DNA of 64,000 nucleotides. Source: Liolophura sinensis (lineage: Eukaryota; Mollusca; Polyplacophora; Chitonida; Chitonidae). Below the pieces are notes generated by a model. That model was given only the letters and a program-made list of their open reading frames with translations. It was not told the origin of the DNA and did no database searches. Of the stretch, positions 1-64,000 are shown one piece after another (within the stretch, counting starts at the first letter, position 1; every line of letters starts with the position of its first letter). The stretch spans positions 18,135,191-18,199,190 of the forward strand of contig NC_088300.1 in the NCBI RefSeq assembly GCF_032854445.1, given 5' to 3'. The translations under genes and the position numbers were made by a program.

Positions 1-56
1 TAAATTCAAAACCTTATATCTCAAAAATTCATGGAATGAAAAGAAAAGTAGATTCT

Positions 57-90
57 GATCACCTAGCCGAAATATATCGGCTAGGTGATC
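57..90. repeat. Perfect 14-bp inverted repeat with 6-nt loop
   Basis: GATCACCTAGCCGA at 57-70 is exactly complementary to TCGGCTAGGTGATC at 77-90 around AATATA. No flanking element boundary was identified, so it may be a transposon end, a cruciform or part of something outside the window. Confidence 0.7.
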
Positions 91-1783
91 GGCAAGTAAT
101 ATCAACATTCAGCTTCATACATTCGATGAGTTTTTACAGTTTTTAAGTGATTTTAATGTCTGTTTAAGACTAGCATAGCTGTACATGTATATAAAATTTC
201 AGGAAGATCCGTCCATTGGTTCTTTTTGTTTGAAATCCATCATGGTCGCCAAACCAAGTGACATAAAAGAACAAACTTCAAACTCCTTAATAATAACATC
301 TGCGAGAATTTTGCGGCCAAATTTCAAACAGCTACGATTTCCAGAAAATCGACAAAAAATTTTGTCCGAAATGAATAATTGGAATATTTCGAGCAATAAC
401 AATAGGCACGAACATAATTTTTTTTTTTGGAAAATGAACGAAACACCCCTAACCTCCACCTGAACTTATGCACCAAGATTTAAATGGGAGTAACCACTCA
501 TTTCGTGAAAAACTGTCGTTGAATAAAACCACTAAGCAAAACTGGCCGTGATTTTCCGTGCTGAAGCCATACATCAAGTTTCAATTCAATACAACAAACC
601 GTTTTGAAAGAAGTCCAGAAAACTACTACAGCCCAAAGCAGATATTAAAAAAGGGCATTCAGAGAATACCGGTAGCTCGCCTGATTGAGCAGTCTGTAAA
701 CCTGTATAATGTTCAAGTCATGTGATACATTCAAATGTTGACCTCTAAACCACAATAAAGTAGAATGTTTGACACTGTCATACACAGATATTATTCTCTA
801 ATTAAAATAGTGCTGAGATCTTGCCATTAAATCAACAAGAAAGACCAAAATTATTGTACTGTCACAAGTAGGACTTTATCGTGTGCGTAATGATTGCAGA
901 GCACTGACTTCATATGTTATTCGAGTTGTAAATCACTGTCCTTATAAACGACACTAGGTCGTTCGCGCACAAATTTACCGAATATAAAATATTCATTGAT
1001 ATGCAAATCGCGAACTACACGTAGCAATCAATGTACAATGAGTGGAAACTGCAAGTCGCCATGATGAAGTCTTGTAACAAATTTGAACACTGGGGGGGCC
1101 TTGAGTTATAACGTCACATCTTGGGGATGTCCCTTTGTGACGTGACATCGTCGCACTACGACATGGCAAAACAAATCATTGCATGGGCGTGTGTGTGCAA
1201 TAATGAAAAGTATCCACAAAATAATACTTTCTATATTTCTGGACTTACCTCGCAAATTCTCTAAAATAAATATTTCAGGTAATAAAATTCATCCATTTTA
1301 TTCATATCCCACACGTTCAACATACTCCACGACTTTCTACCCTCGACGGTACGGCGTAAAACACCAATCAAATAAATCCAATCAAATTCAACCTTCAACA
1401 TTCACCTGCGCGAACTGACAAAACGCTGCATCAAATTTCAAGCAAAAATGCAGAGACAATTCTAAGCAATGATCAAGAAATTCTGGTGGTTTTGGTGGTA
1501 AACTCCTCGATACAAAGGACGTTTTACAGACTATTGCTCGGTGAAACTGCTTTAAGTCAGCATATTACGTAGTTAGCCAAGAATCCATAAAACCCTGCGG
1601 AATGCCTATGGCCCGATTCCCATTCTCAGTTTAACGTAATCAGATTAACGCACGCTGGCTAAAATCCTGCCACAGATTCACCAAATACAGTTTCTGTGAC
1701 ATTTTGGTAAAGGGCTGACTGTCACTTACACAATGGCGGTTACTTATGGGTGGAGAAAACGGGGGAAACCACCTGTCTTCAGT

Positions 1784-2034
1784 ATTTATTTGATTGGTGT
1801 TTTACGCAGTACTCAATAATATTTCACTTATACGATCGGAGGAAACCGGGCAGAAGCAAGGGGAAATCCACAAGTATCCGCAGGTTGATGTCAGACCTTC
1901 CCACCCAATCCCAAGTGCAACCCGACATGAAGCCAGCGTGAGCTAGATTTGAACGCCTGATGATCGCGATCCTGAGAGGCTCCTGCGCCACTGTGTTGCA
2001 TTAACACGCTCATCACAAAACCACAGAGGCCCCT
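1784..2034 (-). mobile_element. tRNA-derived SINE family 1, full-length antisense copy
   Basis: It starts with the reversed tail TATTTATTTGATTGGTGTTT and continues with AATATTTCACTTATACGATC, GGAGGAAACCGGGCAGA and CAGACCTTCCCACC. It ends in the reversed tRNA-like head, finishing CAGAGGCCCC. Confidence 0.85.
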
Positions 2035-2077
2035 CCTATCCTTTAGTAAGTTACTGACGAAATTTCCCAAGCGTGAT

Positions 2078-2283
2078 TTATTTATTTATTTATTTATTTG
2101 GTGTTTAGACTGTCGTCAAGAATATTTTATTTATACGACGGCGGCCAGCATTATCGTTGGAGGAAACCTGGAAAAGCATTGAGTGGACTTGAACTAACAG
2201 CGATCGCATTGGTGAGAGGCTCCTGGGTCATTGTGCAGCCCGAACATGCTAAACATGCTAACCACTAGGCCAATGAGGTCCCC
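2078..2283 (-). mobile_element. SINE family 1, antisense, internally deleted
   Basis: A reversed (TTTA)n tail and CGACGGCGGCCAGCATTAT are followed directly by the head region GGACTTGAACTAACAGCGAT and GAGAGGCTCCTGGGTCATTG. The middle of the body is missing. It lies about 40 bp from the preceding copy in the same orientation. Confidence 0.8.
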
Positions 2284-4042
2284 ATTTCCACGTGACGTAC
2301 CGGCGTGCACACCGTACTGGTTGATGACAAGAAGTCTTGTTTCAACAGTTTATCGTCACCAAAGCCCAAACAACAAAGACAGCCAGGTCTTTTGAAAGAA
2401 TCCGCAAACATTTAGCCAATAAATGAAAATAATATCATGTAGGTACATGGTTAAGGAAATACAATGGCATTATGTATTTACACTGCATTGAAAATGTACG
2501 TATATGAATGATTTTCATGTATATTATAAAATGTTGAATGACTATACCAACTGATTACATCGCTATGTTGAAACCAATTGATTACATCACCCCATGCTGA
2601 GACAGTGTTCTATACAGGAGCTTACGGTGTCTTGGGAAATGTCTTCCACAGGTAATAAATTGGAAAAAAACAAGGCAAACTCGATGAAAATTCTGCCTCT
2701 AGGCATTAAGTTTTGTTTGCTTTGCATCCTGAAACTGATTTCCTCTTAAAGAAGCCATTCATATAGTAATTTTACTTTTTTTCATGTTTGAAATCATTAT
2801 CATGTCATCAACAGACGCTGCTTTTGTCTATCATCTTTTCATTATTCTGTTTTCCATGAAATGAAATCTAAACAACAAATCCTGGATATTACTGTATGAC
2901 TTTGTTACATTTTCTGCACGTTAGGACAAATGATCAGGGTTATGAGTAAATGACTGAATCAAGCAGAAGATCATTTTCACATATTTGAAGGCAGCACTAG
3001 AATGTTCCCAATTCTATGTTTATTTTGTTTAAGTGATGCTTGATACACCTGACTACTAAAATGATCAAGTTAAGGGTCAGGCCACCCTTAACAATATGTT
3101 TGTTGGGTGCAACTGCACCGACACTCCATCAATTTCTTTAAAATCCCTATATTTTTCTTTAGCCAGAATAAAATTAATGGAATTCCCCAATATTTTTTGT
3201 GGAGGATTTCTTAACAAGAATTTCCTAAAAATGACCTCACAAGGAAACTGTTCGCAGCCTGAAAGAACCACTGTAACATTCCAATACTTAACTTACTAGA
3301 GCGTAACTCTACAAACTGTAATATATATTAAACATACAAGTTACCAGTCAAGCTAAACTCCACGTATAACCATCCCACGCCATTAGTCAGTGCTTAACAT
3401 ATTCAACCCAGTCTAAAGTTTAAACCTTTCACAATTGAAAATTTTATGTATGAAAAAGGAGAGAAGATGACGGATATACAATAATTTGGATGAAGATTAC
3501 AGTTCAATGTGGGTTAAATTTTAAATAGAGTTTATAACCATTTTAAAAAAGGTTATACAAATACTGTACTGTTAAGTGAAGAATGTTGTACACATTTTTC
3601 TTTCTGTGCCTCTGTTACATCTACAACCTCACCTTCCTCAGCTTCCTTCACTACTGTGTAAGCATTTTATAGCGACACAGAGAGAGGACAGCAGAAGATT
3701 GCACATGCAGTTTGTATTGCACTGTCATTCACTTTGAACAGCCTTCAATTCATACACATGGCATTAGGTCTGTTGTCTGTATGCACAGTACACAGATAAC
3801 CACATGTAGCCACGTGGGCGTTGGTCAGTAGCAGACCAGTCCTCTCTATATGGTTCACATCATTAAAGCTCAGCTGCCTCCGCTATCCATATGAAGCCCT
3901 GTAAGACAACCACTATCTCTTCGCCCTAATTCCCTGAGGGTGGTAACTGACCCCGCTGTGTGTCATACAGCCTTAAATATGGACATCATGAAGTGTGACC
4001 ACCGACGCCCCCACACCTCGCCAAATCAAACACATCGCATCA

Positions 4043-7000
4043 TTAGCTGATTAAACCTGAAAAAACAAACACATTCACGGTGAAAGGCAGACAGGACACA
4101 CTCAATACAGCTCACTTGACTATATCCTATGACTATTATTCACAGTTCACATGAATGATGCAATTAAGGCATGAAGACCTTGTTGTTAATGTGACATTAA
4201 AATCACATGAGGCAGGTTAATGACTTAACCTTAAACTGTCAATAGCTACCCCCTCTTCTTATTATTTATCTGATGGTTGCTTAACACCATAGTCAGCATT
4301 ACAGGTGGAGGAAACCGTAGTGCCTGGGGAAACTACAAACCTCAGACAATACAGGTGGAGGAAACCGTAGTGCCTGGGGAAACTACAAACCTCAGACAAG
4401 TCTGCTATATATACAGATAGGCACACCATATTGGTGGAAGAAAAGTGGTCTTCAAAGAGGATTAGGCTGATCAAATGAGTAGACGAGCGTTGTCGAGCAT
4501 GCTTTTTTTCACAAACCCTGCTGGAAAATATAACTATGCGTATGTATAAATTATCAACATTACAACCTTTGCATAATGAAAATTTGTCAACAATGTTAAC
4601 TCACCCAAGTAGTCATCCATAAGAGTTCCAATGGCAAACTGAAGCAAAACAATAGGCAGTCAGCAAGCATTGTCAAAAGTACAGTCAGTGACTACAGAAT
4701 AGTGGTATACCTGGCTTAAAACTTGTTTCAAATAGCAGAGATAAGAATTTTTCTTGTTACGCAAAACAGTCAGTAGACTCATAGAGACAATGTGATAATG
4801 TAAGATAATGGACTAGTGTGTGTAAACTTACAATATCCTGGGCATCCACTCTGGTCCCTACAATCTTCACACGGATTTCATCATCCTGCTGGATAACCAC
4901 ATCCTGTCAAAAACAAAACAGATCAACAGTTTATAATAAATTAACATTAAAGGTGGGACTTAGATTTGGTAGCAAGGGTACAGAAAAGCTCACCTGTAGA
5001 AGACACATGAAATCAAAACTTCAGCTAAATATGTAAAGTACTGAAGTCCTGAATCTGGTAATTTACGGTAAATAATGTGCACACAGAGCATCAGTGATGG
5101 AACCTATCCATCATGGCTTTGTCCATTATATGTATGCAAAACCTCAGCTCCATACCTACAGTACCTTTTTTTTTTTTGAGATGTTACCCCTACCATTTAC
5201 TTTTCACAATGATTCTAATACATTAATACACAATACAATAATTCATTGATTATGTAATTTAGGGTAAGTAATATGCACACAACATTTGAAGAGATAGTTT
5301 TCAGAACATAGCTGTTGATCACTTATTATCAATATACGCGAATTGACCCAACACCTCATCTATCATATGATTCAAAGACAAACATCTCAGCCACACAGCC
5401 AAACCCACTGATAAATGTGAGGCAAATGTAGATGCTTTCAAGGCAATATAATGGTCTTCATACTAACGTTATTGTGTCCAAATCAATATAACATAACTAA
5501 TAATTGTTTAAATGAATGTAATGGTGTTCCAATCAATATAAAAGAGTTCAACTAAATGTTATATTGTTCTAATAAATGTAACTGTTCAAATATGTGTAAC
5601 TGTTCAAATAAATGTAATAATGTTCAAATAAATATAATAGTGTTAAAAAAATGTAATAGCATTGTGATTAATGTAAGTGTTCAGACAAATGTAATTGTTC
5701 AAATAAATGTAACAGTGTTCTGACAAATGTAGTCATGTTCAGATGCATGTAACAGTTCTTACACTCGTGTGACAGAGTTTGTGTTTCTCAACCCTTAAGC
5801 CGTCCCTGATCAAGTCAGCAGAGTGAGGTAGCTGACATGTCATAAAGGCCTGCCCTCTTTAGCACAAGATATGGACCATTTCTAACCAAGATCAATATAA
5901 AAACTGGACTAAGTCCCACAGATATCCCATCCCATATCTTTTACCCAGATTTATTCTAGATTGTTTACACAAAAAGAACACGATGCCCAGACCCTATTCA
6001 ATATTGAGCTTAAACCCACAACTCTACCAACGGAAATTGAAATGGATTGGAATATTAATTTCTGATCTTTCAGCTGGGTGGAGTGTCTATCAAGTAGTGG
6101 GGCATTGGGAGATTCAATACTGTCTTGTCAGAAATAATATTGTGCCTGGCAAAGACACACACTCATCCCCAAATAAAGCATTCTTCTGCTGACCCAGGAT
6201 CCCGGTGTGGACAGCGCACCCCAGGAGTCAGCATTGAGGGAGTTGTGTTAACAGTTACCTCGTCTTTGGTCTTGTAGCACGGTGGATTCGAATTGGGATC
6301 AAACTCCATGTCAGCTGGGATTGACTGCAAAAAAAAAAAAAAGGGACCATCACATGACAACAGAGACTTGTGACAGGCTCTTTATCCACCAATACCCTGC
6401 TCAATAAACAGTCTTCCCATGTGTGTTTGTGTGTGTGTGTGTACTACATCCTGCTCAATACTTACTTAGAGCACTTGGCTGACCCTTATCAACCAGAAGA
6501 CCAAAAATGGATGGCAGAGTTCATGTAATGACAAACAACTATATAGAGATTAACCACTTCCATTCCATGTGGATGGTCATGGAATTTGTCCCACCATAAT
6601 CCTGGCCACCGTCATATAAGTGAAATATTCTTGAGTATGGAATAAAACACTAATCAAATAAATAATCATATTTATTTGATTGATGTCTATATTTGATTGA
6701 CACCTTACTCAAAAATATTTCACTTATGCTAAAGCACCCAGCAGTATGGTGGAACGAAACTGGGGAGAGCCCAAAGACACCCACAATCATCTGCAGGTTG
6801 CTGGCAGACCTTTGCATGTTCAAAAGGATAGGAAGCCAGCATGTGCTGGTCAAACTCACAACAACCACATTAGTGAGATGCTATGGGTCAATGTACTGCA
6901 CTAGCAGGCTAACAACTAGTCCATGGAGGCCACCACTTATTATTTTGAAGTGATGCACATTTCACCACGTTTGACCTAAAAGATGTTACATTCTCACTAC

Positions 7001-10000
7001 AATGACATGTATTCCTTGTGAACTGTTTTCCCACCCCAGCATGCCATGTGTTGGGGTCAAATCACATGATGCTGAACAGGACCCTCACATGAGTCACTGG
7101 TCAGGCTCCCAGTTAAAACCATTCCAGCCACTCACCAATGTCAAAGGGCAAAGTTCAATTTCAAGTTATGTAGGTAAAAAATGCACTTTCAAAAGCACAG
7201 GAAAAGTTCAAGTTGCCTTATAAGAGGTCTGAATTAAGCAGAACCAAGCAAAATGTGTCACTTAAAAAAAAGGCTAAACTTCAGCAGGGCAAATACAGTA
7301 TCTGAGGCGGTTTTCACCACAGCTGTTTAACTCATTAAACGTGGGTACATACATGTACAGTGACACTACTCTTCTGCGATAATGTCCAATGCCTTATTAC
7401 TTTCTGTCAAGTTGTACCCATTATGACAGGTCATGCATGTTCTTTTAAATCCTATTTAACACAAATCTATTGTTCTGTTGTTCCTATTAAAAGGATAATA
7501 TTGCTACATATTTATACAAAAGGGCATTAACTCATGGCTATATGTTTGTACTGAAGGCACAGCAAGCACATAAATCATATGTAATGTGAATCAAAAGCCA
7601 CATCAATGCCAACGCCTTATCAAATTACCACTCCACCATCCAATTATTTCATTGAAAGATGATATTGATTTTAAAAGCTGGTAAAAATGTTCCCAGCTAA
7701 TGGTCACTACATAGTTGTAAGCACCACTGACCTATATTTTTAATTTTTTTTTTTCCATACTAACTTAAAACATTGACAGAGAGCTTGAAACATAGCCCAA
7801 CATAATTAACAGAACAACAATAAGTAAATGTCTGTACACACTTCAATCTCTATGCATCAAAATATAAAAATTTAAGTTCAAAAACATATGTAGTAGGCCT
7901 TATATGTGAGTCATGTAATATTGAGAATATCATCATAATTTGTACATTGAAAATGAAGGAAAACAGTTATCATATATTTACTACAAATGTACAAGTAAGT
8001 CATAGCTGGAAGCTGAGCTTAATACGGTGTACTTTTTACACAGAAATACATGTATGTACACTCACAGAAATAATACTTACTTATGTAAGATTACACTGCA
8101 AAAAAATACACGTGTATCTTATACTTACATGGCGTGAAATAAAGCAGGAGAGTGGTCCAATCTCTGTGAACAAGCCCACCTGTGAGGAAGAGTGGGATAT
8201 TTAAAAGAATACAAATCAAATTTTTCTTAACAAAATGATGATTTCATTTGACTGATTGGTCTTTAACGCTGCCCTAATGAATATTTCATTTGAAAATGTG
8301 ACAGTTTTATAATGAAATGTTTTCACTATGGGTGAGGAAAGTCTGGAAATCGGAGTGCCTGGATTAAATCTCCAATCTTTGCCAGGTACCTGAAAAGTAA
8401 TGTTGACTTTAGGCCGCACCCAAAACAGCAGGAACTGGGTTCAAACATTCAACCACACGGGTCAAAGGTCTGATAGTTGCACCAAGACGGCACTTTATCC
8501 ATCAAAGCCAGCTAGGCCTCAACACAGAAGGGATACAATAGTTATGCTAGCAGGTTTAAATGAAATGCCTTTCTGACAGATAACTAAGCAGGGATAACCC
8601 AGTGGGTTAGACAGAGACAAGGAGAACTGTCAAATATCACGTAAACTTGTATGAAAATATCACACTGAAAGTTAAACTTGGCCAATTTTTATATCTGGAA
8701 CTGGCTTTTTTTTTCCCAGTAAAAATGGTGAATAACAGAAAGCTTTATTAACAAACCAAATATTAGGAGGATACTGTGAGTAAAGAGCTGTACCTTGTTT
8801 ACTTGCGTCACTACAGCATCAAGCACTTCCCCTTTGAACGGACGGAAGACGATAGCCTTGTACTTGACGGGATAAACAACAAAACCTCTGCTTGGCTGGA
8901 TGAGCCCAGCTCCTATGTTGTCAATTGTTGTCACAGCTATCACAAAGCCATACCTGAAGAGGAACAATGTCAAATGGAATAAGTCTACCTCAGCTATAGT
9001 AGTGATGTATTCATAAAGAAGTATATTTGCTATAAAATGTACAAGTATATCAAGGGACACAACAATGGATAACATAGGAATCCCGATAAAATTCTTGCTC
9101 GTAGAATTATCTCCCCCTAAATGCCACCACCTCTCCATTCCTATACAACAATTTTCTCTGCAAAGCACAGCTTTTAAATTAGACCAATTATGGGTTAGAT
9201 TAATTCTGGTATAACAATATTTAGCTGCTGCTTTGGATAACATAAACATGTGTAGCACTGACAGATATATGCTTTCAACGGTGATGTAGGAAGGCATTTT
9301 GAGAATGCATCACCCATCAATTTATTTACTTGATTGGTGTTTTACACCGTATTCGAGAATACTTCACTTATACAATGGCATTATGGTGGTTGGAAACCAG
9401 GCGCACAACCATCGGCAGGTGGCTGGCAGACCTTCCCTCATAAAGCCGGACTGAAAGGCAGCATGAGCTGGACTTAAACTCACATAGAACTGCATCAGTG
9501 AGAGGCTCCATGGTCACTGCGGCGTACTGGCACGCTAACCACCTCTGCCTCGGAGGCCCCCATCACCCATATATGTTGAGATCAGAATATATTAAAAAAA
9601 AAAACGTACTTTCCAGTGCAGGTACCCTCTACCTCAGTGAAGAGCTTCTGCTTGACAATGTTGAGGAGGTTAGGACCAAAGTATCTTGGATGGAGAAGAA
9701 TCTCATGTTCCAGGGACACCTGGCGAAACAAAAACAGCAAATAATACTTCAGATCTGCACTTGTTCAATGACAGCGTACTGCATATTTAATAAAAACAAC
9801 ATTAAACATTAAACCGATGTACCCAAATGTACATAAGTTGGCATGAATGCCTATGTTCCCAATGTTGAACCAATATTACATTAGTACAGGTAACTGTTAC
9901 ATTTATAAATAGTAAGTAAAACTAAAGAATGGTAATTTGTTATTTTCAGACGGCAAATTTATAAATCAGAGCTCTGATTGAAAAAGTGGCGGATTAAATT

Positions 10001-11682
10001 AGAAGTCCTTTATCCTCCACACGAGCTTGTAAATCAAACTTGGAATGCCATTGTGAAATCTATTTCTATTGTGTTCACACAGCTGAAAATGGTTATTTCC
10101 AGTCTGTTCCCATGGAAACCAAACTTTTTTCTTCACTTCAAATAGAGGCCTTGTTCCCCTGGATATGGATCGACATACACACAAAAAATGAAATCCTTGT
10201 CCTAAGTGCTTGGATTTTTATTGTTCTTACATTGCAGAAACTTGCTCACTCAGCTGCCATGGAAACCAGAAATTTGATCACAACAGTCCAAGTTTAAATA
10301 TGAACCTTGTTCACTTCAGTATGTATCTGTACACCAAATATGATATCATTACCTAACCAGCTTTCTTCTGCCATCACATCACTGAAACTTGTTATTTAGA
10401 GTAAGATGCTCAGGTAACAGGAAAATTGAAGTAAACAGCCCCTCATTCAAATAGTTACCTACTTCAACTTACTATGAATCTTTCCTACGCAGTGAAATAA
10501 ACTCCATACACAACACACTTGTCACTAAACAGCCACTTTTGCTTTAAACTTCAAGCAGTGTAAGTATAAACTAAGGTGCCAGTCAACCTGTGTTAGGTGG
10601 AACATGACAATGGTTGATCATGCATCTTGTAAGAAGGGTCGGAAGTCGGGGGTCATGTAACCATCCTTTCGTGTTGAAAACAAAATGACCGCACAAGGTT
10701 AAAGCATTGGGGAAAAGGTCACTTTTTGCCACTTCGCTAGCGACCAGTAAAGCCTAGTTGTACAAAATAGCATCATGAAAGCTTGGCAGAAATACTCATA
10801 TTATCTGGAAAGCCAAAAATTATACAAATCCAACGGATACAAGATAACTGACAGCGATTCAGTTTGCTATGCAATAATGTTGGGAAAACAGTTTTCTTCA
10901 CCCACACCGGTTGTTACAAAGAAGATCACATGGTCTCTACCTTCCAAACTGTCTTACAGAATGATGGACATCACTAACTTGATTAAATTAATTAATTTAT
11001 TTATTTGATTGGTGCCTCACGCCATACTCAAGAATATTTCACTTATAAGATGCCGCCCAGCATTATGTTGCGAGGAAACTGGGGAGAGCCCAAAGGAAAC
11101 CCACAACCATCCGCGGGTTGCTGACAGACCTTCCCACGTACGGCTGGAGTCTGGAGAGGAAGCCAGCATGAGCTGGCTAACTTGATTAAATCAAGATGGA
11201 ATAACATGGGAGCCAATACTAAACTCTCTAAACCAATACTTCACGAAGACTTATAAAGACAACATATGATTTGCTGCTATCCATGGCAGTAGTGAAGCCG
11301 TAGTTCTCTGAATACCATCAAATGTTATTTTTCCCATGCTGGAATTTGAAAATTGGGGTTGCCATCACGTGGTAAGAAGCAGCTTTTCACACACCTAGCC
11401 TTTGTATTGCGACTTTGTCGTTCAAACAGACAGACGGACAGACGAACGTGGCAAAATAATCCTTTCGGGACATTCCAAAATGTCCAAATGAGATATAAAC
11501 GTGTCCATGAAAGCGTCCCGTACGCAGATAAGAGATGTACGCCTTATTCGGATGTCAGATTTCGTCATGTATGGAACACAAGAAACATAAATTTCGACGC
11601 TTTGAATTTACCCCATGCTGACATAGGTTACTCTAACTATAGCAGCAATAGCCTTGTTTCTCATACTTACATGGTAAAACAT
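4043..11682 (-). CDS. POLR2G: RNA polymerase II subunit RPB7 (POLR2G), 8 coding exons, 172 aa
   Basis: RPB7 forms the RPB4/RPB7 stalk of RNA polymerase II, which contacts emerging RNA and initiation factors in the nucleus. Coding exons in order are 11671-11682, 9610-9719, 8794-8953, 8129-8179, 6259-6324, 4832-4903, 4605-4638 and 4043-4056. All have GT/AG introns and join in phase to 172 codons, the length of human RPB7. The start exon codes only MFYH; the last codes only the end of DDYLGLIS. Residues about 1-80 are the N-terminal tip domain, with [16 protein letters not shown] at 42-57 and [17 protein letters not shown] at 68-84. Residues 81-172 are the S1/OB-fold domain, with [13 protein letters not shown] at about 118-130 and [17 protein letters not shown] near 137-153. 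The ATG is the first in a 12-nt coding exon followed by a consensus GTAAGT donor. Introns hold SINE copies and an AT-rich tandem repeat. The gene is head-to-head with MRPL4. Identification is by family recognition and is very secure. Confidence 0.97.
4262..4460 (-). mobile_element. Degraded SINE-like element with a perfect 50-bp-scale internal tandem duplication
   Basis: TATTTATCTGATGGTTGCTT and ACACCATAGTCAGCATTACA resemble the 3' region of the family 1 body. The segment ATACAGGTGGAGGAAACCGT, AGTGCCTGGGGAAACTACAA, ACCTCAGAC then occurs twice without a mismatch (about 4302-4399). It lies in POLR2G intron 7. Confidence 0.6.
5450..5770. repeat. Degenerate AT-rich tandem repeat, POLR2G intron 5
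   Basis: About a dozen imperfect units of roughly 18-25 bp are built on GTTCAAATAAATGTAA, for example at 5600-5660 and 5690-5720. No coding or structural RNA signal was seen. Confidence 0.6.
6570..6664 (+). mobile_element. SINE family 1, sense 3' fragment
   Basis: It contains CCACCATAATCCTGGCCACC and ATAAGTGAAATATTCTTGAG, ending in the AATCAAATAAATAA tail. It faces the antisense copy at 6670-6931 tail-to-tail, inside intron 4 of POLR2G. Confidence 0.75.
6670..6931 (-). mobile_element. SINE family 1, near full-length antisense copy
   Basis: A reversed tail, AATATTTCACTTATGC, CTGCAGGTTGCTGGCAGACC and a degraded reversed tRNA head ending CATGGAGGCC are recognisable. With 6570-6664 it makes an inverted repeat in POLR2G intron 4. 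Confidence 0.8.
8243..8522 (-). mobile_element. Diverged SINE-like element, POLR2G intron 3
   Basis: GACTGATTGGTCTTTAACGC and TGAATATTTCATTTG match the reversed SINE tail and body. CGGAGTGCCTGGATTAAAT follows, and the region ends CAAAGCCAGCTAGGCC, like a reversed pol III head. It is a variant related to the 4262-4460 element. Confidence 0.45.
9321..9560 (-). mobile_element. SINE family 1, near full-length antisense copy
   Basis: It runs from TTTATTTACTTGATTGGTGT to a reversed tRNA head ending TCGGAGGCCCC, with the body markers CTTCACTTATACAATGG and TGGCTGGCAGACCTTCCC. It lies in POLR2G intron 2, about 50 bp from exon 2, in the sense orientation of the gene. Confidence 0.85.
10990..11176 (-). 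mobile_element. SINE family 1, antisense, head missing
   Basis: It carries the reversed tail TTTATTTATTTGATTGGTGC, AAGAATATTTCACTTATAAG, CAGACCTTCCCACGTACGGC and GAAGCCAGCATGAGCTGG. It stops before the tRNA-like part and lies in POLR2G intron 1. Confidence 0.8.
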
Positions 11683-12028
11683 AGTTGTGGTAAAATGTCA
11701 ATAATTTCGTGTGTTTGACTTTAGTCGGGACTCGTACATCCCTCTGAAAACAACGCTTTAAAACCAACAGTAAAAACTCCCATGAACTGCTTGATTTCCT
11801 CTTCTGAAAAAATGGACTTGCTTAAAAAGATTTTACTATCAGCAAACTCACTTATAGTTAATGTAAATGGTCATTTGATATATTATATAAACCATAAAAA
11901 CTTTATAAGAATTGTATGTGTATCTTTATTAGCCATTTATTTTTTAATACATTTCGGATCCTTTGAAGGCCGGAATTTTGCATGTTCTATCAGACACATG
12001 GTTTACAACAACAACAGCAGCCCAAGAA
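11683..12028. promoter_or_regulatory. Shared POLR2G/MRPL4 bidirectional promoter and 5' leaders
   Basis: This 346-bp interval separates the start codons of two divergently transcribed housekeeping genes and must contain both transcription starts and both 5' leaders. I see no convincing TATA box placed for either gene. A CCGGAA core at 11970-11975 resembles an ETS/GABP (NRF-2) site, a factor known to drive mitochondrial ribosomal protein genes in animals; a hexamer alone is weak evidence. No coding exon was found in the interval. Confidence 0.6.
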
Positions 12029-12049
12029 ATGTTGGTTTCTCGGGCTGCT
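12016..12049 (+). promoter_or_regulatory. Hairpin with the MRPL4 start codon at its loop
   Basis: Arms 12016-12029 and 12036-12049 are complementary over 14 positions with a single A/C mismatch and enclose a 6-nt loop, TGTTGG. The A of the MRPL4 ATG (12029-12031) is the last paired base and its T and G open the loop. The pairing is seen directly. A role in translation or in transcription at the shared promoter is inference. Confidence 0.5.
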
Positions 12050-15000
12050 TCGGCGCTTTTTCATAGCAATATTCCCGTGAAGAACATCTTTACAGCTTTC
12101 ACACAGGCGGTAAGTAGATAGTAATGTTTTGGATTTTGACAGGTTTTATTATTTTGTCTATCCACATCTCTATCAATGATACTATCATTGATTTCGTGAG
12201 CACAGCCACAACACTGTCAACACTCGCTTCACTTGATACATTCAGGGCTACATTCTACGATTGTAAAAATACCACACATGCCTAGTCGATAATCCACCGT
12301 CGGAATCTCAACGTGTAGCTGATTTGACTAAACTTTTTGTTTCAGTGTTCTCTCCATTTGTCAGTCAGGAGACCTCAGGATTTTGACAGGTTTGAGCCCT
12401 TTGATGGAAGAGGTACGGAAATAGAGTCATTGCTGGTGTTATAATGTTTATCCTGTTTGCAGTCCCTGGTTGAATTTTACTTTTCATATTTTCTTAACAG
12501 TTACCTAACATGGGTCATTGTAGCTCTGTTCTGCCATAGTATTAAACTATTACATCGCTGGCATTTTTCTCAGTTGCCTGCCATTGTAAGATACCTTTTA
12601 ATTTCTGTCTCTGATGGATTGAATGCGGGGTGGGGGGGGTGGGGCGGTGTGGAGGCAGCCGCCATGTTTGAATACGTATGCCTCATTGAAAAATATGACC
12701 TAAAAAACTGATGTCTTTTCTGTTTATTGGGATTTAAAAGTGATTGTTGACATCACACATCTCAAATTATAATTAGTATGTGATGTTAATTCTGTGAGAA
12801 AATTCTACTTTAAGAAGAAATTATGTCATTTTCATCAACTGACTGTAAATCTTGTACTTTGACTTGTATAGATTTGAATTAAAATTTAAATTACACTTTT
12901 ATATTCATCACGATATCCAGTGCAGTGACAGTGACATCATTGTGTGCAAAGATATTAGAGTTCATAATGGCATGGTGGTGTTTAATACAATGAAATCATA
13001 TTCATAGGACATCATGATATTCGTTGGTAATGGCTGAGTTACATCATGATGTGACATTATGACACTGTGTGTCATTGTGTGACACACCATGCTGTCTAAT
13101 GTTAGCGCTAAGTGTCTAGCATACAGTAACCCGCCATGATCCCAATGCTGTGACGGAGTGTGAGCTTATCAGGAATTGAAACTTTATTGCTAAATACACA
13201 ATACATGATAATTTTCCTACCTTGATGAAGGTGTCTGTATTTGGTTTGGTGTTTTACGCCGTACTCAAGAATATTTCACTTATACGACGGCGGCCAGCAG
13301 TATGGTGGGTGGAAACCGGGCAGAACCCAGGAGAAACCCACGACCATCCGCAGGTTGCTGTCATACCTTCCCACGTTCACCATTGGTGAAAGGTATCTGT
13401 AGGTCAAAGGCTTGTTAATATGCTGATGCATATCACTAATCTGTCAGCTTTTAATAAACCATTGTGCATCAGTTAAAATACCCTAAATGACCATAAAGTT
13501 TATCCATGACTAATCTGACCATTTTTTCCTGATTCTGAGAGTTTGGTTACTTTTAGAAAGGTGTGCTAAGGGTTTGCTTGCTACATGGGATGATATTCCA
13601 CTGGAAAATTTTAAATTTCAACACCAAAAGTAATATTTTGTGTCATTTATTTGCCTCTAAAAATACACTTTTGTGGACGAAACTTTAGGTCATTTAAGGT
13701 AAGTGAAAATTTCTGTAAAAATGAATGTTTTAATTCATAGGCTTGCCTGAAGATGGTGCTGTCATTCCAAGACAGCGAGCCGTACCGATCATTACATCTC
13801 GCAAGGTTGAATTCCCAGATCGCTACCGACCTAATAAGGTGGCCTGGTTAGAATCACTTAACACTGCAGAGGAGGAGAAATTAGGCCTCGTTGATCTACA
13901 CCCAGATGTCTTTGCTACATTTCCACGGTTTGTGAATAGAATTCTTGCTCTATTTTTCCATGTATCTAATGCTTATTTCTAGAAATAAAATTTACATATG
14001 TGTATAGAGAGTATGTTTACTCCTGGATTCAGCTGTAAAAATTTGGATAGAACCATTTCAGTGGCTATTTAAATCACCTACGTGTATTGTTTAATATGCA
14101 AAAGGGGCTGGACTTTTAAAGTGGCCTTACAAGATGAGCATATGACAGCTACTGCAACATGTTACCCACAGTGCTGGTTACTATCGAAATAACGTACATG
14201 CATCACTATAGTTTTTTCGTGAATTTTTGACCCAGAATTATTTTCTTGTGAATGTTTCATTTATATTTTAGCAAAAGGCACACACATTTATCTGGAAATC
14301 CCACGTTCTCCAGTTTTGGCTAACCAGTCCTCAAAATGATTTGTTAGCATAGTCTATATTACCCCATAATTATAACCCTGAGCATTTCGGGTGGTAAGAA
14401 ACACTGGATTGGTTATTAAAGCTTGGCTTTCAGCCAGTAGGTCTTGCAAGATTCTCAAACAGAGAATTCTCTAGTTCGCAGTGCTTTCATTGTTTTTAGA
14501 GCCTTTGTGGCAGTAAATTGATCAACATGTTCTGTGTTGTCTTGCCTGAAGTTCTCTGTTTTTGGAGTCTTGGTGGCAGTAAAGTGATCAGTGTGTCCTG
14601 TGTAGACTTGCTTGAAGATCTCTGCTTTTAGAGTCTTTGTGGCAGTAAAATGATGAACGTCTCCTATGTTGTTTTGCATGAAGCTCTCTGTTTTTAGAGT
14701 CTTGGTGGCAGTAAAGTGATCAACATGTCCTGTGCTGTCTTGTAGGAAGTTCTCTGTTTTTAGAGTCTTTGTGGCAGTAAAGTGATCAACATGTCCTGTG
14801 CTGTCTTGTAGGAAGTTCTCTGTTTTTAGAGTCTTTGTGGCAGTAAAGTGATCAACATGTCCTGTGCTGTCTTGTAGGAAGTTCTCTGTTTTTAGAGTCT
14901 GTGTGGCAGTAAAGTGATCGTGTCCTGTGTTGTCTTGTAGGAAGTTCTCTGTTTTTAGAGTCTTTGTGGCAGTAAAGTGATCACATGTCCCTGTGCTGTC

Positions 15001-18000
15001 TTGTAGGAAGTTCTCTGTTTTTAGAGTCTTTGTGGCAGTAAAGTGATCAACGTGTCCTGTGTTGTCTTGTAGGAAGTTCTCTGTTTTTAGAGTCCTTTGT
15101 GGCAGTAAAGTGATCAACATGTCCTGTGTTGTCTTGCAGGAAGTTCTCTGTTTTTAGAGTCTTTGTGGCAGTAAAGTGATCAGTGTGTACTGTGTTGTCT
15201 TGCTTGAAGATCTCTGCTTGTAGAGTCTTTGTGGCAGTAAAATAATGAACGTTTGCATGAAGCTCTCTGTTTTTTAGAGTCTTGGTGGCAGTAAAGTGAT
15301 CAAATGTCCTGTGTTGTCTTGCAGGAAGTTCTCTGTTTTTAGAGTCTTGGTGAAGTAAAATGATGAATGTCTCCTACATTGTTTTGCATGAAGCCCTCTG
15401 TTTTTAGAGTCTTTGCGGCAGTAAATGATGAACGTCTCTTATATTGTCTGGCATGAAGTTCTCCATTTTTAGAGTCTTGGTGGCAGTAAAATGATCCACG
15501 TCTCTTATGTTGTCTGGCATGAAGTCCTCTGTTTTTAGAGTCTTGGTGGAAGTAAAGTGATGATTGTCTCCTGTGTTGTCTTGCATGAAGTTCACTGGAG
15601 ATCCCTTGCCTTCAATCAGTGTAACATACATATTTGAGTATAGCACACAATTATAGCTGCTGTATAACAACAATCAAATAAATGAATCAAGTGGTAGGAG
15701 AAAGTGAAATATGGTGCATGTAGCACATGGGCTGATCTGTTTATCAAGGGCTGTAACTGTGTATAGAATGCCAGGGTGTTTCAAATCTCACACCTTCCCT
15801 TTTTTATTGCAGCATTGATGTTCTTCATCAGAATGTCACATGGCAGTCACTCTATAAGAAGATTGTAAGTGAATTTTAAAGGACAAGACAAATAAATTAT
15901 GTTAAACAGCAAGATAGAAAGTGGTACCTTGGAAAATAATTTTAATCCTTAAATTAAATATTATTTACTTGAAGATGACTAATGTTAGACATGTTGATGA
16001 TGTTGTCAACTCAAAAAGATCCTAAAAACAAAAGATGAATTTAGTGCCATGTACCAAAATAAATAATCCTTTCTTGACCATTAGCATTCAAAATTGTATA
16101 TGCACTCTATGCCTGTGTATCAGTATCATGGATTTTTAGTTAGCATGCATGTGGTATGTTGTATTTGTATCTTACCTTCTTGACAGGACTATAAAAGAGT
16201 CCCGACAAGAGCGGAGATGAGGGGAGGGGGACGGAAACCGTGGCCACAGAAAGGGACTGGACGGGCTCGACACGGGAGTATCCGCTCTCCTATCTTTAAG
16301 AAGGGTATATATGAAATGCTTTTACTGTGTGCTATTTAAACATCCTGGTTTATGAAATGGGAGTTTATGAAATTGCTGGGATGAAACATTGCTCTTGGTC
16401 TCGGCTCGATCACCAGGCTGGTCAGGTATGTGGCTTTCCAGCGTTGCCATTTTCTGATGAACATGACATGAGTAAAAAGATTGTTAGTAATTATTGTAAG
16501 TACATTGTTAGACATAATTTCAAATGAAATAAATGTAATGAAATGCTTATGAACTTGGATTTAAAGTTTCCATTTATGAAAGGATAATTTTTTATCAGAT
16601 AACTGATGACTTAAGAAATGTACTAAATTTCCAGTTGTATGTGTGTCCAGAACATGTTCATGTGCTAACATGCACATACAATATGTAATATTATCATTAG
16701 GACTAAAGGGCACCCATGTTCGCATGGTTAGGAGGGTAGCACAACACATTCTTCAATTAGGAGCAACTCATCAGTGGTGGTCTCAAGTACAGCATAAAAC
16801 ACCAATCAGATAAGTAAATCACCAGTGTGGTTGCTGTCAGTTCAATGCCAGCTCACACTGACTTAATTCGATTCATGTCCTACATGAGAAGATCTGCCAG
16901 TGGCCTGCAGATGGTTATGAGTGTCCCCCACACTCATTCCTTCCAACATAATGCTGGCAGTCATCGTATAAATGAAATATTCTTAACACCAATCAGATAA
17001 ATAATGAAATAAATCATATGGACTACTGGTATGTTGGTTACAGGGGGTGCTGCTCACGGTCCAAGAGGTCCCAAAAGTTACTTTTATATGTTGGCAAAGA
17101 CAACCAGGGCGCTTGGTTTGCGGGTGGCATTATCTGTCAAATTGGCACAGGTATGTTTAGTTAATAAATAATCTAATGGCAATAGAAGCACATTAATAAA
17201 GAGCTTAACCAGTTTGAGTTGACTTAGAGTTTGATAATCCTGGAACTTCCTCATATAACACCCAGCATAAAGGATGAGGTGTCCAGATGCAGTGCTAAGG
17301 TCGGGTGTCATGTCTGGTGCCTTCTCCATGACAGTCCAGTGAAGCAGCAATGTCAAAAAAAAAAAACAAAAAAAAATTCAAGATTTTAGGGGAAAGAGTG
17401 TATCTAATTATGTCACATTTGCACTGATTTGATTGTGCAATGTTGACTGCATGTTACAGTAGCCATTTGCAATGGACAAACTGTTCAGTTAGTGAATAAA
17501 AAAATTCAAGTAACCTATCATCTGACTGTCCATTTATATCTGATCTTTATGTATGTTCCCAGGGAGATTTACACATAGTAGACTCATTTGACATCCCCAG
17601 TGATCAGCCAGAGGTGAGTACAACTAGCATTCTATCCAGGTCTGTTTTATCTGCCTGGAGTAAGACGAAGGATCTTAAGAAGTGCTACACCTACATGGTC
17701 TCTTCATTGTGAGAGTACATGAAGCAAAAAGGTCGTTTATGTTGAGTATCAAGTTTTCTGCATGTAATTGTCCTCTGTCTACTTAGGCAGCAGATAATAA
17801 TAATAATGATAATAATGATAATAATAAAAAGCACTCTGAGTTAATGGCAAGATCAAAGTGCCTGTGAGAAAGTGACTGAAAAAATGGTGACATATTATGA
17901 TAATTTCAGTCAAATATACGAAGCAACTGAAACCCCAGTCCATTCCATTCCATGGGAATAAATAAAGTCACTAAATGGAGATATGGGGCCCAAGGGATGG

Positions 18001-21000
18001 TGTGACACATTCAGTGTGTCTTGATAAATAGCGACAAATACATAGTTGAATGAAACAAATAAGGATGTCCAAATGTTTTAAATGTCACACCTGACAAACT
18101 CAAGTCCTTGAACTTAATGTATTGAGAGAAGCATATCTTTTAACTCCTGGGTGAAGAGTACAGATATTTGTACAAAAAAGGGACAGTAACATATTTGCCC
18201 TTCAGTTACTTGGAGCTCACTTTTTGTTTCTTTTTGGCAAGATTTACTTCCCTTAGCCCAGGGCTGGTGAAAAAACAGCAATATTTTGGGGTTCTGTATT
18301 TAAGCAGTATATTAGTAGCATATATGTGGTATAAGGCTAGCAGCAGGTACTTGATGCTTTGACAGTCTATTTTATATTCTCAAGTAGTTATGAATGAAAT
18401 CAAGGGAGTATTGAGCTTTCACTTGTTTAGAAATTTTTCTCGTGCATACTATGTGATATGTATGGTACATCAGACTTACCGGTGCAACTGGCTGCTTAAT
18501 TCAAAGTCCCATTGATTTTAAGCAGTTTGAATAAATGTTGAATTTGGTGTACAAATTTATTTTTTAACTTGTATGCTGTATTTCTAGTTTGAGTCACATT
18601 GATGTTGCAGTACATGGAATCTTTAGCTGAATCTCGGAAGTGGGGCGTTTCTGTACTGTTCATAGATGAGTAAGTTCAGACAGCTTTTCACAGCGCTGAT
18701 CATCTCTTGATGACACTATGCACCTACATCCCTCTAAACTGATGACCTAACCATTCCTTGCAAAAGAAGACAAATTTATGTCCTTTCTGATTTTGACATC
18801 AAAGCAGTAATATTTTTATGTCATGTCAGGTATACCTGTGTTCATAAAAGTGAATGAAAGATTTTGTATTTGATGGAAAAGATGGGGATTTAAAGTTCTT
18901 TCAAATTTATTTTATTTGTTGATTTGATTGGTATTTTACGCCATGCTCAAGAATATTTCACTTTATAAGACAGCAGCCAGCATTATGGTGAAAGGAAACT
19001 GTGCAGAGACCTTGCAATATACATGTAGTGTAATGTATGTCTGATTTAAAGGTTTCCTTCCACCATGATGCTGGCTACTGTTGTATAAGAGAAATATTTT
19101 TGAGTGCAGTATGCATGTCTGATTTAAAAGAACTTCTCTATGTCGTTTCCATCGTCTTTTACAACAGCAGCCAGCATTATGTTGGAAGGAAACCGGGTAG
19201 AGCAGTTCCTTTATATCAGATATATATTACTCTATATTTCCTTAGTTATACATGTAAATTGAGGATTCTTTTAAGTTATGTTTGAATATGTGAGTATGTC
19301 ATTTGATTCTTGCCGTTTATGTTAACAGCACTGACATAATGCCAAGAAACATCAGCCTGTCTCTGAACAAAATACCAAGTTTTAACCTGATGCCAGTCTA
19401 TGGTACGTCATTCACTGTTGTTTTCCTTTTTTGTTACATTAAAGATATAGATGGAGAGCATCAGTGCATACTTTTAATTTATTATATCTGTTCTCTTTGA
19501 TCTGTAGTATTACATGTAAGTGTGCTGTGTAGATATGAATATAGGTATGTGTATGTATGAATGCGTGCAGCATGCTCCTATGTTTGTGGATCTAACCTGG
19601 GACAGGCTGGAATGTGGCTATGCCCTCATCTGTGCAGCTCTATGTGTTGACATTATGCTGTATTTGTGTAGATTACTCTAAATATTTTAAATGACCGTAA
19701 ATTTCGTCCATGACTGACTTGCACATTTTCTTCTGATTCTCAGAGTTCTGTTGATTTTAGAAAGGTTTTTGAGGTTAGCTTTGAACATGGGATGATATTC
19801 AACTGGAAAATTTTAAGTTTCATTGCAAGAAAAAAGATATTTTGTAACATGTATTTGCCTCTAAAAATGCACTTTTGTGGACGAAATTTGAGGTCATTTA
19901 TGGTATATGCACTGTATGCTATATTTTGTGCGAGACAGAAGGCTGTACTGTTGACTTCGTTTTGTGCATATAGGGTGTGTTCTAGCATGTACTCTCTGCT
20001 TTATTACGGGTATGTATGGTGTGTTCTATACACTTAATAATAGTGCTCTGATGTGCTGTGTGTATGCCCTAGTTTGTGCCAGTCAGAGCATGTACTCTCT
20101 GCTTTATTCTGGGTATGTATGGTGTGTTCTATACACTTTATAATAGTGCTCTGATGTGCTGTCTGTATGCCCTGGTTTGTGCCAGTCAGAGCATGTACTC
20201 TCTGCTTTATTCTGGGTATGTATGGTGTGATCTATACACTTTATAATAGTGCTCTGATATGCTGTGTGTATGCCCTGGTTGTGCCAGTCAGAGCTTGTAC
20301 TCTCTGCTTTATTCTGGGTAAGTATGGTGTGATCTATACACTTTATAATAGTGCTCTGATGTGCTGTCTGTATGCCCTGGTTTGTGCCAGTCAGAGCATG
20401 TTCTCTCTGCTTTATTCTGGGTATGTATGGTGTGATCTATACACTTTATAATAGTGCTCTGATGTGATGTCTATATGCCCTGGTTGTGCCAGTCAGAGCA
20501 TGTACTCTCTGCTTTATTCTGGGTAAGTATGGTGTGTTCTATACACTTTATAATAGTGCTCTGATGTGCTGTCTGTATGCCCTAGTTTGTGCCAGTCAGA
20601 GCATGTACTCTCTGCTTTATTCTGGGTATGTATGATGTGTTCTATACACTTTATAATAGTGCTCTGATATGCTGTGTGTATGCCCTGGTTGTGCCAGTCA
20701 GAGTATGTACTCTCTGCTTTATTCTGGGTAAGTATGGTGTGATCTATACACTTTATAATAGTGCTCTGATGTGCTGTCTGTATGCCCTGGTTTGTGCCAG
20801 TCAGAGCATGTACTCTCTGCTTTATTCTGGATATGTATGGTGTGATCTATACACTTTATAATAGTGCTCTGATGTGCTGTGTGTATGCCCTGGTTGTGCC
20901 AGTCAGAGCATGTACTCTCTGCTTTATTCTGGGTATGTATGGTGTGATCTATACACTTTATAATAGTGCTCTGATGTGCTGTCTGTATGCCCTGGTTTGT

Positions 21001-24000
21001 GCCAGTCAGAGCATGTACTCTCTGCTTTATTCTGGATATGTATGGTGTGTTCTATACACTTTATAATAGTGCTCTGATGTGCTGTCTGTATGCCCTGGTT
21101 TGTGCCAGTCAGAGCATATACTCTCTGCTTTATTCTGGGTATGTATGATGTGTTCTGTACACTTTATAATAGTGCTCTGATGTGCTGTCTGTATGCCCTG
21201 GTTGTGCCAGTCAGAGCATGTACTCTCTGCTTTATTCTGGGTATGTATGGTGTGTTCTATACACTTTATAATAGTGCTCTGATGTGCTGTCTGTATGCCC
21301 TAGTTTGTGCCAGTCAGAGCATGTACTCTCTGCTTTATTCTGGGTATGTATGATGTGTTCTATACACTTTATAATAGTGCTCTGATGTGCTGTCTGTATG
21401 CCCTAGTTTGTGCCAGTCAGAGCATGTACTCTCTGCTTTATTCTGGGTATGTATGATGTGTTCTATACACTTTATAATAGTGCTCTGATGTGCTGTCTGT
21501 ATGCCCTGGTTTGTGCCAGTCAGAGCATGTACTCTCTGCTTTATTCTGGGTATGTATGATGTGTTCTATACACTTTATAATAGTGCTCTGATGTGCTGTG
21601 TGTATGCCCTAGTTTGTGCCAGTCAGAGCATGTACTCTCTGCTTTATTCTGGGTATGTATGATGTGTTCTATACACTTTATAATAGTGCTCTGATGTGCT
21701 GTCTGTATGCCCTGGTTGTGCCAGTCAGAGCATGTACTCTCTCCTTTATTCTGGGTATGTATGATGTGTTCTATACACTTTATAATAGTGCTCTGATGTG
21801 CTGTGTGTATGCCCTGGTTGTGCCAGTCAGAGCATGTACTCTCTGCTTTATTCTGGGTAAGTATGATGTGTTCTATGCACTTTATAATAGTGCTCTGATG
21901 TGCTGTGTGTATGCCCTGGTTGTGCCAGTCAGAGCATGTACTCTCTGCTTTATTCTGGGTATGTATGATGTGTTCTATACACTTTATAATAGTGCTCTGA
22001 TGTGCTGTGTGTATGCCCTGGTTGTGCCAGTCAGAGCATGTACTCTCTGCTTTATTCTGGGTATGTATGATGTGTTCTATACACTTTATAATAGTGCTCT
22101 GATGTGCTGTGTGTATGCCCTGGTTGTGCCAGTCAGAGCATGTACTCTCTGCTTTATTCTGGGTAAGTATGGTGTGTTCTATACACTTTATAATAGTGCT
22201 CTGATGTGCTGTCTGTATGCCCTGGTTTGTGCCAGTCAGAGCATGTACTCTCTGCTTTATTCTGGGTATGTATGATGTGTTCTGTACACTTTATAATAGT
22301 GCTCTGATGTGCTGTGTGTATGCCCTGGTTGTGCCAGTCAGAGCATGTACTCTCTGCTTTCTTCTGGGTATGTATGGTGTGTTCTATACACTTTATAATA
22401 GTGCTCTGATGTGCTGTCTGTATGCCCTAGTTTGTGCCAGTCAGAGCATGTACTCTCTGCTTTATTCTGGGTATGTATGATGTGTTCTATACACTTTATA
22501 ATAGTGCTCTGATGTGCTGTCTGTATGCCCTAGTTTGTGCCAGTCAGAGCATGTACTCTCTGCTTTATTCTGGGTGTGTATGGTGTGTTCTATACACTTT
22601 ATAATAGTGCTCTGATGTGCTGTCTGTATGCCCTAGTTTGTGCCAGTCAGAGCATGTACTCTCTGCTTTATTCTGGGTATGTATGGTGTGATCTATACAC
22701 TTTATAATAGTGCTCTGATGTGCTGTCTGTATGCCCTAGTTTGTGCCAGTCAGAGCATGTACTCTCTGCTTTATTCTGGGTATGTATGGTGTGTTCTATA
22801 CACTTTATAATAGTGCTCTGATGTGCTGTGTGTATGCCCTGGTTGTGCCAGTCAGAGCATGTACTCTCTGCTTTATTCTGGGTATGTATGATGTGTTCTA
22901 TACACTTTATAATAGTGCTCTGATGTGCTGTCTGTATGCCCTAGTTTGTGCCAGTCAGAGCATGTACTCTCTGCTTTATTCTGGGTATGTATGATGTGTT
23001 CTATACACTTTATAATAGTGCTCTGATGTGCTGTGTGTATGCCCTGGTTGTGCCAGTCAGAGCATGTACTCTCTGCTTTATTCTGGGTATGTATGATGTG
23101 TTCTATACACTTTATAATAGTGCTCTGATGTGCTGTGTGTATGCCCTGGTTGTGCCAGTCAGAGCATGTACTCTCTGCTTTATTCTGGGTAAGTATGGTG
23201 TGTTCTATACACTTTATAATAGTGCTCTGATGTGCTGTGTGTATGCCCTGGTTTGTGCCAGTCAGAGCATGTACTCTCTGCTTTATTCTGGGTAAGTATG
23301 GTGTGTTCTATGCACTTTATAATAGTGCTCTGATGTGCTGTGTGTATGCCCTGGTTGTGCCAGTCAGAGCATGTACTCTCTGCTTTATTCTGGGTAAGTA
23401 TGGTGTGTTCTATACACTTTATAATAGTGCTCTGATGTGCTGTGTGTATGCCCTGGTTTGTGCCAGTCAGAGCATGTACTCTCTGCTTTATTCTGGGTAA
23501 GTATGGTGTGTTCTATGCACTTTATAATAGTGCTCTGATGTGCTGTGTGTATGCCCTGGTTGTGCCAGTCAGAGCATGTACTCTCTGCTTTATTCTGGGT
23601 AAGTATGGTGTGTTCTATACACTTTATAATAGTGCTCTGATATGCTGTGTGTATGCCCTAGTTTGTGCCAGTCAGAGCATGTACTCTCTGCTTTATTCTG
23701 GGTATGTATGATGTGTTCTATACACTTTATAATAGTGCTCTGATGTACTGTGTGTATGCTCTGGTTTCTGCCTTTGAAAAGATGTGTATGCTTTGTTTTG
23801 ATGCTGGCTTGGGTATTTGCAGTACCTGCACTGTGATGTTTAGAAGCTTAGTCTATGTACATAAAGCAGTGCATCTAAACATTGGGCCTTGCGTGTAGAA
23901 GTTTTTCCACTACATTACCTGACTGTACATACCCACCATAAACCTACATTGTACCAAAAATGCCCTGTAGTGGGAGTTAATCCACTTGATTTCTCTGTCT

Positions 24001-27000
24001 ACTTTCCTGCTATAAATTTCTCCAAAATATGACAGTGCATACCGATACAGAGTGTATGTAGGTTGTGTTGTGTGATACATTGTGTGCATGTAGTTTTTTT
24101 TTCTTCAATTCAACCCCTGACTGTTTTGTACTGTTCAGAACATGTACTGCTGGGATCATATGCCCTGTGCAGGTTTTGACATTTGCTGTACCAGTATGCT
24201 TCGTGGTGTTGAGATCTGGAGCTGTTCTATTAACCGTGTTTTATTCAGAGCAGAATTGTATGCTCGACATCTATGTGTCGCAGGTTTGAACATGTACAAT
24301 GTGCTCTGTGGTGTGCAGATTAGAAGCTACACATATGCTTTAAGGTCTGTTTTCTTCAAACCCGAACATTTGTATGCTCTCTATCATGCAGGTTAACGCT
24401 GACAGTATGCTCTGTATCATTCTGATCTTAACATCTACAGTATGGTCACCATCATTCAGGCCTTAACATCTACAGTATGCTCACCATCATTCAGGCCTTA
24501 AAATCTACAGCATGATCTCTTTCATTCAGGCCTTAACATCTACAGTATGCTCACCATCATTCAGGCCTTAACGTCTACAGTATGCTCACCATCATCCAGG
24601 CCTTAACATCTACAGTATGCTCACCATCATTCAGGCCTTATCATCAACAGTATGCTCTGTATCATTCAGGCCTTAACATCTACAGTATGCTCTGTATCAT
24701 TCAGGTCTTTACATCTACAGTATGCTCTGTATCATTCAGGCCTTAATATCTACAGTATGCTCTGTATCACTCAGGTCTTTGCATCTACAGTATTCTTTCT
24801 GTCATTCAGTCCTTAACATCGACAATATGCTCACCATCATTAAGGTCTTAACATCGACAGTATGCTCACCATCATAAAGGTCTTAACATCAACAGTACGC
24901 TCACCATCATTCAGGTTTTACAATCCACAGTGTGCTCTCTCATGATTCAGACCTTAATATCTGCAGTGTGTTCTCTATCATTCAGGTCTTAACATCTACA
25001 TTCTGATCTCTTTCATTCTGCAGATGTTAACATCTACAGTATGCTCTCATGCATGGCATAGTCTACGGTATGCTGTCTATTGTTCAGGTCTTAATATCTA
25101 GGTCTTCATATCTACTATATGCTCTCTGTCATGCTGGTCTTCATGTCTACAGTATGCTCTCTGTCATGCAGGTCTTCATGTCTACAGTATGCTCTCTGTC
25201 ATGCAGGTCTTCATGTCTACAGTATGCTCTCTGTCATGCAGATCTTCATGTCTACTGTATGCTCTCTGTCATGCAGGTCTTAATGCCTACTATGTGCTCT
25301 CTGGCATGCAGGTCTTCATGTCTACTGTATGCTCTTTGTCATGCATCTACAGTATTCTTTCTATCATTCAGTCCTTAACATCAACAATATGCTCACCATC
25401 ATTAAGGTCTTAACATTGACAGTATGCTCACCATCATTAAGGTCTTAACATCTACAGTACGCTCACCATCATTCAGGTTTTACCATCCACAGTGTGCTCT
25501 CTCATGATTCAGACCTTAATATCTGCGGTGTGTTCTCTATCATTCAGGTCTTAACATCTACATTCTGATCTCTTTCATTCTGCAGATGTTAACATCTACA
25601 GTATGCTCTCATGCATGGCTTAGTCTACGGTATGCTGTCTATTGTTCAGGTTTTAATATTTACTGAACAGCATGGTGTCTATCGGGACATGGAGGTCTTC
25701 ATGATTACTGTATGCTCTCTGTCATGCAGGTCTTCATGTCTACAGTATGCTCTCTGTCATGCAGGTCTTCATGTCTACTGTATGCACTGTCATGCAGGTC
25801 TTCATGTCTACTGTATGCTCTCTGTCATGCAGGTCTTCATGTCTACTGTATGCTCTCTGTCATGCAGGTCTTCATGTCTACTGTATGCTTTTTGTCATGC
25901 AGGTCTTCATGTCTACATTATGTCTCTGTCCTGCAGGTCTTTATGTCTGCTGTATGCTCTCTGTCCTGCAGGTCTTCATGTCTACTGTATGCTCTCTGTC
26001 ACGCAGTTCTTCATGTCTACTGTATGCTCTCTGTCACGCAGGTCTTCATGTCTACTGTATGCTCTCTGTCCTGCAGGTCTTCATGTCTACTGTATGCTCT
26101 GTCATGCAGGTCTTCATGTCTACTGTATGCTCTCTGTCACGCAGTTCTTCATGTCTACTGTATGCTCTCTGTCCTGCAGGTCTTCAAGTCTACTGTATGC
26201 TCTGTGTCACGCAGTTCTTCATGTCTACTGTATGCTCTCTGTCATGCAGGTCTTCAAGTCTACTGTATGCTCTCTGTCCTGCAGGTCTTAATGTCTACAG
26301 TATGTCTCTGTCGTGCAGGTCTTCATGTCTACTGTATGCTCTCTGTCATGCAGGTCTTCATGTCTACTGTATGCTCTCTGTCATGCAGGTCTTCATGTCT
26401 ACTGTATGCTCTCTGTCACACAGGTCTTCATGTCTACTGTATGCTCTCTGTCATGCAGTTCTTCATGTCTACTGTATGCTCTCTGTCCTGCAGGTCTTCA
26501 TATCTACTGTATGCTCTCTGTCCTGCAGGTCTTAATGTCTACAGTATGCTCTCTGTCCTGCAGGTCTTCATGTCTACTGTATGCTCTCTGTCATGCAGTT
26601 CTTCATGTCTACTGTATGCTCTCTGTCATGAAGTTCTTCATGTCTACTGTATGCTCTCTCTCCTACAGGTCTTAATGTCTACTGTATGCTCTCTGTCCTG
26701 CAGGTCTTCATGTCTACTGTATGCTCTCTGTCATGCAGTTCTTCATGTCTACTGTATGCTCTCTGTCCTGCAGGTCTTCATGTCTACTGTATGCTCTCTG
26801 TCCTGCAGGTCTTCATGTCTACTGTGTGCTCTCTGTCCTGCAGGTCTTCATGTCTACTGTATGCTCTCTGTCCTGCAGGTCTTCATGTCTACTGTATGCT
26901 CTCTGTCCTGCAGGTCTTCATGTCTACTGTATGCTCTCTGTCCTGCAGGTCTTCATGTCTACTGTATGCTCTCTGTCCTGCAGGTCTTCATGTCTACTGT

Positions 27001-27274
27001 ATGCTCTGTCATGCAGGTCTTCATGTCTACAGTATGCTCTCTGTCCTGCAGGTCTTCATGTCTACTGTATGCTCTCTGTCATGCAGGTCTTAATGTCTAC
27101 AGTATGCTGAAGCACGAGAGCCTGGTGCTGACCTTGGCCGCTGTGGAGAAAATTGAGAATCGGCTGCTGTACTTGATGCACTCAAGCGCCGCAGACAGAA
27201 AGTACACCACCACTTGGATGTTGAAGGAAGAGGAGTGGGAACCGAATTATTTCAAGGATCAGGTCACCTGGTGA
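12029..27274 (+). CDS. MRPL4: Mitochondrial ribosomal protein L4 (uL4m), 10 coding exons, 327 aa
   Basis: uL4m is an early-binding protein of the mitochondrial large ribosomal subunit whose extended loop lines the exit tunnel. Coding exons are 12029-12109, 12346-12412, 13741-13927, 15813-15864, 16187-16304, 17044-17150, 17563-17613, 18611-18669, 19329-19402 and 27087-27274. They total 984 nt, all phases agree, and the product is close to the human length of 311 aa. Exon 1 encodes a basic, acid-free leader ([19 protein letters not shown]) typical of a mitochondrial presequence. The uL4 loop signature [19 protein letters not shown] is at residues 142-160, followed by GPRGP and the conserved LVALSVKLA-type core. 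The motif [16 protein letters not shown] starts exon 10 at residue 266. LHPDVFA at about 102-108 is typical of the mitochondrial branch. Introns 3 and 9 carry large tandem arrays; intron 9 is 7.7 kb and its 35-bp array abuts exon 10. The C-terminal tail ([15 protein letters not shown]) is lineage-specific. Confidence 0.96.
13239..13376 (-). mobile_element. SINE family 1, antisense, 5'-truncated
   Basis: The body matches well: TTTTACGCCGTACTCAAGAA, CGACGGCGGCCAGCAGTATG and CCGCAGGTTGCTGTC. The head is absent. It lies in MRPL4 intron 2. Confidence 0.8.
13479..13701. mobile_element. MITE family A, copy 1 (223 bp), terminal inverted repeats
   Basis: The left end TACCCTAAATGACCATAAAG pairs with the right end, whose reverse complement is TACCTTAAATGACCTAAAGT. 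The interior carries GATTCTGAGAGTTTGG, GGGATGATATTCCACTGGAA and TTTGCCTCTAAAAATACACT. It lies in MRPL4 intron 2 and ends 39 bp before exon 3. The TA at both ends suits a TA target duplication as in Tc1/mariner-type elements (inference). Confidence 0.8.
14470..15597. repeat. Tandem array, unit about 66 bp, about 17 copies, MRPL4 intron 3
   Basis: Units contain the block TTTTTAGAGTCTTTGTGGCA followed by GTAAAGTGATCAACATGTCC and a variable end (CTTGTAGG, CTTGCAGG, TTGCATGA). The unit is 66 bp in the well-conserved core (about 14690-15140) and drifts by small indels elsewhere. Because 66 is divisible by 3, the minus strand stays open over 14455-15120 with a 22-residue periodic peptide containing [16 protein letters not shown]. 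The array lies wholly inside intron 3 and the antisense frame has no start-exon or splice context, so it is called a repeat and not a gene. In the plus sense many units end in pyrimidine-rich sequence plus TAG/CAG, resembling 3' splice sites. Confidence 0.9.
16838..17013 (+). mobile_element. SINE family 1, diverged sense copy
   Basis: A degraded head (GTTCAATGCCAGCTCA) is followed by CCAACATAATGCTGGCAGTC, TATAAATGAAATATTCTTAA and the tail CAATCAGATAAATAA. It lies in MRPL4 intron 5, about 30 bp before exon 6. Confidence 0.65.
18911..19015 (-). mobile_element. SINE family 1, antisense fragment cluster
   Basis: The reversed tail and AAGAATATTTCACTTTATAA, then CAGCCAGCATTATGGTG, mark a partial copy in MRPL4 intron 8. 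Shorter sense (about 19045-19110) and antisense (about 19150-19205) fragments of the same body follow it. Confidence 0.7.
19683..19905. mobile_element. MITE family A, copy 2 (223 bp)
   Basis: It matches copy 1 in length and interior: GGGATGATATTCAACTGGAA, TTTGCCTCTAAAAATGCACT and TGTGGACGAAATTTGAGGTC. It is at the 5' side of the 102/103-bp array in MRPL4 intron 9. Confidence 0.8.
19984..23768. repeat. Tandem array, 102/103-bp unit, about 37 copies, MRPL4 intron 9
   Basis: The unit contains GTGCCAGTCAGAGCATGTAC, then CTCTCTGCTTTATTCTGGGT, a TATGTATG or AAGTATGG variant, then TATACACTTTATAATAGTGC and TGTGTATGCCCTGG or TGTCTGTATGCCCTAG. Copies differ mainly by GGTTG versus GGTTTG, which gives 102 or 103 bp. 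Runs of the 102-bp form keep one plus frame open, for example 21616-22275 (219 codons). These periodic, cysteine- and tyrosine-rich frames have no relation to a known protein and sit in an intron, so they are not annotated as genes. About ten units carry GGTAAGT and the rest mostly GGTATGT, both donor-like. A MITE copy ends about 80 bp upstream of the array. Confidence 0.95.
24782..25098. repeat. 317-bp segment duplicated within the 35-bp array, copy 1
   Basis: This segment and 25344-25660 share the same order of diverged units, beginning GCATCTACAGTATTCTTTCT and ending CTGTCTATTGTTCAGG. They differ at only a handful of positions. The shared order of private variants shows a block duplication inside the array and not independent unit spread. 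Confidence 0.85.
25344..25660. repeat. 317-bp segment duplicated within the 35-bp array, copy 2
   Basis: This is the second copy of the block at 24782-25098. It shares its unusual units, including CATTCTGATCTCTTTCATTC and TGCATGGC(T/A)TAGTCTACGG. It lies between a short run of young units (25100-25343) and the long homogeneous run that starts near 25690. Confidence 0.85.
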
Positions 27275-27435
27275 CCATGTTTACTGGGATCGCGAAAAAC
27301 TGTGGAGTGTAAACTTAAGTAGATATGAAAGTCTGAGTACTGATTGTGGAGTGACTTTAATACAAATACATGTAGAAGTCAGAGTTTATCATAGCCTTTG
27401 ATTTTAGTTTAACAGGAATCCACAAGTGCGGGCAG

Positions 27436-27692
27436 GGGCAGAGGTGGTTAGCGTGCTAGCACGGCAGTGACCTAAGAGCCTTTCACCAATGTGATCTCTG
27501 TGACTTCAAGTCCTGCTCATGATGGCTTCCTCTCAGGTTGTAAGTGGGAATGTCTGACAGCAACCTGCGGAAGATCATGGGTTTCCCCCGGACGCTGCCC
27601 AATTTCCTCCCACCATAATTCTGGCGGCTGTCGTACAAGTGAAATTTTCTTGAGTATAACATAAAAAAACAATCAGATAAATAGTGTGAGCT
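27436..27692 (+). mobile_element. tRNA-derived SINE (family 1), near full length, sense copy
   Basis: The 5' part has a tRNA-like pol III promoter: an A-box-like GGTGGTTAGCGTG and a B-box-like GACTTCAAGTCC. The body carries AACCTGCGGAAGATCATGGG, TTTCCTCCCACCATAATTC and GTGAAATTTTCTTGAGTATA. The A-rich 3' tail is CAATCAGATAAATA. It lies about 160 bp after the MRPL4 stop, so it may sit in or just beyond the 3' UTR. This is the best sense-strand reference copy in the window. Confidence 0.85.
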
Positions 27693-30600
27693 TAGTTGCT
27701 GCACTGTGTCAGGAACTTTGAGGGTACGGTAGCTTGGGCCACATTTTACAAAAGTGTGCATCTCTCCATTACCACACACTTCCATTACAACATCTCTTGG
27801 TGTTATATAACATCACAGATTTCTCCCACATGCCAGTCCTCCAAGTATGTGTCCTTCATATCATTTTTATTACTGTGTTCTATTGAAGAACATTTCATAT
27901 AGTGCATGTGGACAGACATGTCCTCAAAAAATAACTGTTGTGATGTGGGAGAGGTGTTCTGAGATTTCTGCCATAAATATGCATTAAACTGTGGAGTAAG
28001 GTAATGTTAGATATGGAGGAAAATCCCTATTGTTTTTAGTGAAAATGTGCCCTTGACAAGGTGAAATGGTATCATCAGGTGCTGTCCCATTTACCTGTTC
28101 GCCACATTCTTTAATGCCATGGTCAAGCACTGAATTTTTCACTTCCCTGGAATTGTTCAGGTTTATGGGTGGAGCAAACCAGAATAAACCACCACCCATT
28201 AGCAGGTGCCCGACAAATGTCATGTCAAACTACGAACTTCATTATGAAATTATTCACCGTGCTTATCACCCACAGTGATTTTTCATGTTTTAAAACGCTG
28301 AGTAGTTATCTTCAAGTGACAAATTTTCCTAAACTTCATTTATTTAGAAGCCCACACCGTGATGACAAAGAAGCAGAGCACCCCTATGCAGTCATGAGTT
28401 TAAGTCATACCCAAGACTTTCAAACTGTAGTCTAAAAAAAACAGGCGAAGGTCTGGGTATATTGTGACTGGGTGCAGCCTTCAGCATTCCGTGTCTATGT
28501 ACGAATGTGTGCTTGGGTTTTAACGTATGCATGTGAATATTTTACATTATGCAGCAGTATGGTAGGAGGAAACAGATAGAGTCTGCGGTAAAGTCACAAC
28601 TTTCCCCAAGTTGCCAGTCATATGAGAACGAGGAGTCACGAGGTGTGTGTTTTCTGGTGGCAGAGCAAGACTATGCCGCAGTCTTCCTTGTGACCCAACC
28701 TGGGTTTGATCCCATGTTGCTCGAGTTCGTGGCGGACACTATAAGAATAATCAACACTATAAACATCACATCAAGTAAATCAGCCTGCTACAAACAAGCA
28801 CCACTATATTATTACCAAAATGATGTTGAACCCCAAGCTAACAAAGAAAGACATCCATTTTGAGGATTGAGGGGCGGGGGATTCTAATGCTGGGAAAATG
28901 CGGGGCATGCATCTCAAGAGAAATAGAGCACAAGTGCGAAGAGCCAATACTGAATTCTCACTAGAGTGTGACTTTATTCAGACAATGCAGATATAAAACT
29001 CTATACAGAACATCACAAGTCATCAGGGTTATATATACACTGCCCTCCTCTCACCAACAACAGTAAGATAAAACGTATATCTACATCGCCAAATTTCAGA
29101 TGAACACTGCCTCCAGCTACATAGAAGTAGTTAGCACACATTTACAACTGCACCAGCTCAAATAGCCAAGCCACAGTACTGGAGAATATTCACACAACAC
29201 ATCTTTCATACACCATAACAAACTTGAGGAATCATTTATGTGAAGCATCTGTATGCAACAAATTGTAATCTCTCATTAACTCAACCCACCCCATCCCTTC
29301 CCAGTTAAGTGTACAGAAAACTTTATAGCAAGCCAAAAACTTGAATCTACCCCCAAAATTGTAAACCTAGTTGCATTCACTATTAATTCAATACCCTCAT
29401 TTTGAAGATTTTAGACCTTGGGGACACCCTTCATGTGCAATTCTAACAGTAACTACTGCTAAGTGTTAGGGCTGGTCATCTGAATACACAAATGAGATTA
29501 TCATATAACAAAAACATGCATGAATTGTCACATTATTTTGATTTTCTGTAGAGACAAATTCAAGCTTTCTATATTATGGCGAAAAAATGCATAAAATGGC
29601 ATACTCAATCAGTTTAGGCTGTTATGTGTGACTCTCAAATGACATACAATATATCAGCAATTAAGTTTGCATGATTAGGTCTTTGTACACATATTTTGAT
29701 GTAATTGCTAGCCAGATATATGCCCAGATGTTATTGAACACCTAACTGATTCCATTCCTCACAAAACAAGGACAACACTGTGACATAATATACATCCATA
29801 TCCAATAATGTATAATGTACTTGTAAACACATGTTGACAGAAAGCAATGTTAAGCATGGCTGATACAAACAATGCCCAGATAACCAAGCCAAGTCACAGA
29901 CATGCACAGTCAATGCCTCATGGATGTGCTCATTAGTCTACGATTAAAAATTTGTCTTCGAGAAGCAAACACACTTTGCACTACCTTATACTACAGATGA
30001 TATGCTGATCAGATCATACAAATGAATGTACATGAACATGTGATAAATTTCTACAAACTAAAACCAACAGTGTAAAATTCCCCCCCCCCCCCCAAAAAAA
30101 AGCAATTAACAAAGGCATATTGGTGTTATTTTTTTTTCAAAATGTGAAGTCACTTGATGTTCAAACAAGCTAGCTTGCATTACATGGGGATTCAAGTCAC
30201 ATTAGAGTACAAAGAAAACAGGGTGCACCAAAGGCCATTAAAGACAAATGCCTGTAAAAAGAAATTTTACAAAATTACAGCAAACAGCAGTCTACCAAAG
30301 ATTATACCGGACATTTTTTTATGAAATATGAGAGAGCACATAAAATCATTAATGGCCTTAACGATTATACCCTGAACAAATTTCAGATTCTGAATTCACC
30401 AAACAAAAACAACTTCATATTAACAAGTAAAAAAAAGAACAGCAGTAAAATAACATTTAGTAAATGTATTCTTGAATACAAAACAAACATTTCAAATGAA
30501 ACTAACCAAAATCAATACAAAGTAACATGGGGATCCAAAAGCATGATTTTTCTCAAGCAGAGATGTTCTTCAAGTTCCATGAATCACCAAACTTTTTTGC

Positions 30601-30764
30601 ACAACTTCAGAAAATTCCAATACTGACATTACCACACTTTGTGCCATTTTCATCTTGAAATGAAGGGGTATTTCTAATACCATGGGGTTTACTTACTTGC
30701 TATTTGTGCTGAGTTGCAGCTTTTTGAAAAATGACACCCAATAATACAGATGAAAGTTATTTGC

Positions 30765-30966
30765 CCTCAAAATTCACCTGAAAAAGTGCACTTCTAGAGG
30801 CTAAGTCATAATATACTTAGTTTTGGTACTGAAACAATTTTTCCAGTATGATATCCTACCTTCTAAAAAAAAATTCTCAGACGACCTTTCTACAGGTGAC
30901 AGAACTCTCAGAATCCAGCGAAATGAGTATCTTAGACACGGACGAAATTTTAGGACACACTACAGT
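30765..30966. mobile_element. MITE family A, inverted copy downstream of Rab4
   Basis: Read on the minus strand it has CCTAAAATTTCGTCCG, GATTCTGAGAGTTCTG, AGGATATCATACTGGAAAAA and GCCTCTAGAAGTGCACTTTT, in the order of the other copies. Confidence 0.65.
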
Positions 30967-32087
30967 TACAATGGAAACAATGCAGTTTCGAGCTATAAGC
31001 CCCAGGTAGAAATTTGTCCGCAACATTTCCCCAAGAGATGAGCAGTATAATAAATAGCCTCCCCCACACAGAATAAACATCTGTCTCAAATCAATAAAAG
31101 GTCATATCGTCAATGTTAATCGCACTGTTCACATTGTAAACACAAAGATGCAAATCATAACTAATTCACTTGCTCAATATTCTCTGAAAATGAAAAGGTG
31201 TCTGACGTTTTTGAAACAATGACATCAAATAAATCTCACAAAAGTTAAGACATGAAATGGAAAAAAAAAATCGAAGTCTTAAACAGTAAACTAGATCACA
31301 ATGAAGTCCACGAAGGCTTGGTATATATGTATATATATTACAATCAATATAATGTTTGCTATGGTGTATATCAAGCCAGTAACAAGCCTGTATTATAATG
31401 CAAAAAGTGTTTGCCCAGTTACTATAATACAACATGTCACATGAGATGGTATATTACAGCTATGTACATAGACAGATGCAAAGCCTAGCACAGCAGACTG
31501 GGGTCCCAGGCCAACAGCTACCCAGGCTCAGCTGTTCACTGCTTGAATCCTTCTCATAATCACACAGGTTAAACTTTTGAGTTAGTGTCACCATTAATAC
31601 ATGACTACAACCATGATACAGAGCCTGCTCAAATGAAACGACAGTAAGCTATGCATAGCAAACCATATGAAATTAACCCTGCCTTCAGATAATGGAGTAT
31701 AGTATATAAAAGTTGCCCTAAACTTCTTTCTTCTACATGTCAGAACAAGTCTGAACTTTCAAAAATAAATAAAAGTAGGTACAACACAAAGGTATACATA
31801 AATGGAATGTTAACTTAAAGTTAAAGCAGTGCATTAAGAAGTGTTTCTGCTGAAAATGACCGCAGCAGTGTACAGCTTCCCCTGGGCAGAGACTGGTGCC
31901 ATCCCCCCCAGCGCCTGGGTCTCTGTGTAATATAAGTACAGTCCTACCAATGCTAGGTTACAGCAGCAAGGCTCACACCTGCTGTGCGCTTATGTACAAA
32001 GTTCACACTGAACAGTGAAGAATCTGCCTGTCATCCTGTCAGCTCCCTCATCCAGCCTTCGCCTACACTCAAACCCTGAACACGATG

Positions 32088-38311
<6,224 letters not shown>

Positions 38312-39561
38312 TTTGATAAAACGAAGATAAACCAAACATCAAATCCCTTCCGTCAACCATGGACTACGCAAGATGGCGACACAAGTATCACAAAGGGCGA
38401 TAACTCATGTATGAACTTGGCCTTGGCTCCCCACAGAACTGCACGATAACCCAATAAGAATATACAATGACATCACCTATGAATACCTGCACATGACGAA
38501 AGATGAACACTGCTATATATTCATGGCCTTGGACCATCAGAAGTATTTCAGGATTCACAGAAGAGTGTGTCTTGAAACAGCAACAACCGGTCCGCATATG
38601 CTGTTCCCTAATTATAAACAAAATCATATAGCTATACATGTATACGCAGATGTACTTGCAGGCTGTGGTTAAGAAGTCAAAATTCCGATGGACAAATAGT
38701 ATCAGTATTAAAATTGTAAGCTAATTTAGGGTACATAAAAACATACTGATATACATTTAATGTCGAAGTTGAGAAAATCCACGTCACATATGCATGAGTT
38801 CGAATCCGACAATGTTACGTAGGCCTATGGTACTTACATTAATTTTATCCCCCACCCCGGGGATTGGTAGCATTTCTTATGTCCACATATTTCTGTAATA
38901 GTTCGTTACTGACAACCAAGTTATTCATCAGTCAGTACATTCGCACTGAATAGAACAACCATTCAGCCAATAATTAAAAAGTTAAATCCAGATATTTAGC
39001 AAATTTGATCGCGTTCTGAAGCCATGCTCAGATAGAGTATGGGCGATTAAACTATGTCATTCATATGTATCTTTTGCACGTATATGTGGTTACATTTATT
39101 TTCTAATTTATTATATGCTGATAATCGCCAATGTAAGTTACAAATGTTTTAAATGGCTTTCACACTGATTACAAATTAAATCTCTGCGATGACTGTTTCA
39201 CACTAACATGTGACTTTTTTATCGTTTCTAATTTATCATATGGCAGTGCGGATCGATCGATGAGGACATGGCGGTTTTTGGACGCACAAGTCAGGTCCTG
39301 TCTGTGAGGAGGTTGGTCGCAGTGTACATGTATACATACTTTATGTTTCCAGCTGAGTGCTTATGTACAGCATAGTCTCAATATACAGGCACTGTAAAGC
39401 ACTCAACACGCGTGCTCCTTGACAAACCCTCTTACACTGGTATGTACATGTACAATAGCGCCGACCCCATTCAGCTTATCCTGATAAGTGTAGAGCTTGG
39501 TCACTTAATATGCTTACTGCCAGAATAGTCCTAATGCCATTTGGCAGCCAACGTCTTGTGA

Positions 39562-39711
39562 GAAGATCTATATCGAAAGACCGACAAGCTGCGATCGAAG
39601 AAATGTGAACAGAAAGAGGTGTTCAGAAGTGCAGAAGTGTTCAGCTCAGATACCGAACAGGAAGGAGTGTTACAGAGAACCTACAAGGGCATCAAAGGAA
39701 CATTTACTCAG
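39562..39711 (+). other. Candidate non-coding first exon of the 325-aa gene
   Basis: A consensus donor CTCAG/GTGAGA ends this segment at 39711, and a good acceptor (TATGTTTCAG) ends at 40760, just before the 325-codon ORF. One frame is open from 39562 to the donor without an ATG, and would continue through the acceptor only to a TAA at 40806. It is therefore read as a leader exon. The 5' boundary is unknown. Confidence 0.4.
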
Positions 39712-40828
39712 GTGAGAGACGGTATTTACCTGAGGAATAAAAGATGGGACTGCCTGTATATTGTTGGTGTGAACGCCCGGGACATCGACCAACTTGTACA
39801 TATAGCAAATTCCAATCATTATATGTGCATTGATATATATTGAATATACCTTGACGTTTGTCACACAGTTTCTGTTGATATATTTCATACATTACAGACA
39901 TAAATGTTTTAATGTGCTACTATATACTTGCATTTTAATGAATATAATGTAATGCCGATGAGTGTCGGCAAAATTGTTTTATTTATATATTCAAGTTACA
40001 TACTACACGACTGAGTGTTACATGCATATGATTATGAAACTGATATATATCCATAATATATTTAAAGGGTTTATAAGTATATGATAAAGACTGTTGTTAG
40101 TCGATTGTAATCAAAACATCAAAACATTAGTCTGATCAAAATCGATCTAGTATAATATTTCATTTGCTGATATTTGGTAGAAGTTTTCTTCGACGACCAG
40201 TGCATATGCTTTAAAGGTCTTTACTAAATATTGCCAAGAGAACTGGCACGGACAAAGTGACATTTTCATTATATTTCATAGACCACCCCTAATTATTATG
40301 GCCTGTATATAACAACAAACTAGGTGAAATTTTCTTCAGTATGAGAGTTAAGTATGTACATGCTATGACCAGAACTGGGATACTATCGCAAACTTAATCA
40401 CCAGGTGACAGCTTAGCTAGTTCTATTATCAGCATGCAATGCGTTTAAAATTGTTACGAGGGGACTTGGTTGGTTTTTACAAAGAGGTTTGTAAGCATAA
40501 ACGTCTTGATGGATTAACCAGGCGAATGTAACAATAGAAACTGACAATGTAAACGCTCTTTTATGGAATTAAGGGTCTGCGATCTGGCTTCAAAAATATC
40601 TTAAACATTACTAATATAGCGTTTTCAAATGCAGAACACTAGCCAAGCTATCGGGCGCTACGTTAGTATATGGTATAGTTTTAAGTACGCAGAATACTCG
40701 GACTAAGTACTTGTGTTAAGTAACTATCAATCATTTACGTTCGTCTCTGATATGTTTCAGGTCAACAACGAAAGGAAAAATGTTAATGTAAACAAGTTTG
40801 TGTATTAAGGCAAAAATAGCTTGTCAAG

Positions 40829-41806
40829 ATGGAGAGGCAGGATGATGCAAATGGGGACCAAGAAAGTTGCCCGACAAACGAGAATCTTTCCACAGGGGTT
40901 GTCTCAGTTCATAATTCAGGTGCCAGCGCGAGATCAGTAACAGACAGGAACCTGCTTTCCCGAAGTCTCTCCTTCAAACTGAGACATCGGCCTTCGCGAC
41001 AATGCTCTAAAACACTACCGCTAGAAGGATCACCTGAGAACTTGTTCAGACAATGGTCAGGGACAATGACCTTTCCAAAAGCAAAACACTCCGAAGAGGA
41101 AACACTTCCCTCAATCAAGTCAACAACTATTTCTTGTCCATTGCCTAACCGGTCACCTTCTAGTCGACCCCAAACAGCTATTGACTGGGACGCCATTAGT
41201 GATGTGGTTGCCAATGACGCCACGTGTCACAAGGCTGCTATGGACGCGGTGCAGTATAAGAATGTGGGTGGAATCTTTGTACACACTGATAAATACGCGG
41301 CAGGGCGATTCACCAAACATTTCAACCATTCCCCACCTCCTTCAGAAGAGACTTTGATAATAACGCCTGATGGTGCGAGCCATCGGGCCGACTACGCGGT
41401 CAAGAGAACTCGTCACGTGGCTTGGGGGTTAAAGACTGACATGGATACGCCTGGAAAAGATGGACAAAATCGGAAAGTTGGTTTTGTAACGCCAGCCAGT
41501 CATACCGTAAGGGGCGAGAGCAATTGTCTAACTAAACCACGTTTCATATCGAGTAAAAACAAAGTCGATCATATCAACGTAAGCTGGAAAATGTCCCAAG
41601 CAGACGGATTGAAAGGGAGTGCGAAACATGAGCGGCGTCCGGGTCGCTTGTGTAAAAGCGTTCTTCCGGTGACGATAGGTGTGGACTACAGGGGGACATC
41701 TGTGTCCAAAACCAAGTGGCTTGTACCCACTCTACCAACACACGATCCTTCCCAAGTTTGGTTTAAGTGTTTGAATTTCGTCAAACAGCGAAAGACTATG
41801 TGGTGA
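40829..41806 (+). CDS. Unrecognised 325-aa protein, intronless coding sequence
   Basis: A single open frame of 325 codons starts with ATG in a strong context (AAGATGG), preceded by a spliced-looking leader (acceptor at 40760) with a minimal upstream ORF at 40780-40791. I do not recognise a family. Residues 1-116 are Ser/Thr/Pro/Arg-rich and probably disordered, with SRSLSFKLRHRPSRQ at 44-58. Residues 117-165 are the most structured-looking part (IDWDAISDVVAND, DAVQYKNVGGIFVHTDKYAA). Residues 190-325 are basic, with KRTRHVAWGLK at 192-202, two WK/KW motifs and a final KQRKTMW. There is no signal peptide, membrane segment or zinc-finger pattern. The length, Kozak context, mixed composition and codon texture argue for a real gene, in contrast to the repeat-driven frames in this window. 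It diverges from Rab4, whose start codon is 2.5 kb away. Confidence 0.75.
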   Translation: MERQDDANGDQESCPTNENLSTGVVSVHNSGASARSVTDRNLLSRSLSFKLRHRPSRQCSKTLPLEGSPENLFRQWSGTMTFPKAKHSEEETLPSIKSTTISCPLPNRSPSSRPQTAIDWDAISDVVANDATCHKAAMDAVQYKNVGGIFVHTDKYAAGRFTKHFNHSPPPSEETLIITPDGASHRADYAVKRTRHVAWGLKTDMDTPGKDGQNRKVGFVTPASHTVRGESNCLTKPRFISSKNKVDHINVSWKMSQADGLKGSAKHERRPGRLCKSVLPVTIGVDYRGTSVSKTKWLVPTLPTHDPSQVWFKCLNFVKQRKTMW

Positions 41807-42106
41807 ATGAGTCGAATGAGCGTTCGGGAAGAAAACCCAGTTTTCATCTGTGCGTGGACTCTATTTTAACACTGTCACCGGTGGATTGTCTACAAGGCAA
41901 AACTGTGTTTAGTATTCCTATGATGAAACGCACTAAATAACCATTGAACATTTAAAAAATGTTCTTTTTGTTTATTTATGGGAGTGTCTAGTGCCTTCAA
42001 CAGTGAAACTGCACCATTCTCTGTATTCGCTCGATCGCTTACAGCTTGTTTAAAATCACTATGTTCTAAAACTGGAAAGGTTCATAGTGGAGTCTAGCAT
42101 AAAACG

Positions 42107-42469
42107 TGAGTGAGTGAGTGCTTGGGGTTTAACGTCGTACTCAACAATTTTTCAGTCATATGACGACGAAGGAATCCTTAGGGTGCATGTACGTGTAATG
42201 TGCCTCCTTGTTGCAGGACGGATTTCCTCCGCTCTTTTATTTAGTGCTGCTTCACTGAGACGACTTACTGAAGGCAAGTAAGCTGTCCCATCCGAGCCAT
42301 TATACTGATACGGGTCAACTAGTCGTTGCACTATCCCCTTCATGCTGCACGCCAAGCGAGGAAGTTACAAATTCCTCTTTTAAAGTCTTAGGTGTGATTC
42401 GATCAAGGATTGATCCTGGATCTACCGGTCCCGAAGCAGACGCTCTACCAACTGTGCTATCCAGGCCGG
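42107..42469 (-). mobile_element. tRNA-derived SINE family 2, full-length antisense copy
   Basis: On the minus strand it begins with a clear tRNA-like head, GCCTGGATAGCACAGTTGG (A box) and GTAGAGCGTCTGCTTCGGGA, then a B-box-like GATCAATCC near 42411. The body includes GGCGTGCAGCATGAAGGGGA and ends with GTTGAGTACGACGTTAAACC and a short CACTCACTCA tail. A free tRNA gene was considered and rejected because the head is fused to this body and lacks a complete acceptor stem. Confidence 0.8.
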
Positions 42470-44550
42470 TTATCTAGCATAAAGAAGAGGCCAGCCAAAC
42501 TCACTATAAACAGATTTACTACATAGTTTGCAACCACTGTAGAACCCTTTTGCTGTAATGTATACGTATTTATTTATCTGACAGTCGTACTCAAAACTAC
42601 ATTACGAAGTATCATAGAATTACGGATAAAGGAAAGTCAAACTACGCGTATATACCAGCCTAAATATGCGAGATCACATTGTCAGATACCTATCAAACGT
42701 TGTGACACATAACCCGCCATATAAAGCTTGATTTCAGACATGCTTAAGCCAATACCGGACATTATGTACGATTTGTCACTGTGCCTACATTTGTTTTGTT
42801 TTAATCGTTAATATAGCTAAGGCCTAATATATAACCACAGCTTTTTATCTAAATGAGAACATTTCCAAAATTCCAACAAGTACATTGATTTTAGCTCTGT
42901 TTACTCTATCGTGGTGTCAAGGAAAATATAGGGAAAGGAGAAATACGTCGTAGGCTACCAGTTTAAGCTATAGTAAATATACAATGTCAAAATCAAGAAG
43001 AAGCGCGTATAGTATGCGGTATGTATGCGTAGGTGGATTTTCAGTATAGGCATATTTACTCCTTTTTATGTAAGTATAGTCTGCAGGTGCATTTTGGCAA
43101 TGATTTCCTGTATCTGCATACTTGCCATTCTTTATGCATGGATATTGCAAGAAAAAAACGCATTTGGTAAAGTATTATATGAACGTGTGACAGGAACTTG
43201 GGTTTTCTTCATGTCATGTATTCATAAGATGCTGAAGAATGTTATATAGGTAGGGCTTTGTGACACTTGTGGTTATTTATTGATATCATTTGTGTTATAG
43301 AGGCATAAGAGATTACCAAAGAACATATGCAAGAGATTGGATTTAAATAGCATTAAACTTCCTTACCGCTTATCGACATTTCGAAGAACCTAGATATCCA
43401 TTTTAGATATATTAGTGTGAAGTCAGCATGTATGTGTGGAGAGTTTGATCTTTTACTGCAGACTGCGCAGCCTTGGAGATTCCAGCGGATAATGGAGTTC
43501 AGCTAGCATGCAGAACAGTAGAAAGGCGTTGGTACATAGAACATATGCTCTGCCGAAAATAACAATGATAAATCCGATAAACATTAAACTAGAGATCATT
43601 CTTTTCCAAACTGTGTTTATCTTTAATCACGGTTACATTGGCATGAATAAAAATATACATCATCTATACATAAGTATATAGTACATGGGCAAACCGGGTT
43701 CTTGTTCCTATAGCCTATAGACGCCTTCAGACTGGGACGATATAATGTTATACTGTATAAGCAGGGAGACAACTGTGATACATATAGTCATGAATGCAAC
43801 ATTAACATGTGTTATACATCCTGGATACAAGTGTATCAAGCACCTGGGTACGCCTTATTCCGGAATACAATGCCCACACATGGCTCGCATCTGTGTAAAG
43901 CATGCTTCCTGTTGTTTGTTTTTATAGCATGTATCCTTATTCACACATGCATTTGATTGCGGCATATTTCATTTTCTTATATGTGAACAGAAATATATTG
44001 GTGGCAAAAATCGGGCAGCCCAGACGAAGCTTCACTGTGCGCTGAATAAGACCTAAGCATTATTCAGGTTCAGGGGGGGGGGGGGAGCGGTGGTTCCTCA
44101 GGGTTCCCATGTATGTGTTTTCTAAACTCGTACATTCTTGAAACGCTTGAAATGTGGAAAATGTATGTGCAATTTCACAGCAAAATCTACCGATAATTTA
44201 GTTGCTAAAATTTTTCAGAGTAAATTATATATAAATACAAGGGTAAATACTTGTGTGCCATACGTGAATTACGAAGGTGTATGCTATTTAGGCCTACATA
44301 TATAAAGTTAACATAATACAGACTTATATATTTATATATTTGCTCTATATTTTGTAATAATACAGCTGATGCATGTTCAGCTACATCAGTTATATACTGT
44401 TATGTGTTTTACACTGGAATTATGAGTTATTTTCACATTTTACAATGACAATAACTACATTTGTAGTAAGTTTCTAAATTGATCCCCCCCCCCCACCCAG
44501 AAATTGTTCGTTAGATCTTAGAGGTTATAGGGCCCCACTCCTCCGATCGT

Positions 44551-44628
44551 TTCCCTTGGGATGTGTTCCACCATAAGTGGAATATTCTTGAATAGGGCAT
44601 AAAAAAACCCCAACTAAACAAATAAATA
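44551..44628 (+). mobile_element. SINE family 1, sense 3' fragment
   Basis: It has TTCCACCATAAGTGGAATAT, TCTTGAATAGGGCATAAAAA and an AACTAAACAAATAAATA tail. The internal body is deleted. Confidence 0.55.
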
Positions 44629-46014
44629 TATTTGTTTGTACATGGATACGTCTGTCGGTACAAAAACCCGGCGCACACATGCAACCTTATACACCGTGAG
44701 CACAGTTATAGGCCTATTTGTCTGTCTCTGTAAGCAAAAATTGTCCTCCTGGATTTCATCCGATGTATAGAGCCATCTGAAATAACACCATCATACTTCC
44801 TTACGTCGTTCTTTGAAGTTAATATGATAATAAAAACACGGCTGTACATTTGCATGAGGGATTCATAGAGAACAGATTAGCCATTGCAATAAATTAAGTA
44901 AGCATGCTACATGTGTTGATATTTCATATAACGCCATATAAGGCAATGTGATTTACGAGGACAGTTACGAGAGTACTCTCTTACTTACCTCGATAACCAT
45001 TATTTTTGACTTCCTGTTCATGGACTGTTGAAACATTTCAAAATGTTTAAAGAGTATATTTATAGTGTTTATCCCCATACATCGCTTTCTACTAAGCTAT
45101 GACTTATATACGATCGCCTTACATTTAATAAGGCCTTATTATATAGGTTTACAGGCAATCTGTCGATGTTATACTGCTTTCATAGGAACTCTAAATGAAA
45201 GACTATGGTTTTAAGAAAAATGAAAGTTGCGCTCAAAACATAAGAACAAAATTCACGTTTGATGCATATTTTATTATACCTCTTAATAACCTTCTAAATT
45301 TGTATGCTTTTTTTGTTTTTTCGCTTGTGGTCAGACATTTCCGTTCAGCAGTGAACTTACTGGTTAGGCTCCCCCCTCCCCCCCCCCCCACCAACCAACA
45401 CACATTCACAGGCTGTGCATGTTTTAAATTCCCATTTCTGCTTCGAGAAAAAGTTATAGCACACTCGGTGGGCAGGCGTATGTCATCTAGCCATGCCGCT
45501 GGTATATTTCCCACCATATAGTATTATCTAAATATTTGACCTTCGCGTCTTCAAAATAATATATATGACGTCCCTGACATAAAATATCTTATTTTTTAGA
45601 AAACTTCTAAATCTTCTGGCGTTTAGGGTTTCAACCCACAAAGAGATTTTTTATTGTCTCTAGCTTGATTTGGATGTACCTACCTTCAAAGTTCTTCAAT
45701 TTATCACAGTGTACAAGTGTAATCGAAATTGTTTGTCATTTATTTTCTTCAAAAAAAAAAAAAACAAAGAAAAAACAACACCCGTTTCATCCAAGTTAGT
45801 TTTAAAAACCTTGACAAAAGGCATAATATTGATCATCCGTACAGATCCCTATTGACATAATTGTTTGTTGCTCTTATCCTATCTGGCTTGTCGTTCCAAA
45901 GACATGTACAGATTAAAGTTAATTTTCCTTAAACCATACAGCAGAGCGCAACGTAGTCATAGAAGATGAATCCTTTTGGAAAGTGCCAAAGAATTAATGA
46001 CCGTTGCTTATTCA

Positions 46015-46383
46015 GGGGCCAGTTGTTCAAAAGTGTTTTAAAGTTAATTCAGACTTAAACTTTAACGCCAGTCTTATCCCAATACAAAGTTAATGGTACT
46101 TTAGTATGGACTAAAGTAAATACCGGGATTAAGTTCTAATACACTTCTGAACTAGGCCAGTTGTAGAAAAGTGTATCAGATAATACTGGTATTGAGTCAT
46201 ATTTCATATCTTAATTTTAGCCAAACTCAGCAGCCAATGCAGTTCTCCAAAGTATAACAGCAGCAGTTTAAGTTCATATTTAATATAATATATTTTTTTT
46301 TCTTGGCTAAGTACAAAGTTGAAGATTTAGCTCAAACTTAAATCTAGTATTAAGTTTTAAGCCAGTTTTGAACAACCGGGTCC
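46015..46383. mobile_element. MITE, about 369 bp, inverted termini
   Basis: The left GGGGCCAGTTGTTCAAAAGT and the reverse complement of the right end, GGACCCGGTTGTTCAAAACT, are inverted repeats that extend imperfectly for about 40 bp. A second copy of the terminal word occurs at about 46153 (GGCCAGTTGTAGAAAAGTGT), suggesting a nested or duplicated end. Confidence 0.7.
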
Positions 46384-46706
46384 AGAGACTAAGGTTTCTT
46401 AACCTCAATTTTTGTATGCTTGGGGTTTAACACCGTATCTGATTTTTGTAATTCTCGTTTTACGACATACAGTTCTCCATATGTTACTGGAATCAGTTGT
46501 CCGGAACTTAATACCTAATATTTCAGTTTATTCGGCCAAGTTTACGTCCTGGCAGAGCTTAACATTGCAAAAAATTGTATGTTTTAAGTCGAAATTAAAA
46601 AAAAAAGTCTATTTGAAAGATATACCTACGAGTCCTAAAGCGCATTAACGAAAATAGGCCTACATGTTGGAGTTTATGAACTATAGGACTCCCCTATTTA
46701 TTGCAG

Positions 46707-46964
46707 CTAAGCGTTATCTATAGACCCACAGCCCTCTCTCGGAACTATGAATCAATGGTATTTATGGAGATATACAGATTTAACAAAGGACCGAGATCCG
46801 TCTGTTGTAAGACACTCAGCGACATTCTGAATGCAGAGAAGGCCGTTCAGAGTAGTATCCAGCACACCACGTGCATACAAAACAACGTTCCAGCAGTATT
46901 GTTGTCAGGTTTGACGGTGTATAGGCTGGATGATTGTGACACGACTCCAGAAATAGTTGTATAA
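46707..46964 (+). other. Possible terminal exon, 85 codons, unrecognised
   Basis: A pyrimidine-rich acceptor-like stretch (CCCCTATTTATTGCAG) ends at 46706. It is followed by a non-repetitive open frame to TAA at 46962-46964, beginning LSVIYRPTALSRNYESM and including LSDILNAEKAVQSSIQ. The composition is protein-like with four cysteines, but no family is recognised and no upstream partner exon was found. It may be chance. Confidence 0.2.
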
Positions 46965-49900
46965 GCTGAACTGTGTCATAGTCGTGCTCCCTCACCTGTG
47001 CGGCATTAGTACGCCCTATTCAACCGCCTAGCTGTCTAACACGTCGTGAATACTTGATCAACTTTCCCAGTCATACAGCCACAGATACACGCATGCATGT
47101 CCAATGCAAACATGATCGGCCTGTTGCTTTAACGCTGATGTCTGCCTTGGGCATTTCTGGATCGTTGTATTGTCAGCTTACATCCCATACCCTTAAATCA
47201 TTAATGAAACTACTACGTCCAAACACATGAAACAGTTTCTGCAAATCATGTATCGATTGTGTATGCTAAAGCCATTCAGGTATACGGATATTGTATACCC
47301 ATGCGAAGTGTTACCATTTTCTCACTGAAAGAGTTGACTGAACGAATATGATTTAAAACCATTTTGAAGCACATTTCGCGTCAACGATAGCTATCATTTT
47401 CATCCGTAAACATGCAAGAGACCAGGGATCACGTCATTAAATTTGGCATGTTCCTTTCCGTTATATTAGCTGAAATGTGCAATAACATACCCTAAATTTA
47501 CGTTGTCAAGCAATATGTGGGCCTTGTTACATTAGAAATGACAATTTTAAATTTTGACTTACGTATAAAATCGCTTTGTGAACCCCGAGACCAGAGTCTC
47601 AAGGAAAACCACCTGCCTTTGGTAAGTAACTAAAGAACGTTCCAACATGTCCACTTGCAAGGAATGATTTATATAAATATGCTAAAGATATGTTGCCAGT
47701 TGGCCCTCAAAGCCTCGCCACAAAATCTCAATATTTCGAAAACAGTGGATGCAGGATACATAATGGACATGAACCATTGTTCGAACTGAAGATACTTTGA
47801 CCAATATTCAAAACACAGATGTACATCAGTACGTATAGGACTCAAAACAACGTAAAGGGCGAGACATTCATGCAAGACGAAATCATGCTTCGAGAGAGAT
47901 TTGCATGGCATTAAACGGTCTCGTTCCCACAAGCATGTCAATCGTGGAATGCACCTTGAAAAGAGATTTCCCATTACATGAACTATATTTCATGCAAAGG
48001 TTTTCAGTGGCGTATCAGGTAAAATCATGCTGTGGAGCTTATCGGATAGACTCGCATCAGTCCTATCATTTTGAATTAAATCCACGTTGACAGCGGTATT
48101 TCGCATCACATGAACTACATCCTCTTTCAGTCCACGCAGGTCTCGAACAAAAACAAGATTAAAGCTACAATGAAGGTATGACACTTTTATTCTTCTCAAA
48201 ATATATGTCTATATTTACAGAAAACCATCGTGATAATGGACGTGTATGCCGATCTTGGAACTTTTTGGTTAATCATGAACTGGGACAAACTCAGTTTCCA
48301 ACAAATAAAATCTAACATATTTCACTATATGACCATGTTTAAGAAAGGAAGACAAATATATGGAGACAACCCAAGCTGTTAATCAGCAGTTGTGAGGCAA
48401 TCCTGGCCAACTGGGAAATGTACCTTGGCAATACACCGCGCCTGAATCGGGCAGTCACGAGTCCCCACGTATAAACTAATATGGCGGATAAAATCGCGGT
48501 CTTACTCATTGTTTCAACAAAGCCATATAAAAAAAAAAACCTGAAAATAAATATTAACATTTGCTCAAACAAGTTTCAGAGAAATAATTTACCACATAAT
48601 TCCACTTTCAAAATAACTGTTTTCAAACATAACGAATTTCAAACTACGAATTGTCGGAGAGCACATAAACCAGCAGGTCGGCGGTAGCTGATGACAAACA
48701 CCGACATCTTACGACTGCGTATGAAGAACGACTGGTACAATATGGTACATCTGAAATCATGGTGTTAACAGAATCACAATAAAAAATACAAGTATTAGTG
48801 AAATGATACACCTCACATTTCTTCAAAGCACGTCTCTTATAGCAGTTACAAACACAGAGTAGCGTATAAGAATATATCAATGACTTGGATTTCATATCTT
48901 ATCAACACTATACAAACCACGGCTGAGTTGTAAAAACAGTGCAAAATCATGAAGCTAATTATATTTTCTTGGCTTTAAAGATATTTCACCTGTAACTATG
49001 AGACGAACGTCTCAACCAGTCCATATTACATTAAGAAAAGTGTAAGTTTTATCAGAAAATGGGAATAATCTAGCCTGGTTAGAGAAGAAATATGATTCTC
49101 CCACCCTCACCCCCTTTTTCAATGTTCTTTGAGTTTCCGAGAATCCTTTAACGTGCTGGAATAGAGTTTTCAGTCTAAAATCATTGCTCACCTAATATTC
49201 CTTGAAAGCCATTGTACAAAGAGAGCTACATGAAAATGGGGTGCTACTGAGGTATATCAAAATACTGTCTATCCAAGTTTTTTATTTCACATAATCACTT
49301 AATCTTATAGCATCACAAACATGGGTAACCTGACAAGTGACCTATAGGATACAGAGATATGGGAAAGAAAACAACCTGGTTGTCATGACTCAATCATATA
49401 AGGCCACCAATGGCTGACAGTGGAATGCACTTCAGTTAGTGAGCTCTTTCTTGCAGGACAGTAAAGTGTTGCAGGGTACGGTCAACAACCTTGCTCAATC
49501 CTAGCTACCCTTGAAGATCTGCCTGTAGATGCAGTTAACAAGTTACAATGCGCAAAGCCTTGTCGTCATAGCTTTATCAAAAAGCGAAGGAATCTAAGAA
49601 TTCCAGTAGATAAATGATGTATGTGTTAACTCGTAGTATGGGTCTTTATACTGCCAACTACAAGGAGGCAAAATGCAGCCTTGTTTAAGTCTACCGAACT
49701 TTGCTTGGTGAAATTTTAACTACCACAACCACCACAAATTGTTATAATCTTGTTACAAAAATTTAGGCATGTCAGCCTTCCACAGGAAGCCTCTTCCTTC
49801 TGTCTGTACCACATATTCTGATATTAAACTGAATTTCTTAGCCAAATTGAAAGCAATGTTATAAAGATGTTGGCATACCACAGACTGTTCTGAATTTCAG

Positions 49901-52034
49901 TTCATTACTGATTTACAAGCTAAAAACTATTAGTCATTAAAGGCAATACTATAAACATGTGATCATCCTACAGGCACCCTTATCCTGCATCATGGACGGT
50001 AGAAGTTTTCTTGTGGAAGGATTATAACACTAACAATAACAGCATCCAAGCCACACATGCATGTTATTTTCTGTCCAATATCCTTGGTTTACAGGTATAC
50101 CTGCATTCAGCAATATGCCTCTTGCAAGCTCTATGCATCCAGGAGAAAATTCATCAGTGAGGTGCATTTTATTATTTTTTTTTTTTTGTAAAAGAGAAAA
50201 ACTAACAGTTCTCAAGTGAGAAAAGGCAGCAAAAGCCTTGCATTAAATCCAGAAAGGCATCATGGGTACAGGTATTTTTTTAGCTGATTTGACAACATTA
50301 CGACATTGCAGCTAAATGCTTTATATGTGATTTAAAAGTGACCAGTCAAGAATACATTGTCAATTACAAACACAGATCTACAGTTACCTGACCAAATCAG
50401 TTAAAAAAAAAACACACAAAAAAACACTTGGCTAAGGCATAAATTAACAAGTTTGTTTGGGGTAACCCTATCTACCCAATGAAAACCACCCCACCAATTT
50501 TGTTTTTTTTTTTTGGCTTTCAATTTTAACTTTTTTTTTCTTTACATTTTTCATTTAAAGCTTGCTTCTGTTTGTATATTATTCAACAAATATAAAATGT
50601 AAATCTGTATTAATTTATTTGAACACTCCATTTGGTCATCTGACGGGAATTGTTAATAAATCATCTCTAAAAAAACTTTGACGCGTTACACCAAACTCTG
50701 TTCTTCAAAAAAAAAAAATAATAATAATAATAATTTTTACAAAATAAAAATAAATAAATGCTGGGCAATACCCCAAACAACTTTTTAAGTTTCACCATTT
50801 CACCAAGGTTATGACAGACAAAGCCTCAACCTGATCCACACAATACACAGACTTGGATTAGCATACATAAATATGATAAAGAGATACATGAATAGACAAG
50901 TACAGGTTATTTATGGGGTTAGTCGTTAAAACCAAGACACAGTGACAAGAAAACCTACAGGCTTTACTTCTAAAGATAGAGCACTAAAAAAAAAAAACAT
51001 GGGTCAACAAAGTAGCATGGATAGGAGACTAGTATGAGATTCATCTCTAGCATAAGATTCATACTGTAATGCCTTAATGTCTGTTCAACTCTAATTTACA
51101 GATTTTGTGGAGTCGCTACATGACTGAACTGATGTACATGAGTCTGTGTAAATGTCTCAAAAGGATAGCTTGTATATTTCACCAAATTAAAAAAAAAAAC
51201 AAAAAAAACCCATTTAAAACCCATTAGTGAAAGAAATATCAAGGTCATAACGATAATGTATTTAGATTGTAAACTAAACAATGACTGAGACCATCACATA
51301 TTCTTAAATACAATGCCAATTATTTCCTACTCTCTGTTGCAGATTAACACATCTTGTGCAATAATAAGGAAGACTAATTCTAGCATCAAAGTTTCTGACG
51401 CTCAGAAGCTTGCTGTAGTTCACCATATCCTATAGGTAATGAATAAGCAGCCTGTAGGTCTGTGGTTCAACATGTAAAGCCTGATTATGGGTTTAAATCT
51501 AGGACAAAACGAGAAAACATGAAGCTGCAGGTCCAGTGCACAGCAATGATATGCTTAATGCTGTAGCATACAACCATAAAATGTTGATGCCCTCGGAAAT
51601 GAGGTCATCTTATTCCAATTACTGCAGACTTAAAAACTGATCAAACAGCTTGGCTACCAAGCAATCATGGCTATGATCTGATGAATTCACAGATACTCAC
51701 TCAAACTGGTCACTATAGACAGTTAAGAATAAGACCGTATGATCAACCTGCTAAGCTCAGGGTCAGTGGAACAGACATTTCTATAGAAACATCCACAAAG
51801 GTACTGAAGGTAAGCATTGATTCTGGAAGCTAAACTATCACATGCAAACTCCTCATCAGTGTTCTTGATTTCTTCACAACTGTATAACATCTTATTTCCT
51901 TCTGTAGGCTGCTCAGGGCTTCCATAGCATAGTATGCTTCACAGCAGAAGCTGGGCTATTTCATGGCAGATACACTAAACTGCATCCTCACAAGATATAC
52001 AGTGGTGTTCTTGCAAATCATCCTTGTGTCTCCA

Positions 52035-52285
52035 ACACATCAACTTTCATGTTTCAGCGCATCAACCTTGGAGTTCCAGTGCATCAATATTTGTGTTCCA
52101 GTATATCAAACTTGGCATTCCAGCATGTCAACCTTGGAGTTCCAGCCCATCAACCTTGGAGTTCAAGCACATTAACCTTGGTGTTCCAGCACATCAGCCT
52201 TGGTGTTCCAGCACATCAATGTTCTGACAGATCAACCTTGGTGTCCAGCACATAAACCTTGGTATTCCAGCACATCAAGCTCGAC
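52035..52285. repeat. 21-bp tandem repeat 3' of PPP1R14
   Basis: About 12 units are built on CATCAACCTTGGAGTTCCAG (20-21 bp). All three plus frames are open for 67-70 codons because of the period. It lies 400 bp beyond the PPP1R14 stop codon, probably within its 3' UTR. Confidence 0.75.
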
Positions 52286-52684
52286 TGCTTAGCCTGAATG
52301 GTTCTCCGAGGGTCTTAATCTGTTGGTAAATTCTTGACAAGAGCCTATATTGTTTTCACTTTCCAATTTCTGTTCGGGATGTCTTGCTGATGAAGACATG
52401 GCTTACATGTTGCTAGCTAGGACACTTATAATCATTTGTGTTAAATATTGTGCTGCAAAAATTAAAACCTCTGTACACAGTATGTTAAAATTGCTTTGAC
52501 TTCCCACCACTCTCTCCTCAGCACTGACAAACAGGTAAGAAGAGTGTCAGTAGTTCTGGTGGTGCTGGGAAGGCCAGCCGGGACTAGCTCTGTGCCTCTT
52601 GACACATACTACATACATTTGGTACAGTATTTACAGTGATTCTATAGACATAGCAGTCTTTGGTGTGAGGTTTAGGTGGGACAG

Positions 52685-55600
52685 CTAGAGAGTCCGAGCT
52701 TTAATCAGAACCTCCTCTGTAAATTTCTGAAACAGAAGTAACAATAACAATATTTCAAATTACATCCCACAAATACATGCTGACTTCCTAACTTCATAAC
52801 TGGTCACAAATATCCCGTGAAGACTTATTAAAATAAATGTACCATACTGTATGTCGCCTAAAATTTCTCAAGTGACTAAGTTCATTTTATCAGATTCTGA
52901 GAGTTCCATTGACCATAAAAGAGGTATTTTGAGGTTTGTTTCTATGGCAGGATGATATCCTTCTGAAAAGATGTAAGTTCCTCCACCAAAAGTAATATTT
53001 TATGACACTTTTTTTGCATCTAACCTCATACTTTTTGGGAGTTAACTGTCCGGTCAGATACAGTAGTTCAGTTGGAACTGATCATCAAGCAACACCTACA
53101 ATCCAACTACATTATGAAATGAATCCTTGTCTTTTGTTACTCTTACAGAACTATATTCAATGCTACAGTGCAACTGTATTTTACCACTGCTTCTGGCATA
53201 AACTGAAGAAAGCATAAAGTGCATAGTACAACACATAGCACAACCAAACGCTTCATATGTATTGCTCATATTCATCAGCTTATGTCAGAGAGAGCCATTA
53301 ATCTCATTACGCACCTATATACTGTATAATGGATAGGACCTGTTATCAGGGCTGACTTCTGATCCCTCAACCCTTTCCCCACAACTAAAACAGACAGACT
53401 CTGCCATGAATGTTTCATTAGGCAGGATTTGGAACTGCTTTATTTCACACACAGCATGTTTAATCAATATTCTCCAGCTCACAAATACTGTACCTCCACA
53501 GATACAGTTCTGTACATTCCTGCTTTGCCTGGTAGGTTCACATATACCTGTATAGCCAGAAGGTTGCTGTCTTAAAACTCACCTCAATTTCCTCTTTTGG
53601 CTGTTTGGCATCTGCAAGTGTAGCCTGTAACCACAACAGCACAAACATGATAAATACAACTTCTCACTAAAACCTACATAAAAGTACTGTAATTCTTCAA
53701 CCTTTTTGCATGCCTGCAAGATGTTTATTGAAGCATATTCTGAAGCCTTTTTTCTGCTCATATTTTTGTAATAGTAACAGTAGAAATTTGGGAACAAGCT
53801 GCATTTGACATGCACAGTTAAAACTAACAAAATGCATTAGCATAAACAGACTCTTGGTGTACACATTGCAGGTAGGATTGGTGTGTCTTCCTACATAACA
53901 GAACTATGATAAATGCTCTGTTGGAAACTTTAATTTATTCACTTATTCAATTGGTGTTTTACGCCGTACTCAAGAGAGCATTATGGTAAGACGCAACCAT
54001 GAAGAGCCCGGAAGAAATTCACAACCATCTGCATGTTGCGGCTAGACCCTCCCACATACGCCTGGAGAGGAAGCCAGCATGAGCTGGACATGAACTCACA
54101 GAGAATGAACTGGTGAGAGGTTCCTGGGTTTTGGTACTTTAAGGCCAAACTAGGCAAGTTATCTTGGTGTTGTGAAGGGTACATGGGGATTTAAACCCAT
54201 CACACCACCGAGGGCAGCCGTGTCCATTGCAGACAGCAAAGATATAGAGGCATGATGTCACAATGACCGACGTGCCATGGAATTCAGTGCCACAGAGGAA
54301 AATGACATCAGTCCAACTCCCCATGCTCAGTCCTGCACAGTCAGTCATGTACGCAGGGCATAAATTATTTACACCCCTGGCGGAATTTATATACCCAATG
54401 TGGGTGTCACCTGCTGCTCTGTCATGTGTATGTCGCCATTTTAACCCATTTGATCAGCAGCTAATGACAACTGAGAATCACAAACTACAAACGCAAGTAG
54501 GACGGCTATGCTCTACCACACTAATTCCTCAACCTTTTTGCTTAAATGCTTTTCTCAGTGCAATTTATGCACATTTTAATTTTTATTTTGAGGACAAAAC
54601 AGCTTTGGTTGGATTGGCCATTTTCAGAGCTTCACAAAAAATATTACTTTATTAACCTACACAAAATAATGCTTTCAGAATATGCTTAAATAAAGAACTT
54701 GTAAACATGTTAAAAGTTGAAGAATTATAGTAATGTTAATAACACTGGTAGAGATGGATTCAAACGAACCATCAATTTTCTTTCTCTACATGTATCCAAA
54801 TACTCATCATTAACACAATAACCTCTCAAACATCAGCTAATTATAAGTACTAAACATTAATTACCCTTGAATCAGACATGAATAATGTTCACACGGCTAA
54901 CTGACATTTAATTCCTTCTTCACCATTCTGTGTATTGTTGACCATCTGGCCTCTAATCTTGTTCGATCCATACAGGTAGCCTATCAGCATGCAGAAGCCG
55001 CAGTAGTTAACAAAGTGGTCAGATAATGCACCACTGTTGTTCCACTGTTATATGGGTGGGGGTTAACCACCGAGAATGACTCATGGATACCTCCAGTTTA
55101 GCAAACAAAACTGACAAGGATGCTTGAGCAAATGTCAGCTTGGTGACCTGAAGACTCAGCCTAGTGACCTGTCAGGTAACACTCGGGGGATGTGGGAGTG
55201 AACATGACCAAAATATTACATGGGGCCCCCCCCTCCCCACCCCCTACCACACACACAAACTATCACCCTACTTGACCATGTACACTAACATCGCTCCCTT
55301 CTCCACAGGTATCCTTCCAAACCAGGGTCTGCACATCCCACACACAGTAACATATTTCAATGTGTGAATCTAGCATGGCCACTGGCTGTATTTCTTTTCT
55401 TACAGGTACTTTCAACACTGTTAGTTTTAACTACCTAATTCTTCAACCCTTTCAACAGCTTCTGAGATGAGTATTTTTAAATATTCTGAGAAAATGAAGA
55501 AATAATTTGTGCAGTATTATGAAGTTTGCATCTTTAATGACACAAACAAATAATTTTTAGCATCATTTTCTTAATGATTCTGTACATAAATTCCAGTGAA

Positions 55601-58600
55601 AATGTGCTTTAGAGGTTGAAAAGGTTGAAGATTTACAGTAGATTTAAGTGTAACGTCATTTGAAATTTGGCAAAGAATTTTTTCTTGTAATGTACGCTTT
55701 ATTCAGTTAATGCATCAATGTGGATAAAATCACAACATATTTCACTGATCTTTGCTTTCATGCATCCATGACTCACAAAAAAGTTTATTTCCCTAGCAAG
55801 CAGTACCATTCATTTGTAAACCTCTTTACTATAAATGAACTTCATGTACTGTGACAATTTATACACAGAATACAGGTGAGAAACCTTTAGATTTTAACTT
55901 TAAAAATTTAGCCCATAAACATAAGCTCTGTTATATGTACAATCAGTTAACCCACTTAAATATACTGTTACATTCCTGATTACCATAACAATATCAACTA
56001 TTCATAAATTAAATGTAAAAATGGTTATAATGAACAATAATTGCACATAAATGTACAATGTATGTACTTCCTTGTGGGCATCCAGACATAAAAGCGCAAA
56101 ATAAAAAAAAACCCTCTAACAACAGTGACAAACATTCTGAATTTGACTTCATTCACGAGGATGCCTTACACTTTACACAGTATAACAATTTTAATTCGTC
56201 AATTCCTTTTATAAAAAAAAAAGAGCGAAATACTAAAAGGGAAAAAATTCAGTATTGTGTGACGAGAAATGTCTATAAGAAAAAGCCCAACCTTTAGTGA
56301 AGCATTATTTGTAGACCACACTAAAGTTTCATTCTTATGCAACATGAAGTAATTAGAAAGGTACAACAGAACAAAGTAACTGTTCAGTTCTGCCTTCAGG
56401 CTACATTGCTCACTGTACAGACTGACATGACAGACACATTTTATTGGCATACATATACCGTTAATAAACATTCTAATAACAGATGCCTTTAGGTGCTAAT
56501 GATTCACTCATGAAGAGAGAAGGTAGAACAGCATGTTATGAATAGCGTAATGAGCACATGCCGAGTGAACAAATGAATGATGGAGTGACTTACTGCAACA
56601 TATTCTCGGATTTGAGAATCATCCTCCAAATTTAGCACTTCCTCCAGATCAAACTGACAGTTGTGATCCTCCGAATCGTTCTGAAACACAAATATTAACA
56701 CAGAAACATTAAACTACAAGACTTTGGAGGCATTCTTAATACTTGGGTCTTGAACTACAGTTCCACTTGTTCAGTTATTTAGAGTTCTAGAAGTTCCTGA
56801 TGTAGTCTCTGAAAGAACCAAGACCTGTTTGTACATATACTATTACATATTCAATACTCGAGTATAGACATCAATCAAATAGATAAATAATTAAATACAT
56901 GTTCTGTACGATCTTACTTCAGGACACTTTTTGTAGAGCTGATGTCATTTGTGCATTTTCTGATAACAGACAGAATTTCAAACTAACCTGAGCAGTTTTT
57001 AAAAAAATTTAAAAAAAACACTGAACATCTGTAAGTCATTCACCTGACCACTCTTCACGCGGACTTGAATAAGGGGACTAATCTCCAGCAGACAGATCCA
57101 AGCCATATTTGTGAAGAAGAAATTATTACACAGCCTGATTTAATACGACGACAGTACTTTTTCTTTCACAGTTTTCTTTGTGAACAGCCAGTGGACTATA
57201 AAGTCTATACATAAAGGTGGATAGAATTTCACGGTCAATGAACAAGTCACACAGAAAAAGGCTATACAGATCCTACAAAAATTCTGGGTTGGCAAATTCA
57301 TTTCGTAATACAGGATTTATGATTCTATAGGCAAATATAACATATATAAATCTGAATATATAGTGAACACTAAAGTGATGTACCGGTCACAGCATACATC
57401 CAAGATCAAGATCTTCTGGAAAAAAAAAAAATTAAAAAAAGCTTGTGACAGACCTTAGTTTCTGCCCTATGAATTATAAATGTTGGTTATAGCTATGCAA
57501 TACTGATAATATTAGTGAGAAGATCTAAGCAGTAACAGTCTATTTACAGGCTTTCTTTAGATCTTTATGTATGTGTGAGAAAAATCAGTGATAGCAGCTT
57601 ATGACTGAAAATGAATTTCATAAAGAAATTATCTTGCAGGCTTAACACAGCGGGAAATATGGTAACCTGCAGAAACACTATATCCAAGTGAAAATACATG
57701 TGAGATGAGCAGCAGCCTGCATGTTGTATATAGGGAAGAAAGTATATACACACTTTACAGTTTCCTGCGGATAATGAAGTCTAACTTGGGGACAAAGGCA
57801 TGGCTAAACAAAAAATGGTTTCTATGATAAAGCATGTCTTGTCCTCTGCATGATAAGATCACTGAACAGCAAAATTGGGAATGGGGAAATGAATGGCATG
57901 CTACTGATAACAAAGCACAAAACTATACACATCTGTTGGGACTGGTTACAGCATACATGTTCACGGACAGTTTTCACAGGTATGAAGGAATGAGGGAACA
58001 AGTGGAGTGGCTGAAGTATTCATATACAATGCTGAGGAGCGGTCTTCCAGGATAGAGGCATTTCTAAAAATGCACAAAGGTATAGAATTTAAAAATAGAA
58101 ATGACCTATGACACAGTGACACCTGAACAATGACTTGTCTTGCAAAACCATCCAGAGGCCGATTCAACACAGACAGTTTTGACTTCAGGCAAAATTTGAA
58201 ATATGATTTTAGAGCTTATTTTCTAGTCATGTGAATTAACATTTTTTTACCACCTCCTCAATGTTATATTAAGACAAATGTGTCAAAATTTCAACTTCCA
58301 TAACCAAAAACCAAGCATTGTGAGAAGATTTTAAATTTTGAGATGTCTTTGTGGAATTGGTCACTGGTTCTGAAAGACCACTAACCTGAGGCCAATTTGA
58401 CACATTACCATACATGTACATGCATGATGCTGATCAATGCTGCTGAACACTGCAACTCAGTACATTAGCATACACTTTGGGGATATCATTCAAGTCCATA
58501 AACTTGTACAAGATAGCAAACCACATACAGACACTAATCACATAATTTCAACTCTTTATAAATGGAGGGCATTATGAGGGTGTCTGGTAGCCTATGACAT

Positions 58601-61434
58601 ATGTAACCTAGGACTGGGCATAGCAGATGTTAATTAAAGCCAAATCAATGTAATATCATCCATTTTAAATAAATACAAAAAAAAAGCTTCTGAGCTGAAG
58701 ATTTGTTTTTCCATGCATACATTTGCAAATATGTACAGACTCATGAAATACCAACTTGATGTGAACTTTGGTCACACATCTAGGTGGGAGCTGTATTGTT
58801 TACCACTTATGAACTATGCATAAAGATCTGGACACTCCAATATCCAATTATATAACTGGCATGGCTGTGAATTCAGAACTTCCACAGTAATATAAATCAC
58901 ATTCCATACATACACAGGCACAAACCACGTACATGTACATGAAGGACTAGAGTTATTCGGACCTAATCCTATATTTTTAGCGGCATACTTGCGGCTTTCA
59001 TCTAATCTGCTAATACTGTAGCTTTACAATAGATCCTAATTCAGTGAAGCTCTGCACACAAAAGTGCGTAATCACACAACAAACATCACTAATTAACACT
59101 AACAAAGGACCTTCAACAAGGTAAAAAAACTTGGTGACAGGACCTAATTGCCTATTACATGTAACATCTGGAGCTCATCATTCTGGCAATTTTCATTAAT
59201 GACACCTGAAAATGACACGAAGTATCTCCGTAATAGACACTAATATTCCCAATTCGTCCTGCCATTTATACCCAGTCACTTGATTTGTAAAACAGCACTC
59301 TAGGGCAGAAGTTTGAGTCCATCCAGAAGTCTCATTTCAGATCTTACTGCCAAAGTTTTCACCAAATCAACAGTAACGTGAAGCACCATTTCCCCCTGTT
59401 TAAATGATGCTTTATAAATAAGGTAAATGTCCTAAAATTATGCCCAAGACAAAGATGCACATTTTGCCTCCTTCTGAGAGCTTATTGATCTTACAAAGCT
59501 GTTTTGAGGTTTCTTTACATGATATGAGGATATACAACTACAAAATGTAAGTTTCTGCCCATAAAGTAATATACTATGATATTTATTTGCCTCTAAAAAT
59601 GCAATTTTGGGGCAAAATTTTTAGTCACTTACATGTTAAATAAGACATATAGGCAACTTCTGCAAACACCAAAAAATACTGTAACATGTACACACAGCCA
59701 TGTTGAAAATGGAATAGGATGGATCAGATTGTCTTATTGCTATTATTTTTTTTCCCCTCATACAATGTGTCACAAAGCTCTATTAACCTATGAAGGACAT
59801 TTACACACAACAACTTCTGTCAACACTATATTACAGATGTATACAAAAACATTTTCTTTTTGTTCAGATTTGGATAAATGCTCACAAGTACCCCAAGTGA
59901 CCATACATTTCCTCCATGATAAACTGGCCCAATTTTTCCCAATTCTGAAAGTTTTATTGATCTTCAAAAAAGGTGTTTTGAGGTATGCTTGGAGGACGGG
60001 ATGATATTCTACTGAAAAATTGTAAGTTTCAGCACCAAAAAATAATATTTTTTGGCACTTATTTGCCTCTAAAAATGCACTTTTGTGGGCGAAATGTCAG
60101 GTCATTTACAGTATTTCATGTCATTCTATTACAATGTATTACAAAATTCTATTACGCCTATCCTCATACAAAATACGTGTCCTTATGCAATGTGTTACTT
60201 AGGAGGATGTACATTTGCGACAAAAATCTGGTCAAAATTAAATCCAATAGACTGCATATGTAGAATAGTGCACTTATCATCTAACAGTCCATTTCACTTT
60301 AGATTCACATTCTGTAACCATAAATTTTTTTAAAACTTTGTCAAATCCCCTCTATCACTGTGCATTGGCCTCCTGTCATGGTTGGAAAGTCAAAGATACG
60401 AAAATGATGCTCTCGTACCTAGTGTATTTGGCCCCATTGAAAAAAAAAAGTCTTTTGCTTCTTACAGAACGCGAGCACCTCTATGCCGGATCTAACTACA
60501 TTTCAGATTAAATCGTACAAAAAGATCAGATCCAATCTGATCGACGTTGTTGATGCAGTACGTTACACAAGATAATTCTATTCTGAATGATACTAGCAAT
60601 GTGTTTTGACAGAAATAAACTATAATTTTGAACAGGTTTAAGAGTGTTTACCTAGCTGAAAGGTATTACATAAATAGTGTCAAGGTATACTTAGTTCTGA
60701 AACTTGTACAAACTAAATCACTTATAAAATTCTGACGAACACTTGACATTTTCTGTAGTTTAAAAATGACGAGATGATTAGCTAGTATCATTAACCTTAT
60801 CTTATCTCCGAAAATAATTTGAATAAGGTAAGACTTCGTCGGTTTACCTGTTCGTTATAGTCTGTTATCACGTGGAAATTTAATTCTACTGAAGTTTCTT
60901 TATTATAACTACTGCGTATACATGTCACAAATATGTGATAGTATGGAAATTGCACCCGTTGTTGTTGTTACCACCCCGGTGTGCGATCTGTGAGACAATG
61001 ACCCTAACTGTCAAAACCGGGCATGTGTGTGAGTGTGTAAGTTACACTTTTTACAACATACTTAGCGTATTCAAAGGAAGAACTGAAATCAATTAAAAGT
61101 CAGGTACTTTACATAATATTTAACATTTTCAATTTATAAACTGGTAGTGCTACCTTTCAAAGAAGCAGTTTAGCAGTTCAACAACACTCACCACGCAATC
61201 GTAAAGTCGTCTCAACTCGTCGTACACCCAATCTTCGATAGCTAAACGTTTTCGTATCAACGCCATTTGGTGCATGCCGTATTTGGCCGTAAGATACCGT
61301 CTCTTTTGGATTTTGTTGGCCTCTCTTTCCGGAAAGTGGACATGGTTGCCGCCGGGAGGTGATCGTCCCTCGATCGACTGTGACAAGGCTGGTTTCTGAT
61401 TCATGTTTGGACTGTGGCACTCAGGTGCCGCCAT
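52685..61434 (-). CDS. PPP1R14: PPP1R14 (CPI-17/PHI-1) family inhibitor of protein phosphatase 1, 4 coding exons, 137 aa
   Basis: These small cytosolic proteins inhibit PP1/myosin phosphatase after phosphorylation of one threonine by PKC or Rho-kinase, and so control contraction and cell shape. Coding exons are 61192-61434, 56594-56680, 53583-53624 and 52685-52726. All join in phase 0 to 138 codons. The inhibitory segment KRRYLTAKYG (44-53) places the phospho-threonine at T49. IRKRLAIEDWVYDELRRLYDC (60-80) is the family helix. FDLEEVLNLEDD (about 91-102) matches the conserved acidic helix, and KFTEEVLIKARTL ends the protein, shorter than vertebrate PHI-1 (147 aa). The ATG at 61434 is the first in its frame; upstream codons to 61551 lack ATG. 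Paralog type (A, B, C) cannot be decided. Intron 1 (4.5 kb) holds two family A MITE copies and a family B MITE. Confidence 0.93.
52845..53045. mobile_element. MITE family A, diverged copy, PPP1R14 intron 3
   Basis: It starts TACTGTATGTCGCCTAAAAT and carries CAGATTCTGAGAGTTCC and AGGATGATATCCTTCTGAAA. The right end is degraded, with no clear inverted terminus. Confidence 0.6.
53936..54130 (-). mobile_element. SINE family 1, antisense, internally deleted
   Basis: TTTTACGCCGTACTCAAGAG jumps directly to AGCATTATGGTAAGACG, then CAACCATCTGCATGTTGCGG and GAAGCCAGCATGAGCTGGAC, with part of the head. It lies in PPP1R14 intron 2, sense to the gene. Confidence 0.75.
55432..55640. mobile_element. MITE family B (209 bp) with inverted termini
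   Basis: The left terminus TACCTAATTCTTCAACCCTT and the reverse complement of the right terminus, TACTGTAAATCTTCAACCTT, match over about 25 bp. Partial relatives start at 53685 (TACTGTAATTCTTCAACCTT) and near 54522. All lie in PPP1R14 introns. The TACTGTAA end is shared with family A. Confidence 0.7.
59420..59635. mobile_element. MITE family A, diverged copy, PPP1R14 intron 1
   Basis: GGTAAATGTCCTAAAATTAT at the left, TTTGCCTCTAAAAATGCAAT and a degraded TTTAGTCACTTACA at the right follow the family order. Confidence 0.65.
59889..60113. mobile_element. MITE family A, copy in PPP1R14 intron 1 (225 bp)
   Basis: The left end TACCCCAAGTGACCATACAT and right end AGGTCATTTACAGTA are inverted. The interior GGGATGATATTCTACTGAAA and TGCCTCTAAAAATGCACTTT is well conserved. 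Confidence 0.8.
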
Positions 61435-64000
61435 TACCGCCTCGTCTCTGTCCCGACTCGTAGCTGAGAACTTCACTCCCTTGTTCAGCTTCTGCAATGT
61501 CGATAACACACAAGTTTTACACAAAACTGTTTCTACTTCAGCCAACCGCAAACACGTAGATGCTTAGCAAATTATCTTCCCTTGTCTCTCGCTCTCACTA
61601 CGACTTGACACAAGCACAAGATTCTAGCAACACTGTCTTCTGCAAGATTCCCAAACGGGACTACGTTTTTCCCACGTTACTTCCGCAAGGCGCACGAACT
61701 TTGTGACATCACTATAGTTCTGTTCGGAAACCAGAAGACTACTGCTATTACTTATAAACTGGCTGGTGTCCGAAAACATCCGGTTTTCCGGTAGCTGGCT
61801 GTAAACAAACCCCTGACCCAGCACAATGAGCCCGTTCACCAGAACAAGCCAGATGGCCTTATCCCTGCCACATCATCAATCAGAATGGAACAAAAGACCA
61901 CTTAATATATGACACACGCGTCCCGCATCGTCAAACAAAGGCAGTTATAACGACATTATGAAATAAGACCATAACATGCATACAGGATATATACAGATAT
62001 AACATTAAGCCCTTATGGTATCCACATCGGCCATGTAAGAAAGGTATAAATAGAGCTATAGTTACACACCCGTATATTCGTGTGAAAGCCCTCAAGCAAA
62101 TATAAAAGGAAAAAAAGAAAAGAAAAGAAACCTATAACATGCAGTTCAGCTGCTCGATCGGCTCTTCTAATATCAAGCAGACCAATGTTTGGCTTTTTAA
62201 AGTTGTCGTATACTAGGCCTACTGTACGGTTATTGTACAGCCCGCACGTAGGCCTACCGGCCAAGGTGTTCGGGCAACATGTATTGTCAACAATCCATTG
62301 GTTCCAAATTTTTTTTTCTCTTTTTTGGCTTAAATTTGAAAAAAAAATTGATTCTATTGAGCACGCTATTGATTTTACAAAAGCAAACCGTGTACAAAAG
62401 CTTGAGCTCAAAGACTCAAATTTCTGTAAAAAAAAATGTGATTGATCAACTTTGCTCGTGGCGCGGAGATAAAACTTTATCAGCTCACGTGTTCATAAAT
62501 TAATGGTACCGATATTTCTGTTTCTGTACTCATTATACGCTTTTTAAGGGGATTGTTAGTTTTTTCTGTCCCATTGCAATTCTCATATGTCCCATTATTT
62601 CTTAACGGCATGGCAGGATCAGCATTTTCCTATATTACAGGTTTTTTTAACAACATATATTCACCTAAATATGAAGTTTATGAAGTGATAAAACATAATA
62701 CGTTATATAATGGTAAATATAGATCTATACACGTAAAGCTGGCAATTTATTCTCACATCCACGTATTAGCCCCATGCATGCACAACGCACATTTCACTGT
62801 ATGAGATCCGACATCTATCTGACCACAGTCGGTGGTTCCTAGCACTCTGCATGCAGGCACAAACCTATAGATTATCTGATACGAAAATAAATAGGCCTAA
62901 ATGAGACCGATGTATATGTAGCCAGGCCTATATATATGGCAGCATGCTGAAGTTCGAAGCCCTCTATATCATTTTATATAATATTTTATTCCGACGTTTA
63001 AAGGATTAATGGCAGAGAGTAATTACATATGTATGCCCGTTGTTTAGGAATATACTACTGATCTGTATGAATACGCAGGTTGCCACATAAAAACAACATG
63101 CATAATATATAAACATGAAAAACTGTGCATGGAGGCATCGTCGACGTGAATGTCACGATCATTGCTACATAACTGTATTGATATTTGTTTTACCTGCATG
63201 ATAATCTCTGGTATAGGTCTAATATGTATAGTATCTGCAAGAAACTGCATGGCATAGTAACCATGTAATGGTTGGCCGATTTTTATCTGAAATTATAGTT
63301 TCTGTTTTCATCGTCTAGGCCGATGAACATACATCAAACATTCTGTTGAGTTTTAGATAACAATTTTTCATCGCATGTCTATATGACTATTGTTTTGTGC
63401 ATGTATTTGGACTTAATGTGTTGATTTTTAGATATATATTCTATGATGAGCTTATATAAATTCAAGAGTTCAACTCCATCCCTTAAAATATCCATGCAGT
63501 GGTTAATTTGCCACGGTATTGGGGAGATATATTCTCAGTTTCATAGCATCGAGACACATTACATATTTTTTTTCCTGAGATATATACGAATTCTATAGAC
63601 CTGTCGTCTGTTACATATTTATGCATATATATCATATATGTTTATTTTCGTTTCCTCGTAAATTACAACATATAAGTGTAACACTTGTTAATTTCAAGCG
63701 TTGTGTACCTAGCCGACATGCCGTCGCCGCAAATGCCTGTATATACTGGCACAGGTGTGTCATCTTGCTGTTTGCAACCGCAGCACGTGTATAGGTGTGA
63801 ACAAAACCAAGTACAGCAGACCGTCGTGTAAATTTCGAGAAAAATCTGCTTTTATACATGTACTATTTAAAGGCACCCGATCACAGTCCGTCAGTCTAAT
63901 ACAGTTATCAAACACACGCAATTCATTCGTGTGTTTTCATGGAGTTTACAATGCATATACTCAATAATCCTGCGAACCCGAGTCATTGAACTGCTACTTC
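61435..64000. other. Upstream flank of PPP1R14, promoter side, no further gene
   Basis: The region immediately upstream (to about 61900) is less AT-rich and should contain the PPP1R14 leader and promoter. A GGTTTTCCGG motif lies near 61780. The rest to the window end has only short frames and no recognisable domain, RNA gene or element. Confidence 0.5.

Follow-up and report, generated by a model that had tools for sequence, protein, structure and literature searches.

How does a housekeeping gene come to have about 79 near-identical acceptors ahead of its authentic one, and which of them is used? The question is raised by MRPL4 (uL4m) of the chiton Liolophura sinensis, which we analysed in a window of 64,000 nt (the whole stretch of DNA under study, to which the positions below refer). 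The arrangement is a clean natural test of 3' splice site choice, and its value as a test lies in the fact that sequence alone cannot distinguish the sites of the MRPL4 array. The genome searched was the L. sinensis assembly GCA_032854445.1 (609,464,459 bases in 632 contigs), which was published as Liolophura japonica (PMC11068029); the name was later corrected to L. sinensis (PMC12441733).

Anatomy and history of the MRPL4 junction array

Eight coding exons of MRPL4 were placed on the forward strand, with canonical AG/GT splice sites and a single unbroken frame of 277 aa; the N-terminal exons lie outside this set, and the placement does not fix the numbering of the last intron and exon as 9 and 10. 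The spliced product matched the Pfam Ribosomal_L4 profile over its entire length (E=1.5e-54). Splice sites, frame and the Pfam match define the seven upstream coding exons within 13741-19402 (13741-13927, 15813-15864, 16187-16304, 17044-17150, 17563-17613, 18611-18669 and 19329-19402), the last of which ends at the final donor CTATG|gtacgt, leaving phase 1 (G|GT). It is followed by the last intron of 7.7 kb (19403-27086, forward strand), which holds two mutually unrelated tandem arrays, and by the terminal coding exon (27087-27274, forward strand), which ends in KDQVTW-stop. This exon is homologous to mammalian uL4m chains, and its start aligns to them, one having GLNVHSMLKHQTLVLTL at that stretch.

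The second array of the intron has a period of 35 bp, and TRF put it at 78.2 copies over 24372-27108. When the junction 35-mer was used for wrap-around alignment, 79 units were counted upstream of 27087, with diverged but recognisable units from ~24250. Each unit combines 13 nt from the end of the final MRPL4 intron with 22 nt from the start of the terminal exon, and the exon start falls within the last unit of the array, where the junction GCTCTCTGTCATGCAG|GTCTTAATGTCTACAGTATGCT lies at 27086/27087; the authentic junction is thus itself the final array unit (27074-27108, forward strand). Aligned to the consensus of the young units, the junction scored 41, where shuffled sequences reached at most 13, and the first 30 exon bases alone scored 18 against a maximum of 12 among 2361 random 30-mers from the window. 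A genome-wide search with the junction 33-mer at up to 3 mismatches returned 34 occurrences, every one of them inside the MRPL4 array.

The exonic part of the unit encodes GLNVYSML, a uL4m motif conserved in mammalian chains, which argues that the exon is older than the array and seeded it. The 35 bp common to array and exon could also have arisen the other way round, with a pre-existing repeat supplying both the acceptor and the exon start. We consider this scarcely credible, given that the exon-start motif is conserved in mammals at the protein level, that no copy of the junction sequence turned up elsewhere in the genome and that the motif is broken in derived units.

Seeding by the junction is also recorded in the order of the units, all on the forward strand. 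The old, diverged part (24250-25101) consists of ancestral-type TTAA/ACAG units with ~19% pairwise divergence, of which 15/17 have A at position 6 and 17/17 have A at position 15. Intermediate units (25102-25312) mostly carry C6 together with A15 or T15. The stretch 25343-25650 is a second copy of the block 24775-25095 (300/321 columns identical), a ~300-bp segment re-duplicated within the array. The young, homogenised units (25695-27086) are of the type TTCATG/ACTGTATG, differ pairwise by 6.3% and all have the AG; C6 is found in 32/35 and T15 in 32/35, with a few ancestral-type units sitting inside the block. TTAAT and TACAGT were read as ancestral because the protein motif fixes both in the exon, and the changes seen in young units would break that motif by turning N into H and S into C. 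The exon unit retains A6 and A15 even though 32/35 young units have each derived base, showing that the boundary unit escapes homogenisation. Since the old block keeps the ancestral state and the young units are derived, the junction seeded the array and the derived variant spread later, beside the exon.

These results bear out most of what the first-pass annotation had described: about 70 tandem junction copies at 24390-27110 (~79 units here), a boundary at 27087 with units of 13 nt of intron and 22 nt of exon, an exonic part encoding the uL4 motif GLNVYSML, and a distinction between older upstream TTAA/ACAG units and young TTCATG/ACTG units. Its label of satellite is corrected to minisatellite. 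Its proposal that the array was seeded by the junction and then homogenised with a variant is supported by the junction scores, the order of the units and the conservation of the exon.

A false expansion or misplacement of the array during assembly was also considered, as tandem arrays are error-prone and the HiFi reads have a mean length of 8.3 kb at 14X (PMC11068029), the coverage on which the exact copy number rests. We regard such an artefact as very improbable: the units differ in an ordered, old-to-young manner, the window is without any N, the read length exceeds the array length and independent junction arrays occur at other loci.

Decoy acceptors and the choice of the 3' splice site

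The first-pass annotation held that every unit carries a pyrimidine-containing CAG. This is true of most units but not all: AG is retained in 73/79 upstream units and AG|G in 59/79, leaving 6 without AG and 20 without AG|G. Its further claim that dozens of near-identical acceptors precede the correct one stands, acceptor-like decoys of similar local strength being present. Among the 73 units that keep the AG, 51 have a pyrimidine count at least equal to that of the authentic site (11 of 16). Local strength therefore fails to account for the last acceptor winning, and its position beside the unchanged exon is the likely cause. Each unit also has, ~28 nt ahead of the following AG, a TTCAT or TTAAT that matches a loose branch-point consensus and may be a branch point.

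When the decoys were treated as acceptors, 23 positions, the authentic site included, were in frame 0. From 25695 on, all 12 frame-0 decoys upstream of the authentic site stay open through the exon and would give an uninterrupted longer protein (+46-464 aa). Together with the AG kept in 73/79 units, this raises the alternative that array acceptors are used, yielding longer MRPL4 proteins or non-productive mRNAs that lower or tune expression. The human IFI6 (6-16) minisatellite, which reportedly supplies multiple splice donors that are used, is a precedent; like the MRPL4 array it lies at an exon boundary and its units carry splice signals, but its repeats are on the donor side and the repeated donors are said to be used. 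Several observations make use of the decoys unlikely in MRPL4. The remaining 50/73 decoys, in the other two frames, never reach the normal MRPL4 C-terminus, and the inserted residues would come before the conserved uL4 core motif. Splicing at comparable amphioxus arrays is reported to be regular and undisturbed (PMC3087553, PMC3902484). That the young array is open to translation was considered and rejected as a sign of coding selection: for a 35-nt unit, openness in all frames is one single event, to which we assign, by our own estimate, a probability of roughly 0.2.

Relation to amphioxus mirages and other boundary repeats

Minisatellites spanning intron/exon boundaries were named 'mirages' in amphioxus Adh3 and are also known from the genes for globins, troponin C and PGBD5 (PMC3087553, PMC3902484). 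All four anatomical features of mirages that we looked for were found in the MRPL4 array: head-to-tail minisatellite units (35-bp period, ~79 units), a unit that spans the boundary and includes exon sequence (13 nt + 22 nt), AG/GT signals in many but not all units (73/79 with AG), and an authentic boundary unit that escapes homogenisation (A6/A15 retained), the last as in amphioxus BflGb6, where the boundary unit is likewise kept out of homogenisation (PMC3087553). The amphioxus mirages (Adh3; globins BflGb6/BflGb9; troponin C; PGBD5) and the MRPL4 array are thus alike in being tandem copies of a boundary, on the acceptor or the donor side. They differ in host (a cephalochordate versus a mollusc), in copy number (3-6 units in BflGb6 versus ~79 in chiton MRPL4) and in occurrence, mirages being known from a few amphioxus genes whereas the chiton arrays apparently lie at several per cent of sampled exons.

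Human segmental duplications also have tandem repeats at their exon-intron boundaries; these too are boundary minisatellites, able to change splicing or to give rise to introns, but they average only ~4 units of 30 bp, fall within coding sequence in half of the cases and belong to recent primate paralogs (PMC2812944). Our literature search, incomplete in its coverage, found no report of mirage-type arrays in molluscs, nor are tandem repeats or minisatellites mentioned in a comparison of five chiton genomes (PMC12005716). The junction array itself belongs to a named kind, and what seems to be new is its apparent abundance in a mollusc.

Taken with the anatomy, this makes it very probable that the MRPL4 array is a passive minisatellite of the amphioxus mirage type, seeded by the MRPL4 junction and removed with the intron, with the 3'-most acceptor used and no function of its own. 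On this reading, the minisatellite was born from a tandem duplication of the 35 bp straddling the last MRPL4 acceptor and expanded through slippage or unequal exchange, one block or more being duplicated on the way. Homogenisation with the TTCATG/ACTG variant acted mostly on the exon-proximal side, while protein-level selection kept the unit that doubles as exon ancestral. The array is transcribed and most likely leaves with the intron, since splicing would use the acceptor at 27086/27087, the 3'-most and the only one to lead straight into the unchanged exon. It probably lacks a function of its own and is tolerated.

Junction arrays at other exons

To place the MRPL4 array within its genome, we inspected 60 kinesin/myosin exons, arbitrarily chosen from match lists of these two gene families, with 320-nt flanks. 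Nineteen tandem arrays lay near these exons. Exon sequence was clearly inside the array at 4/60, comprising three kinesin exons (L075, acceptor; L085 and L097, donors) and one myosin exon (L116, donor). A fifth array, at the donor of the myosin exon L122, takes in a shorter exon stretch, giving 5/60 (95% interval 2.8-18%). Junction arrays thus recur at other exons, at acceptors and donors alike, and MRPL4 is not unique in this genome.

Such recurrence could mean that splice junctions are preferred seeds, with a transcription- or splicing-linked process starting tandem duplications at exon boundaries. The 4-5 of 19 arrays that straddle a boundary exceed the 2.0 expected under uniform seeding of intronic minisatellites, and further arrays end close to a boundary (L062, L107, L111, L127). 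The excess is not significant (P 0.06-0.15), so special seeding at junctions is not required. Genome-wide, runs of three successive donor or acceptor motifs were mildly above their reversed-pattern controls (511 vs 365; 108 vs 70), in counts that are clustered by array. We consider preferential seeding unlikely. One of the arrays just named, the 29-bp array L062 (1691-2483) in a Ras-family intron, stops 4-5 nt from the acceptor and does not enter the exon.

Further examples came from two other searches. Among 60 kinase/Ras loci, many of them long matches in a single frame with no intron close by, a Ral-like exon (L063, 1699-1873) has four extra intact donors, AACTTAG|GTGAGT, in 34-35-bp units. 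Seventeen acceptor-like arrays taken from a motif search, the first three (L131-L133) selected by eye, were traced downstream, and four of them reach an exon (L132, L148, L133 and, at the splice site only, L131). At the NAXE-like locus L132 (G000:C2:25316700-25317450), many 45-bp copies of the acceptor junction lie upstream of an exon encoding GYKPTVFYPK, with 20/20 exon bases shared. The EGF-like L148, named by eye and with no Pfam match, shares 30/30 exon bases, and the TOCA-like L133, with Pfam HR1_TOCA slightly below the cut-off, shares 11/12. L131, which ends at an ankyrin exon, was not counted as exon-overlapping, as only ~50% of 12 exon bases are shared. The 14 arrays beyond the first three, followed for 300 nt, showed a clear coding exon at L148 only. 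The NAXE-like array is a close parallel to that of MRPL4.

Whether splice-junction minisatellites pervade chiton genomes, at roughly several per cent of conserved-gene exons and with thousands of decoy arrays, we judge to be about an even bet. If they do, the spliceosome must pick the exon-proximal copy among near-identical neighbours, and the arrays would continually supply longer introns, alternative sites and possibly new introns. Should the sampled frequency of 4-5/60 hold, the chiton would give very many replicates, at donors and acceptors both, and the rate at which junction arrays make alternative exons or new introns could be measured.

The window itself contains a probable second, old junction array on the reverse strand (34093-34328), the 21-bp units of which continue the donor end CTATGACATTACAAG|GTCAG of a RAB4-like exon (34311-34373). 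The RAB4-like junction scored 20 against the 21-bp unit, a value reached by 0/2976 random 50-mers from the window; the exon part alone gave a weak score of 9, matched or exceeded by 1.6%. This suggests that the RAB4-like donor probably seeded the array, as a donor-side mirage. The other array of the last MRPL4 intron (19984-23772; ~37 units of 103 bp, 96% alike) was considered as a higher-order form of the 35-bp unit and rejected, the two being unrelated; its similarity to the MRPL4 junctions did not rise above chance (the D7 donor scored 11, the 99% level of shuffles being 12). A 66-bp array in an earlier MRPL4 intron (14491-15597, 17 units) has an acceptor-like TTGTCTTGCAGGAAG inside its units and matches no MRPL4 junction. 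A diverged 22-bp array of 13 units lies at 52003-52278.
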